From Bacteroidota bacterium (GTDB lineage: Bacteria > Bacteroidota > Bacteroidia > Flavobacteriales_F > PHOS-HE28): a DNA stretch of 51,966 nt. The stretch is taken from the NCBI GenBank assembly GCA_014584605.1, contig JACTMO010000038.1, positions 1 through 51,966 on the forward strand. The letters run 5' to 3'. The translations under genes and the position numbers were made by a program. Numbering within the stretch: position 1 is the first letter of the stretch; the number at the start of each line of letters is the position of its first letter. A model generated the notes under the pieces. The model was not told the DNA's origin, searched no databases, and saw only the letters and a list, made by a program, of their open reading frames with translations. Below are positions 1 through 51,966 of the stretch, one piece after another.

Positions 1-170
1 GCAACAAGCTCATCCATCGCGTGTGCGCAGTCATCCGAAAAGGCGAGCCGTACGAGATACGAACACCCCTTGCACATGTCATAGAATAATCGCTCACGCA
101 CCCGTCGCGAATGATGATTGCGACCATTTCAATGATGCGCAGTACATTGCCGGAACAAACACCATTGCTC

Positions 171-1385
171 ATGCGCCTCCTCTACTCTTTGGCCTTTGTC
201 TCTCTCAGCATCGCCGCAAATGCTCAAGTGCCGAGCTACGTGCCAACGACCGGTCTCCTTGGATGGTGGCCATTCAACGGCAATGCCAATGACGAGAGCG
301 GGAATGGGAATAATGGCACAGTCAATGGGGCGGTGTTGTCGCAGGATCGTTTCGGAACGCCGAACAGCGCCTTTACACTCAACGGGCTCAATCAAAATAT
401 TGACGGCAATATTGCAGGGATTTCGAGCATGGTATCATCCACACTTACGGCTTGGGTGAACTACACAGGAAATGCTGGAGGCCAGCCCTACGACCTGTAC
501 TTCCAATTCGGCACCTACGGCAATCACACATTTGCCTATGGCTACAACTACGGTGGACAGAATCTAGACCTCTACTCCCAATGCACAGGAGGCATTCCTT
601 CGTATCCGGCCATCAACCTGAACAATGCATGGCACTTCATTGCTATCGTTGATTCCGTGGATGTGTCCCGGCTCTATGTTGATGGTGTGCTGCTCGCTTC
701 AGGCGTAGGCGGCCCGCTCACGGATTGCTACCAAGGCAGTCCATACTTCCAGATCGGTGGCGGATCCGATAACCAGTGGGTGACTGGTGGAGTCGATGAT
801 ATCGGGTTTTGGAACAGAGGGCTCACCGAACAGGAGGTGATGAACTTGTTCAACGGTCAAGTTCAACCTCCTTGTGTTTCGACGGAAGCGCTAACCATGG
901 ATGGCCTGGATACGAGCTATGAGACTACAGACGGTCCTGTGACCTTGACCGGAACCCCTCCCAACGGCGTCTTCCTTGGCCCTGGCGTTTCTGGTGCGTC
1001 GTTCGATCCGGGAGCAGCAGGTGTCGGAACTCATACCATCATCTATACCTATGTGGATGAGAATGGTTGCGTGAATTCCACCGGCCAATGCACGAGCGTT
1101 TCTCTTGGCATCGGAATCGGCGATGAGGACAACATGCCGCTCCAAGGCGTGCGCGTCTTCCCCAATCCCGCGGACGGTCTGTTCCATCTCGAACTGGAAC
1201 TCCAAGGAATGGTATCCCTGTTAGTTATCGATAGTCGTGGCAGGCAGGTAATGAACCGAACGTTCATGGCTAATGGCAGCAAGACCCTTCAAGTGGTTGA
1301 CTTGAGCCAAGAGGCTTCGGGAACCTATTCGCTACTGGTGAACACCGACCAAGGCTCTTCTCAACAGTTGCTAGTGAGGCAATGA
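171..1385 (+). CDS. LamG-domain T9SS-exported protein
   Basis: Predicted secreted protein of 404 residues. The chosen ATG gives a clean signal peptide (MRLLYSLAFVSLSIAANAQ); in-frame ATGs at 111 and 135 would only add a non-signal leader. Residues about 28-230 look like a LamG/concanavalin-type carbohydrate- or protein-binding fold, beginning GLLGWWPFNGNANDESGNGN. A short Ig-like segment follows. The last 80 or so residues form a T9SS type A sorting domain (VFPNPADG then LQVVDLSQEASGTYSLLV), which directs export and anchoring by the type IX system. Its stop overlaps the next start (ATGA), so the two genes are probably co-translated. Base composition is less GC-rich than the centre of the window. 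The ligand cannot be told from sequence. Confidence 0.85.
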   Translation: MRLLYSLAFVSLSIAANAQVPSYVPTTGLLGWWPFNGNANDESGNGNNGTVNGAVLSQDRFGTPNSAFTLNGLNQNIDGNIAGISSMVSSTLTAWVNYTGNAGGQPYDLYFQFGTYGNHTFAYGYNYGGQNLDLYSQCTGGIPSYPAINLNNAWHFIAIVDSVDVSRLYVDGVLLASGVGGPLTDCYQGSPYFQIGGGSDNQWVTGGVDDIGFWNRGLTEQEVMNLFNGQVQPPCVSTEALTMDGLDTSYETTDGPVTLTGTPPNGVFLGPGVSGASFDPGAAGVGTHTIIYTYVDENGCVNSTGQCTSVSLGIGIGDEDNMPLQGVRVFPNPADGLFHLELELQGMVSLLVIDSRGRQVMNRTFMANGSKTLQVVDLSQEASGTYSLLVNTDQGSSQQLLVRQ

Positions 1386-1834
1386 CAGCCCAATCGAGCA
1401 CTTGCTCTCACGAGGGATATCTCAAAGGCTTGCTGAGTGCTTTGAACCTGGACCGGCTCTCGTTCATTGAGGCCGAAACAAGAGTCCCGTCATTCGAGGT
1501 ACATCGAGTGATTCCCGACGCCGTATTCGGGGTCGATTGGGTTGTTGAGCTTGAGGCAAGAACAACAAAGCAAGTTCGTGGTGTGATAACCGATCTGATG
1601 ATACACCCTCGAAGAAAGAAGATGCTAATTGTTCTAGTTGAGCCAACTCAATCGAGCAGCAGGACTGCACAGTCGGTCGAAGCACACCTCTATCAGGTGG
1701 TCTCAAGGTTAGGTCTGAATCTCGACGATTGGTGTATCATCGGTCTAAGCCGGAATCAAGCACGAGATGAGCATCTGAGTATTCTCGAAGAGCGCTTTGT
1801 CAAGGCAGGTATCCTTCTGGAAGAGGCTTGCTAA
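1382..1834 (+). CDS. Unknown 150-residue protein, coupled to upstream gene
   Basis: I do not recognise this family. The start overlaps the previous stop by 4 bp (ATGA), which supports a real, translationally coupled gene. There is no signal peptide or membrane segment, so it is probably cytoplasmic although its partner is exported. A central stretch (about residues 46-80) alternates hydrophobic and charged residues with an acid pair (D51, E56/E58) before a beta-strand-like MLIVLVEP. This loosely recalls PD-(D/E)xK nuclease-like folds, but the usual ExK lysine is missing, so I make no functional call. Codon use is less GC-rich than in the suf genes downstream, which fits a lineage-specific insert. 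Confidence 0.6.
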   Translation: MTAQSSTCSHEGYLKGLLSALNLDRLSFIEAETRVPSFEVHRVIPDAVFGVDWVVELEARTTKQVRGVITDLMIHPRRKKMLIVLVEPTQSSSRTAQSVEAHLYQVVSRLGLNLDDWCIIGLSRNQARDEHLSILEERFVKAGILLEEAC

Positions 1835-1881
1835 GGACTACGCTCGAACCGTTGCTACGTTGCAGTGTTTTATTAGGGCCG

Positions 1882-1912
1882 TTGGAAGGCACCTACGGCC
1901 ACTCTACCTTTG
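1882..1912 (+). promoter_or_regulatory. Bacteroidota-type promoter of sufC
   Basis: A TTG at 1882-1884 is followed after exactly 20 bp by TACCTTTG at 1905-1912, matching the Bacteroidota -33/-7 pattern. Transcription should begin near 1917-1920, giving a leader of about 40 nt before sufC. An inverted repeat GGCCGT/ACGGCC (1877-1882 and 1895-1900) overlaps the -33 box and spacer and could be a repressor site. sufC therefore appears to start its own transcript. Confidence 0.75.
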
Positions 1913-1928
1913 CACACCCCACTACTTT

Positions 1929-1952
1929 AGAACGATTCCAAATAGTCGTTCT
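1929..1952 (+). promoter_or_regulatory. Inverted repeat in the sufC leader
   Basis: Perfect 7-bp arms AGAACGA (1929-1935) and TCGTTCT (1946-1952) are separated by 10 bp and end 6 nt before the sufC ATG. In DNA this is the size of a dimer operator; in RNA it would be a weak hairpin beside the start codon. No regulator is known from this window. Confidence 0.45.
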
Positions 1953-1958
1953 CGCACC

Positions 1959-2708
<750 letters not shown>

Positions 2709-2709
2709 C

Positions 2710-2728
2710 GTCGACCCACTGGGTCGAC
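2710..2728 (+). other. sufC-sufD intergenic hairpin
   Basis: GTCGACCCA (2710-2718) and TGGGTCGAC (2720-2728) are perfect 9-bp complementary arms around a single central C, lying between the sufC stop and the sufD start. In the transcript the tip must open to form a small loop. It could stabilise or attenuate the message, but there is no T-run, so a full terminator is unlikely. Confidence 0.55.
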
Positions 2729-2738
2729 CCGAGATGAT

Positions 2739-4010
2739 ATGACGATGAACACCGCAATAATGACCGATCCGAAAGCAACGGTGCTGCCGTTGTTGGAAGG
2801 AAGCACCTGGCCCGGCGCCGCCGAAGCACTCGCCCAGGTGAACGCGCTGCCTGTCCCCACCAGCAAGACCGAAGCGTGGAAGTACACCCGCGTGGGCAGG
2901 CTGTTCAACCAGCCCTATGCCGCACCGAATGGCGATGTGAGCCCGGCGCTGCCCGCCCGCCTTCCCTTCGAGGCCACGCGCGTGGTCTTCGTGAACGGCC
3001 ACTTCCGCGCGGACCTCAGTGACGACCTGAAAGGTCAGAAGGGTGTCGTCATCGACAGCCTGAAGCACCACCTGTCCCACGGCCCGGTGAAGGAGCACTA
3101 CGGCACGCTGGCACCCACCAACGAGCGCCTCTTCACCGCCATGAACACCGCCGCCCCCATCGACGGCCTGATCCTGCTGGTGACCAAGGGTGTGAAGGTG
3201 AAGAAGCCGATCCACGTAATGCATGTCACCACGTGGGAGCGCCAGCTGGTGCAGCCGCGTGATCTCTTCATGTTGCATGAAGGTGCCGAGGCCGAAGTGA
3301 TCATCGAGCACATCGCCCTCGATACGCCCGAGGCTTTCGTCAACAGCGTGCGCGAGTGCGTGGTGGGTGAAGGTGCGCGCCTCACGATCCACAAGCTGCA
3401 GCACGAGGTGAATGGTCCAGCGAACATCAGCTTCGACGGGGTGCGTGTGGCGGCGAAAGGCCACTACAGCATCAGCACCACGACACTGGATGGCGCACTG
3501 ATCCGCAATGAGGTGAAGGTGTCGCTCGCCGGTCCGGAAGCGCATGCCGAACTGAACGGTGTGTACCTGCTGAACGGCACCACGCACTGCGACAACCACA
3601 CCTACATCGGTCACGACGTGCCGGACTGCACCAGCGACGAGCTATACAAGGGCATCGTGGCGGGCAAGGGTACCAGCGTGTTCAACGGCAAGGTGTACGT
3701 GAAGCAGGACGCGCAGCGCACGCGGGCCTACCAGAGCAACGCCAACATCCTGCTGGGCGACGACGCCAAGGTGTACACCAAGCCCGAGCTGGAGATCTAC
3801 GCCGACGACGTGAAGTGCAGCCACGGATGCACCATCGGCCGCCTGGATGAGAAGGGCCTGTTCTACTTGCGCAGCCGCGGGGTGAGCGAAGCCGAAGCGC
3901 GCAAGCTGATGGCCCATGCCTTCATCACCGAGGTGGTGGAGCGGGTGCAGAACGAGGAGTGGAAGGCGGTGTTGACAGAGTTGATCGACAACAAACTCGC
4001 GAAGCTGTAA
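2739..4010 (+). CDS. sufD: SufD, Fe-S cluster assembly scaffold
   Basis: SufD subunit of the SufBCD scaffold, 423 residues, usual family length. The N-terminal helical part contains the typical PTSKTEAWKYT segment. The rest is the right-handed beta-helix core, ending in the conserved SufBD signature around KPELEIYADDVKCSHGCTIG and LFYLRSRGVSEAEARKLM. Lacking its own ATPase, it acts with SufC and SufB in the cytoplasm. The ATG at 2739 is the first in frame after sufC; ATGs at 2745 and 2760 are also possible because the first residues are not conserved. It lies 30 bp after sufC, separated only by a hairpin, so co-transcription is expected. A palindromic repeat element follows it. Confidence 0.96.
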   Translation: MTMNTAIMTDPKATVLPLLEGSTWPGAAEALAQVNALPVPTSKTEAWKYTRVGRLFNQPYAAPNGDVSPALPARLPFEATRVVFVNGHFRADLSDDLKGQKGVVIDSLKHHLSHGPVKEHYGTLAPTNERLFTAMNTAAPIDGLILLVTKGVKVKKPIHVMHVTTWERQLVQPRDLFMLHEGAEAEVIIEHIALDTPEAFVNSVRECVVGEGARLTIHKLQHEVNGPANISFDGVRVAAKGHYSISTTTLDGALIRNEVKVSLAGPEAHAELNGVYLLNGTTHCDNHTYIGHDVPDCTSDELYKGIVAGKGTSVFNGKVYVKQDAQRTRAYQSNANILLGDDAKVYTKPELEIYADDVKCSHGCTIGRLDEKGLFYLRSRGVSEAEARKLMAHAFITEVVERVQNEEWKAVLTELIDNKLAKL

Positions 4011-4027
4011 CCGCTGAAAGGCAATTG

Positions 4028-4141
4028 ACCGCAGAGAGCGCGGAGGACGCAGAGAAATGCAGAATGCGATGGACCGAACGATCATCCATGCGAAGGGATT
4101 CTCTTCTGAGCTCCCTCTGCGTGCTCCGCGCCCTCTGCGGT
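4028..4141. repeat. Palindromic GCAGAG-type intergenic repeat
   Basis: Two 27-bp arms (4028-4054 and, inverted, 4115-4141) differ at only two positions. Each arm contains three GC-rich units resembling ACCGCAGAG, GCGCGGAG and ACGCAGAG. The element fills the gap between sufD and sufS. Translations of it (SSLCVLRALCG, TAEGAEHAEGA) are the spurious peptides that this widespread class of bacterial intergenic repeats is known to produce. The whole 114 bp can fold into a long hairpin, so it may act as a transcript-stability or partial termination element inside the suf run. Confidence 0.85.
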
Positions 4142-4157
4142 TAACGTATTCGCATTC

Positions 4158-5405
4158 ATGAAATCCACTGCGGTCAAATCAGTCTTCGATGTCGCCGAGA
4201 TACGCGCGCAGTTCCCCATCCTGAAGGAGCTGGTACACGGCAGGCCGCTGGTGTACTTCGACAACGCCGCGACCAGCCAGAAGCCGCGCCGCGTGATCAA
4301 GGCCGAGAGCGCCTACTACGCCACGATCAACGCCAACGTGCACCGCGGTGTGCATACGCTGAGCACCAAGGCCACCGAGGCCCAGGAGGCCGCGCGCGAG
4401 ACCATCCGCAGGCACATCAACGCGAAGCACGCGCACGAGGTGATCTTCACCAGTGGCACCACGGCGAGCCTGAACCTGGCAGCGTTCAGCCTGGGGCAGT
4501 TGCTGTTGAAGAAGGGCGATGAGGTGCTGATCTCCGGCATGGAGCACCACGCGAACATCGTCCCCTGGCAGATGGTGTGTGAGCGGTATGGCGCCACTTT
4601 GCGTGTAATCCCGATAACCTCCTCTGGTGAATGGGATCTTTCGATTGCTAATTCGCTGATCGCTGATTCCGCCGCGTGCAAGATCCTCGCGGTATCGCAT
4701 GTCAGCAACACGCTGGGCACGATCAACCCGATCAAGGAGTTGATCGCCGAAGCGAAGAAGCGCGGCATCATCACCGTGGTGGACGGCGCGCAGGCCATCG
4801 CGCACCTGGACGTGGACGTACAGGACTTCGGCTGCGACCTCTATGCCTTCAGCGGGCACAAGGCTTACGGTCCCACGGGCACGGGCGTGCTTTATGGCCG
4901 CGAGGAACTGCTGGAGCGCATGCCCCCCTGGCAGGGCGGCGGCGAGATGATCGACGTTGTCACCTTCGCGAAGACCACCTACGCCAAGCTGCCCTTCAAG
5001 TTCGAGGCCGGCACGCCGCACATCGCCGGCATCATCGGGCTGGGTGAGGCATTTCGCTGGATGGAGGACTACGACAAGGCCGCCATGGCCGCGCACGAGC
5101 AAACGTTGTTGGAGCATGCGACCAAGGAGCTGCTCACCATCGATGGCCTGCGCATCATCGGTACGGCGAAAGAGAAGGTGGGCGTGATCAGCTTCGTGAT
5201 CGATGGCGTACACCACTACGACCTCGGCACCCTGCTCGACCAGCAGGGCATCGCCGTGCGCACGGGCCACCACTGCACGCAGCCGCTGATGGAGCGCTTC
5301 GGCGTGAGCGGAACGACGCGGGCGAGCTTCGCTTGTTTCAATACGGAGGAGGAGATCGACTCAATGATATCCGCGACGAGGAAGGCTGTGAAGATGTTGC
5401 GATGA
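4158..5405 (+). CDS. sufS: SufS, cysteine desulfurase
   Basis: PLP-dependent cysteine desulfurase (group II), 415 residues. It removes sulfur from L-cysteine as a persulfide and passes it to SufE. Visible features are the N-terminal YFDNAATSQKP, the PLP-site EHHANIVPW, the Schiff-base lysine K235 in FSGHKAYGPTG and the catalytic C373 in RTGHHCTQPLMERFG. Length and motifs match complete SufS. Nucleotides about 4600-4680 (variable loop TSSGEWDLSIANSLIADSA) are noticeably less GC-rich than the rest, but the frame is intact. It follows a palindromic repeat and overlaps sufE by 4 bp (ATGA). Confidence 0.97.
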   Translation: MKSTAVKSVFDVAEIRAQFPILKELVHGRPLVYFDNAATSQKPRRVIKAESAYYATINANVHRGVHTLSTKATEAQEAARETIRRHINAKHAHEVIFTSGTTASLNLAAFSLGQLLLKKGDEVLISGMEHHANIVPWQMVCERYGATLRVIPITSSGEWDLSIANSLIADSAACKILAVSHVSNTLGTINPIKELIAEAKKRGIITVVDGAQAIAHLDVDVQDFGCDLYAFSGHKAYGPTGTGVLYGREELLERMPPWQGGGEMIDVVTFAKTTYAKLPFKFEAGTPHIAGIIGLGEAFRWMEDYDKAAMAAHEQTLLEHATKELLTIDGLRIIGTAKEKVGVISFVIDGVHHYDLGTLLDQQGIAVRTGHHCTQPLMERFGVSGTTRASFACFNTEEEIDSMISATRKAVKMLR

Positions 5406-5833
5406 GTACGACCATGACATTGGCCCAAACCCAGCAGGAGCTCATCTCCGAGTTCGCCATGTTCTCCGACTGGCAGGACCGCTATGAGCACCTGATCGAG
5501 CTGGGGAAGGACCTGCCGCTGATCGCGCCGGAGCATAAAGTTGACGACAACCTGGTGCGCGGCTGCCAGAGCCGGGTGTGGTTGCACGCTTCACCCCGCA
5601 ACGGCCACATCCACTTCACCGCCGACAGCGACGCCATGATCACCAAGGGTATCGTGGCGCTGCTGGTACGTGTGTTCAACGACCGCACGCCGCAGGAGAT
5701 CCTCGGTGCATCCACGGAGTTCATCGATCGGATCGGTCTGCGTGCGCATCTGAGCCCGAACCGGGCCAACGGGTTGAGCGCGATGATCGACCAGATGAAG
5801 CGGTACGCCCTCGCTTATTCCGCAAAGCCATGA
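5402..5833 (+). CDS. sufE: SufE, sulfur-acceptor protein
   Basis: SufE sulfur-transfer protein of 143 residues. It accepts persulfide sulfur from SufS and delivers it to the SufBCD scaffold. The active-site cysteine is C55 in LVRGCQSRVW, the family hallmark, preceded by DRYEHLIELGKDLP and the DDNLVRGC loop. The start is fixed by the ATGA overlap with sufS; the longer in-frame extension upstream lies inside sufS and has no SufE similarity. Overlapping starts indicate coupled, near-equimolar synthesis of the desulfurase and its partner. A structured intergenic element separates it from the sufT-like gene. Confidence 0.96.
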   Translation: MSTTMTLAQTQQELISEFAMFSDWQDRYEHLIELGKDLPLIAPEHKVDDNLVRGCQSRVWLHASPRNGHIHFTADSDAMITKGIVALLVRVFNDRTPQEILGASTEFIDRIGLRAHLSPNRANGLSAMIDQMKRYALAYSAKP

Positions 5834-5852
5834 GTGGAATGCCATTGACCGG

Positions 5853-5922
5853 AACGGCGCAACGTACGCTGCGAATACGCAGTGCTTGCACGCGGATCGC
5901 GCTCATTGCGCCGTTGCGATCC
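5853..5922 (+). other. Overlapping inverted repeats between sufE and sufT-like gene
   Basis: Three inverted repeats lie within 70 bp. AACGGCGCAA (5853-5862) pairs perfectly with TTGCGCCGTT (5906-5915). CTGCG (5869-5873) pairs with CGCAG (5878-5882). GGATCGC (5894-5900) pairs with GCGATCC (5916-5922). The first and third interleave, so in RNA they must be alternatives or form a pseudoknot. The element ends 17 nt before the next start codon. Confidence 0.5.
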
Positions 5923-5939
5923 AATTCCCGACGAGAGCC

Positions 5940-6260
5940 ATGACCCACGATGAGAAACACGCCCTCGAAGAGAGCGTCATCAACTCGCTCAAGACCGTGT
6001 ACGACCCGGAGATCCCCGTGGACGTTTACGAGCTGGGGTTGATCTACGACGTGGTCGTGCATGACGACGCCAGCGTGTACATCAAGATGACGTTGACCAG
6101 CCCGGCCTGTCCGGTGGCGGGGACATTGCCCGGCGAGGTGGAGCAGAAGGCGGCCGGTGTGCAGGGCGTGAAGAGCGCCAAGGTGGAGCTCACCTTCGAA
6201 CCGCCGTGGGACCGCACGATGATGAGCGAGGCTGCGCAACTGGAACTGGGGTTCATGTGA
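5940..6260 (+). CDS. SufT-like MIP18/DUF59 Fe-S assembly protein
   Basis: Small cytoplasmic protein of 106 residues of the DUF59/MIP18 family (PaaD/SufT-like), which helps mature Fe-S proteins. The hallmark is VYDPEIPVDVYELGLIYDV, with the conserved cysteine in LTSPACPVAG. The ATG at 5940 begins MTHDEKHALEESVINSL, a typical start; an earlier in-frame ATG lies in the structured intergenic region. The C-terminal TFEPPWDRTMMSEAAQLELG is also typical of the Bacteroidota SUF-associated form. It follows sufE after 106 bp and probably completes the suf unit. Confidence 0.92.
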   Translation: MTHDEKHALEESVINSLKTVYDPEIPVDVYELGLIYDVVVHDDASVYIKMTLTSPACPVAGTLPGEVEQKAAGVQGVKSAKVELTFEPPWDRTMMSEAAQLELGFM

Positions 6261-6329
6261 GCTTAAGAATGCGATGAGAGACCCATGAAGAAAGACCGCC
6301 TAATTTCGATCACATCAAATCATGAACCG

Positions 6330-7394
6330 ATGAGCACACGCTACTCCATCTTACCCGTCGCCCTGGTCTGCTTTTCGTCCTTGCATGCCCAACTGACCAT
6401 CCTCACGCAATTCAACCCAGCGAACACCAGTGATCTGTGTGGCGTCGCATTCAACGCGCCGGACGGCGAGATCATGGTGATCGGCTGTTCGGCGAGCGTG
6501 ATCGATCGCTACGCGGAGGATGGCACGTTCCTTTCCTCGGCTGATGTGATCGGTGAAGGGGCGAACGATGTGGACATCGATATGTCACCTGCGGACCTGG
6601 TGATGAACGGCACCTTCGTCGCGCAAGGCCAATTGCTGCTGGTGAACGGCGAGACCGACGAGGCCGAGATCTATGCCATCGACGAAGTGACCAATACGGT
6701 GATCGACACGTTGATCACCGGCTTCGGCGTAAGCCATGTCGTGGGCGGGTCCTATCACCCGCAGCGTGGGACTTTCTTCCTGGTGCAGGACAAGGTGCCC
6801 GGTGGTTTCCAAGCCGATCGGATCGCCGAAGTGGATGCGACGACGGGCGACACCATCCAAACCTTTTCCACCATGCCGCAATTCCAGGTGAACTATGGTG
6901 ATCTTGACATTTCACCCGTGTCCGGGCATCTGTTCGTGGTGAGCAGTGATGAATCCACGATCGCGGAATTCACACCCGATGGCGTATTCATCACCGAGCA
7001 TGCACTGCCAGTTGGGGTCAGCAACCTCAGCGGCATCGCGTTGGACAACGACCTCCAGGGCGCGTGGGTGTGCAACACGAGCGGGATGGTCTTCAAGCTC
7101 GGGAACTTCCCCATCAGCGTACCCGAGCTGGCCATCAACTCTATGGCGACTGTGCAGCCCAACCCGGCGAACGATCATGTGCTGGTGACGTTCATTGATG
7201 CTCCTTCTGGAGCGTTGTCCTTCACCTTGGTAGATGCCTTGGGCAGGTCCGTCGCCTCACCTGTCCTCAACCCCGCCCGCGGTAAAGGAGGAAGTGTGCT
7301 CGTGGACCTTGCTGGCGTCAGCACGGGCTGCTACACCTTGTTGCTGGCTGGGGATGGGATCCGCGAAGCCCACAGGCTGGTGGTCGAGCACTGA
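6330..7394 (+). CDS. Secreted beta-propeller-like T9SS protein
   Basis: Predicted exported protein of 354 residues. The chosen start gives a signal peptide (STRYSILPVALVCFSSLHAQ); an ATG at 6285 is in frame but lies before a promoter-like TAATTTCG at 6301-6308, so the later start is preferred. The body has repeating strand patterns such as DLDISPVSGHLFVVSSDES and GIALDNDLQGAWVCNTSGM, like NHL or SdiA-regulated-type propellers. The C-terminus is a T9SS type A sorting domain (VQPNPANDHVLVTF then LVDALGRSV). It lies 6 bp before the DUF2480 gene. Its substrate or role is unknown. Confidence 0.85.
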   Translation: MSTRYSILPVALVCFSSLHAQLTILTQFNPANTSDLCGVAFNAPDGEIMVIGCSASVIDRYAEDGTFLSSADVIGEGANDVDIDMSPADLVMNGTFVAQGQLLLVNGETDEAEIYAIDEVTNTVIDTLITGFGVSHVVGGSYHPQRGTFFLVQDKVPGGFQADRIAEVDATTGDTIQTFSTMPQFQVNYGDLDISPVSGHLFVVSSDESTIAEFTPDGVFITEHALPVGVSNLSGIALDNDLQGAWVCNTSGMVFKLGNFPISVPELAINSMATVQPNPANDHVLVTFIDAPSGALSFTLVDALGRSVASPVLNPARGKGGSVLVDLAGVSTGCYTLLLAGDGIREAHRLVVEH

Positions 7395-7400
7395 AGAACC

Positions 7401-7910
7401 ATGGAGGAGATCATCAACAAGGTCGCCGCGAGCGGGATCCTTACCCTCGACCTGGAGGAGCTGTACCCGCAAGGCGAACGCGTGGTCTTCGACCTGAAGC
7501 CCTTGTTGTGGCAGGAGGTGGCCCTGAAGGAGGACGACCTGCGGACCTTTTGCAAGCAACATGACTGGGCGAGGTACAAGGGCATGTACGTGGGCGTACA
7601 TTGCTCGGCCGATGCCATCGTCCCCACCTGGGCCTACATGCTGGTGGCCGCGCACCTGCAGCCCCATGCGACCCTTGTCACCCAGGGCGATCGGGACCAG
7701 CTGGAGCGCGCCATCTTCACCCGCTTCGTGCAGCAACTGGATGTGGAGCCGTACCGCAACGCACGTGTCGTGGTGAAGGGCTGCAGCAAGGTCGCGGTGC
7801 CGCTGAACGCCTACGTGGAGCTGACGGCGCGCCTGGTGCCGGTGGTACGATCGTTGATGTTCGGGGAGCCATGCAGCACCGTGCCCCTGTACAAGGTGCC
7901 CAAGGGATAG
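7401..7910 (+). CDS. DUF2480 family protein
   Basis: Cytoplasmic protein of 169 residues belonging, by its overall pattern, to DUF2480, a family largely confined to Bacteroidota. Recognisable segments are the N-terminal MEEIINKVAASGILTLDLEE, the central WARYKGMYVGVHCSADAIVP and WAYMLVA, and the C-terminal VVVKGCSKVAVPLNAY followed by GEPCSTVPLYK. Several conserved cysteines (in VHCSADA, VKGCSK and EPCSTV) could bind a metal, but the biochemical role is not known. Position downstream of suf genes is a recurring arrangement in this phylum and hints at a link with Fe-S assembly; that is inference. Confidence 0.85.
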   Translation: MEEIINKVAASGILTLDLEELYPQGERVVFDLKPLLWQEVALKEDDLRTFCKQHDWARYKGMYVGVHCSADAIVPTWAYMLVAAHLQPHATLVTQGDRDQLERAIFTRFVQQLDVEPYRNARVVVKGCSKVAVPLNAYVELTARLVPVVRSLMFGEPCSTVPLYKVPKG

Positions 7911-7927
7911 GCCCTACCTTCACGGTC

Positions 7928-10099
7928 GTGCGCGCCGTCACTTCCATCCTGCTCGCCCTGCTGGTCGTTGGAACCCGGGCCCAGGGCGTGCCGCGCGACC
8001 GGCAGGGCACCCCGATCGCGACCGGCGCCGCGCCCCCGGCCGTCCCCGCAGACACGAGCGGGATCCGCAGCGAGCACGGTTGGTTCCTGAGCCCGCGCGG
8101 CACGCTGCGCGTCCTGGTCCTTTTCGCCGAAGTGGTGTACGACAAGGAACCGGAACGGGACCCGCAGCCGGAAGGTGCCGACCATTGGCCCAAGGGGCAT
8201 CTGCCCGTGTGGAAGGACGAGGTGTTCGACCCGCAGCCGCTGGCCGTGCCCCGGGCGATGGTGACGCGGTACTACCACGACATCAGTCTCGGGCGCTTCA
8301 CCGTGCTGGGCGACCATGTGGACAGGCTGCTCCGCTTACGGCAGAGCGAGTATGGGAGCCTGCGCGGCGCCAACGACCTCAGCCGTGCGGCCGTGGCCGA
8401 AGCCAACAAGCTGGGCGCTCTGCGCACCGCGCACCGCCTGTCGGTGGCCGACTTCGACCTGTGGAAGGATGCCCGCACCGCCGGTGCCGCCAAGGAGGCC
8501 GGTCCCGACAGCCCGCACAGCTACGACCACGTGATGCTGATCGTGCGCAACAGCGGCCTCAGCCATGGCCAGGGCAGCACCGACCCCGGCAGCAGCGGGC
8601 CGCTCTTCGGCTACGAGAGCGACACGCAGAGCCGCTTCGGAGGCATGAACGCCCTGCCGTTCGAGATCCTCAAGCACGAGTTCAACCACCTGCTGCTGGG
8701 CGGCAACAACTTCCACAGCGGCGGGGGCAACGCCTCGCAGTTCCAGAGCCACTTCATCCCCCTGCAGGGCGGCCACAGCATGATGGGCGGCGCCAGCTGT
8801 GCGCTGCTCACGTGCAGCGGCTGGGACCGCGACCGGCTGGGCTGGCGTACCGACGGAGCGCCCTACCGCATCAATGCCCGCACCGTGGACGGCCGCTGGG
8901 CCGATGGCGACCTGAACCCCGCCGCAGGCGACACGGGCGTGTTCGTGCTGCGCGACTTCGTCACCACCGGCGATGCCCTCCGCCTCCATCTGCCAGGCCT
9001 GCCCGACAGCATCGACCAGCAGTGGCTGTGGCTGGAGAACCACCTCGGGGCCGGCCGGAACGGCAGCCCCACCGACCGCTTCCATTGGGAGGCCGACAGC
9101 CGATGCATCGCGCCGGTGGAGCCCGGGCTCTTCGCCCTGGTGCAGGTGGCCCACGAACAACGCTCCGGCCCCGACACTTACACGGGCCATGCGGACTACC
9201 TGCGCCCGCTGCCCGCCACCGGGCTGTTCGACCTGCAGCTCCGGGGCGACACCCTGCCTTCGGACTGCCCCTTCCCCGGCGGTCGCAGCATGCCCTTCTT
9301 CGCCGATGCGCCCGATGCGAACCCGCTGAGCGGCAACCACGAGCTGGAGCTGCCCGTGTACGACCGCAACGGCGACGGCCGGCTCGACCGGCGCGAGCAC
9401 TACATCCCCGGCACACGCATCGCGGACGGGCGCAGCCAGGCACAGGCCGTGTTCTTCGGGCGTCCCGAGCAGGCCTTCCGCATGAGCGGCCAGCGCGTCA
9501 TCGGCCTGTCCACCAACCCCTCCACCGCCAACATGATGACCCTGGTGAGCGCCGGGGGCAGGTCCATGTACAAGGGCCGCGCACCCGATGCACGGATGGT
9601 GGTGCTCAACGGCCTGCGCGTGGAAGTGCTGGCACAGGCGGCGGACGGTGCGGTCACCGTGCGCATCCGCAACGACGACAACCTGTTGGACCGCGATGTG
9701 CGCTGGTGCGCGGACAGCATCGTGCTGCCGCCGCTGCACGGCCGAGGCGGTACGGGGCTCACCGTGGAGGCCGACGCGCGCCTGCTGCTCGACCGATCGG
9801 GCACCCCCACCCGGGTGGACCGGCCCGAGGAGGCCCATGGCCGTACCTGGTTCAGCGCCGCCACACGCTTCGTCGTGACCACGGGCGCCACGCTGCACAT
9901 CAGGTCCGGTGCCACCCTGGAACTGGTGCACGGCACCGAACTGCACGTGCTCCCCGGAGCCACCCTGCGGATGGAGGACGGCAGCAGCATGCGCACGGAC
10001 CGCTCCTCCCGGATCGTGCTCCACGCGAACGCGGTGCTCGACCTGCCTGCGGAGATGCTCCGCCGCCTGGAGGTGCGAAAGGCGCTGGAACGGCGCTGA
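7928..10099 (+). CDS. Secreted HExxH metalloprotease-like protein
   Basis: Exported zinc-protease-like protein of 723 residues. The GTG at 7928 gives a signal peptide (VRAVTSILLALLVVGTRAQG) and lies 6 nt after a -7 box TACCTTCA (7914-7921), so the transcript may be nearly leaderless. H250-E-F-N-H254 followed by LLLGGNNFH gives HExxH plus a later histidine, as in M6-type or related zincins. An EF-hand-like loop (DRNGDGRLDRRE) may bind calcium. The last 90 or so residues are a run of short hydrophobic-turn repeats (TLHIRSGATLELV, ELHVLPGATLRM) like a beta-helix. No clear T9SS sorting domain is seen. It converges on the purF-like gene with only 3 bp between stops. Confidence 0.8.
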   Translation: MRAVTSILLALLVVGTRAQGVPRDRQGTPIATGAAPPAVPADTSGIRSEHGWFLSPRGTLRVLVLFAEVVYDKEPERDPQPEGADHWPKGHLPVWKDEVFDPQPLAVPRAMVTRYYHDISLGRFTVLGDHVDRLLRLRQSEYGSLRGANDLSRAAVAEANKLGALRTAHRLSVADFDLWKDARTAGAAKEAGPDSPHSYDHVMLIVRNSGLSHGQGSTDPGSSGPLFGYESDTQSRFGGMNALPFEILKHEFNHLLLGGNNFHSGGGNASQFQSHFIPLQGGHSMMGGASCALLTCSGWDRDRLGWRTDGAPYRINARTVDGRWADGDLNPAAGDTGVFVLRDFVTTGDALRLHLPGLPDSIDQQWLWLENHLGAGRNGSPTDRFHWEADSRCIAPVEPGLFALVQVAHEQRSGPDTYTGHADYLRPLPATGLFDLQLRGDTLPSDCPFPGGRSMPFFADAPDANPLSGNHELELPVYDRNGDGRLDRREHYIPGTRIADGRSQAQAVFFGRPEQAFRMSGQRVIGLSTNPSTANMMTLVSAGGRSMYKGRAPDARMVVLNGLRVEVLAQAADGAVTVRIRNDDNLLDRDVRWCADSIVLPPLHGRGGTGLTVEADARLLLDRSGTPTRVDRPEEAHGRTWFSAATRFVVTTGATLHIRSGATLELVHGTELHVLPGATLRMEDGSSMRTDRSSRIVLHANAVLDLPAEMLRRLEVRKALERR

Positions 10100-10102
10100 G
10101 CC

Positions 10103-12004
10103 TCAGTAGGCCCGCACGTTCTTGCCCTCGCGCCAGTTGATGAAGGCGCGCAGCGCCACACGGTCGCCGCCCGGCGTGGGATAATCCCCGGTGAAGTACC
10201 AGTCGCCCCGATGCCCCGGGCAGGCCGCGTGCAGGCCCTCGATGGTCTGGAAGAGGATGCGCACCTCGGCGTTGATGTCCGGCGGCGTCAGCAGTTCGGT
10301 GATCTTGGCGCTGAGCCGGTCGGCCGTGAAGGGGCGATAGATGTCCTTGACGTGGTTCACCTGGGCGCCGAGCGGCTTGTCCACATCGGCCATGCACCGG
10401 TCGTACACGTCGTCGATGATGTTCTCCTGCTTGGTCTCGCGCAGCAGGGCGATGGCCGCCTGGAAGGCCACCAGATCACCGAGCTTGGCCATGTCGATGC
10501 CGTAGCAGTCGGGATAGCGGATCTGCGGTGCGCTGCTGGCCACCACGATCCTCCTGGGCCCCAGGCGGTCCAGCATGCGCAGGATGCTCTGCCGCAAGGT
10601 GGTACCGCGCACGATGCTGTCGTCGATCACCACCAGATTGTCCTTGCCGGCCCGCACGCTGCCGTAAGTGATGTCGTACACGTGGGCCACCAGGTCGTCG
10701 CGGGCATCATCGCCGGTGATGAAGGTGCGCAGCTTGGCGTCCTTGATGGCCACCTTCTCCATCCGGGGGCGCAGGGCCAGGATGCGGGCCAGTGCCCCGG
10801 GGTCGGGCGAGGGTCCGAGCTCGCCGATGCGGCGGGCCTTGATGCGGTCCAGCGCCTCGCCCATGCCCCGCACCATGCCCAGGCAGGCCACCTCGGCGGT
10901 GTTGGGGATGAACGAGAGCACGGTGTTCTCCAGGTCGTGTTCCACGGCCTCCAGGATGGCCGGGCAGAGGGAACGGCCCAGGGCGATGCGCTCCTGGTAC
11001 ACGTCGCGATCGCTGCCCCGGCTGAAGTAGATGCGCTCGAAGGAGCACGAACGCTTTTCGCGCGGTTCACGCACCAGATGTTCGCCGTAGCTGCCGTCCT
11101 TGCGGATGATGAGCGCGTGGCCGGGGGTGAGCTCGCGCACGGCCTCGGTGGGCACATGGAACGCCGTCTGGATGGCGGGCCGCTCGCTGGCCACCACCAC
11201 CACATCGTCGTCGGCATACCAGAAGGCCGGGCGGATGCCGTTGGGATCGCGCAGTACGAAGGCGTCCCCATGGCCGATCATGCCCGCCAGGGCATAGCCG
11301 CCATCGAAGTCCAGCGCACTGTTCACCAGGATCTGCCGCACGTCCAGCTTCTCGGCGATCACCTGGGTGATCTGTCGGTCGTTGTATCCGAGCTGGCGAT
11401 GGATCTGCGCGATCCGGTCGTTCTCCACGTCCAGGAAGTGGCCGATCTTCTCCAGCACCGTCATGGTGTCGCTGCGCTCCTTGGGGTGCTGGCCGATGCT
11501 CACGAGCAAGTTGAACAGCTCGTCCACATTGGTCATGTTGAAGTTGCCGGCCACCACCAGGTTACGCGTGATCCAATTGCTGAGGCGGCGGCGCGGGTGG
11601 CAGTTCTCCAGGCTGTCCCGACCGAAGGTGGCATAGCGCAGATGGCCCAGGAGCACCTCGCCCAGGAAGGGCACGTTCGCCTTCAACCATTCGGGGTCGT
11701 CGGGGCGCACACCGGGCAGGCACAGGGCGTCCTCGTGGCTCTTGCGGATCCGTCCGAAGATCTTCTGGATGGCCTGCTTGTCGGTGCTGCGTTCGCGGTC
11801 GATGTACGGGGTGCCCGGCCGGGGATCCAGCTTGATGGAGGCCACCCCGGCACCGTCCTGGCCGCGGTTGTGCTGCTTCTCCATCAGGAGGAACATGCGC
11901 TGCAGACCATGGAAGGCCGTGCCGTGACGCTCGGCGTAGTGGGCCAGCGGCTTGCGGAGCCGGATGAGCGCGATGCCGCACTCGTGCTGGAGAACGTCGC
12001 TCAT
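10103..12004 (-). CDS. purF: PurF-like amidophosphoribosyltransferase
   Basis: Glutamine PRPP amidotransferase family protein, 633 residues, catalysing or resembling the first step of purine synthesis (PRPP to phosphoribosylamine). The N-terminal glutamine amidotransferase domain has the catalytic Cys9 in HECGIALIRL, with the preceding eight residues probably removed. The phosphoribosyltransferase domain carries the PRPP loop NLVVIDDSIVRGTT near residue 460. It is longer than classical PurF (about 480-510) and matches the roughly 630-residue Bacteroidota class that often exists beside a canonical PurF, so it could be the second copy. The start is fixed by MSDVLQHECG; the open frame continues upstream through the divergent gene but is not coding. 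A -7 box lies 33 nt upstream. Confidence 0.88.
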   Translation of the reverse strand: MSDVLQHECGIALIRLRKPLAHYAERHGTAFHGLQRMFLLMEKQHNRGQDGAGVASIKLDPRPGTPYIDRERSTDKQAIQKIFGRIRKSHEDALCLPGVRPDDPEWLKANVPFLGEVLLGHLRYATFGRDSLENCHPRRRLSNWITRNLVVAGNFNMTNVDELFNLLVSIGQHPKERSDTMTVLEKIGHFLDVENDRIAQIHRQLGYNDRQITQVIAEKLDVRQILVNSALDFDGGYALAGMIGHGDAFVLRDPNGIRPAFWYADDDVVVVASERPAIQTAFHVPTEAVRELTPGHALIIRKDGSYGEHLVREPREKRSCSFERIYFSRGSDRDVYQERIALGRSLCPAILEAVEHDLENTVLSFIPNTAEVACLGMVRGMGEALDRIKARRIGELGPSPDPGALARILALRPRMEKVAIKDAKLRTFITGDDARDDLVAHVYDITYGSVRAGKDNLVVIDDSIVRGTTLRQSILRMLDRLGPRRIVVASSAPQIRYPDCYGIDMAKLGDLVAFQAAIALLRETKQENIIDDVYDRCMADVDKPLGAQVNHVKDIYRPFTADRLSAKITELLTPPDINAEVRILFQTIEGLHAACPGHRGDWYFTGDYPTPGGDRVALRAFINWREGKNVRAY

Positions 12005-12037
12005 CGGCGGCGGGCCGGCCCGATGGGGACCGGTCCG

Positions 12038-12045
12038 CAAAGGTA
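12038..12045 (-). promoter_or_regulatory. -7 box of the purF-like gene
   Basis: On the minus strand TACCTTTG matches the Bacteroidota -7 consensus exactly and lies 33 nt before the purF-like start. No good TTG is visible about 20 bp further upstream, so this rests on the -7 element alone. Confidence 0.55.
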
Positions 12046-12145
12046 CGGTGCCCGTCGCGGCCGCTTCCCGGCCCATCCCCGCCCCTGCCCGCTCCAAGCA
12101 ACCTCCGGGCGGTCCGGCCTGTCTCTTCGGCGTAATTTCGATCGC

Positions 12146-15100
12146 GTGCCCCCTCCGTTCCGGTCCATCCGTACCCTGTGCGGCGGGCTGGCCCTTGGCC
12201 TGCTCCCCTTGGGCGGGGTGCGGGGTGCGGAGGGAGTCACCTTCACGGAGAACCGTGGCCAATGGCCCGCGCAGGTGCTGTACCGGGCCCACATCCCGGG
12301 CGGGGCCCTCTTCGTGGAACGCGGAGCCCTCACCTTCGTGCTTTCCGAGGGCGGCGAACACCGCGGGCATGGACAGGCCGGGGACGCGGACGTGCATCGG
12401 CCCCACCGCGCACATGCCTACCGGGTGACCTTCGAGGGCGCCGACCCGGGCACCGGCGAGGGGCGCCAGGCGCTGCCGCACACCGAGCACTACTTCATCG
12501 GGAACGACCCGGCCCACTGGGGTGCCGATTGCGCCGTGTACCGGGAGGTGCTGGTGAAGGGGCTCTACCCGGGCATCGACCTGCGGGTGGACGGCAGCAC
12601 GGGCCTCAAATACGACCTGCTGGTGGCCGCCGGCGCCGAACCGGGCCAGGTGCGCCTGCGGTACAGCGGCCAGGATGCACTGGCCGTTGAGCACGGCCGT
12701 CTGGTGGTGCGCACCAGCGTCGGCACCGTGGTGGAGGAGGCACCGGTCGCCTTCGGGCCCGGAGGGACCGTTCCCTGCCGTTACGCACTCCAGGAGGACC
12801 TGCTGCGGTTCGAGCTGCCCGATGGACATGACAGCCTGGCCTTGCTGGTGATCGACCCCACGCTGACCTTCGCCAGCTATTCGGGCAGCACGGCGGACAA
12901 CTTCGGATTCACGGCCACCTACGATGCCGGTGGCAACCTCTACGGCGGGGGCATCGTGTTCGGCTTCGGCTACCCGGTGACGGTCGGGGCGCTCCAGCCC
13001 AACCACGCGGGCGGCACCATCGATGTGGGCATCAGCAAGTGGGACGCCACGGGCAGCACCCTGCTCTGGAGCACCTACCTGGGCGGTGCCGGCAACGAAT
13101 CGCCCCACAGCATGGTGGTGAACGCCGCCGGGGAGCTCTTTGTGCTGGGCAGCACCGGATCGGCGGACTTCCCCACCACCGCAGGTTGTTACGACGGCAG
13201 CTTCGGCGGAGGTCCGTCGTTGAACTTCACCATCGGATACGGCTACAGCCACCTCAACGGGGTGGATGCCTTCGTGGCCCGCCTGAGCGCGGCCGGCAAT
13301 GGTTTGCTGGGGGCCACCTACATCGGGGGCGCCGGGGCGGACGGCATCAACAACGCCGGCACCCTGGCCTACAACTATGGCGATTCGTTCCGGGGCGAGA
13401 TCGCCCTGGACCCCAACGGGAACCCGGTGGTCGCCACCAGTACCGAGAGCGTCGGCCTGTCCGTATCGCCCGGCGCTCCCCAGCCGGCCTTCGGCGGCGG
13501 TCAGCAGGACGGCTACGTGTTCCGCCTCAACACCGGCCTCACAAGCCTGCTGTGGGCCACCTACCTGGGCGGCAGCGGCGATGACAGCGCTTTCGGCGTG
13601 CAGTTCGACCCCGCCGGGGAGGTCTTCGTCACCGGCGGCACCACCAGCACGGACCTGCCCATGGCCGGCACCCCATGGGATGGCGGCCACAACGGCGGGG
13701 TGGACGGCTTCATCATGCGCTACAACGCGACCGGCAACGCGCTGCTGGGCGCCACCTACCTGGGGACCTCTGCGTACGACCAGAGCTTCTTCGTGCAACT
13801 GGACACCGACGACGAGGTGTACGTGGTGGGTCAGACCCGGGGCAACTACCCCGTGACGCCGGGCAAGTACGCGAACCCCGGCAGCAGCCAGTTCATCCAC
13901 AAGTTCGACCATGCGCTGGCCACTTCGCTCTGGAGCACCCGCATCGGCAGCGGCGCCGGCACCGAGGACATCGCCCCCTCGGCCTTTCTGGTGAGCGACT
14001 GTGGCCAGATCTACTTCTCGGGCTGGGGTGGTCTGGTGAACAACAACGGCGTGCCGAACCTCAGCACCACGGTGGGGCTACCCACCACCGCCGGCGCGTT
14101 CCAGGCCGGTACGGACGGCAGCGACTTCTACCTGATGGTGCTGGAGCCCGACGCCACGGGACTCAACTACGCCACCTTCTTCGGAGGCAACCAGAGCGCC
14201 GAGCACGTGGATGGTGGCACCAGCCGCTTCGACAAGGACGGCAACGTGTACCAGGCCGTCTGCGCGGGCTGCGGAGGGAACAACGACTTCCCCACCACGC
14301 CGGGGGCCTGGAGCAACACCAACAACAACTTCAACTGCAATCTTGGGGTCTTCAAGTTCGCCCTTTCCCGGGCGCTGGCCATCATCGCCATCGACGGGCC
14401 GCAGTACGTGTGCCACCCCGGCCAGGCCCAGTTCACCAACCTCAGCAACGGCGGCAACACCTACACTTGGTACTTCGGCGACGGCGCCACCAGCACGGAC
14501 TTCGAACCGGCGCACACCTACGGCTCGCCCGGGACCTACACGGTGATGATGGTGCTGGAGGACAGCCTGGATTGCACCCCGCCGGACACCGCCTACGTGA
14601 CCATCGAAGTGGTGGACCCGCTGGACGCAGCGGTGGACAGCGTTCCCACGGTATGCGCCGGGGGAAGCGTGCAACTGCAGGCCAGCGGAGGCACAAGCTA
14701 CCTGTGGAGCCCGACCACCGGCCTCAGCGACCCCACGGTGCCCGACCCCGTGTCCACCCCGCCCGGCGACATCACCTACACGGTGCTGGTGACCGACCAA
14801 TGCGGCACGGACAGCGCATCGGTGAACGTGGTGGTGGCCGACCCGGCCGGGTTCGCCGGACCGGACACGGTGATGTGCGCGGGCGACTCGGTGGCCATCA
14901 GCGCCAGCGGGGGCGCCACCTACAGCTGGAGCCCGCCCAACTTCGTGGACGACCCCACAAGCCCCGCACCGCTGGCCTTCCCTCCGGACACCACCCTGTT
15001 CACCATCACCATCGTCACGGCCGATGGATGCCAGGGAACAGACTCGGTGCTGGTGCTGGTCCAGTTCAACCCGCCCGAACCGACCTCGGCGGACACCGCC

Positions 15101-16015
15101 GTGTGCGAGGGCGGCAGCGTCCAGCTCCTGGTGAGCGGCGGCGACACCTACACGTGGTCGCCCGCACCGGGGATCGGGGTGCTCAACGTACCCGACCCGG
15201 TGGTGACCCCTACGGTGACCACCGACTACGTGGTGCTGGTGAGCAACACCTGCGGAAGCACACCGGACACGGTGACCGTGCTGGTGGTGGTGCCTCAGGC
15301 GGACGCCTGGCCCGACACGGTGGTCTGCAGCGCGGCGCCGGTGCCCCTCTTCGCCAGCGGCGGGGTGAGCTTCTCCTGGAGCCCATCCCAGGGCCTCGAC
15401 AACGACACCAGCGCCAACCCCATCGCCATGGTCACCGTGCCCACGACCTTCACCGTGGTGGTCACGGACGCCCATGGATGCAGCGATACGGCCCAGGTGT
15501 CCATCGGCCTCCTGCCTCTGCCGGTCGTGAACGCGGGTCCCGACGTCGCGATCGACTACGGCGACGCCACCACCCTCATTGCCAGCGGCGAAGGGACCTT
15601 CGTGTGGGGCCCGGCGGATCTCGTGGAGAACGCGGACGGACGCCTGCTCACCGTGCGGCCGGAGACCACCACCTTGTACACCGTGCAGCTCACCGACAGC
15701 AACGGTTGCATGGCCGTGGACCAGGTGCTGGTGATCATCGACGGGGCGCTTTACGTGCCCAACACCTTCACGCCCAACACCGACGGCATCAACGACAGCT
15801 TCTTCGCCCTGGGCAAGGAGATCGACCGGTTCCGGATGATGGTCTTCAACCGGTGGGGCGAGCTGATCTTCGAGACGGATAGGCTCACCGGGAGCTGGGA
15901 CGGGACCTACAACGGGGTGCTCTCACCGATCGACACATACGTCTGGCGGGTGGACTACACCGAGTTGAACGGCGAGGACCACACGCTCTTCGGTCATGTC
16001 AACCTGGTGCGTTGA
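12146..16015 (+). CDS. SBBP/PKD-repeat protein with gliding-motility C-terminus
   Basis: Very large exported protein of 1289 residues. The GTG start lies 5 nt after TAATTTCG (12133-12140) and gives a signal peptide (SIRTLCGGLALGLLPLGGVR). In order: a DUF7948-like N-terminal domain (FTENRGQWPAQVLYRA); SBBP beta-propeller repeats (LGGSGDDSAFGVQFD, GGTTSTDLP) to about residue 740; a PKD domain (TYTWYFGDGATS, HTYGSPGTYTV); four or five PKD/Ig-like repeats of about 80 residues, each with CxGxxVxLxASGG and SWSP; then a CHU_C gliding-associated type B sorting domain (VPNTFTPNTDGINDSF, FNRWGELIF) from about residue 1200. It is likely a cell-surface or secreted adhesin. Its end overlaps the convergent decarboxylase gene by 22 bp. 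Confidence 0.9.
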   Translation: MPPPFRSIRTLCGGLALGLLPLGGVRGAEGVTFTENRGQWPAQVLYRAHIPGGALFVERGALTFVLSEGGEHRGHGQAGDADVHRPHRAHAYRVTFEGADPGTGEGRQALPHTEHYFIGNDPAHWGADCAVYREVLVKGLYPGIDLRVDGSTGLKYDLLVAAGAEPGQVRLRYSGQDALAVEHGRLVVRTSVGTVVEEAPVAFGPGGTVPCRYALQEDLLRFELPDGHDSLALLVIDPTLTFASYSGSTADNFGFTATYDAGGNLYGGGIVFGFGYPVTVGALQPNHAGGTIDVGISKWDATGSTLLWSTYLGGAGNESPHSMVVNAAGELFVLGSTGSADFPTTAGCYDGSFGGGPSLNFTIGYGYSHLNGVDAFVARLSAAGNGLLGATYIGGAGADGINNAGTLAYNYGDSFRGEIALDPNGNPVVATSTESVGLSVSPGAPQPAFGGGQQDGYVFRLNTGLTSLLWATYLGGSGDDSAFGVQFDPAGEVFVTGGTTSTDLPMAGTPWDGGHNGGVDGFIMRYNATGNALLGATYLGTSAYDQSFFVQLDTDDEVYVVGQTRGNYPVTPGKYANPGSSQFIHKFDHALATSLWSTRIGSGAGTEDIAPSAFLVSDCGQIYFSGWGGLVNNNGVPNLSTTVGLPTTAGAFQAGTDGSDFYLMVLEPDATGLNYATFFGGNQSAEHVDGGTSRFDKDGNVYQAVCAGCGGNNDFPTTPGAWSNTNNNFNCNLGVFKFALSRALAIIAIDGPQYVCHPGQAQFTNLSNGGNTYTWYFGDGATSTDFEPAHTYGSPGTYTVMMVLEDSLDCTPPDTAYVTIEVVDPLDAAVDSVPTVCAGGSVQLQASGGTSYLWSPTTGLSDPTVPDPVSTPPGDITYTVLVTDQCGTDSASVNVVVADPAGFAGPDTVMCAGDSVAISASGGATYSWSPPNFVDDPTSPAPLAFPPDTTLFTITIVTADGCQGTDSVLVLVQFNPPEPTSADTAVCEGGSVQLLVSGGDTYTWSPAPGIGVLNVPDPVVTPTVTTDYVVLVSNTCGSTPDTVTVLVVVPQADAWPDTVVCSAAPVPLFASGGVSFSWSPSQGLDNDTSANPIAMVTVPTTFTVVVTDAHGCSDTAQVSIGLLPLPVVNAGPDVAIDYGDATTLIASGEGTFVWGPADLVENADGRLLTVRPETTTLYTVQLTDSNGCMAVDQVLVIIDGALYVPNTFTPNTDGINDSFFALGKEIDRFRMMVFNRWGELIFETDRLTGSWDGTYNGVLSPIDTYVWRVDYTELNGEDHTLFGHVNLVR

Positions 16016-17034
16016 CCGGGCATGAAGCGCTGGCGGGGCAGGTCCAGCCAGCTGAGGGCCGCACCGCTCAGCAGCATCTCCTTGCGCGTATCGTCCCACG
16101 GCATGCTACGGACCAGGGTCCCGGGCTGCAACTCACCCAGCGGGAAGGGGTAGTCCGAGCCCATGGCCACGCGTTCGGCGCCGAGCATGGCCACCACCAG
16201 CTCCAGGATCGCCGGGTCGTGCACGAGGGCGTCGATCCAGAAACGGCCGAGGTAGTCCTTGGGCGGCACCCGGTTGTCCACGGCGCACAGGTCCGGGCGC
16301 ACCTCGAAACCGTGTTGGATGCGGCCCAGCGTGGCGGGGAAGCTTCCCCCGCCGTGGGCGAAGGCCACGCGCAGGCGGGGCAGCCGCTCCAACATGCCGC
16401 TGAAGATCATGGACGCGATGGCCAGGGTGGTCTCCGCCGGCATGCCCACCAGCCAGGGCAGCCAGTATTTGTCCATCCGCTCCTTGCCCAGCATGTCCCA
16501 TGGATGTACGAAAACGGCCATGCCCAGGGCTTCACAGGCCTGGAAGACCTCCAGGAAACGGGCATCCCCCAGGTTGATGCCTTCCACATGCGTGCCGATC
16601 TGGATGCCGCTGAGACCGATGGACCGGCAACGCTCCAGCTCCTGCAGGGCCAGGTCCGTGTCCTGCATGGGCAACGTGCCCAGGCCCACGAAACGGTGCG
16701 GCCAGCGGTCCACGATGCCGGCGATGTGGTCGTTGAGGAAGCGCGCCAGTTCCAGGGTGTCGTGCGCCCGCGCCCAGTAACTGAACATCACCGGCACGGT
16801 GCTGAGCACCTGCGCATGCACGCGCTGGCCGTCGCATTCGTCCAGCCGCACCAGCGGGTCCCAGCAGTTGGCCTGCACCTCGCGGAAGAACTTGTCGTCC
16901 ATCATCATCCGCGCACAGCCCGGGCGGTGATGGTCCAGGTGGATGAAGCCCTTGTAGCCGAAGCGCGCCCCGAAGTCGGGGATGTGCTCCGGCAGGATGT
17001 GCGTGTGGATGTCGATGGCCAGCAGCTCGGCCAT
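15994..17034 (-). CDS. nbaD: Aminocarboxymuconate semialdehyde decarboxylase (ACMSD)
   Basis: Amidohydrolase-superfamily decarboxylase, 346 residues, converting 2-amino-3-carboxymuconate 6-semialdehyde to 2-aminomuconate 6-semialdehyde in kynurenine/3-hydroxyanthranilate degradation. Zinc ligands are visible: H10 and H12 (IDIHTH), H177 (VFVHPWD) and D294 (GSDYPFP), with H227 in FAHGGGSFP; the numbering nearly coincides with the Pseudomonas enzyme. R51 sits where a substrate arginine is expected. The start ATG overlaps the dioxygenase stop by one base (TGATG), so the two are translationally coupled and their products act in sequence. A longer upstream in-frame start falls inside the dioxygenase gene and is unlikely. 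Confidence 0.94.
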   Translation of the reverse strand: MAELLAIDIHTHILPEHIPDFGARFGYKGFIHLDHHRPGCARMMMDDKFFREVQANCWDPLVRLDECDGQRVHAQVLSTVPVMFSYWARAHDTLELARFLNDHIAGIVDRWPHRFVGLGTLPMQDTDLALQELERCRSIGLSGIQIGTHVEGINLGDARFLEVFQACEALGMAVFVHPWDMLGKERMDKYWLPWLVGMPAETTLAIASMIFSGMLERLPRLRVAFAHGGGSFPATLGRIQHGFEVRPDLCAVDNRVPPKDYLGRFWIDALVHDPAILELVVAMLGAERVAMGSDYPFPLGELQPGTLVRSMPWDDTRKEMLLSGAALSWLDLPRQRFMPGQRTRLT

Positions 17035-17564
17035 CACGTGAAACGGGGGTCGGTGGCCATCACATGTCCACAACGGCGGCAGGTGCGCAGGGCCTCGTTG
17101 CCGTAGAACTCCCGGAAGCGGGGCAGGAAGTCCTTCTCGATGTTGTGCAGCACGAACCGGTACTCATGCAACATGCTGTTGCACTTCTCGCAATACCACT
17201 GCAGGCCATCCAGCATCGGCCGGTCGTCGCGCTTGCACTCGATCACCAGGCCCACGGTGTCGGGGCCGCGGCGGGGCTGGTGCGGCACATTGGCCGGTAG
17301 CAGGAACATCTCGCCCTCTCGGATGGGGATGGTGACGGCCTTGCCGTCCTCCTGGATGCCCACCTCGATGTCGCCTTCGATCTGGTAGAAGAGCTCCTCG
17401 GTCTCGTTGAGGTGATAGTCCTTGCGCGCGTTGGGCCCGCCGACGATCATCACGATGTGATCACCGGCATCGGCATAAAGGTTCTTGTTGCCCACCGGCG
17501 GCTTCAACAGCTCGCGGTTGTCGGCGATCCATTGCTTGAGGTTGAAGGGGCGGCGAACGGCCAT
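17034..17564 (-). CDS. nbaC: 3-hydroxyanthranilate 3,4-dioxygenase
   Basis: Iron(II) ring-cleaving dioxygenase of 176 residues, opening 3-hydroxyanthranilate to 2-amino-3-carboxymuconate semialdehyde. Every known functional position falls at the same number as in the bacterial prototype: metal ligands H51, E57 and H95; substrate residues R47, R99 and E110; and a C-terminal rubredoxin-like iron site C125xxC128 and C162xxC165. It is therefore the full bacterial form rather than the truncated type. It is followed by the ACMS decarboxylase with a one-base overlap, which removes an unstable intermediate. A -7 box TACCTTTC lies at 17584-17591 on the minus strand, 19 nt before the start. Confidence 0.96.
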   Translation of the reverse strand: MAVRRPFNLKQWIADNRELLKPPVGNKNLYADAGDHIVMIVGGPNARKDYHLNETEELFYQIEGDIEVGIQEDGKAVTIPIREGEMFLLPANVPHQPRRGPDTVGLVIECKRDDRPMLDGLQWYCEKCNSMLHEYRFVLHNIEKDFLPRFREFYGNEALRTCRRCGHVMATDPRFT

Positions 17565-17616
17565 GGCGGAGGGTTGTTCCGCCGAAAGGTAGTGCCGGGC
17601 CGGGGAAGGGCCTGCC

Positions 17617-18165
17617 TCAGCGCCCGCGCTTCTCCACGCGGCCGGCCATCAGCAGCAGGGCGCCGTTGGTGCGCTGCATGCCCATGGTCCATTCGGGGTC
17701 CTGGGCGAACATGCCGGCACGCGCATCGTAGCGGATCAGGGCGAAGGGGAAATCAAGCTCATCGGTGCTCACCCCGTTGTACTTGGATCCGGCCAGCATG
17801 CCGATGTCCATCACCAGCGGTTCGAACACCACACCCGCGGTGGGCTCCGGGAAATGCGTGTCGATCTGCACCCGCTTGGGCACGAAGCCCGCTTTGCGGA
17901 ACTCGATGCTGAAGTTGCGGCCCAGGGCCAGGCCCAGGGCGAACTTGCCGCTCTTGTCGGTGGTGAAGGTGCCCACCCGCTCGTTGTCGCGGTATGTGAT
18001 CACCTCGCAGCCTTCCAACTTCTTTTCCCCGTCGGTGACGCGGCCCATGACGGGCAGCAGCCCCTCCTCTTCGGAAACAGGCTGGGCCTGCACCGGGCCG
18101 TTGGGCAGCGCTACCGCTGCCAGCAACGTGAACGCGACGATGGAACAGCTGGGGATGCAACGCAT
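17617..18165 (-). CDS. Secreted protein with carboxypeptidase-regulatory-like fold
   Basis: Predicted exported protein of 182 residues. The chosen ATG gives the signal peptide MRCIPSCSIVAFTLLAAVAL ending near VQAQ; the frame is open further upstream but without a sensible leader. Residues about 40-105 (GRVTDGEKKLEGCEVITYRD, GTFTTDKSGKFALGL, FSIEFRKAGFVPKR) are the seven-strand CarboxypepD_reg-like/CNA-B-type sandwich common in Bacteroidota surface proteins. The remainder (FEPLVMDIGMLAG, LDFPFALIRYDARAGMFAQD) resembles proteins found near gliding or T9SS genes. There is no T9SS tail, so it is probably periplasmic or outer-membrane associated. No specific function can be given. Confidence 0.78.
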   Translation of the reverse strand: MRCIPSCSIVAFTLLAAVALPNGPVQAQPVSEEEGLLPVMGRVTDGEKKLEGCEVITYRDNERVGTFTTDKSGKFALGLALGRNFSIEFRKAGFVPKRVQIDTHFPEPTAGVVFEPLVMDIGMLAGSKYNGVSTDELDFPFALIRYDARAGMFAQDPEWTMGMQRTNGALLLMAGRVEKRGR

Positions 18166-18220
18166 GGCACAGGGTGCTTGGCCCCCTGATACGTGCGTTC
18201 CGGCCCGATGGTTCCCGCCG

Positions 18221-19285
18221 TCAGTACAGCACACGCCGGACCAATGGGGCCCGTCCCTCACTGTCCAAACGGACCAGGAGGGTGCCCCGCGCCCGGCCGT
18301 TCAGCAGGATGCGCGTGTCGGTACCGGCCGGTGCACGTCCGCGGTGCAGCAACCGGCCCAGGGGATCCAGCACGGTGACCTGGGCCGCCGGGCCTGCCGC
18401 ACCGATGCCGATCAGCAACGCCTCACCATCCATCCGCACCGTCCGGGGATCGGCCTGCGCATCGGTCATGCCCGTACAGAGCTCCACATACAACGAAACG
18501 TGGTTGTCGCTCAGCTCCACGCACAAGCCGTCGCTGTGCAGATTGTTCGTGGAACGCCCGGGTGCCAGCCCCGTCAGGTTCCCGTCCCAGCTCACGGCGT
18601 GGACCCGGTAGGTGCCGGTATGCAAGGTGTCCGCATCCAGCAGACCGCCAGGAAGCTCGGTAATGATGGTGTCGTTCACATCCGTCAGGATCAAGGTGGT
18701 GGGGGCGCTTCCCTGCGAATAGCTCACCAGTGTCAACGGGTCGGCCATCCCATCGGTGCATGTGGTGACGGTCGTGTCCCCCTGGTCGGTCTTCACCACA
18801 CCGCCGTCGCACAACGGCTGGGGCATCGCCGCGCTGAGGCAGAGGCTGAAGGTGCCCGGGCTCCCGAAATCGGTGTTGGTGAAGACCCGGATCCGGTAGT
18901 TGGTACCGGGCACGGTGGGAATGGTGAATTGGAAGAGCGGCCACACCCCGCACACGAAAGAGGTGGCCAGGCAGCTGTCCGGCATCACTTCGATGCCCCA
19001 GTCGGTGATGGTCCCGGGCACGAGTTGCAGGAACACCTCGGAGTGGACGTCGCTGTTGAAGCTGTACCACACATCGGGGAAGGACAGTCCGTTGCCATCA
19101 CAGGCCGGGAGGTCGCCGCCCCAGGTGGCCTGGCCGTTGTCACCCGGTACAGCCATCAACGGACATTCCAACAGGTCGTGGATGGCGAGGGGTTCCGGGA
19201 ATGCGCAGCTGTCGTTGCCCGGCACTTGGGCCAGAACGGACAGGGCGGGCACGGCGGCCACCAGAAGTGCCAGGGAACGATGCAT
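18221..19285 (-). CDS. Secreted NDxC-module protein, short paralogue
   Basis: Exported protein of 354 residues with signal peptide MHRSLALLVAAVPALSVLAQ. It begins the mature chain with VPGNDSCAFPEPL, the NDxC module opening shared with the two genes upstream, and has DVWYSFNSDVHSEVFLQL and YRIRVFTNTDFGSPGTFSLC, typical of PPC-like (bacterial pre-peptidase C) beta domains. The C-terminus (VTVLDPLGRLLHRGRAP to APLVRRVLY) resembles a degenerate T9SS sorting domain lacking the usual PNP motif. A -7 box TACCTTGG lies at 19305-19312 and a 7-bp inverted repeat sits between it and the ATG. Likely a cell-surface or secreted protein of unknown ligand. Confidence 0.8.
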   Translation of the reverse strand: MHRSLALLVAAVPALSVLAQVPGNDSCAFPEPLAIHDLLECPLMAVPGDNGQATWGGDLPACDGNGLSFPDVWYSFNSDVHSEVFLQLVPGTITDWGIEVMPDSCLATSFVCGVWPLFQFTIPTVPGTNYRIRVFTNTDFGSPGTFSLCLSAAMPQPLCDGGVVKTDQGDTTVTTCTDGMADPLTLVSYSQGSAPTTLILTDVNDTIITELPGGLLDADTLHTGTYRVHAVSWDGNLTGLAPGRSTNNLHSDGLCVELSDNHVSLYVELCTGMTDAQADPRTVRMDGEALLIGIGAAGPAAQVTVLDPLGRLLHRGRAPAGTDTRILLNGRARGTLLVRLDSEGRAPLVRRVLY

Positions 19286-19287
19286 GG

Positions 19288-19306
19288 GGCGGGGTTTGTC
19301 CCCGCC
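19288..19306 (-). promoter_or_regulatory. Inverted repeat at the start of the 18221-19285 gene
   Basis: GGCGGGG and CCCCGCC arms (19300-19306 and 19288-19294 read on the minus strand) flank a 5-nt loop and end 2 nt before the ATG. Transcription from the adjacent -7 box would start inside the repeat, so it fits an operator better than an RNA hairpin. Confidence 0.4.
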
Positions 19307-19331
19307 AAGGTAGCCGCTCCAGCCGAAAGCC

Positions 19332-21320
19332 CTATCGCACCGTGATGCGGCGTTGCCAGCTGCCCTCGGCGGCCTCGCAACGGACCACATAGCCTCCCGG
19401 GGCAAGGCCGGTCAGGTCGAGCTGGTTCCCCGACCCAGGGGCCAGGGTCCGCCGCTCGGTGCGCAGCACACGTCCGGTGAGGTCCACCAGGCTCAGGCGT
19501 ACAGCGGTCGCCGGGCCGTTCCAGCGCAGGTCCGCCTGGCCGCTGGCGGGGTCGGGGAAGACCGCGAAGGGGACCACCTCCTCCGGCCCACCGGTCGTTG
19601 TGGCGACATCGGCCCCGATGCACAGGTCGAAAGTGCCGCCCAGGCCGTACTGGGTGTTGGTGAACACGCGCACATAGTGGGGCGTGTTGGGGGTGGTGGG
19701 CACCGTGATCGGCCCGTTGGGGCTCGTGGCGCAGGCCACCTCGTTGCCGGCACAACCATCGTATACCGCCACCCCCCAGGCGCTAGCCGTCACCGGGTTC
19801 AAGGTCAGCTCCACCTGGGTATTGGCCCCCGGCTCAAAGATGTACCACACATCGAGGAATTCAAATGTGCTGGCGTCGCAGGATGGGTCCGCTCCGGACG
19901 CCGTGGCCGTGGTGGTGTATCCGGTGACCGCACCCGCAGGGCATCCGGCCAGGGGCACCACGTTGAAATAGGTGGCGTTGGCACACGCATCATTGTCCGG
20001 GACCGCCGCACATGCCGTTGCGCTGACGGTGATGTTGTACGCTCCCGTGGAGCCTGGCCCGAAGCGGCCCACCGGCAGGTAGTAGGTGCCCGCCGACAGA
20101 CCCAGGAAACTGATCCGCGCGTTGTTGTCCACACAGTTGTACGCGCTCTGCGTGGTGAAGAGGGGCTGGTCCGCCGGGCAGCCTGGTGACAGGGCCAGGT
20201 ACACCTCGTCGAAGGCGACCGCAGTGCCGCAATAGGTCACGGACACGTCGGCGCATTGGGAGAGGGTGAAGGCATGCCACACCTTGGCCACGCCGTCGTT
20301 CAGGGGGCTGAGGGGCGAGGCATCGGCCGTGGTCGTGGCCCCTACGGTGGTGCCCGTGAAGGGGAGGCTTCCTCCCAGGGGCAGGGCCACCGGGGTCACA
20401 TTGCCGCAGAGGTCGTTCACCGGGCCGCCACCACCACCGGTCACACAGATGTTGAACCCGGGCGTGACGGCCTGTCCTCCGTACCAGTCGTACACCCGCA
20501 CGTAGTAGGTGGTGCCCACGGTGAGGCCGCCCACGGTGAGGGTCTCGGTGGCGCCCAACAGCCCGCCATCGGCACAGGAAAGGGAGGTCGAGGAGGCACA
20601 AGTGCCGGTGCGCACATCGATCACCGGGTTCATGTTCGGTGCCGGTTCCACCACGATGGTGTGGCTGGCCGCCGTGGCCATGAAGCTGAACCAGACATCG
20701 TCGCTGGCATCGCCGGTCATGCCCGAGCAGGAAATGCCGGGCAGGGATCCGGAGGCGCCTTCGGTGGTGCTCGTCACCGGGGTGCAGACCGCGTTGGGCG
20801 TCAGCACGGTGGCACCCGGGCAGTCGTCGTTGGCCGGTGGCGGTGTGGCGCATGGCTGGCCCAGGAAGTGCACGGTATAGGCGCCCGAGCTTCCCGGTTC
20901 GTTGATCACCGGGAAGTAGTAGGTGCCCGGGGCCAGGTTCACGAAGGACAACGTGGCGTTGTTGTCGCCGCAACTGGTGAGGTCGAAGATGCCCGTATTG
21001 ACGATGTTGTTGATCGGGCACCCGATCACCAGGTTGATGAACGTGTTGCCGAACGCGGGCGAGGTGCCGCAGAGGTCCACGGTCACGTCCATGCACTGGG
21101 CGATGGAGAAGGCCTCCCACACCTGCGCGGCGCCGAAGCCCACCTCATCCGTGGAACCCGCGCTGTTGCCCGTGCGCGTCTCCTGCACACCGGGGCTGAG
21201 GGCCACCACGGTGGCGCCGGTGCAAAGGTCGTTCGCCGGGGCTCCGCCCTGCGCCATCGCCGGTACGGCGGCGGCGAGGAACAGGAAGGCCAGGGCGGTG
21301 GTGGGAGCAGGCTGGGGCAT
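19332..21320 (-). CDS. Secreted four-module NDxC protein with T9SS tail
   Basis: Exported protein of 662 residues with signal peptide PQPAPTTALAFLFLAAAVPA. Four successive modules open with NDLC, NDDC, NDLC and NDAC, each followed by PPC-like beta strands (VWEAFSIAQCMDVTVDLCGT, LAPGTYYFPV). The modules differ more from each other than those of the next gene upstream. The C-terminus is a T9SS type A sorting domain (VFPDPASGQADLRW, LVDLTGRVLRTE). The ATG at 21320 is chosen because the frame further upstream offers only a TTG overlapping the previous stop and no signal peptide. It lies 20 bp after the upstream paralogue on the same strand and is probably in one operon. Confidence 0.87.
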   Translation of the reverse strand: MPQPAPTTALAFLFLAAAVPAMAQGGAPANDLCTGATVVALSPGVQETRTGNSAGSTDEVGFGAAQVWEAFSIAQCMDVTVDLCGTSPAFGNTFINLVIGCPINNIVNTGIFDLTSCGDNNATLSFVNLAPGTYYFPVINEPGSSGAYTVHFLGQPCATPPPANDDCPGATVLTPNAVCTPVTSTTEGASGSLPGISCSGMTGDASDDVWFSFMATAASHTIVVEPAPNMNPVIDVRTGTCASSTSLSCADGGLLGATETLTVGGLTVGTTYYVRVYDWYGGQAVTPGFNICVTGGGGGPVNDLCGNVTPVALPLGGSLPFTGTTVGATTTADASPLSPLNDGVAKVWHAFTLSQCADVSVTYCGTAVAFDEVYLALSPGCPADQPLFTTQSAYNCVDNNARISFLGLSAGTYYLPVGRFGPGSTGAYNITVSATACAAVPDNDACANATYFNVVPLAGCPAGAVTGYTTTATASGADPSCDASTFEFLDVWYIFEPGANTQVELTLNPVTASAWGVAVYDGCAGNEVACATSPNGPITVPTTPNTPHYVRVFTNTQYGLGGTFDLCIGADVATTTGGPEEVVPFAVFPDPASGQADLRWNGPATAVRLSLVDLTGRVLRTERRTLAPGSGNQLDLTGLAPGGYVVRCEAAEGSWQRRITVR

Positions 21321-21340
21321 GGTATCCGTGGGATCTCCGA

Positions 21341-23407
21341 TCAATGGACGATGAAACGTTGCTCGGTGCGGCCCGATGGCGTGGTGGCGCGCAGGGTGTA
21401 GGCACCGGCGGCCAGGCCATCGACGGCCAGCGCATGCGAGGCGCCTTGAGCGATGCGGGCCCGGTCCACCAACACGGTACGGCCGGACATGTCCAGGACC
21501 TGCAGCACGAAGGTGGCGTCCCCGCCCGGGTTGCGCACGTTCAGCACACCGTGGGTCGGGTTCGGGAAGAGGCTCAGGCCCGGGGTGGTCGTTGCGGACA
21601 GGCCGGTGCTCAGGCAGTTCACACCGTCCACGACGATGGCGTAGGGGCCGATGGCGTTGTTGTTGGCGTCGAGCACCACGGGCAGCAGATAGGTGCCGGC
21701 GGCCAGTTGGAGGAAATAGTAGGTGAGGTTCTGGTCACCGCAGGCCGTGTCGTTGAAGGTGCTGAAGTACACCACCGAATCAGCCGGGCACGAGGTGGCC
21801 AGGAAGCCGAAGGCATTGGTCCAGGCAGGGTTCAGCCCGCAGTAGCTCACCGTCACGTCCATGCAGCTGTCGGTGCTGAAGGCGTGCCACACCACCGGGG
21901 CCAGGCTGAAGGGCGAGCCGCTCTCCCAGTCGCCCGTGGCGGTGGCACCGGTATTGTCGCCCGTGAAGGTCAGCGGCGCTCCGGGCTCCAGGGCCTGGGG
22001 CACGGCGTTGGCACAGCTGTCGTTGGGCGGGGTGTTGCTGCCCTGGCAGGCCTCGGCGGTCACCTGCAGGCTGTATGGGCCGATGGCGTTGTTGTTGGCA
22101 TCCAGCACCACCGGCAGCAGATAGGTGCCCGGAGCCAGTTCCTCGAACACATAGGTGAGGTTGCCGTCGCCACAAGCGGTGTTGTTGAAGGTGCTGAACA
22201 GCACAATGGAATCAGCCGGGCAGCCCGTGGCCAGGAAACCGAAGGCATTGGTCCATGCCGGGTTCAGTCCGCAATAGCTCACCGTGACGGTGGCGCATTC
22301 CACCGTGCTGAACTTGTGCCACACCACCGGCGCACCGGCGAAGGGGCTACCCGGCACGAAGTCCGCCGTGGGCGTCGCGTTCGTGTTGTCGCCAACAAAG
22401 GCGAGGGTGTCGCCCGTGTTCAGCGGTACGGCGACGGCATCCGTGCACAGGTCGAAGTAGGTCGGCGCCGCCGCACAGGCCCGGGCCACCACGTCGATGG
22501 TGTAGGCGCCCACGGCATTGTTGTTGGCGTCCAGCAGCACCGGGATGTAGTAGGTGCCTGCGGCCAGTTCGGTGAACACATAGGTGCGGTTGCCGTCCGC
22601 GCACGTGGTGTCGTTGTAGGTGCTGAAGAAGACCACCGAGTCGGCCGGGCAGTCGGTGGCCAGGAAGCCGAAGCTGTTCTCCCACACCGGGTTCTGGCCG
22701 CAATAGCGCACCTCCACCGTGGCGCAGGTGGTGGTGGTGAAGGCATGCCACACCACGGGTGCGCCGCTGAACGGTGAACCCGCTGCGAAGTCGTTGGTGG
22801 CCGTGGCGTTGGTGTTATCACCGGTGTAGGTGAGGGTATCCCCCACCACCAGGGCATCGGCCGTTACCTGCGCGCACTGGTCGTTGGGCGGGGCCTGCGA
22901 ACCACCGCATGCTGCGGCCGACACATGGATCACATACGGGCCGAAGGCGCTGCCCGGGGCGGTCCATACCGGATACAGGTAGGTGCCGGCCGGCAGGTTG
23001 TTGAAGTGCATCGTGGGATTCCCGTCCGCGCAGCTGTTGTACTCATACAGTTGCGTCACCACCAGAGCGTTCGTGGCCGGGCACGAGGTGGCCAGCACGT
23101 TCCAGAAGTCCGAGAACACCGAGGGCGATCCGCAATAGTCGATCGTGACATCGGCACAGGCCGTGGTGGTGAAGGCATGCCACATGACCGGGATGCCGAA
23201 ACCCTCCAGGGTGGAGCCCGGCGCATAGTCCCCGGTGATGGTGGCCGCGCTGTTGTCGCCCGTCCAGGTGAGCGTGTTGCCGATGACCAGGGCATCGGTG
23301 ACCACTTGGGCGCAGTCGTCCACCCCTTGTGCATGGGTGCGGGAGAGACCGGCGAGGGCGAGGGCGGCCAGGAAGGTGCTGCGGAGCGGAGCGTAACGTA
23401 GCGTCAT
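21341..23407 (-). CDS. Secreted four-repeat NDxC protein with T9SS tail
   Basis: Exported protein of 688 residues with signal peptide MTLRYAPLRSTFLAALALAG ending near HAQG. It has four tandem modules of about 143 residues at roughly 29-167, 175-311, 318-454 and 461-598. Each contains TGDNTxAT, APVVWHAF, VSYCGLNPAW, FGFLATxCPADS and GTYLLPVVLDANNNAIGPY. The last three are very similar, which indicates recent duplication. A T9SS type A domain follows (LFPNPTHGVLNVRNPGG, LDMSGRTVL). Conserved cysteine pairs suggest disulphides outside the cell. A -7-like CATCTTTG lies at 23439-23446 on the minus strand. Function is unknown; surface binding is likely. Confidence 0.88.
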   Translation of the reverse strand: MTLRYAPLRSTFLAALALAGLSRTHAQGVDDCAQVVTDALVIGNTLTWTGDNSAATITGDYAPGSTLEGFGIPVMWHAFTTTACADVTIDYCGSPSVFSDFWNVLATSCPATNALVVTQLYEYNSCADGNPTMHFNNLPAGTYLYPVWTAPGSAFGPYVIHVSAAACGGSQAPPNDQCAQVTADALVVGDTLTYTGDNTNATATNDFAAGSPFSGAPVVWHAFTTTTCATVEVRYCGQNPVWENSFGFLATDCPADSVVFFSTYNDTTCADGNRTYVFTELAAGTYYIPVLLDANNNAVGAYTIDVVARACAAAPTYFDLCTDAVAVPLNTGDTLAFVGDNTNATPTADFVPGSPFAGAPVVWHKFSTVECATVTVSYCGLNPAWTNAFGFLATGCPADSIVLFSTFNNTACGDGNLTYVFEELAPGTYLLPVVLDANNNAIGPYSLQVTAEACQGSNTPPNDSCANAVPQALEPGAPLTFTGDNTGATATGDWESGSPFSLAPVVWHAFSTDSCMDVTVSYCGLNPAWTNAFGFLATSCPADSVVYFSTFNDTACGDQNLTYYFLQLAAGTYLLPVVLDANNNAIGPYAIVVDGVNCLSTGLSATTTPGLSLFPNPTHGVLNVRNPGGDATFVLQVLDMSGRTVLVDRARIAQGASHALAVDGLAAGAYTLRATTPSGRTEQRFIVH
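21614..23323 (-). repeat. Four tandem about 430-bp coding repeats
   Basis: The gene at 21341-23407 contains four copies of a 137-139-residue unit, spaced about 143 codons. Units 3 and 4 share long identical peptide stretches such as VSYCGLNPAWTNAFGFLAT and VVLDANNNAIGPY, and the DNA there is also nearly identical. Such repeats can recombine and change copy number. Confidence 0.85.
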
Positions 23408-23540
23408 GTCAACAGGATATGGTTCGTGGGAAGGTGGGCAAAGATGGCCCGGCGAAAGGGCGAGCGGGAGGAAAAGGCGCCGGTGGTTATCAACATCCGG
23501 ACGGGCATGGCTCGACCGCCGCGGTTACTTTTGGCCGACC

Positions 23541-24320
23541 ATGACCGTTCCCGATCTGCAGGGTCAGCGCGCCCTGGTCTGTGGCGCCACCCAGGGCATC
23601 GGCCGTGCGGTGGCCATGGCGCTGGCGGCACAGGGCGCGTGCGTCACCCTGCTGGCGCGCAAGGCCCAGGCCCTGGACCAGGTGGTGGCGGCCCTTCCGG
23701 GCCAGGGGCATCGGGCCCTGCCCGCCGACCTTGGCGACACCGGAGCGCTGGAACAGGCGGTGCGGCGTGTACGGGCCGAAGGGCCCATCACCGTGCTGGT
23801 GAACAATGCCGGCGGGCCCTCCCCCGGTCCGGTCCATCTGGCGGAACTGCCGCAGTTCGAACTGGCCTTCCGCCAGCACCTTTTCGCCTTCCACACCCTG
23901 GTGACCCAGCTGCTGCCGGGCATGCGCGAGGCCGGATACGGCCGCATCATCAACATCATCAGCACCAGCGTCAAGCAGCCGCTTCCCGACCTGGGGGTGA
24001 GCAACACGGTGCGTGCGGCGGTGGCCAACTGGGCCAAGACGATGGCCAACGAGCTGGGTCCGTGGAACATCACGGTGAACAACGTGCTGCCCGGGGCCAC
24101 GGCCACCGAGCGGCTGGAGGCGATCATCCGGGCCAAGGCCGGGCGCACGGGCCGGAGCGCCGAGGAGGTGGCCGCGCACATGAGGGCCGAGATCCCCCTT
24201 CGCCGGTTCGCACACCCCGAGGAGGTGGCGGCGGCCGTGGCCTTCCTGGCGGGCCCGGGCGGCTCCTACATCTCGGGCATCAACCTGCCGGTGGACGGTG
24301 GGCGCACGGCTTGCCTGTGA
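23541..24320 (+). CDS. Divergent SDR-family protein lacking the YxxxK pair
   Basis: Short-chain dehydrogenase/reductase-fold protein of 259 residues. The nucleotide-binding glycine motif G15ATQGIG21 and NNAGG (88-92) are present. At the place of the catalytic Tyr and Lys the sequence reads LGVSNTVRAAV, that is S154 and R158 instead of YxxxK. This matches a known SDR subgroup (beta-ketoacyl-ACP-reductase-like) that departs from the usual catalytic tetrad. The ATG lies 7 nt after TACTTTTG (23526-23533). Similar SDRs occur beside 3-hydroxyanthranilate genes in other Bacteroidota as far as I recall, so a role in that pathway is possible but inferred. Its stop abuts the convergent response-regulator stop with no gap. 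Confidence 0.85.
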   Translation: MTVPDLQGQRALVCGATQGIGRAVAMALAAQGACVTLLARKAQALDQVVAALPGQGHRALPADLGDTGALEQAVRRVRAEGPITVLVNNAGGPSPGPVHLAELPQFELAFRQHLFAFHTLVTQLLPGMREAGYGRIINIISTSVKQPLPDLGVSNTVRAAVANWAKTMANELGPWNITVNNVLPGATATERLEAIIRAKAGRTGRSAEEVAAHMRAEIPLRRFAHPEEVAAAVAFLAGPGGSYISGINLPVDGGRTACL

Positions 24321-25025
24321 TCACTGCGGGTCGCGGGCCGACAGGCGGAACCCCTGCCCGTGGATGTTGATGATCTCCACCTCGGGATCATCCCGCAGGT
24401 ACTTGCGCAGCTTGGCGATATAAACGTCCATGCTGCGGCCGTTGAAGTAGTTGTCGTCGCCCCAGATCTCGCGCAGGGCGTGCCTCCGCTCCAGCAGCCC
24501 GTTGCGGTGCAGGCACAGCAGGCGAAGCAGCTCGTGCTCCTTGGTGGTGAGCTTGCGCTCGTCCTCTCCGCGCTTCAGCAGTTGCTTGCGCACATCGAAG
24601 GTGTAGCTGCCGATGGTGAAGGACCGCAGTTCCTCCTCGGCGCTCACCAGGCCCGAGCTTCGCCGCAACACCGCCTGCACCCGCAGCACCAGCTCCTCCA
24701 TGCTGAACGGTTTGGTGAGGTAGTCGTCCGCACCGGCCAGGAATCCCTGGATGGTGTCCTGTTTCATGCTCTTGGCCGTCAGGAAGATGATCGGCACCTT
24801 GGGGTCGGTGCGCCGCACTTCGCGGGCCAGTGTGAACCCGTCCTTCACAGGCATCATCACGTCCAGCAGCAGCAGGTCGTAACGGCCTTGGGCGTGAGCC
24901 TTCAGACCGGCCTCCCCGTCCGCGCGCAGGTCGGCCTCGAAGCCCTTGGCGCGCAGGTATTCCGTGAGCAGGAGGCCCAGGTTGGGGTCATCTTCGACCA
25001 CCAGGAGCTTGGGTGCCGGTACCAT
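24321..25025 (-). CDS. OmpR-family response regulator, RprY-like
   Basis: Two-domain response regulator, 234 residues. The receiver domain has the acidic pair E11/D12, phospho-acceptor D55 in LLLLDVMMP, T83 in FLTAKS and K105 in YLTKPFS. The C-terminal winged helix (TTKEHELLRLL, then WGDDNYFNGRSMDVYIAKLR) is typical of the Bacteroidota RprY group. It would bind direct repeats as a dimer. The ATG at 25025 is preferred; a TTG two codons earlier is possible. It starts inside the 3' end of the histidine kinase gene (38-bp overlap), so the two are translationally coupled partners. The likely target is the tandem repeat site at 26422-26458. Confidence 0.94.
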   Translation of the reverse strand: MVPAPKLLVVEDDPNLGLLLTEYLRAKGFEADLRADGEAGLKAHAQGRYDLLLLDVMMPVKDGFTLAREVRRTDPKVPIIFLTAKSMKQDTIQGFLAGADDYLTKPFSMEELVLRVQAVLRRSSGLVSAEEELRSFTIGSYTFDVRKQLLKRGEDERKLTTKEHELLRLLCLHRNGLLERRHALREIWGDDNYFNGRSMDVYIAKLRKYLRDDPEVEIINIHGQGFRLSARDPQ

Positions 25026-26379
25026 GTTCAAAAGGGATCAGGACGGTGAAGGTGCTGCCCTGCCCGGGTTCGCTGGCCACCTGGATGCGGCCGCCGTGGC
25101 GCAGCACCACGGCACGCACATAGCTAAGGCCCAGGCCGAAGCCCTTCACGTTGTGGACATTGCCCGTGGGCACACGGTAGAGCTTGTCGAAGATGCGCCG
25201 CTGCTCGGCGCGCGGAATGCCGATGCCGTTGTCCTGCACGGCCACCGTGATGCCGTGATGGTCGCTCTCGGTGTGCACCCGGACCCGGGGTTCGCGCGCC
25301 GCATACTTGATGGCGTTGTCGATCAGGTTCTGCAGCACGTTGGTCAGATGGATGCGGTCGCCCTGCACCCGGTGCAGCGCCGCCCCGAGGGACAGTTCGA
25401 TGCCACCGCCACGCCGCTCGGCCTGCATGCGCATGTTGCGCACCACATCGTCGATCAGCGCGTGCAGGTCCAGGTCCACGGGCCGGATCCGCATCTGGCC
25501 GCTGTCCTCCACGGCGCTCTGCAGCACGTTCTCCACCAGTACGCCCAGCCGCTTGTTCTCCTCGCGGATCATGTTCACGAACGTGCGCGTCTGCTGCTCG
25601 GTATGGGGCATGGAGGGGTCGTTCAGGGCTTCGCAGGCCAGGGCGATGGTGCTGATGGGCGTTTTCAGCTCGTGGGTGAGGTTGTTCACCAGGTCGTTCT
25701 TGATGTCGCTGATGCGTTTCTGCCGGTGCACCGTGCGCAGGATGATGGCCAGCACGGCCACGATCACCAGTAGGAAGGCCGCGGACATCAACAGCATGGG
25801 GCGGATCGCGGCCCGCACCATCCTTTCCTGGCCGGGCACCACCACGTGCAGCCGCAGGCCGCCCCCCCGGGGGTCGTTGCGGAAGAGCGGGACCGAATGC
25901 GGGGAGGCGGCCAGCGCACGGACATCGGCGCCCGGGGAGACCGCCAGCACCTGTCCTTGCGGACCGAGCACAGCGTGATGTACCGGGCTGCTGATGCCGC
26001 GCATCCGCAGCTCCTCCACCAACAGCGAATCCAGCAGAGGCGCCGGCACACGTTCCTCCAGGGGGCGCGTCTCCTCCTGGGCGATCAGCCCCCACAGCAT
26101 GTCGGCCACCACATCGTCCGGTCCGGCCGGAGCATCGATCACCGCCAGGCTGTCGCTGCGGCGCAGACGGTCGAATCCCTCATGCCCGCGCAAGCGGTCC
26201 ATGGCCTCCCGGCGCTCCAGGCGCTCGCCCACGGCGATCAGCGCATGGTCCACGCTCCGGCCCAGCTGCACATCCTTCAGGTCCATCGACTCGCCGATCC
26301 ACCGCACCTGGATGGCCACCAGGCCCACGAGCGCAAGGGTGATGGCCAGCGTCAAGCCCAGGATCCACCGCTCGTTCAC
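24988..26379 (-). CDS. Membrane sensor histidine kinase, RprX-like
   Basis: Sensor kinase of 463 residues. One membrane helix at about 5-27 and a second at about 194-215 enclose a periplasmic sensor region of about 165 residues with no domain I recognise. The kinase core has the H-box LTHELKTPIST with phospho-acceptor H236, the N-box LIDNAIKYA, G1 DNGIGIP, the F-box IFDKLYRV and G2 GFGLGLSYV, so it should be active. It starts with GTG, 5 nt after a -7 box TAGCTTTC (26385-26392, minus strand), suggesting an almost leaderless message. Its partner is the overlapping response regulator. The signal is unknown. Confidence 0.93.
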   Translation of the reverse strand: MNERWILGLTLAITLALVGLVAIQVRWIGESMDLKDVQLGRSVDHALIAVGERLERREAMDRLRGHEGFDRLRRSDSLAVIDAPAGPDDVVADMLWGLIAQEETRPLEERVPAPLLDSLLVEELRMRGISSPVHHAVLGPQGQVLAVSPGADVRALAASPHSVPLFRNDPRGGGLRLHVVVPGQERMVRAAIRPMLLMSAAFLLVIVAVLAIILRTVHRQKRISDIKNDLVNNLTHELKTPISTIALACEALNDPSMPHTEQQTRTFVNMIREENKRLGVLVENVLQSAVEDSGQMRIRPVDLDLHALIDDVVRNMRMQAERRGGGIELSLGAALHRVQGDRIHLTNVLQNLIDNAIKYAAREPRVRVHTESDHHGITVAVQDNGIGIPRAEQRRIFDKLYRVPTGNVHNVKGFGLGLSYVRAVVLRHGGRIQVASEPGQGSTFTVLIPFEHGTGTQAPGGRR

Positions 26380-26421
26380 GGTCCGAAAGCTACCCGGGCG
26401 GACACGGCGACAAAGGGGGGG

Positions 26422-26458
26422 TTAACGTTCTTTAACGGCGATCAACACGTCGTTAACA
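26422..26458 (+). promoter_or_regulatory. Four-repeat response-regulator-type box
   Basis: Four hexamers TTAACG, TTAACG, TCAACA and TTAACA start at 26422, 26432, 26442 and 26453, that is 10, 10 and 11 bp apart, all in the same direction. Direct hexamers at one-helical-turn spacing are the classic layout for PhoB/OmpR-family dimers and closely resemble Bacillus PhoP boxes. The site lies between the histidine kinase (minus) and a small secreted-protein gene (plus), ending just upstream of a -7-like TAGGTTCG at 26480-26487. Confidence 0.65.
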
Positions 26459-26507
26459 TTCGACGCGATAAAGGCCGTATAGGTTCGCGGCACCGGAGCC
26501 CCTCACC

Positions 26508-26726
26508 ATGCGACCGACGCCCGCCCTCTGGCTGCTTTGTGCAGGGCTTGCCCTGTGCAGCCTGCTCCCGGTCCATGGGGCCACACCTTTCCGATACCCG
26601 ACCCGACCCAAGTCCGCACAGCCGGGGGTCGCGAACAATACCACACCCAAGGCCCGCCCTGCGGTGGCTCCCCGGCCAACCGCTCGGCGTGCCGCGAGCG
26701 CATCGACCATGCTTGTCATCGAGTAG
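26508..26726 (+). CDS. Small secreted protein, 72 residues
   Basis: Short gene with a convincing signal peptide (RPTPALWLLCAGLALCSLLP, cleavage likely after VHG). The mature part of about 48 residues is rich in Pro, Arg and Ala (FRYPTRPKSAQPG, KARPAVAPRPTARRAAS) and is strongly basic. I do not recognise the family. Support comes from context: a response-regulator-type box and -7 element immediately upstream, and a 12-bp hairpin terminator starting 31 bp after the stop, so it looks like a single-gene transcript. It may be an envelope stress or sensor-linked peptide controlled by the adjacent two-component system; that is inference. Confidence 0.55.
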   Translation: MRPTPALWLLCAGLALCSLLPVHGATPFRYPTRPKSAQPGVANNTTPKARPAVAPRPTARRAASASTMLVIE

Positions 26727-26757
26727 GTTCGTTCAATGACAGCGCAACAAGGGGCTG

Positions 26758-26784
26758 GGAGGCTTCCACATCGTGGAGGCCTTC
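26758..26784 (+). terminator. Hairpin terminator after the small secreted gene
   Basis: GGAGGCTTCCAC (26758-26769) pairs with GTGGAGGCCTTC (26773-26784) over 12 bp with two G-T wobbles and a 3-nt loop. There is no long T-run, only CTTT a few bases on. The position between two same-strand genes fits a terminator. Confidence 0.6.
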
Positions 26785-26833
26785 CGGCTTTGGGGGCCGC
26801 AACGCGGCCATGCCGTTACCTTCGGCACCAGGC

Positions 26834-28276
26834 ATGGTGACGATCCAGAACCATATCGGTGGGCGCTTCGTGCCCGCCCACAGCGGGGCCACCCTGCCGG
26901 TACATGCTCCTGCCACGGGCCAGGTGTTCGCGACCGCACCGGACAGCGATGCGCGCGATGTGGACGATGCCGTGGCCGCCGCACAAGGGGCCCGCGCCGG
27001 GTGGTGGGCCCTGGGGCGTGAGGGCCGGAGCAAGGCGTTGCTGCGGGTGGCCGCGCGGGTGGAGCGCGAGCTGGACCGCTTCGCGCTGGCCGAGTCGCAG
27101 GACAACGGCAAGCCGGTGAAGCTGGCCCGCGAGGTGGACATCCCGCGCGCGGTGGCCAACCTGCGCTTCTTCGCCACGGCCATCCTGCACCAGCAGAGCG
27201 AGGCGCACCTGATGGACGAGGTGGCGCTGAACTACACCGACCGCCAGCCGGTGGGCGTGGCCGGATGCATCAGCCCGTGGAACCTGCCGCTGTACCTGTT
27301 CACCTGGAAGGTCGCCCCTGCCCTGGCCGCGGGATGCACGGTGGTGGCCAAACCCTCGGAGGTGACCCCGCTGACGGCGCATCTGCTGGCCGAGACCTGG
27401 GCCGCCGAAGCACTGCCCTCCGGCGTGCTCAACGTGGTGCATGGCCTGGGCGCCAAGGTGGGCGCGGCCATCAGCGCACATCCGGGCATTCCCGCCATCT
27501 CCTTCACGGGCGGCACTCGCACCGGTGCCGAGATCGCCCGCACCGCCGCACCGCTGTTCAAGAAGCTCAGCCTGGAGCTGGGCGGCAAGAATCCCGTGGT
27601 GGTCTTCGAGGACTGCGACTTCGACCGCATGCTGGCCACCACGCTGCGGTCCTCGTTCCGCAACCAGGGGCAGATCTGCCTGTGCGGTTCGCGCATCCTG
27701 GTGGCCCGAGGCCTTTACGACCGGTTCCGTGCGGCCTTCGTGGAGAAGGCCGGCGCGCTGCGCGTGGGCGATCCGGCCGACCCCGCCACCGACCTGGGCG
27801 CGTTGGTGAGCGAAGCCCACCTGGAAAAGGTGCTCGGACATGTGGCCCTGGCGCGGGAAGAAGGCGGCACGGTGCTGTGCGGCGGTGAACGGGTACGGCT
27901 GCCGGGCGCGCTCGCCGGAGGCTGGTACATGCAGCCCACCGTGATCGAGGGGCTGGGCCCGCAGTGCCGCACCAACCAGGAGGAGATCTTCGGACCGGTG
28001 GTCACCCTGCAACCCTTCGACGACGAGGCCGGGGCCCTGGCCCTGGCCAACGCGACCCCCTACGGGCTGGCCGGCGTGGTGTGGACGCGCGACGTGCAGC
28101 GCGCACACCGCGTGGCACGCGGCATACAGGCGGGGATCGTGTGGGTGAACAGCTGGATGGTGCGCGACCTGCGCACGCCCTTCGGCGGCACCAAGCAGAG
28201 CGGCGTGGGGCGCGAGGGCGGCTGGGAGGCGCTGCGGTTCTTCACCGAGGCGAAGAACGTGTGCGTGCGCTGGTGA
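26834..28276 (+). CDS. nbaE: 2-aminomuconate 6-semialdehyde dehydrogenase
   Basis: NAD-dependent aldehyde dehydrogenase of 480 residues that oxidises 2-aminomuconate semialdehyde to 2-aminomuconate in kynurenine degradation. Catalytic residues are C282 in NQGQICLCGSR, E248 in LSLELGGKNP and N150 in ISPWNLP. The SSFxNQGxICLC stretch and the C-terminal WVNSWMVRDLRTPFGGTKQS closely follow the aminomuconate-semialdehyde (ALDH8-type) branch rather than generic betaine or succinate semialdehyde enzymes. The ATG lies 9 nt after a -7 box TACCTTCG (26817-26824). It is separated from its pathway partners by 9 kb on each side. Its 3' end overlaps a small reverse-strand gene candidate. Confidence 0.9.
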   Translation: MVTIQNHIGGRFVPAHSGATLPVHAPATGQVFATAPDSDARDVDDAVAAAQGARAGWWALGREGRSKALLRVAARVERELDRFALAESQDNGKPVKLAREVDIPRAVANLRFFATAILHQQSEAHLMDEVALNYTDRQPVGVAGCISPWNLPLYLFTWKVAPALAAGCTVVAKPSEVTPLTAHLLAETWAAEALPSGVLNVVHGLGAKVGAAISAHPGIPAISFTGGTRTGAEIARTAAPLFKKLSLELGGKNPVVVFEDCDFDRMLATTLRSSFRNQGQICLCGSRILVARGLYDRFRAAFVEKAGALRVGDPADPATDLGALVSEAHLEKVLGHVALAREEGGTVLCGGERVRLPGALAGGWYMQPTVIEGLGPQCRTNQEEIFGPVVTLQPFDDEAGALALANATPYGLAGVVWTRDVQRAHRVARGIQAGIVWVNSWMVRDLRTPFGGTKQSGVGREGGWEALRFFTEAKNVCVRW

Positions 28277-28388
28277 ACGCCGCATCCCTGCGGGCACCCT
28301 CCTTCATCCCATTGGTGAAGAACCAGCCGAATCGTTGATCGAACCAGGTCTCGAAGCGTTCGAGGGCATGGAAGAGCGCGGTGAACAT
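28242..28388 (-). CDS. Small aromatic-rich protein candidate, 48 residues
   Basis: Candidate short gene: an N-terminal MFTALFHALERFETWFDQRF followed by GWFFTNGMKEG, then a basic tail. The aromatic, amphipathic pattern FETWFDxxFGWFFTNG recalls short uncharacterised proteins I believe are found in other Bacteroidota, and such a pattern is unlikely by chance in a GC-rich spacer. It overlaps the end of the convergent dehydrogenase gene by 35 bp, where its last residues (AFTSARTRSSPR) are probably unconstrained. No signal peptide. No function is known, and no clear promoter was found. Confidence 0.45.
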   Translation of the reverse strand: MFTALFHALERFETWFDQRFGWFFTNGMKEGARRDAAFTSARTRSSPR

Positions 28389-28420
28389 CGGGGCGGTGTT
28401 GATGCCGTATGGATAACTGA

Positions 28421-28434
28421 CCTGCCCCGGCAGG
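28421..28434 (-). terminator. Possible terminator hairpin after the SiaB-like gene
   Basis: CCTGCC and GGCAGG form a 6-bp stem with a 2-nt loop, 45 bp beyond the SiaB-like stop on the minus strand. It lacks a T-run, and the stem loop is tight, so the call is weak. Confidence 0.35.
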
Positions 28435-28479
28435 AATTGTGCCAGTGGGGACAATACGCGCCGAACGGTGGCCGGCGGT

Positions 28480-29511
28480 TCAGCAACGGGCCTCCAGCCA
28501 CACGAACGAAAGGGCGTTCTCCAAAGGCAGGGTGCCTGCGGTGAGCCCTCCGCCCGAGCGCACCGCCAGCTCCAGCAGGCCCGCGCCGGCCGGGTCACCG
28601 CCCTGCAACGCGGCCCGGTAGCGGCGCTGCAGACCGAGGGCCGAAGCCCGCCCGAGGGCACCGACGGAATCCATCAGGCCCTGTGCCTTCGCCTCCGCGA
28701 AGGTGGCCCCCACGCCCACGTACCGGCCTCCGGTCACCGGTCGTCGCACGGCCAACAGCACAGGCCCGGAGCGCTCGGCCATCGTTTCTTCGATGAGCTG
28801 GGTGGCGGCCAGCAGGCAGCTGTGCAACGGGTCCCCGTCCGGCCCAGGGTCGTGCGCCAGTCCCACCATGGCCGAGAGCTGTGCGGCGGAGGGGTCGCCG
28901 TGCAAGGCAGCCGCCAGCCCCAGGTCCTGTTGTGCCTTGAACAGTTCGGCCACGCTGCCCATGGGCCAGGGAACGGCCTCCCCCAGGACCGCCTGCAAGG
29001 TGAACCGATGCCGGCCCGCGTCCAACGGCTCCAGCATAAAGGCGGGATCGTGGCCGCTGCGACGCGCCATTTCGATGAGACCCAGCCCCGCGCCGCCCTT
29101 GGCCGTGGAGGCATTGGCCTGCAGCACGCTGAGGAAGAGCGCCTTCAACACCTCGGGCGACTTGCCGATCACCTTGTCCAGCGCGGCGCGCAACGCCGAC
29201 AGGTCCGCATCGGCCACAGGGTTCCTGCTGATCACCTGCTGTCCACCGGGCACCGAGCGGAAAAGGAAGCTGCTCTCACCCTCGTCGCCTTCGGCCTGCG
29301 GCCGATGCCGGATGATGTTCTGAAAAGCCTCCACCAGCACGAAGGCCAGCCGTGCCTGCATCCCCTTGGACAAGCCTTGGCGCTCCGCCACGGCCTCGGC
29401 CATTTCGATCAGACGGGCGGTCTGCGCGTCGCGGAACGGGTCGCCCAGGAGGAGGGCAAAGGCGCTGCCGACCAAGGCCCGCTGCAGGCTGTACGCATGG
29501 TGGACCTCCAT
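28480..29511 (-). CDS. Two-domain SiaB-like (DUF6272) protein
   Basis: Cytoplasmic protein of 343 residues. The first half resembles the SiaB-family kinase-like fold (DUF6272): FVLVEAFQNIIRHR carries the ATP-site asparagine, and GGAGLGLIEMARRSG is the glycine loop. The usual family member is about 180 residues. The second half appears to be a second copy with the same order of elements (LLAATQLIEETMAE, then GAGLLELAVRSGG), but the N-box asparagine is gone, so it is probably a pseudo-kinase or regulatory half. SiaB-type kinases act on anti-sigma-antagonist-like SiaC partners in signalling; no siaC-like gene is in the window. It is divergent from the HD-PPK gene with 67 bp between. A -7 box TATCTTTG lies 13 nt upstream. 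Confidence 0.75.
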   Translation of the reverse strand: MEVHHAYSLQRALVGSAFALLLGDPFRDAQTARLIEMAEAVAERQGLSKGMQARLAFVLVEAFQNIIRHRPQAEGDEGESSFLFRSVPGGQQVISRNPVADADLSALRAALDKVIGKSPEVLKALFLSVLQANASTAKGGAGLGLIEMARRSGHDPAFMLEPLDAGRHRFTLQAVLGEAVPWPMGSVAELFKAQQDLGLAAALHGDPSAAQLSAMVGLAHDPGPDGDPLHSCLLAATQLIEETMAERSGPVLLAVRRPVTGGRYVGVGATFAEAKAQGLMDSVGALGRASALGLQRRYRAALQGGDPAGAGLLELAVRSGGGLTAGTLPLENALSFVWLEARC

Positions 29512-29524
29512 GGGCCGGTGCGCT

Positions 29525-29570
29525 CAAAGATAGAAGCCCTTCCGAACGGGGTGCGGCGCCGGATAACTTG
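29525..29570. promoter_or_regulatory. Divergent promoter region, SiaB-like / HD-PPK
   Basis: On the minus strand TATCTTTG (29525-29532) precedes the SiaB-like gene by 13 nt. On the plus strand TAACTTG (29564-29570) precedes HD-PPK by 8 nt. Both fit the Bacteroidota -7 element, the first exactly. The boxes are about 30 bp apart, so the two promoters share upstream DNA and may be co-regulated. Confidence 0.55.
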
Positions 29571-29578
29571 CGGCCCTC

Positions 29579-32269
29579 ATGCGGGCGGCGCAACGCAAGG
29601 ACGTGCTGGAGCAGGCCCGGCTGCATGTGCGGCGGCACTTCAGCAAGCACATCGGCCCGCGTTTCCGGTTCCACGACCTCGAGCACACGCTGGCGGTGAC
29701 GCGCACGGCGCTGGAGATCGGGCGGGCGCACCGGCTGGGCGAGGCCGATCTGTGGGCCCTGGAGCTCGCAGCGCTGTTCCACGACACCGGCTATGCGCGG
29801 GCCTACGCCGGGCATGAGCTGCAGAGCGTGCGGCTGGCGACGGCCTTTCTGCGCGGCAAGGGTGTTCCGGACGGTCAGGTACGGCGCATCGGGTCCCTGA
29901 TCGCCGCCACCCGCATGGGCGAGCGACCGCGGACCCTGCTGCACCGCATTCTGCGCGATGCCGACAGCGCCAAGGCGGGCCAGGCCGATTTCGAAGAGCA
30001 TGGCGCCCGGCTGAAACAGGAGCTGGAGGCCGTGACCGGGCGCAGCATCAAGCGGAGCACCTGGGCCAACGAGAACCTGGCGTACCTGGAGGCGCACCGC
30101 TTCCACACCGCATACGCCGAAAGGCGCTTCGGGGCCCAGAAGCGCATGAACCTGGCGCTGGCGCGCCAGCGGTCGCAGCAGGGGCTCACACCCGCCCCAC
30201 AGGTGCTGGACGACCCGTTCTACGACCGCGACCTCAGCTGGCTGGCCTTCAACGACCGCGTGCTGCAGGAAGCCAGCGACCCGCGCGTACCGCTGCTGGA
30301 GCGCATCAAGTTCCTGGCCATATACAGCAGCAACCTGGACGAGTTCTACCGCGTGAGGGTGGCCTCGCTGCGCTCCCTGGCCAAACTGGGCAAACGCGAC
30401 CGCACGGCCCTCGGTGTCACCACCGAGGCGCTCATCGCCCGGATCAACCGTACGGCCCTGCGCCAGCAACGCCAGTTCGGTCGGCTGTACCGTCGCATCC
30501 TGCTGCCCGCCCTGGCGCGGCACGGCATCCGCATCCTCCCCGTGGACGGGATGGACAAGCGCCAGCACGCCTTTGTGCTCCAGATGTTCGCCACCCGCGT
30601 GGTGCCGCTGTTGCAGACCGCGGAGGTGCGCGTGGGCAATGCGCTGTTCATCGAGGACCGCAAGCTGTACCTGGTGTGCAGGCTGCGGCCGCAGGGCAAG
30701 GGCAAGCGCCTGGAACGGCTGGTGCTGCTGAACGTGCCCAGCGACGCCCTGGGCCGTTTCGTCGTGCTGCCCTCGGCCCGGCGACAGACCGCGCTGCTCT
30801 TCCTGGACGATGTGCTGCGCCTCGGGCTGCGGACCTATTTCGCCGGTTACGAGCTGGTGGACAGCTATGCCGTCAAGCTGAGCCGCGATGCGGACCTCTA
30901 CCTGGAGGAGGAGTTCGGCGAGCGCGTGGTGGACAAGGTGCGGCGCAGCCTGCGCAAGCGTTCCACCGGGGTGCCCAGCAGGTTCCTCTACGACGAGCGC
31001 ATGCCCCGCAGCGTGCGCAAGGCCATGCGGGCGTTGTTGGGGCTCAAGGGCCCCGACCTGGTGGCCGGCGGTCGCTACCATCATTTCAGCGACCTCATGG
31101 CGCTGCCGGTGAGCGGTCATGCCACGTTGCACGACCCGCCACGACCGCCGCTGCCCCGGCCTGGCCCCACCGCACGACGGCGGCTCTTCGACCGCATCGC
31201 CACAGGCGACCTGCTCCTGCACTTCCCGTACCACGACTTCGGGGTGGTGATCGACTGGTTGCGGCAGGCCGCCCGGGACCCCGGGGTACGGCGCATCGCC
31301 ATCACGCTCTACCGGGTGGCCGAACGGTCGCAGGTCGGCGAGGCCTTGTTGGAGGCGCTGAAGGCCGGCAAGGAGGTCACCGTGTTCGTGGAGGTGCAGG
31401 CCCGCTTCGACGAACGGTCCAACCTGCAGTGGGGCGAGCGGCTGGAGGCCGCCGGGGCGCGGGTGCTGTACAGTCTCGAGGGGCTCAAGGTCCACGGCAA
31501 GCTCTGCCTGGTGGAACGACGCGAAGGGCGGCAGCTGCGGCGCTATGCCTACCTGGGCACGGGCAACTTCCACGAGGGCACCGCCCGGCGCTATGCGGAC
31601 TGCGCCCTGCTCACTGCGGACCCGGAGCTGTGCCGGGAAGTGGCCGAAGTGTTCCATCACCTGGCCGACCGTCGGCACACGCCCTTGCTGAAACACCTGT
31701 TGATGGCACCCACCGGGCTGCGCAGCGGAGTGGAAGCCCTGATCGACCGCGAGATCGAACAGGCCCGGCTGGGCAGGCCCTCCGGCATCCTGCTCAAGGT
31801 GAACAGCCTGGAGGACCGTGCGATCATCGGCAAGCTGTACGACGCCTCCCGTGCCGGGGTGCCCGTCCGCCTCATCGTTCGCGGCATCTGCTGCCTGGTG
31901 CCGGGGATCGCGGGCGTCAGCGCGAACATCGCCGGCATCAGCATCGTGGACCGTTACCTGGAGCACGCCCGCGCCTACGTCTTCCATGCACAGGGCAGGC
32001 AGCGGATCTACCTGGCCAGTGCCGACCTCATGGAGCGCAACCTGGACCGACGCGTGGAGGTGGCCTTCCCCCTGCGCGATGCCGCCGCCCGGCAGGAACT
32101 GCTCCAAATGCTGGAACTTCAATGGGCGGACACCGTGAAGGCGCGCATCATCGACGCACACCAGCGGAACCGGTATCGCAGCGTGCCACCAGGCCAGGCG
32201 GAAGTGCGTGCGCAGGAGGACTTCCGCAGCTGGCTGGCCGCGGCGAACCGTTCCCGGAGGAAGGCCTGA
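29579..32269 (+). CDS. ppk1: HD-domain / polyphosphate kinase 1 fusion
   Basis: Fusion protein of 896 residues. Residues about 1-188 are an HD-superfamily phosphohydrolase with its metal residues intact: H32 and H36 in FHDLEHT, H68-D69 in LFHDTGY and D127/D129 in LRDADSA. Residues about 210-896 are a complete PPK1 that makes or consumes inorganic polyphosphate with ATP: FYDRDLSWLAFNDRVLQEA, the phospho-histidine H639 in GLKVHGKLCLV, YLGTGNFHEGTARRY, the second histidine H796 in RYLEHARAY and the C-terminal RIYLASADLMERNLDRR. Ordinary PPK1 is about 690-720 residues, so the HD part is an addition. One uninterrupted frame covers both; an internal Met190 lacks a ribosome site. The HD substrate is unknown (nucleotide, ppGpp or phosphate ester). 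Confidence 0.9.
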   Translation: MRAAQRKDVLEQARLHVRRHFSKHIGPRFRFHDLEHTLAVTRTALEIGRAHRLGEADLWALELAALFHDTGYARAYAGHELQSVRLATAFLRGKGVPDGQVRRIGSLIAATRMGERPRTLLHRILRDADSAKAGQADFEEHGARLKQELEAVTGRSIKRSTWANENLAYLEAHRFHTAYAERRFGAQKRMNLALARQRSQQGLTPAPQVLDDPFYDRDLSWLAFNDRVLQEASDPRVPLLERIKFLAIYSSNLDEFYRVRVASLRSLAKLGKRDRTALGVTTEALIARINRTALRQQRQFGRLYRRILLPALARHGIRILPVDGMDKRQHAFVLQMFATRVVPLLQTAEVRVGNALFIEDRKLYLVCRLRPQGKGKRLERLVLLNVPSDALGRFVVLPSARRQTALLFLDDVLRLGLRTYFAGYELVDSYAVKLSRDADLYLEEEFGERVVDKVRRSLRKRSTGVPSRFLYDERMPRSVRKAMRALLGLKGPDLVAGGRYHHFSDLMALPVSGHATLHDPPRPPLPRPGPTARRRLFDRIATGDLLLHFPYHDFGVVIDWLRQAARDPGVRRIAITLYRVAERSQVGEALLEALKAGKEVTVFVEVQARFDERSNLQWGERLEAAGARVLYSLEGLKVHGKLCLVERREGRQLRRYAYLGTGNFHEGTARRYADCALLTADPELCREVAEVFHHLADRRHTPLLKHLLMAPTGLRSGVEALIDREIEQARLGRPSGILLKVNSLEDRAIIGKLYDASRAGVPVRLIVRGICCLVPGIAGVSANIAGISIVDRYLEHARAYVFHAQGRQRIYLASADLMERNLDRRVEVAFPLRDAAARQELLQMLELQWADTVKARIIDAHQRNRYRSVPPGQAEVRAQEDFRSWLAAANRSRRKA

Positions 32270-32321
32270 GCCCGGGTCGGTCCTGGCCGTGCCGCACCGA
32301 ACGGCGGCGCTCCGGAGGTCG

Positions 32322-32489
32322 TTAGTGTGACGGCCCCTAAGTTGGTTAACTGAAGATCTGCCTCTATTTCGTCTTCATGCAAGGCGGAACATGCGCGGCG
32401 TAGCGGGCGCTATGGCGAAATGTTCCAACGCGGCAGGAAGGCGAAAGAGGGGTGGAGAAAGTTAATGAACATAGGGGCCACCACACTAA
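32322..32489. repeat. 168-bp imperfect palindrome with 30-bp terminal inverted repeats
   Basis: Left end 32322-32351 and right end 32460-32489 are inverted copies matching at 25 of 30 positions, with outer ends TTAGTGTG/CACACTAA and a shared GGGGCC block. Inner arms are also symmetric about the same centre near 32405-32406: CCTC-TTTCG (32361-32371) with CGAAAGAGG (32442-32450), and GGAACAT (32386-32392) with ATGTTCC (32420-32426). It fills the space between the convergent HD-PPK and universal stress protein genes and supplies the latter's TAG stop (32486-32488). It may be a MITE-like element, a two-way terminator or a structured RNA; no clear target duplication is seen. Confidence 0.8.
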
Positions 32490-33310
32490 TCAGGCAGGTG
32501 CGAGGGCAGCACCAGCACGGGCGTGCGAGCGTGCCGCAACACTTGATCGGCCCGGCTTCCCCAGACGGCATCGCCGAGGCTGTCGTGCCCCTCCGTGGCC
32601 ATGGCCACAAGGTCCACGGCCAGTTCATCCGCCGCCCTTTCGATGGCCTCCACCACATCGCCCTCACCGCGATGGTGCACGAAGGAGGCACAGCCGTTCA
32701 GTCGGTCCTCCAAGTCGGCCGGACGCGACCCGTCGCCCACCGTGAGGGTATGCACCTCCACCCGGTCCACCCCGTAACGCCGCAGCATCTCGTACAGCCC
32801 GATGCCGGCCATGCGGGCCAGGGCGGGCGTGCCCACGGGCAGAAGCACGCGGTGCAGGGCCAGCCGCCCCTTTTCGGCGCGCACAAAACCCGGCACGCCG
32901 GACGGCACCACCAGGGTCGGCACCTTGGACTTGCGGATCAGGCCCTCGGCCACCGAGGCCTTCAAGAGCCGTTCCGCACCGGTACGTTGCCCGGTGCTCA
33001 ACACCATCCACTGGGCCGGATGCCGGATCAGATGGGCCAGACAGGCCGAAACCGGGTCTCCTTCGTTGCTGATCACCTTGCGCACGGCCAACCGCAGGGC
33101 GGCCAGGCCCTCCTCGTCCTCCATGTGCCGCAGCAGGCCCCAATCCGTCATCAACTGCCGCACCGAAGGCAGGTCGCTGCGGTGAGCCTTGTCCTCAGCG
33201 ACATGTAGGATGGTGAGCTTGCACGGCGCCGTCACGGCCATGCGCAGGGCATGGCGGAACGCGGCGGCACCGGCTTCGGAGAGGTCCGTGGCGTGGAAGA
33301 TGTGCGTCAT
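32486..33310 (-). CDS. Tandem universal stress protein
   Basis: Cytoplasmic protein of 274 residues made of two UspA-like domains. Domain 1 begins HIFHATDLSEAGAAAFRHAL and ends ...LIRKSKVPTLVVPSG near residue 136. Domain 2 begins LHRVLLPVGTPALARMAG and ends ...VLRHARTPVLVLPS. In domain 2 the ATP-site glycine region reads ATEGHDSLGDAVWGSRADQV, partly altered, so nucleotide binding is uncertain. Two-domain Usp proteins of this length are common in Bacteroidota and respond to stress or starvation. The stop codon lies inside the terminal repeat of the adjacent palindrome, so insertion of that element may have reset the C-terminus. It converges on the HD-PPK gene. Confidence 0.9.
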   Translation of the reverse strand: MTHIFHATDLSEAGAAAFRHALRMAVTAPCKLTILHVAEDKAHRSDLPSVRQLMTDWGLLRHMEDEEGLAALRLAVRKVISNEGDPVSACLAHLIRHPAQWMVLSTGQRTGAERLLKASVAEGLIRKSKVPTLVVPSGVPGFVRAEKGRLALHRVLLPVGTPALARMAGIGLYEMLRRYGVDRVEVHTLTVGDGSRPADLEDRLNGCASFVHHRGEGDVVEAIERAADELAVDLVAMATEGHDSLGDAVWGSRADQVLRHARTPVLVLPSHLPD

Positions 33311-33370
33311 GGACGGCAGACCATCGGCAAGTTGGGCAATGATCGGTGCATCTGCATGGGCCCATCTTCA

Positions 33371-33401
33371 TTTCGTGTACCGGAACGATCATTTATCTTT
33401 G
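33371..33401 (+). promoter_or_regulatory. Promoter of tRNA-Ala
   Basis: TATCTTTG at 33394-33401 matches the -7 consensus. TTTC at 33371-33374, 19 bp before it, is a one-mismatch -33 box. The tRNA begins 34 nt downstream of the -7 element. Confidence 0.65.
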
Positions 33402-33434
33402 TGCCCCTTCGCCGGAAGGCGGGGATGACATCCT

Positions 33435-33511
<77 letters not shown>

Positions 33512-33513
33512 CC

Positions 33514-33538
33514 AGGCCGCTTCCACGGGAGGCGGCCT
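33514..33538 (+). terminator. Terminator of tRNA-Ala
   Basis: AGGCCGCTTCC (33514-33524) pairs with GGAGGCGGCCT (33528-33538) over 11 bp with one G-T wobble and a 3-nt loop, 2 bp after the tRNA CCA end. It is followed by TCGTCATTCC rather than a T-run. The 150 bp after it holds no gene that I can support. Confidence 0.75.
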
Positions 33539-33689
33539 TCGTCATTCCAAAAGGACCGACCAACCCGACGGCCCTGGCCCCGATCGGGAGCCATATGGCG
33601 CGGTCCCCTCCGAACGCCCTGCCGGGACCCATTCCACGGCCGCGACCCTTCCGAACGGTCCGCATCGCGAACGGTATCTTGCTGGAGCC

Positions 33690-34574
33690 ATGCCCCTGTC
33701 CGGCTCCCTGATCGAGCGCTTGTGCGAACAGCTCAGCAGGCACACCGGCACCGCAGTGGACATTGAATGGACCAGGCCCATGGGCGGTGGGAGCATCAAC
33801 ACCGCCCACCGCCTGTACAGTAACCTGGGGCGCTGGGTGGTGAAGGTGAACCATGCCGAACGGTATCCCGGGCTCTTCGCGGCGGAGGCGGACGGCCTGG
33901 AGCGCCTGCGGGCCACCGGTGCCGTGCGGGTGCCCGTGGTGGTGGGCCATGGCGAGGACCACGACGATGCCTTCCTGCTGATGGAGCACATCGATGGCGG
34001 CCTGCCCACCACGGCCTCGTGGGAGACGCTGGGTCGGGCGGTCGCCGGCCTGCATCGTCATACCGCGACCGGGTTCGGGCTGGAGCGGGACAACTACATC
34101 GGCAGCCTGCCGCAGCGCAACACACGGGAGGCGGAATGGCCCGCCTTCCTGGTGCAGCACCGGCTGGAACCGCTGGTGCGTCAGGCGCGCGACGCTCACC
34201 GGCTCGATGCCGCCATGGTGCGCCGCTTCGAGCGGCTCCACGGGCGCATCGGTGGGTACTTCCCCACCGAACCGCCGGCCCTGCTGCACGGCGACCTGTG
34301 GAGCGGCAACGTGTTGCACGCGGCCGATGGAACGCCGGTGCTCATCGATCCGGCCGTGTACCATGGGCACCGCGAGATGGACCTCGCCATGGCAAGGCTC
34401 TTCGGGGGTTTCGACGAGGCCTTCTTCGATGCCTATCAGGCCGCGTACCCGCTGGGGCCCGGTTTCGCCGATCGCGTGGAGCTGGCCCAGCTGTACCCTT
34501 TGCTGGTGCACGTGCTCCTGTTCGGCGGCGGGTACACCACCCAGATGGACATGGTGCTGCGGCGCTTCACCTGA
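33690..34574 (+). CDS. Fructosamine kinase family protein
   Basis: Kinase-fold protein of 294 residues, usual for the fructosamine/ketosamine-3-kinase family, which phosphorylates sugars attached to amines and so helps remove glycation adducts. Visible motifs are the glycine region PMGGGSINTAHRL, the ATP-lysine in RWVVKVN, DNYIGSLPQ typical of the family, the catalytic loop H200GDLWSGN207 and the metal aspartate in LIDPAVYHGHREMDLAM. The ATG lies 7 nt after TATCTTGC (33675-33682). The natural substrate in bacteria of this family is usually not proven. Its end overlaps the convergent cytochrome gene by 8 bp. Confidence 0.93.
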   Translation: MPLSGSLIERLCEQLSRHTGTAVDIEWTRPMGGGSINTAHRLYSNLGRWVVKVNHAERYPGLFAAEADGLERLRATGAVRVPVVVGHGEDHDDAFLLMEHIDGGLPTTASWETLGRAVAGLHRHTATGFGLERDNYIGSLPQRNTREAEWPAFLVQHRLEPLVRQARDAHRLDAAMVRRFERLHGRIGGYFPTEPPALLHGDLWSGNVLHAADGTPVLIDPAVYHGHREMDLAMARLFGGFDEAFFDAYQAAYPLGPGFADRVELAQLYPLLVHVLLFGGGYTTQMDMVLRRFT

Positions 34575-36513
34575 GGCGCAGCACGCGGGCCACACGTACC
34601 CGGCCTCCGGCGTCCACCACCAGGTGATAGGTGCCGGGCTCATCGGGCAGGCGGCACCACCAGGCATCGCCCTGGCGGCCGGTGCGGACCGGCACCTCCC
34701 GGCCGGTGGCATCGTAGGCCCGGAGCGTGCCGGGGCCGGCCAGGGTGAAGCGGACGAGCCCGTCCCTGGTCGGATTGGGGAAGATGCCGAGAGCACCGCC
34801 CTGTTCCGCCATGCCCATGCCGAGCACCGACATGGAATCCGCGGCCACCAGGTCCGGCGTGTTGTCCGCCGCATCGTACATGCTGCGGAACGCATCAATG
34901 CGTGCGCCTGAATGGTTGAACATCTCCCGGTTCCAGCGCGGAGGCACCTGCTGGAACCAAACGCGGGCCTTCACCTGCAGCGGACCGTCGTACCCGTTGG
35001 TGGGGATGTGGTAGTGGATGATGTCGCCGCCGTTGCCTTCCAGGCCCAGCGCGTCGTGGTTGAAGTCCGGATCGGTGAGGGCATCGCCGGCGATCACGGT
35101 GGTGTCGTAGCTCGGATGGGAGGTGCTGAAGCCGATCGGCACCAGGCGGTTGTCCTTCAACGGGGTCACGGCGCGCAACAAGGTGGTGGTCACATCACCG
35201 TTCACGTCGCCCATCACCATCTCGTAGATCTGCGCCTGGTCCGGGCGGTCGATCACGTCATAATGCGGCTCAAGGACCGAGTCGTGGCCCAGCACCTCGT
35301 AGTCCGCACCCCAGCCGCCGCTGTGGAACAGGGTGTCGTCCGTGGCGGTGACCGCCACCACCTGCACGAAGGCGCGCCGGTTGGGGAAGCCGCTGGGGAA
35401 CTTGTGGCCGATGATGTTGGTGAGGGCCACGTCCATGTAAAGCGTGTCGGCGGTGCGGTCGGTCATCAGCAGGGACATCTCCACGGAGCTGCGCAGGTGG
35501 CGTTCGCTGCGAGCGATGGTGCTGTCGAACTGTACGGGGGTGGCCGGGATGCCCAGGGGACCGATGTGCGCCTTCATCATCTTCAGCATGAAGGTACCTC
35601 CGCCCGTGAGGTGGTGCTTGCCGAAGGGCGACTGGCCCTCGAGGAAGACGTACTCAGAGGCCAGGGTGATGGAATCCTCGATCCGCGGAAGGTGGCAGCT
35701 GCGGCAGTTCTCCTCGGTGCCGTAATAGACCGAGTTGACGTACTCCTGCCAGACGGTCTGTTCGAAGAAGCTCGTGCCCGTGGGGTTGCCGTTCAGGTCC
35801 ACCGGCTGGTTGATGGCCGTGTGGCATCCGGCGCACACGCGTCCATCCAGGATGTGTGAACCCTGGTCCGGGGTGAAGCCGACAAAGAACTCCATGATGG
35901 CCTCGTTGATCTGCTCCTGGGTGTAGGGTCCCCAGACGCGGGCGCTGTCGAAGTGCAGGTCGCCGGAGAAGTAGTGGCCGGCGGCATCGGGTTTCTGCAT
36001 GTGGCAGGCCAGGCAGGAAACGCCGTCCATGGCCATCACGCTGGTGTCCAGGTGGGCGGCCGTGAAGGGCGGGTTGCCCAGCATCTGCTGTTCGAAGACG
36101 GCGAGCGGGGCGTGGCACTTCAGGCAGTTGTGCTCCAGCTGGGACTGGAGGGCTGGGTTCACCAGCCCCTCATGTTCCATCTTGGCCAAGAAGAAGGGGT
36201 CGCGGGCGCTGTTGGCCATCATGGTGCTGCGCCAGTCGTCCACCACGTTCACGCTCACCCCGTTGCTGTCCACGCTGGCAAGGCCGAGCGAGTCGAAGCC
36301 ATGGCAGCCGGCGCAGCGCCCGGCGGTGACGAAGTAGGTGCCGAACTGGACCGGCAGGCCCTGGATCTGGTCGCGCAGGAAGAAGAGCTCCACGGCGCTG
36401 TGCGGTCCGCGCACCGGGGTGGTGGCGCTGGTCCAGCCCACGAGCATGAACACCACGGCGCACAGCCCGGCGAGCACCCGGAAGCTCCTGGAACCCCAAG
36501 ACCTGCGGATCAT
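34567..36513 (-). CDS. Pentaheme c-type cytochrome with T9SS tail
   Basis: Exported cytochrome of 648 residues. An N-terminal hydrophobic segment (FRVLAGLCAVVFMLVGW) acts as signal or anchor. Five CxxCH haem sites occur at C67-H71, C130-H134, C167-H171, C227-H231 and C270-H274, in the style of cytochrome c554-like multihaem proteins. Residues about 330-540 form a haem-free beta-rich region (DVALTNIIGHKFPSGFPNRR). The last 75 or so residues are a T9SS type A sorting domain (LGIFPNPTRDGLVRFTLAG, LRAYDATGREV). Haem is attached in the periplasm, and the tail predicts later export to the cell surface, which suggests extracellular or surface electron transfer. The redox partner is not in the window. 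Confidence 0.9.
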   Translation of the reverse strand: MIRRSWGSRSFRVLAGLCAVVFMLVGWTSATTPVRGPHSAVELFFLRDQIQGLPVQFGTYFVTAGRCAGCHGFDSLGLASVDSNGVSVNVVDDWRSTMMANSARDPFFLAKMEHEGLVNPALQSQLEHNCLKCHAPLAVFEQQMLGNPPFTAAHLDTSVMAMDGVSCLACHMQKPDAAGHYFSGDLHFDSARVWGPYTQEQINEAIMEFFVGFTPDQGSHILDGRVCAGCHTAINQPVDLNGNPTGTSFFEQTVWQEYVNSVYYGTEENCRSCHLPRIEDSITLASEYVFLEGQSPFGKHHLTGGGTFMLKMMKAHIGPLGIPATPVQFDSTIARSERHLRSSVEMSLLMTDRTADTLYMDVALTNIIGHKFPSGFPNRRAFVQVVAVTATDDTLFHSGGWGADYEVLGHDSVLEPHYDVIDRPDQAQIYEMVMGDVNGDVTTTLLRAVTPLKDNRLVPIGFSTSHPSYDTTVIAGDALTDPDFNHDALGLEGNGGDIIHYHIPTNGYDGPLQVKARVWFQQVPPRWNREMFNHSGARIDAFRSMYDAADNTPDLVAADSMSVLGMGMAEQGGALGIFPNPTRDGLVRFTLAGPGTLRAYDATGREVPVRTGRQGDAWWCRLPDEPGTYHLVVDAGGRVRVARVLRLR

Positions 36514-36601
36514 GACGGCCCAAGTTTACGCAGGTCGGTCCGAAAGAGTTTGACGCAGGTCATGATCGGGCGGTGTCGGAGGAACGATGCGCTCCGAGCC
36601 T

Positions 36602-37588
36602 TCACTGCACGCTGAGCCGCTCCCCGGCCAGGGTCCGTTCCACACGTGCCAGCACCGCGTCCGTCAGCAGGTCCTGGGCTTCCACGGCCTTGATGTTCTC
36701 CTCCAGCTGGGCCGGCCGGCTGGCTCCCAGGATCACGCTGCTCACCCGCGGGTTCCTCAGGCACCAGGCGATGGCGAAGACCGGCAACGAAAGCCCCAGC
36801 TCCTCCGCGATCGCCTTCAGTTCGTCCACCTTCCGCAGGCGCGCCTCGGTGAGCTCCCGTTCACGCAGCCAGTCCAGCCCGGCCGCACGCAGGCGGGAGG
36901 ACGCATCCCCTTCCTTCGTGTGCTTGCCGGTGAGCACCCCGCTGGCCAGGGGGCTCCAGATGGTGGTGCCCAGGCCCACCGTATCGTAGAGCGGCGCGAA
37001 CTCCCGCTCCACCTTCTCGCGGTGAAAGAGGTTGTACTGCGGCTGCTCCACCACCGGCGCCACCAGGTGGTGCTTCTCGGCCACAGCGTGCGCCTGGCGG
37101 ATCCCCTCGGCGTCCCACTCGCTGGTGCCCCAGTACAGCACCTTGCCCTGCATGATCAGCGAGTGCATGGTCCACACGGTCTCCTCGACCGGCGTGGCGG
37201 GGTCGGGCCGGTGGCAGTAGTACAGGTCGAGATGCTCCACCTGCAACCGTTTCAAGGCCGCATGACACGCCTCGACCACATGCTTGCGGTGCAGGCCCAC
37301 CTGGGTGGGCAGCTTGCCGCCCGTTCCGAAGAAGACCTTGCTGCTCACGGTCCAGGTGTCGCGCGGCCAGGCCATCCGAGCCAGGATCCGGCCCATCACC
37401 CGCTCGCTCTCGCCGCGTGCGTAGATCTCGGCATTGTCGAAGAAGTTGACCCCGTGCTCGTAGGCCAGCCGCATCAGGGCTTCGGCGGTGTCGTCGGTGA
37501 TGAGCTTGCCGAAGGTGAGCCAGGAACCCAGGGAGACTTCGGAGACCTGGAGGCCGGAGCGGCCGAGGCGGCGGTAACGCATGGACAT
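36602..37588 (-). CDS. Aldo/keto reductase, KCNAB/YghZ-like
   Basis: NADPH-dependent oxidoreductase of 328 residues of the aldo/keto reductase family. The TIM-barrel catalytic residues are seen: Asp and Tyr in FFDNAEIYARGESE, Lys in VSSKVFFG and His in LYYCHRPDP. The NADPH-binding end is present (VILGASRPAQLEENIKAVE). GSWLTFGK and TIWSPLASGVLTGKH place it with the voltage-gated-channel beta-subunit/YghZ-like group, which reduces diverse aldehydes. ATGs at 37588 and 37582 are both possible; the second gives the more usual MRYRRLGRSGL start. It is divergent from the RidA-like gene with 41 bp between, containing -7-like GATCTTCG and CATCTTCG. Confidence 0.93.
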   Translation of the reverse strand: MSMRYRRLGRSGLQVSEVSLGSWLTFGKLITDDTAEALMRLAYEHGVNFFDNAEIYARGESERVMGRILARMAWPRDTWTVSSKVFFGTGGKLPTQVGLHRKHVVEACHAALKRLQVEHLDLYYCHRPDPATPVEETVWTMHSLIMQGKVLYWGTSEWDAEGIRQAHAVAEKHHLVAPVVEQPQYNLFHREKVEREFAPLYDTVGLGTTIWSPLASGVLTGKHTKEGDASSRLRAAGLDWLRERELTEARLRKVDELKAIAEELGLSLPVFAIAWCLRNPRVSSVILGASRPAQLEENIKAVEAQDLLTDAVLARVERTLAGERLSVQ

Positions 37589-37629
37589 GCCGCGAAGATC
37601 GGTATCCGTCGCCTTCGCATCTTCGCAAG

Positions 37630-38040
37630 ATGACCGGCATCCACAGCAACAAGGCCCCCGAGCCCGTGGGCCACTATCCGCATGCCCGCCGCGTGGGCGA
37701 ACTGCTCTTCCTCAGCGGTGTGGGGCCGCGCGAACGGGGCACGGCCAGGATCCCCGGCGTGGAGCTGAACGCCGATGGTACGATCGCTTCCTACGACATC
37801 GAGACACAGGTGCGCAGTGTGTTCCAGAACGTGAAGTGGATCCTGGAGGATGCCGGTTCCTCCTGGGAGAAGATCGTGGACGTGACGGTCTTCCTCACCA
37901 ACATGAAGGATGATTTCCCCACCTACAACCGGCTGTGGAAGGAGTATTTCGAAAAAGATCCGCCGTGCCGCACCACGCTGGAGATCAACTGCCTGCCCAC
38001 GCCCATTGCCATTGAGCTGAAGGTGGTGGCGCGTGTGTAG
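37630..38040 (+). CDS. nbaF: RidA-family 2-aminomuconate deaminase-like protein
   Basis: RidA/YjgF-family protein of 136 residues. The segment PVGHYPHARRVGELLFLSGV followed by GPRERGTARIPGVE is characteristic of the 2-aminomuconate deaminase branch rather than general enamine deaminases. The conserved arginine is in PPCRTTLEINCLPTPIAIEL. It would hydrolyse 2-aminomuconate, releasing ammonia and giving 4-oxalocrotonate, the step directly after the semialdehyde dehydrogenase encoded 9 kb upstream. That dehydrogenase and the two earlier enzymes being in the window supports the call. The ATG lies 8 nt after CATCTTCG (37614-37621). A general RidA role cannot be excluded. Confidence 0.85.
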   Translation: MTGIHSNKAPEPVGHYPHARRVGELLFLSGVGPRERGTARIPGVELNADGTIASYDIETQVRSVFQNVKWILEDAGSSWEKIVDVTVFLTNMKDDFPTYNRLWKEYFEKDPPCRTTLEINCLPTPIAIELKVVARV

Positions 38041-38089
38041 GAACCGTTCCGGTCACGCCTACCTGCTCCACGGGCATACGGCCCCACAA

Positions 38090-38123
38090 TATCGATACAT
38101 TTGCAACCGTTTCCTACGCAACC
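38090..38123 (+). promoter_or_regulatory. marR operon promoter and possible operator
   Basis: TACATTTG (38096-38103) is a good -7 element 20 nt before the marR ATG. The 8-bp palindrome TATCGATA (38090-38097) overlaps it, and GCAACC is repeated directly at 38103-38108 and 38118-38123. These would be suitable for autorepression by MarR, but no -33 TTG is evident. Confidence 0.45.
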
Positions 38124-38585
38124 ATGTCCACCCTGTCCATCGGCTATTGGAGCTCCGTCGCGGCGCACCAGTACTTCAGTCGGCTGCAGCACAAGCTGGC
38201 CGGGCTGGACCTCGACAACTGGTACTACGTGCTGGTGGTGATCGACGAAGGGGCCGGTGCGTTGAGCCAGCAGGAGCTGGCCGACCGCCTGCTCCTGGAC
38301 AAGGTGAGCATGACGCGGGCCCTGGACCGGTTGGGCGAAGCCGGCTACGTGAAGCGCTGCGACTGCGCGGGCGACCGGCGCAAGCACCTGGTGAAGCTGA
38401 CGCCCAAGGCCCGGCCGGCGCTGCGCAGGATACGCCAGGCCTACAACGATCTGAACGAAGAGGCTCTGCAAGGACTGGGGAGGCTCGAACGCGAGACCTT
38501 TCTGCGGCAGATGGCCGGCATGGTGCGCAACCTGGGTGCGGTGGCCCCACCGGTGCGAATGACCTCCAAACGATTGAACGCATGA
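38124..38585 (+). CDS. MarR-family transcriptional regulator
   Basis: Winged-helix repressor of 153 residues. The DNA-binding core is ALSQQELADRLLLDKVSMTR followed by ALDRLGEAGYVKR, with the wing DCAGDRRKHLVKLTPKARPA; helices at both ends would form the dimer. It heads an operon with an HlyD-type adaptor, an RND pump and a TolC-like channel, and its stop overlaps the adaptor start (ATGA). By family precedent it represses this operon and releases DNA when a pump substrate or phenolic compound binds. Its own promoter region carries a palindrome over the -7 box. Confidence 0.94.
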   Translation: MSTLSIGYWSSVAAHQYFSRLQHKLAGLDLDNWYYVLVVIDEGAGALSQQELADRLLLDKVSMTRALDRLGEAGYVKRCDCAGDRRKHLVKLTPKARPALRRIRQAYNDLNEEALQGLGRLERETFLRQMAGMVRNLGAVAPPVRMTSKRLNA

Positions 38586-39655
38586 AACGATCGGGCATGC
38601 TGTCCCTGATCGTCGCCGGGGCCCTGACGGGTTGTGGCGACAACAGCGGCCGGAAAGCCGGGGGTGGCCCGGCCGGTCCCATGGCGGTGCAGGTGCATGT
38701 GCTGACCCCCGGACCGCTGGAGGACGGGTTCGTCGCCAGCGGCACCCTGGTGGCCAACGAATCGGTGGAGCTACAGAGCGAGGTGAGCGGGCGCATCACC
38801 TCGATCGGGTTCGTGGAAGGCGGTCGGGTGACGGCCGGGCAGGTCTTGCTGCGCATCCACGACGAGGACCTGCAGGCCCAGTTGCGCAAGGCGGAGGCCG
38901 AGCTGGAACTGGCGAAGCTCAGCGAGGAACGGCAGGCCGGTCTTTTGGAGGCGAAAGGCATCAGCCAGGAGGCCTACGACGCCACGCGGACCCAACGTTC
39001 GGCACGGCAGGCCGATGTGGACCTGCTCCGGGCCCAGATCGCCAAGTACACGGTCCACGCCCCGTTCACCGGCACCATCGGTCTGCGCCGCGTGAGCCCC
39101 GGTGGCTTCGTGTCGCCGGGAACGGTGATCGCCACGGTCGTTCAGACGGAGCCCATCAAGCTGGACTTCGCGGTACCCGAGCGCCATGCCAGGCACCTCC
39201 ACCCGGGCAGCACGGTCGGTTTCACCGCAGAGGGCGACACCTCGCGGTACAGCGCCGAGGTGTATGCGAAGGAGGCCGACATGGACCCCGGTACGCGCAG
39301 CATCAAGGTGCGGGCGCGTTGTGCCGATCCACGCGGAAGGCTGCTGCCGGGCGGCTTCGCCAGGGTGGACGTACGGCTGGGCACCATTGCCGACGCGCTC
39401 ACCGTGCCTGCCGGGGCGCTGGTGCCCGACATCAACGGCGAGAAAGTGATGATGATCCGGTCCGGCAAGGCCCGGAGCGTGCGCGTGCGGACGGGGATCC
39501 GCACGGAGACCATGGTGCAGCTGTTGGGCGATGTTCAGCCGGGCGACACCGTGATCACCAGCGCGCTGCTGGCCGTTCGCGACGGGATGGAAGTACGGCC
39601 CGCCGCTGGCAAGGGCACTGTGACGAAACCGATCAACGGGACGAAGGAGCCGTAG
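38582..39655 (+). CDS. RND efflux periplasmic adaptor lipoprotein
   Basis: Membrane-fusion protein of 357 residues linking the inner-membrane RND pump to the outer-membrane channel. A lipobox LTGC (Cys near residue 18) follows a short hydrophobic signal, so it is a lipoprotein anchored to the inner membrane. The biotinyl-lipoyl-like part (ELQSEVSGRITSIGFVEGGR), a helical hairpin (LRKAEAELELAKLSEERQAG) and the beta-barrel part (DFAVPERHARHLHPG) are in the usual order. The ATG overlaps the marR stop by 4 bp, so translation is coupled. The RND gene follows after 113 bp with no gene in between. Confidence 0.94.
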   Translation: MKRSGMLSLIVAGALTGCGDNSGRKAGGGPAGPMAVQVHVLTPGPLEDGFVASGTLVANESVELQSEVSGRITSIGFVEGGRVTAGQVLLRIHDEDLQAQLRKAEAELELAKLSEERQAGLLEAKGISQEAYDATRTQRSARQADVDLLRAQIAKYTVHAPFTGTIGLRRVSPGGFVSPGTVIATVVQTEPIKLDFAVPERHARHLHPGSTVGFTAEGDTSRYSAEVYAKEADMDPGTRSIKVRARCADPRGRLLPGGFARVDVRLGTIADALTVPAGALVPDINGEKVMMIRSGKARSVRVRTGIRTETMVQLLGDVQPGDTVITSALLAVRDGMEVRPAAGKGTVTKPINGTKEP

Positions 39656-39768
39656 CCCATGGTCGTGATCCACCTGTTCCACATCGGCGGCAGAAAGGGA
39701 GCGTGCCCCGGGCCGCGGCGCGCAGCGCCCACGGCGGTACGCCCCGGCCTCACCCCAAGCGCGTCCGC

Positions 39769-42700
39769 ATGAACATCAGCTCCCTGAGCATCGAGCGGCC
39801 CGTACTGGCCACGGTGCTGTCCATCCTGCTGGTGCTGTTCGGCGTCATCGGCCTCACCTTCCTGGGTGTGCGCGAGTATCCCAGCGTGGACCCGCCCGTG
39901 ATCACCGTCACCACCAACTACCCCGGTGCCAATGCCGACGTCATCGAGAGCCAGATCACCGAGGTCCTGGAGGAGAGCATCAACGGGATCGCGGGCATCC
40001 GCACCCTGAGCAGCATCAGCACCGACGGGCGCAGCACCATCACGGTGGAGTTCGAGCTGGACCAGGACCTGGAAGGGGCGGCCAACGATGTGCGCGACCG
40101 GGTGAGCCGTGCCGTGCGGAATCTGCCGCAGGACGCCGACCCGCCCATTGTAGTGAAGAGCGATGCGGACAGCAGCCCGATCATCTCCATGACGATCCAG
40201 AGCGACCAGCGGAGCCTGCTGGAGCTGACCGAGATCGCCACCAACGACTTCAAGGAGCGTTTGCAGACCATTCCCGGGGTGAGCGAGATCAACATCTGGG
40301 GTGAGAAGAAGTACAGCATGAAGTTGCTGCTCGACCCGGCACGGATGGCGGGATACGGCATCACGCCGGGCGATGTGCGTGCCGCGCTGCAGCGCGAGAA
40401 CGTGGAGCTGCCCAGCGGGCGGATCGAGGGCTACCGCACCGAGCTCACCATCCGCACCATGGGGCGGATGACCACGCCGGAACAGTTCAACGACCTGATC
40501 CTGCGCGAGGAGGGCGGTGCCGTGGTGCGCCTGCGCGACGTGGGGCGGGCCGAGCTCCTGCCCGAGAACGAGCGCAGCCTGCTGCGCGGCAACGGTGCCG
40601 TGCCCCAGGTGGCCGTGGCCGTCACCCCGCAACCCGGCAGCAACTACATCGCCATCGCCGATGCCTTCCACGAACGGGTGGCGCGGATCAAGAAGGACAT
40701 GCCGGACGACCTGCGCTACACCGTGGCACTGGACACCACCAGCGGCATCCGCAAGGCCATCACGGAGGTGGAGGAGACGATCCTCATCGCCTTCGCGCTG
40801 GTGCTGCTGATCATCTTCCTGTTCCTGCGCGACTGGCGCACCACTCTGATCCCGGTGATCGCCATCCCCATCTCGCTGATCGGGGCCTTCTTCATCATGT
40901 ACCTCGCGGGCTTCAGCATCAACATCCTCACCCTGCTGGCCGTGCTGCTGGCCACCGGCATCGTGGTGGACGACGCGATCGTGGTGCTGGAGAACATCTA
41001 CGGCAAGATCGAGCGGGGCATGGACCCGGTGCGCGCCGGGCACGAGGGAAGCCGCGAGATCACCATGGCCATCGTGAGCATCACCATCACCCTGGCCGTG
41101 GTGTTCCTGCCGGTGATCTTCCTGAGCGGGCTCACCGGCCGTCTCTTCCGGGAATTCGGGGTCACGGTGGCCGGGGCCGTGCTCATCAGCGCCCTGGTGA
41201 GCCTGACGCTCACCCCCATGATGAGCGCCCGATTCCTGCGCGCCCGACACCGGCAGAGCCGTTTCCATCAGGCCGGTGAGCGCTTCCTCCATCGCCTCGC
41301 CGCGGGTTACGGCCGCTCGTTGCGGCGCTTCATGGCCGTGCGCTGGACCGCCTGGGTCATCATGGCGGTGAGCACGGGGCTGATCTTCCTGGTGGGTGCG
41401 CAGCTGCAGAGCGAACTGGCGCCCATGGAGGACAAGAGCCGCTTCATGGTGATGAGCACCGCACCCGAGGGAACGAGCTTCGAGGTGATGAACGACTACC
41501 TGACCGACATCATCACCACGGTGGACACCCTGCCGGAGCGCGAGGCCCTGCTCAGCGTCACGGCGCCCAGCTTCGGTTCGGCCACGAGCGCCAATGCGGG
41601 TTTCGTGCGCGTGACGCTGGTGCAGCCCGACCAGCGCACCCGCACGCAGGACGAGCTGGCCCGGCAGGTGATGGCGCAGGTGCAGCGGCACAACCTGGCC
41701 CGCACCTTCGTCATCCAGGAGGCCACCATCGGCGGCGGACGGGGCGCCAACCTCCCCGTGCAGTACGTGATCCAGGCGCCCGATTTCGAGCGGCTGCGCG
41801 CGGTGATCCCGGCCTTCATGGAGCGGGTGGACCAGGACCCGACCTTCCGGCTGAGCGACCTGAACCTCAAGTTCAACAAACCGGAGATGCGCGTGGAGGT
41901 GGACCGCGACCGCGCACGCGCCCTGGGCGTCAGCATGCACGACCTGGCCGAGACGCTACAGCTCTACTTCAGCGGGCAGCGCTACGGGTACTTCATCCAC
42001 AAGGGCAAGCAGTACCAGGTGATCGGCCAGGCCATGCGCAACGACCGCGATGCGCCCGTGGACCTCGCCAGCGCCTCGGTGCGCAACGCCAAGGGCGAGC
42101 TCATCCAGCTGGACAACCTGGTGCGGCTCACCGAGGAGAGCGCACCGCCGCAGCTCTTCCGGTACGATCGCTACGTGAGCGCCACCGTCAGCGCCGCACC
42201 CGCCGAGGGACGCACCATCGGCGACGGCATCGCCGCCATGGACCGCATCGCCGACGAGGTGCTGGACGACAGCTTCAGCACCGACCTGGCCGGGGAGAGC
42301 AAGGAGTTCGCCGAGAGCGGCAGCAGCCTCCTCTTCGCCTTCGCCCTGGCCCTGGTGCTCGTCTTCCTCATCCTGGCCGCCCAGTTCGAGAGCTGGCTGG
42401 ACCCCCTGGTGATCATGTTCACCGTGCCGCTGGCCATGACCGGCGCGGTGCTCTCGCTCTGGGTGGGCGGCCACACCCTCAACATCTTCAGCAAGATCGG
42501 CATCATCGTGCTCATCGGCCTGGTCACCAAGAACGGCATCCTCATCGTGGAGTTCGCGAACCAGCGCAAGCAGCAGGGGCTGCGCAGGACCGAGGCGGTG
42601 ATCGACGCGGCCATCCAGCGCCTGCGGCCCATCCTGATGACCACGCTGGCCATGGTGCTCGGTGTGCTGCCCATCGCCCTGGGCCTGGGTGCCGCCGCCA

Positions 42701-42891
42701 AAAGCCGTGTCCCGATGGGCATCGTCATCATCGGCGGACTGCTCTTCTCGCTCGTGCTCACCCTGTACGTGGTGCCGGCCTTGTACAGCTACATGAGCCG
42801 GGAGCGATCGGATGGAGGCGCGGAGGAGAAGGGAGCAGGTGGACCGGCCGAAGAGGATGGTGGCATGGACCAAGCCCAGTTGAACGCATGA
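39769..42891 (+). CDS. RND-family efflux pump (HAE1-like)
   Basis: Inner-membrane proton-driven efflux pump of 1040 residues, full family length, with about 12 membrane helices in two halves and two large periplasmic loops. The start is MNISSLSIERPVLATVLSIL, a typical first helix. Proton-relay residues are present: the Asp-Asp pair in GIVVDDAIVVLEN and the Lys in GLVTKNGILIVEFANQ. The sequence YPSVDPPVITVTTNYPGA is typical of hydrophobe/amphiphile exporters rather than metal pumps. The frame is open for over 1 kb upstream but that part lies over the adaptor gene in another frame. It overlaps the TolC-like gene by 4 bp (ATGA). Confidence 0.96.
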   Translation: MNISSLSIERPVLATVLSILLVLFGVIGLTFLGVREYPSVDPPVITVTTNYPGANADVIESQITEVLEESINGIAGIRTLSSISTDGRSTITVEFELDQDLEGAANDVRDRVSRAVRNLPQDADPPIVVKSDADSSPIISMTIQSDQRSLLELTEIATNDFKERLQTIPGVSEINIWGEKKYSMKLLLDPARMAGYGITPGDVRAALQRENVELPSGRIEGYRTELTIRTMGRMTTPEQFNDLILREEGGAVVRLRDVGRAELLPENERSLLRGNGAVPQVAVAVTPQPGSNYIAIADAFHERVARIKKDMPDDLRYTVALDTTSGIRKAITEVEETILIAFALVLLIIFLFLRDWRTTLIPVIAIPISLIGAFFIMYLAGFSINILTLLAVLLATGIVVDDAIVVLENIYGKIERGMDPVRAGHEGSREITMAIVSITITLAVVFLPVIFLSGLTGRLFREFGVTVAGAVLISALVSLTLTPMMSARFLRARHRQSRFHQAGERFLHRLAAGYGRSLRRFMAVRWTAWVIMAVSTGLIFLVGAQLQSELAPMEDKSRFMVMSTAPEGTSFEVMNDYLTDIITTVDTLPEREALLSVTAPSFGSATSANAGFVRVTLVQPDQRTRTQDELARQVMAQVQRHNLARTFVIQEATIGGGRGANLPVQYVIQAPDFERLRAVIPAFMERVDQDPTFRLSDLNLKFNKPEMRVEVDRDRARALGVSMHDLAETLQLYFSGQRYGYFIHKGKQYQVIGQAMRNDRDAPVDLASASVRNAKGELIQLDNLVRLTEESAPPQLFRYDRYVSATVSAAPAEGRTIGDGIAAMDRIADEVLDDSFSTDLAGESKEFAESGSSLLFAFALALVLVFLILAAQFESWLDPLVIMFTVPLAMTGAVLSLWVGGHTLNIFSKIGIIVLIGLVTKNGILIVEFANQRKQQGLRRTEAVIDAAIQRLRPILMTTLAMVLGVLPIALGLGAAAKSRVPMGIVIIGGLLFSLVLTLYVVPALYSYMSRERSDGGAEEKGAGGPAEEDGGMDQAQLNA

Positions 42892-44180
42892 GAACCCTCA
42901 TCACCTCTTCCCTTCTTCTTCTCATCTCCGGCGTTCACGCCCAGCCCCTCACGCCCGACCAGGCCGTGGCCATCGCGCTGGAGCACAACCCCGAGGTGCG
43001 TTCGGCCCGGCTGGAGGCGCGCAGTGCCGAGCTCCTGAACAACGTGGGCCATGCGGGCATGCTGCCGACGCTCGACGCCGTGGGCTCGTACGCCGTGGAC
43101 AACAGCGCCACGAAGCAGACCTTCTTCAGCGGGGATACCCGGGAGGCGTCCGACGCGGACCAACGCGTGCTCGATGCCGCCGTTCAGTTGAACTGGACCG
43201 TGTTCGACGGCCTGGCCATGTTCGCCGCGAAAGGGCGGGCGGCGGCGACCGAGGAACTGGGCCGGGCCGTGCTCCGGCAGCGTGTGGAGGCCACGGCCTT
43301 CGAGGTGCTGGACATGTACTACCGGCTGGTGCAGTTCCGCAAGGCCATCGCGGTGCAGCGCGAAGGGCTGCGGATCTCGCAGGAGCGATCCCGGATCGCC
43401 GTGACCGGCGAACGCCACGGTAGCATGAGCGGCCTGGATGTGGTGCAGGCACAGCTCGATGTGGCCGCGGACAGCGCGGCGGTGCTCGACCTCCAGGTAC
43501 AGGAAGCGGTGACCGTCTCCCGCTTGAACGCCCTGCTGGGCCGCGACCCGTCCACGCCCGTGCTGGTGGTGGCCGAGGTACCCGACGCGGACAGCCTGGG
43601 CCTACGGCAGGTGCAGGAAGCGGCGCGGCAGGCGAACAGCACCGTGCAACAGGCACGGCTGGAGCGTGTGGCGGCGGACCATCAGGTCCGGGAGCTGCGC
43701 GGCGCCCTTCTGCCGCAGATCGATGTCTATGCCAACTACGGCTACACCGCGAGCACCTCGGCCGTGGGCTTCCTGCAGAGCAACAGGTCCATCGGTCCGG
43801 ACCATGGCGCCCGCCTGCGCATACCGCTGTTCCGCGGCCTTCAGGCCCGACGTGCGGTGCAGGTCGCCAAGCTGGACCGCGAACAGGCGGGGCTCGAGGA
43901 GGAACAGGCCAGGCTCACCCTGGAGGAGGGTATCCTCAACGCGTGGGCGACCTACAGCGCGGCGATGCGCCGGGTGGCGCTGGAAACGTTGAACCTGACC
44001 GGTGCACGCAAGCAGGGCGAGGTGGCCCTGGAGGGGTATCGCATCGGCACCCTCTCCGGCATCGAATTGCGCGAGGTACAGCTCGGGCTGGTCCATGCCG
44101 AGCGGCGCTTGCTGGTGGCCCGCTATGAGGCCAAGCTGGCGGAGCTCCGGCTCAAGTGGCTGGCCGGCGCGCTGGTGTGA
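42888..44180 (+). CDS. TolC-family outer-membrane efflux channel
   Basis: Outer-membrane channel subunit of 430 residues with a signal peptide (RTLITSSLLLLISGVHAQ). Two copies of the OEP fold are visible: LTPDQAVAIALEHNPEVRSA opens the first and EVPDADSLGLRQVQEAARQA the second, with long coiled-coil helices (EEEQARLTLEEGILNAWATY). It completes the tripartite pump with the adaptor and RND protein. The start overlaps the RND stop (ATGA). The 3' end overlaps the convergent uvrC gene by 29 bp. No terminator was seen, as expected with an overlapping convergent partner. Confidence 0.94.
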   Translation: MRTLITSSLLLLISGVHAQPLTPDQAVAIALEHNPEVRSARLEARSAELLNNVGHAGMLPTLDAVGSYAVDNSATKQTFFSGDTREASDADQRVLDAAVQLNWTVFDGLAMFAAKGRAAATEELGRAVLRQRVEATAFEVLDMYYRLVQFRKAIAVQREGLRISQERSRIAVTGERHGSMSGLDVVQAQLDVAADSAAVLDLQVQEAVTVSRLNALLGRDPSTPVLVVAEVPDADSLGLRQVQEAARQANSTVQQARLERVAADHQVRELRGALLPQIDVYANYGYTASTSAVGFLQSNRSIGPDHGARLRIPLFRGLQARRAVQVAKLDREQAGLEEEQARLTLEEGILNAWATYSAAMRRVALETLNLTGARKQGEVALEGYRIGTLSGIELREVQLGLVHAERRLLVARYEAKLAELRLKWLAGALV

Positions 44181-45993
44181 CCTCCTGCCCGCTCCGACCC
44201 GCGGCCCCGAGCCCTTGAAGGGCGATCCTGGCCTTCCTGGCACCCACCAAGGCCACCACCTCCTCCGGCCGCGCCTCGCGGATGCCCTGTACGGAGCCGA
44301 AACGCTGGAGCAGCTTTTGCGCGGTGGCCGGGCCGATGCCGGGGATGTCCTCCAGGCCGGTGCGTACGATGCGCTTGCTGCGCTTGCCGCGGTGGTGCGT
44401 GATGCCGAAGCGGTGCGCCTCGTTGCGCATGTGCTGTATCAGCCGCAGGCTGCTGCTGCGCTTGTCGATGTGCAGCGGATAGGGATCGCCGGGGAAGAAG
44501 ATCTCCTCCAGGTTCTTCGCGATGCCCACCAACGCCACTTTGCCGCGCAGCCCCAGGCGGTCGAACACGTTGAGCGCGGCGTGCAGCTGGCCCTTGCCGC
44601 CATCGATCACCACCAATTGCGGCAGCGGTTCACCCTCGGTGACCAGTCGCACGAAGCGCCGTTCCACCGCTTCTTCCATGGTGGCGAAATCGTCCGGGCC
44701 TTCCACGGTGCGCACGTTGAAGTGGCGGTAGTCCTTCTTGCTGGGCTTGGCGTCCTTGAACACCACGCAGGCGCTCACCGGGTCGGTGCCCTGGGTGTTG
44801 CTGTTGTCGAAGCATTCGATGTGGCGCGGCAGCTCGGTGAGGCGCAGGTCCTGCTTCAACTGCTCCAGGATGCGGTCCGTGGCGGCCTCGGGGTCCACCA
44901 GCGCTTCCTGCTTCTGCTTCTCCAGCATGAAGTAGTTGGCGTTGCGTTCGCCCATCTCCAGCAAGTGCTTCTTGTCGCCGCGCTGGGGCACGGTGAAGAG
45001 CAGGCCCGGCATCTCGATGCCCGGGTCCATGGGCACCACGGCCTCGGGCGCGTTGCTGCGGAAGCGTTGGCGCAGCTCGGCGATGGCGTATTGCAGCACC
45101 TCGTCATCGGGCTCGTCCAGGCGGCGCTTCAGCTCCACGGTCACGCCGTGCACCACCGCGCCGTCGATCACGCGCATGTAGTTCACGAAGGTGCTATGCG
45201 TGTTGCGGGCCAGGCCGAACACGTCCACGTCGCCCACGGTGGGGCTCACCACGGTGCTGCGCGCCTGGTATTTCTCCAGCTGCTCGATCTGCGCGCGCAA
45301 TTCCTCCGCCTCCTCGAACTCCAGCTTTTCCGCATGCGTGTGCATCTGCTCCTTCAGCATGCGCACCACCCCGCCGATGCGGCCCTTCAGCACCTGCCGG
45401 GCCTGGGCCACGTTGGCGTTGTAGTCCTCCTCGCTCTGCAGACCCTCGCAGGGCCCGCGGCAGTTGCCCATGTGCCATTCCAGGCAGCGCTTGTACTTGC
45501 CTTTGGCCACGTTCTCCGGGCTGAGGTCGTAGTTGCAGGTGCGCAGCTTGTACAGCTTGTGCACCAGCTTGAGCGCGGTGTGCATGGCGCCCGCCGAGGC
45601 GAAGGGACCGATGTACTCCGAGCCATCCTCCACCGGGTTGCGCATGCCCTCGATCCGCGGATAGTGTTCGTTGCGGATGCGGATCCACGGGTAGCTCTTG
45701 TCGTCCTTCAGCAGGATGTTGTAGCGTGGCTGGAACTCCTTGATCAGCGAATTCTCCAGCAACAGCGCGTCGTACGGCGTATCGGTGACGATGGTGCGCA
45801 GGTCGGCGATCTTGGCCACGAGCAGGCGCGTCTTGCCGTCGGGATGGCTCTTGGCGAAGTAGCTGCCCACACGGCTGCGCAGGCTGGTGGCCTTGCCCAC
45901 GTAGATGATCGTGCCGGCGCTGTCGAAGAACTGGTACACGCCCGGTGCATGGGGCAGCAGGCGCACCTTGTCGCGGACGTCGAGGGCGTTCAT
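44152..45993 (-). CDS. uvrC: UvrC, excinuclease subunit
   Basis: Nucleotide excision repair nuclease of 613 residues, usual length, which makes both incisions around DNA damage with UvrAB. Order of domains: GIY-YIG nuclease (APGVYQFFDSAGTIIYVGKA) at the N-terminus; a Cys-rich region (RTCNYDLSP, CLEWHMGNCRGPCEG); the UvrB-binding UVR motif (LEFEEAEELRAQIEQLE); an RNase H-like nuclease (ECFDNSNTQG, VVIDGGKGQL); and helix-hairpin-helix repeats (LEDIPGIGPATAQKLLQRFG). The start is fixed by MNALDVRDKVRLLP. A -7 box TAACTTTG at 46013-46020 (minus strand) lies 19 nt upstream. Confidence 0.97.
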   Translation of the reverse strand: MNALDVRDKVRLLPHAPGVYQFFDSAGTIIYVGKATSLRSRVGSYFAKSHPDGKTRLLVAKIADLRTIVTDTPYDALLLENSLIKEFQPRYNILLKDDKSYPWIRIRNEHYPRIEGMRNPVEDGSEYIGPFASAGAMHTALKLVHKLYKLRTCNYDLSPENVAKGKYKRCLEWHMGNCRGPCEGLQSEEDYNANVAQARQVLKGRIGGVVRMLKEQMHTHAEKLEFEEAEELRAQIEQLEKYQARSTVVSPTVGDVDVFGLARNTHSTFVNYMRVIDGAVVHGVTVELKRRLDEPDDEVLQYAIAELRQRFRSNAPEAVVPMDPGIEMPGLLFTVPQRGDKKHLLEMGERNANYFMLEKQKQEALVDPEAATDRILEQLKQDLRLTELPRHIECFDNSNTQGTDPVSACVVFKDAKPSKKDYRHFNVRTVEGPDDFATMEEAVERRFVRLVTEGEPLPQLVVIDGGKGQLHAALNVFDRLGLRGKVALVGIAKNLEEIFFPGDPYPLHIDKRSSSLRLIQHMRNEAHRFGITHHRGKRSKRIVRTGLEDIPGIGPATAQKLLQRFGSVQGIREARPEEVVALVGARKARIALQGLGAAGRSGQEVTPARRPAT

Positions 45994-46012
45994 CGGGGTT
46001 CCGGGGAAGCTG

Positions 46013-46020
46013 CAAAGTTA
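46013..46020 (-). promoter_or_regulatory. -7 box of uvrC
   Basis: On the minus strand TAACTTTG is an exact match to TAnnTTTG, 19 nt before the uvrC start. No clear TTG is placed 20 bp further upstream. Confidence 0.5.
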
Positions 46021-46108
46021 CCGGGGCGCGGGTGGGGGGAGTGTGGATGCCAAGGTTCCTGCGGGGATCTGACGCAGGAACGCACAAGGATGGAGTGGTC
46101 CTTCCCCC

Positions 46109-46116
46109 TACCTTGG
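46109..46116 (+). promoter_or_regulatory. -7 box of lpxD
   Basis: TACCTTGG, one mismatch from TAnnTTTG, lies 21 nt before the lpxD ATG. It is divergent from the uvrC box about 90 bp away. Confidence 0.45.
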
Positions 46117-46137
46117 CCACCTCCAGCATTCATCCCC

Positions 46138-47172
46138 ATGCAATTCACCGCCGCCCAGATCGCAGCGCTCCTCCAAGGCACCGTGGAAGGCGACCCCGAA
46201 GCCACCGTAAGCCGCCTCTCGAAGATCGAGGAGGGCGGGGGCGGATCGCTGAGCTTCCTGGCCAATCCCGCCTACACACAGTACGTGTACGGCACCACGG
46301 CCAGCGTGGTGATCATCGGCGAAGCGTTCCAGCTCACGGCGCCGGTGAAGACCACGCTGGTGCGCGTGGCCGATGCACAGGCCGCCTTCGCGAAGGTGCT
46401 GGCCATGTACAACACCATCAAGCTGGACAAGAAGGGCATTTCGCCGCAGGCGGTGGTGGAGCCCGGTGCGACCCACGGCGAGAACTGCTACATCGGTCCG
46501 CTGGCCTTCATCGGTGCGAACGCCCGGCTGGGCAACAACGTGAGGATCTACCCGCAAGCCTACATCGGCGACAACGTCACCATCGGCGACAACACCACCG
46601 TGTTCGCCAACGTGACGATCTATTCCGACTGCGTGGTGGGCGCCAACTGCATCATCCACAGCGGCACGGTGATCGGCAGCGACGGCTTCCGCTTCGCCAC
46701 CGGGCCCGATGCCGGGGAGAAGATCCCGCAGATCGGCAACGTGGTGATCGAGGACGACGTAGAGATCGGCGCCAACTGCGCCATCGACCGGGCCACACTG
46801 GGCAGCACCATCCTGCGCAAGGGCGTCAAGTTCGACAACCTGATCCACATCGCGCACAACGTGGAGGTGGGCGAGAACACATACTACGCGGCGGGCGGCG
46901 TGGTGGCAGGCAGCACCCGGATCGGCAAGAACTGCATGTTCAGCGGGCAGGTGGGCATCATCGGCCACCTGAAGATCGCCGACGGCACCATCATCGCGGC
47001 GCAGAGCGGCATCAGCAAGGACACCAAGGCGGGCGAGGCCTACATGGGTTCCCCGGCCTTCGAGGTGGCCAAATACCGCAAGAGCTATGTCCACTTCCGA
47101 AACCTGGACCGCATGGCCGAGCGGCTGGACAAGCTGGAGAAGGGCGCCCGCACAGCGGCTGGATCGAAGTAG
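46138..47172 (+). CDS. lpxD: LpxD, UDP-3-O-acylglucosamine N-acyltransferase
   Basis: Third enzyme of lipid A synthesis, 344 residues, adding the N-linked hydroxyacyl chain in the cytoplasm. An N-terminal uridine-binding domain (FTAAQIAALLQGTVEGDPEA) is followed by the left-handed beta-helix of hexapeptide repeats (IGANARLGNNVRIYPQAYIG). The catalytic histidine is H240 in LIHIAHNVEVG, at nearly the same number as in E. coli. The GFRFATGPDAGEKIPQIGNV loop is typical of LpxD, not LpxA. A C-terminal helix (LDRMAERLDKLEKGAR) closes the trimer. The open frame upstream runs over uvrC and is not coding. Bacteroidota often carry LpxD near other envelope genes, but none is adjacent here. Confidence 0.95.
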   Translation: MQFTAAQIAALLQGTVEGDPEATVSRLSKIEEGGGGSLSFLANPAYTQYVYGTTASVVIIGEAFQLTAPVKTTLVRVADAQAAFAKVLAMYNTIKLDKKGISPQAVVEPGATHGENCYIGPLAFIGANARLGNNVRIYPQAYIGDNVTIGDNTTVFANVTIYSDCVVGANCIIHSGTVIGSDGFRFATGPDAGEKIPQIGNVVIEDDVEIGANCAIDRATLGSTILRKGVKFDNLIHIAHNVEVGENTYYAAGGVVAGSTRIGKNCMFSGQVGIIGHLKIADGTIIAAQSGISKDTKAGEAYMGSPAFEVAKYRKSYVHFRNLDRMAERLDKLEKGARTAAGSK

Positions 47173-47290
47173 TGCTTCCGCAACCGGCCCTACTGGACCG
47201 CGGCATCGACGCGGGAACGGCCAGGAGCCCTGACCCAAGGCCCCTCGTACGCTCGCCTTCGCAGGGCGGTCCTGTACCGCTCCAGGGCGC

Positions 47291-49885
47291 TCAGTCCAGC
47301 CGATGCGCCAGCGTCACCGTACGGCGGATGCGCTCCACATGGCCGGCCAGGTCATAGGCTTCCAGGACCATCACGTAGGGACCGATCCGTGCCTTGGCCC
47401 CATCGTCCCGTATGCCGTCCCAGCTCACCGCACCCTCCACACCGAGCAGGGCGTTGTTCAGGAGCACACGCACGGGGCGGCCCGCCAGGTCGAACACGGT
47501 GAGCGTACCCGTGAAGCCCGGCTCCTCGAAGCGGTACGCCACCGTCAACAGGTCCTGGTATCCGTCGTTGTCCGGGCTGAAGATGGCCGGGTCGATGGTG
47601 ATCGCGCCGGTGGCCGCAGGCGCGGTACTGTACTGGCTGTTGAGGAAACCCGGGGTGGCCCAGCCCGCCAGTTCGGATGCGCTGTGCCAGTTGGTGCGGT
47701 CCTCCACCGCCCGCGCAGGGTCCACGCGCTCCAGGCTCACGCCTTCGAGGTCGTTCAGCAGTTCGAAGTGCAGGTCGTCGTCGTAGCCGAACCGCTCCAG
47801 CGTATCCCCATCCGTGGTGAGGAGAACCACCACACCCGCGCCGTTGTTGTAGCTCGGCAGGTCCGTCTGCATGGCCCGCCCCGCCACGGTCTGCGGGTAG
47901 GCGCTCAGGAGCTGGGGCAGGTCCTCGCTGAGCACCACGTACTGCCCGGGGAGCAACAGCACCGGCTGGGTGCTCACCGGCAGCGGGTTGCTGATCTGGC
48001 CGTTGGTCTCGTTGGCCAGCACGAGGTCGGCGAGGCTCAGGGTCTTGCCGCTCCGGTTGTACAGCTCCACGAAGTCGCTTCCGCCAACGTGCGGGTCGTA
48101 CAGCAGCTCGTTGATGACCACGTCCCCGGCCGCAGCCGCTTCCGGCAGTGCCAGTTGGGCGCTATTGGCCGTGCCGATCGCATTGCCGGGGCAGTCCAGC
48201 ACGTCGGTGGCCGTCACCGTGTACAGCTGCCCCACCGTCAGGGCACCGGCCAGTTCAAGGCGGACGGCGAGCACGTTCTCCACCACCACCAGGTCCACCG
48301 GTACCGGCGGGTCCAGCGCATAGGTGCCGGCGGCCAGGGAGGCCAGGTCCATCGGCTCGCTGAACAGCAGCCGCACCTGGTCCGGCGCGAGCACCTGGGC
48401 CTCCTGCAGCGCCGGAGCCTGCGTGTCGGGCACGATGGCGAACACGCTGTTCTGGGCGCCCGGCGTGCCCCCCTGCAGATCGGTGCTGGCCGTCCAGTTG
48501 GCCGCGCCGCTGCACGGCATGGTGGGGTCACGGCGCTCCAGGCTCCAACCGCCGTCGTCCTTCACCGCATCGGCGTACCAGGCCAGCGCGTAGGTCACCG
48601 TGTCGATCGAAAGGCTGTTGTCGTCGCGGAGGGTCAGCGGATCGCCGTCGTTGTTCAGCGCGGGGAAGCCGGCGATGGGCAGCACGGTGCCGAAGCCGGA
48701 GAACAGTGCTGCGGTGGCGTCACCGGCAAGGATGGCATGCGCGCCCGGCGGCAGCAGCACGGAGGGCAGTATCGCCGGCGTGCCGCCGTCGCTGAAGGTC
48801 CAGCCCCCCAGGTCGAAGGTCTTGCTGGTGGTGGTGTTGTACAGTTCCACGAACTCGGCCTCCGGCAGGCCCACCACGGGCGTGGGGTCGGCGAAGATCT
48901 CGTTGATCACCACCTCGCCAGGCAGCGCCTCGTCCGGCACGAACCAGCTGAAGTCCATGCTGCCGGGGCCGGCCGCATTGCCCGCCAGGTCCTGCGCACC
49001 ATCGGCCGTGAGCGAGTAGGTGCTGCCGCTGGTGAGCGCGAGGGCCGGTGTGACATGCACCCGCGCAGGGTCCAGCCCGTCCAGCACCGCGTTGCTCACA
49101 CCGATGCCCGGCAGGATGTCGAAGGTGCCGATCGCCGCACCGTTCAACGCTTCGCTGAAGGACACGTCCACGTTGGTGGCGGAGGTGGCGGTGACGCTCA
49201 CGATCGACGGCGGTGTCAGGTCCACCGGGATCGGACCCACGCCGATGTCGTCGAAGAAGTGGTTGTTCACGGGGCTGGCGGCCGTGCTCTGCTCGATGCG
49301 GATGCCGAAATGCGTGCAGCTGGTGTGGGTGGCGTCGGTGATGCTGCCGGCCAGCGTGTAGGTGCCGGTGTTGCCATCATCGGTCTCCAGGGTCCAGAGG
49401 TCGGCGGCATCACGTTCCACCCGGATGCGGAAGGGGTTGTCGCTGCTGCTGTTCACGATGCCGTCGGTGCTGGCCACCAGGGAGGTGCCCGTACCGGCAT
49501 CGCTTCGGAACAGTTCCACCCGGTCCTGGGTGCCGCCGATGCGCACGAAGTAGCCGTCCACCCCGCTGGCCAGGTCCGCGGCGCTGCTCATCAGGTACAC
49601 ATCGGCATAGTTGGACCCGCTGGTGCTGAACTTGAGGTTCACGAAGAACTCCCACTGGGCCACGGCCGCCTGGGTGCTGGGTGTGCTCAAGCGGTAGTTG
49701 GCCGCACCGGGGCTGTTGCTGCGCAGCTGCCCGCCCACGCACGTGAACAGCGCGACATCCCCGCTCCAGACCGGCCCGTTGGTGAAGTCATTGTCGTTGA
49801 AGTCGTCCGTCACCTGGGCGGTCGCGGCGACCGTGAGGGACAGGGGTGCGGACAGGGCGATGAAGCGGAGCGCGGCGCGGAGCAT
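47291..49885 (-). CDS. Lamin-tail-domain exported protein
   Basis: Large exported protein of 864 residues with signal peptide LRAALRFIALSAPLSLTVAA. After an N-terminal lectin-like region (VTDDFNDNDFTNGPVWSG, FVNLKFSTSGSNYADVYLMS) come two alternating pairs: an Ig-like Big_5 domain (PPSIVSVTATSATNVDVSFS; APALQEAQVLAPDQVRLLFS) and a lamin-tail domain (GEVVINEIFADPTPVVGLPE; GDVVINELLYDPHVGGSDF). The end (PAIFSPDNDGYQDLLTVAYR, LTVFDLAGRPVRVL) resembles a FlgD/gliding-associated C-terminal domain used for type IX export. The start 49885 is chosen for the signal peptide, 13 nt after a -7 box. The ligand is unknown. Confidence 0.88.
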   Translation of the reverse strand: MLRAALRFIALSAPLSLTVAATAQVTDDFNDNDFTNGPVWSGDVALFTCVGGQLRSNSPGAANYRLSTPSTQAAVAQWEFFVNLKFSTSGSNYADVYLMSSAADLASGVDGYFVRIGGTQDRVELFRSDAGTGTSLVASTDGIVNSSSDNPFRIRVERDAADLWTLETDDGNTGTYTLAGSITDATHTSCTHFGIRIEQSTAASPVNNHFFDDIGVGPIPVDLTPPSIVSVTATSATNVDVSFSEALNGAAIGTFDILPGIGVSNAVLDGLDPARVHVTPALALTSGSTYSLTADGAQDLAGNAAGPGSMDFSWFVPDEALPGEVVINEIFADPTPVVGLPEAEFVELYNTTTSKTFDLGGWTFSDGGTPAILPSVLLPPGAHAILAGDATAALFSGFGTVLPIAGFPALNNDGDPLTLRDDNSLSIDTVTYALAWYADAVKDDGGWSLERRDPTMPCSGAANWTASTDLQGGTPGAQNSVFAIVPDTQAPALQEAQVLAPDQVRLLFSEPMDLASLAAGTYALDPPVPVDLVVVENVLAVRLELAGALTVGQLYTVTATDVLDCPGNAIGTANSAQLALPEAAAAGDVVINELLYDPHVGGSDFVELYNRSGKTLSLADLVLANETNGQISNPLPVSTQPVLLLPGQYVVLSEDLPQLLSAYPQTVAGRAMQTDLPSYNNGAGVVVLLTTDGDTLERFGYDDDLHFELLNDLEGVSLERVDPARAVEDRTNWHSASELAGWATPGFLNSQYSTAPAATGAITIDPAIFSPDNDGYQDLLTVAYRFEEPGFTGTLTVFDLAGRPVRVLLNNALLGVEGAVSWDGIRDDGAKARIGPYVMVLEAYDLAGHVERIRRTVTLAHRLD

Positions 49886-49898
49886 GGGGCTGAGCGAA

Positions 49899-49915
49899 GC
49901 AAGGTAGTACTTTCG
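49899..49915. promoter_or_regulatory. Back-to-back divergent -7 boxes
   Basis: TACCTTGC on the minus strand (49899-49906) and TACTTTCG on the plus strand (49908-49915) are separated by one base. They lie 13 nt and 28 nt before the lamin-tail gene and asd. Each promoter's -33 region must lie in the other's transcribed leader, so simultaneous use should be hindered. Confidence 0.5.
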
Positions 49916-49943
49916 GTGCGCGCCCCCTGGCGCCGCCCATCGC

Positions 49944-50951
49944 ATGAAGGTCGCTGTTGTCGGTGCCACCGGTCTGGTCGGTGGTGTGATGCTCAAGGTG
50001 CTCGAGGAGCGCCGATTCCCCGTGGATGAACTGCTGGCCGTGGCCAGCGACCGCAGCGCCGGCAGGACGGTGCGGTTCCGGGGCCGGGAAGTGCCTGTGA
50101 TCGGCATGGAGGCCGCCATCGCCGCACGGCCCGATGTGGCCTTGTTCTCCGCCGGGGGCAGCACGTCCCTGGAGTGGGCCCCGCGCTTCGCCGAGGCGGG
50201 CTGCACGGTGATCGACAACAGCAGCGCCTGGCGCATGTACCCCGACAAGAAGCTCGTGGTGCCCGAGGTCAACGGTGCGGTGCTCACCGCCGAGGACCGC
50301 ATCATCGCCAACCCCAACTGCAGCACCATCCAGCTGGTGATGGCCCTGGCGCCGCTCCACCGTGCCTACGGCGTGGACCGCGTGGTGGTGAGCACCTACC
50401 AGGCCGTGACCGGCACCGGCATGAAGGCGGTGCAGCAACTGGAGAACGAACGCCGCGGCATCACCGGCGAGATGGCCTATCCCTTCCCGATCGACCGCAA
50501 CGTGATCCCCCGCTGCGATGTGTTCACCGAGAACGGGTACACCAAGGAGGAGATGAAGCTGGTGAACGAGACGAAGAAGATCCTGGACCCGGCCATCCGC
50601 GTCACCGCCACGGCCGTGCGCGTGCCCGTCACGGGCGGCCACAGCGAAGCGGTGAACGTGGAGTTCGAGAAGGAGTTCGACCTGGACCACGTGCGCAGCC
50701 TCCTGCGCGACATGCCCGGCGTGCGGGTGGTGGATGATCCGGGGAAGGACGAATACCCCATGCCGTTGAGCGCCAGCGGTCGCGATGAGGTGCTGGTGGG
50801 CCGGCTGCGCCGCGATGAGACCCAGCCGCGCACGCTCAACCTGTGGATCGTGGCGGACAACCTGCGCAAAGGCGCCGCCACCAACGCGGTGCAGATCGCC
50901 GAGCTGCTGGTGGCCAGAGGGCTGGTGGACCGGACCCTGGCTACCACCTGA
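49944..50951 (+). CDS. asd: Aspartate-semialdehyde dehydrogenase
   Basis: NADPH-dependent enzyme of 335 residues making aspartate semialdehyde from aspartyl phosphate, on the route to lysine/diaminopimelate, threonine and methionine. The nucleotide loop G7ATGLVG13 is present, with the acyl-enzyme cysteine C126 in IANPNCSTIQ and the catalytic histidine H233 in VPVTGGHSEAVN. Length and the ending (LRKGAATNAVQIAELL) match the family. The ATG at 49944 directly begins MKVAVVGATG and is 28 nt after a -7 box shared back to back with the divergent exported-protein gene. No other amino-acid synthesis gene is nearby. Confidence 0.97.
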   Translation: MKVAVVGATGLVGGVMLKVLEERRFPVDELLAVASDRSAGRTVRFRGREVPVIGMEAAIAARPDVALFSAGGSTSLEWAPRFAEAGCTVIDNSSAWRMYPDKKLVVPEVNGAVLTAEDRIIANPNCSTIQLVMALAPLHRAYGVDRVVVSTYQAVTGTGMKAVQQLENERRGITGEMAYPFPIDRNVIPRCDVFTENGYTKEEMKLVNETKKILDPAIRVTATAVRVPVTGGHSEAVNVEFEKEFDLDHVRSLLRDMPGVRVVDDPGKDEYPMPLSASGRDEVLVGRLRRDETQPRTLNLWIVADNLRKGAATNAVQIAELLVARGLVDRTLATT

Positions 50952-50978
50952 GGCCTGAGGCGTGTCATAAGCACCGGG

Positions 50979-51004
50979 CTGAGTGAACCCATGTGGGCGT
51001 TCAG
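50979..51004 (+). terminator. Possible terminator hairpin after asd
   Basis: CTGA and AACCC on the left pair with GGG and GTTCAG on the right around an ATGT loop, with small bulges. It lies 28 bp after the asd stop. There is no clear T-run. From 51005 to 51156 I see only the C-tract and promoter elements, no gene. Confidence 0.4.
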
Positions 51005-51059
51005 CGAAGGCAAATCCAAGAGTGATATTCTGTATGGTCCTGGCTATCAGTTCATTACA

Positions 51060-51070
51060 CCCCCCCCCCC
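51060..51070 (+). repeat. Run of 11 cytosines upstream of a lipoprotein gene
   Basis: Eleven consecutive C lie 86 bp before the lipoprotein ATG and roughly 60 bp upstream of its -7-like TAAGTTCG (51132-51139). Homopolymers this long slip during replication, so the length may vary between cells. Assembly error in run length is also possible. Confidence 0.8.
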
Positions 51071-51156
51071 GGTTGGTATAGGCTCAGAAGAATGGAGCAC
51101 TAGAGGGTTCGGTTGAGAAAGGACCAAGGTCTAAGTTCGGATCAAATCCAACCACC

Positions 51157-51879
51157 ATGCGGCGCAATTCCCCATTCACCGTTGTCGCCTTCCTTCTTAT
51201 GGTCATCATTACGGGATGCCGGAAGGAGCCCGATGAGGTCATCTCCTCGACAACAGGCGTGGCATCACCGAAGCACGGTGGCGCGGATTGCATCGACAGT
51301 GTTACGGTAGAATGTGGAATGTTATCGTTCACCGACCAGCAGCATTTCACGGATGTGTACAACTGCCTTGAGGCGGTGTACGAAGCGCACCTGGATGACT
51401 TCGAGGCTCAGTACGGCCATCTTTCGGAAGATGACTACAACGATATGGCCGACCAGTTGGGGTTCGTGGATGAGCAACCGTTGATGGACTTTGAGAATGC
51501 GCTATCGTTCACTTCGGCGCGACGTACATTGGCTGATGCAGAAGCGATCTTCTTGGGCAACGGTGGTCATCCTGCGGAGAGCCCGCTGCTGAACTCGCCC
51601 TATGATGACGATATCATGGCCTCCATGTTCAACGAGAACAATGCTGTCATGATCGACGGGGTCATCCATGTCATTGACGCGAATGGCGAACAGTGGTCGT
51701 TCTGCGATTGTGCCACTTACGAACAGTGGTTGTTGGATCCGGAGTCGGTGGACCCGGAGGACCCTTGCTCGCTCTTGCAGAAAGGGGGCACCGTGGACTT
51801 TCCGGATTGCAAAAGCGACTGGTGGCAGTATTGCTGGGATGAGTATAGTTCCGGCAAAAAGAACGTAGGGCACCTCTAA
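51157..51879 (+). CDS. Predicted lipoprotein of unknown function
   Basis: Protein of 240 residues with a clear lipoprotein signal (FTVVAFLLMVIITGC, lipid Cys at residue 21), so it should be membrane-anchored, probably at the outer membrane. The mature part is acidic and has nine or so cysteines, including paired ones (FCDCAT, DPCSLL, DFPDCKSD, QYCWDE), suggesting disulphides. A helical region (FTDVYNCLEAVYEAHLDDFE) precedes a strand-rich part (AVMIDGVIHVIDANGEQWSF). I do not recognise the family. Base composition is less GC-rich than the preceding genes, and an 11-C tract lies upstream. A likely -7 box TAAGTTCG is at 51132-51139. Confidence 0.8.
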   Translation: MRRNSPFTVVAFLLMVIITGCRKEPDEVISSTTGVASPKHGGADCIDSVTVECGMLSFTDQQHFTDVYNCLEAVYEAHLDDFEAQYGHLSEDDYNDMADQLGFVDEQPLMDFENALSFTSARRTLADAEAIFLGNGGHPAESPLLNSPYDDDIMASMFNENNAVMIDGVIHVIDANGEQWSFCDCATYEQWLLDPESVDPEDPCSLLQKGGTVDFPDCKSDWWQYCWDEYSSGKKNVGHL

Positions 51880-51910
51880 TAACCTGTGAGCAACTTTCGG
51901 CTTCGGGATC

Positions 51911-51941
51911 TTGACAAATCAGAGCGGGGCGGATCTCTTTG
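51911..51941 (+). promoter_or_regulatory. Promoter at the right edge
   Basis: TTG at 51911-51913 is followed after 20 bp by TCTCTTTG (51934-51941), one mismatch from the Bacteroidota -7 element. It points at a gene starting at the window edge. Confidence 0.5.
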
Positions 51942-51946
51942 GAGGC

Positions 51947-51966
51947 ATGAAGCACCAACCGCATAA
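51947..51966 (+). CDS. Possible start of a truncated gene
   Basis: An ATG at 51947 follows GGAGG (51941-51945) closely and a promoter-like pair. Only six codons (MKHQPH) are inside the window, so nothing can be said about the product. The closeness of the ATG to the -7 box makes the exact start uncertain. Confidence 0.25.

Follow-up and report, generated by a model that had tools for sequence, protein, structure and literature searches.

We found that one gene in the window, the whole 51,966-nucleotide stretch of Bacteroidota DNA analyzed here, encodes a polyphosphate kinase 1 (PPK1) with an HD domain at its N-terminus. The HD part most likely hydrolyzes or senses a nucleotide and couples this nucleotide to polyphosphate synthesis. 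The fusion gene (29579..32269, + strand) is an open reading frame for 896 amino acids without internal stop; its ATG is preceded by 5 open codons only, and full-length homologous fusions are present in the genus. A domain search of the protein, as proposed in the original prediction, returned a Pfam HD match at residues 34–130 (31.1 bits, cut-off 22) together with PPK1 at residues 214–882, confirming that the two are joined in one frame. The HD domain extends over residues 1–203 (29579..30187, +) and was modeled by AlphaFold2 as an all-helical fold of 11 helices with a pLDDT of 97.7; the H...HD...D metal site on this predicted HD fold assigns it to the HD superfamily (PF01966). A poorly conserved linker follows (residues 202–213, 30182..30217, +; pLDDT about 69), and then the complete PPK1 (30218..32224, +), which matches TIGR03705 over its full length with 700 bits (curated cut-off 466), contains four PP_kinase Pfam domains and matches PDB 1xdo with an E value of 1e-153. 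The full-length AlphaFold2 model has a mean pLDDT of 86.7, with low confidence in the linker around residue 205. The domain set is that of E. coli PPK1 (TIGR03705; 1xdo/1xdp). Indeed, the two histidines claimed earlier align with the active site of 1xdo, H639 (31493..31495, +) with the phospho-histidine and H796 (31964..31966, +) with the active-site histidine, which we take to be H435 and H592 in E. coli numbering. The difference from an ordinary PPK1 is the 200-residue N-terminal HD part, which was unseen in the other sampled Bacteroidia and in plasmid records.

The HD active site is intact, as had been read from the window alone. The H32-x3-H36 motif (FHDLEH; 29672..29686, +), the H68-D69 doublet (29780..29785, +), H79-E80 (29813..29818, +) and, in the HD alignments, the two aspartates of D127-A-D129 (29957..29965, +) are unvaried in 31/31 distinct fused homologues; H79-E80 is near-invariant also in the unfused relatives described below. 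Because the site is invariant, the HD part is likely catalytic. Compared with the three nearest relatives, the HD part has a dN/dS of 0.12–0.25, similar to the PPK1 part, which indicates purifying selection. Selection on the HD part within one reading frame implies one protein.

We detected full-length HD-PPK1 in the same frame in 35 of the 45 genomes of the genus, with 53–100% identity; in three further genomes the fusion is in pieces, and no stand-alone PPK1 was shown in any of the 45. Searches at the family and the order level covered these same 45 genomes. The named relatives are metagenome assemblies of Flavobacteriales/Bacteroidota. The two findings that would have spoken against the prediction, a frameshift or assembly join and a translation start at Met190, both failed to materialize: the frame is common to 35 assemblies, and the Met190 column of the 31 fused homologues contains Ile (17), Met (6) and Leu (6), with dN/dS values that are alike in both parts. 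We thus rejected these candidates, and the chance that the gene is an artefact (frameshift, chimeric contig) or encodes two separate proteins is negligible. Separately, PPK1 was undetected in the remaining seven genus members (G016, G019, G025, G029, G032, G034 and G036), and the loss looks real in G016, G032 and G034, since these genomes are 99–100% complete.

Outside of the genus the architecture was not found. At the class level, the PPK1 matches listed for about 380 other genomes start at residue 191 or later, and in a phylum sample of 395 genomes the HD matches listed contain a PPK1 fusion only in the window's own genome; in both searches the weakest matches fall outside those listed, so that a very divergent fusion could escape. 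Among plasmid records, 101 gave matches, none of which covers at least 80% of the query, and no record spans both parts. The proposed count of the architecture across Bacteroidota therefore gives a genus-wide fusion that is unseen elsewhere among the matches listed. In the open literature, with most subscription journals outside its scope, we found no description of an HD plus PPK1 architecture and no paper that links PycTM/DUF5706 or Pycsar with polyphosphate kinase; the fusion is hence a PPK1 variant that is apparently undescribed in the open literature searched.

Where does the HD part come from? Its relatives carry the HD domain in proteins of ~400 residues that contain PycTM (PF18967), the membrane domain of Pycsar effectors, in their C-terminal half. 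The PADLOC models for PycTM and 2TM effectors also match this parental HD-PycTM protein. In the HD tree, the fused HDs group together as a single clade (99/96) that lies inside the HD-PycTM clade (100/100). They are thus members of that HD subfamily, and they stand well apart from the other HD proteins of the window's genome. The tree thereby ruled out C25 and C55, the stand-alone HD proteins encoded in this genome, as the source of the fused HD. The fused PPK1 in turn groups with PPK1s that adjoin HD-PycTM (SH-aLRT 82, then 94, in a tree from a quick method). Judged from these sequences, the fusion arose once, at the base of the genus, from the HD part of HD-PycTM, and we regard its architecture, conservation and origin as established at this level. 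Both proteins (PF01966 + PF18967 in the parent) share the HD subfamily and active-site residues; HD-PycTM ends in a membrane domain, while the fusion has PPK1 in that place.

HD-PycTM is often encoded directly before ppk1. Among 54 loci drawn from the best HD hits, ppk1 lies at most 2 kb from HD-PycTM in 18, and in 16 of these it is downstream on the same strand; nine loci of this sample have a SixA-like gene in between. The ppk1 sample added five more such neighbor loci, and the arrangement is found in at least ten Bacteroidota families. By our estimate, chance would give well under one such case in 54 in a 4-Mb genome. From this recurrent proximity, far above chance, we conclude on genomic grounds that the genetic partnership of HD-PycTM and PPK1 predates the fusion. 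Some relatives of the HD part are built differently. In the protein at L189:5264-6301 (-), HD is joined to two C-terminal membrane helices of another kind, seen by eye, which PycTM does not match. Those at L201:3375-5963 (+) and L202:5102-7741 (-) begin with a sequence that looks TIR-like by eye (YDIFISYRH), also contain a TolB/FlgO-like part and TPR repeats, and carry an HD domain from a sister subfamily at the C-terminus.

A second association concerns nucleotide cyclases. Within the genus, HD-PycTM is preceded by the gene of a class III cyclase in G014 and G018 (in G018 the gene is apparently split across the two contigs C177/C135), G007 has a cyclase ahead of a PycTM protein that lacks HD, and in G017, the sole genus member with a cyclase adjoining the fusion, it lies less than 100 bases behind HD-PPK1. 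The five top matches to this cyclase in the genus, with E values of 7.5e-95 or lower (next match 4.7e-53), all adjoin PycTM, HD-PycTM or the fusion. Outside of the genus, cyclases were found near HD-PycTM and/or ppk1 in L087, L125, L195, L209, L217, L235 and L240, of which L217, L235 and L240 are from one genus and L125 is a weak match. Pfam assigns the cyclases to PF00211, and PycC models match these neighboring cyclases weakly. For the majority of the HD-PycTM loci, no cyclase was detected in the vicinity. Querying with the neighboring cyclases gave no match on the window's contig; the matches in the window's genome lie on other contigs. The likeness to Pycsar (PycC plus PycTM effector) hence consists of the PycTM and 2TM-effector matches of the parental protein and the weak PycC matches of the cyclases. 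Unlike Pycsar, the window contains no PycTM and no pyrimidine cyclase beside an effector; PycTM (PF18967), which defines the effector, is absent from the HD-PPK1 protein and gave no match in the window's genome either, and the likeness gives no sign of a defense role. Pycsar-like operons, made up of cyclase plus HD-PycTM or cyclase plus PycTM, are present in the genus at L164:1161-3617 (-) (G014:C75), at L071:3-1875 (+) (G007:C9) and on G018:C177/C135.

Other neighbors were seen at these loci. At 45 of about 59 HD-PycTM loci the adjoining gene encodes a large Omp85-barrel protein, against 3 of 55 where ppk1 occurs on its own; this uncharacterized conserved pair of Bacteroidota is exemplified by L127:8222-11824 (-), L188:9853-12501 (+) and L187:7522-10149 (-), and a calcineurin-like phosphoesterase domain was detected in the Omp85-barrel neighbor of at least one locus (L188). 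A search for the metallophosphatase/Omp85 partner in the window's genome gave no match, an absence that is not firm. The pairing hints, as far as gene order can tell, at phosphate metabolism at the envelope. In the window itself, the divergent neighbor of the fusion (28480..29511, -) is a SiaB-family kinase-like gene (DUF6272), a homologue of which adjoins the fusion in 19 of the 21 sequence sets compared. Further along, 34570-36513 (-) encodes a multi-heme cytochrome-like protein with CxxCH motifs and weak Mtr/cytochrome c7 matches.

HD folds act on many substrates (review PMC8177086), and the fold alone therefore does not fix the substrate. The structure prediction that had been called for indeed gave a confident fold, which resembles cyclic-nucleotide phosphodiesterases (PDEs) and YpgQ alike. 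VIA-align ranks cyclic-nucleotide PDEs best, with PDE10 at Z 18.7 (196 of 203 residues, 2.9 A); other HD hydrolases are nearly equal (3b57 and 2pq7, Z 17.7), and most PDEs tie with them to within about 1 Z. The likeness to the class I enzymes PDE10, PDE7 and PDE5 is a match of the modeled fold over these 196 of 203 residues, to which most HD-PycTM relatives add a Y-H-N-x-x-H motif comparable to that of PDEs. The identity is 12–19%, however, and the HDxxHxG signature is absent from the HD part; the full class I signature HD[LIVMFY]xHx[AG]xx[NQ]x[LIVMFY] occurs in 0/81 rows of the HD alignment, so that the domain is not a canonical PDE. The HD-GYP region HHExxDGxGYP, searched as HHx[RK]xD, is likewise missing from all 81 rows, which excluded an HD-GYP identity. 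The (p)ppGpp-hydrolase motif of RSH enzymes, HDxxED, is found in 0/81 rows as well, and a ppGpp hydrolase was rejected on this basis. Here the original prediction has to be revised: its architecture, its intact HD site and its hydrolase joined to PPK1 all stand, and its self-limiting control is kept as a hypothesis, but ppGpp as the substrate finds no support, since in addition to the missing motif the HD-PycTM/cyclase context points to a cyclic nucleotide.

The strongest structural competitor is YpgQ, a nucleotide pyrophosphohydrolase. YpgQ with ADP and Lin1889 are the best Foldseek matches of the HD model, YpgQ (5dqv/5dqw) shows the same H-x3-H, HD, D arrangement, and the profile matches of the HD part are to YpgQ/YedJ-type HD proteins. 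Since PPK1 itself acts on ATP/ADP, a YpgQ-like HD could hydrolyze a nucleoside polyphosphate (NTP/dNTP, Ap4A or an alarmone) and adjust the pool of nucleotides that PPK1 uses or that inhibit it. The residues of the YpgQ site are H25, H29, H58, D59 and D124 (PMC8177086), and a R-x3-[YFW] motif after HD is described for YpgQ/PDE-type enzymes (PMC8431786). This motif is missing in the HD part and, like HDxxED, in all 81 rows, the identity to YpgQ is 16–19%, and the association with cyclase and PycTM favors a cyclic nucleotide instead; we therefore consider a nucleoside polyphosphate rather unlikely. Hydrolysis of polyphosphate or pyrophosphate, by which the HD would trim or limit the chain made by PPK1, is kept alive by the hint at phosphate metabolism at the envelope: calcineurin-like phosphoesterase/Omp85 proteins and SixA-type phosphatases are among the conserved neighbors of the parental HD-PycTM, and Foldseek also returns exopolyphosphatase chains, weakly (TM 0.41–0.44). 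The best fold matches, however, are nucleotide enzymes, and Ppx/GppA-family genes are already present elsewhere in the window's genome, so that the HD need not serve as sole polyphosphatase. A role as Ppx replacement is ruled out for this reason, and we judge the whole idea improbable. That the HD senses a ligand or acts as a docking module, and steers PPK1 in this way without important catalysis, seems unlikely to us, though less so. PycTM-type effectors are ligand-activated (PMC11224242), and the parental HD could therefore be their sensor; in the alignment, the fused HDs are consistently distinct from those of HD-PycTM at positions 66 and 130–133, but the metal and catalytic positions are identical in 31/31 fused homologues.

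We tentatively favor a single bifunctional protein in which an HD nucleotide hydrolase, probably acting on a 3',5'-cyclic mononucleotide, is coupled to PPK1. The HD would be a metal-dependent nucleotide hydrolase and the C-terminal part a normal, complete PPK1; in the course of evolution, the HD part of an HD-PycTM encoded beside ppk1 was joined in frame to PPK1, and the membrane domain was left out. A class III cyclase would make the signal, in the likeliest case a 3',5'-cyclic mononucleotide, which the HD domain would bind and hydrolyze. Occupancy or turnover of the HD would then set the activity of PPK1, so that decay of the signal and polyphosphate synthesis may be coupled within one molecule. 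Catalysis by the HD, its substrate and the coupling to PPK1 are what we infer here. The cyclic mononucleotide is our best guess mainly because of the gene neighborhood: descent of the HD from HD-PycTM, which lies beside ppk1 and sometimes beside cyclases, indicates a cyclic nucleotide rather than ppGpp.

The control of PPK1 in bacteria is poorly understood, and the conserved fusion, together with the widespread unfused neighborhood, offers a direct handle on it. Polyphosphate is herewith tied to PycTM, a domain otherwise known from phage defense. One may speculate, with more doubt than for the bifunctional protein itself, that the fusion is a PDE built into PPK1 and that a Pycsar-related cyclase/HD-PycTM pathway controls polyphosphate synthesis in Bacteroidota, with the PDE and PPK1 having become one protein in this genus. 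The prediction that follows is that a nucleotide signal would act on polyphosphate synthesis in Bacteroidota.
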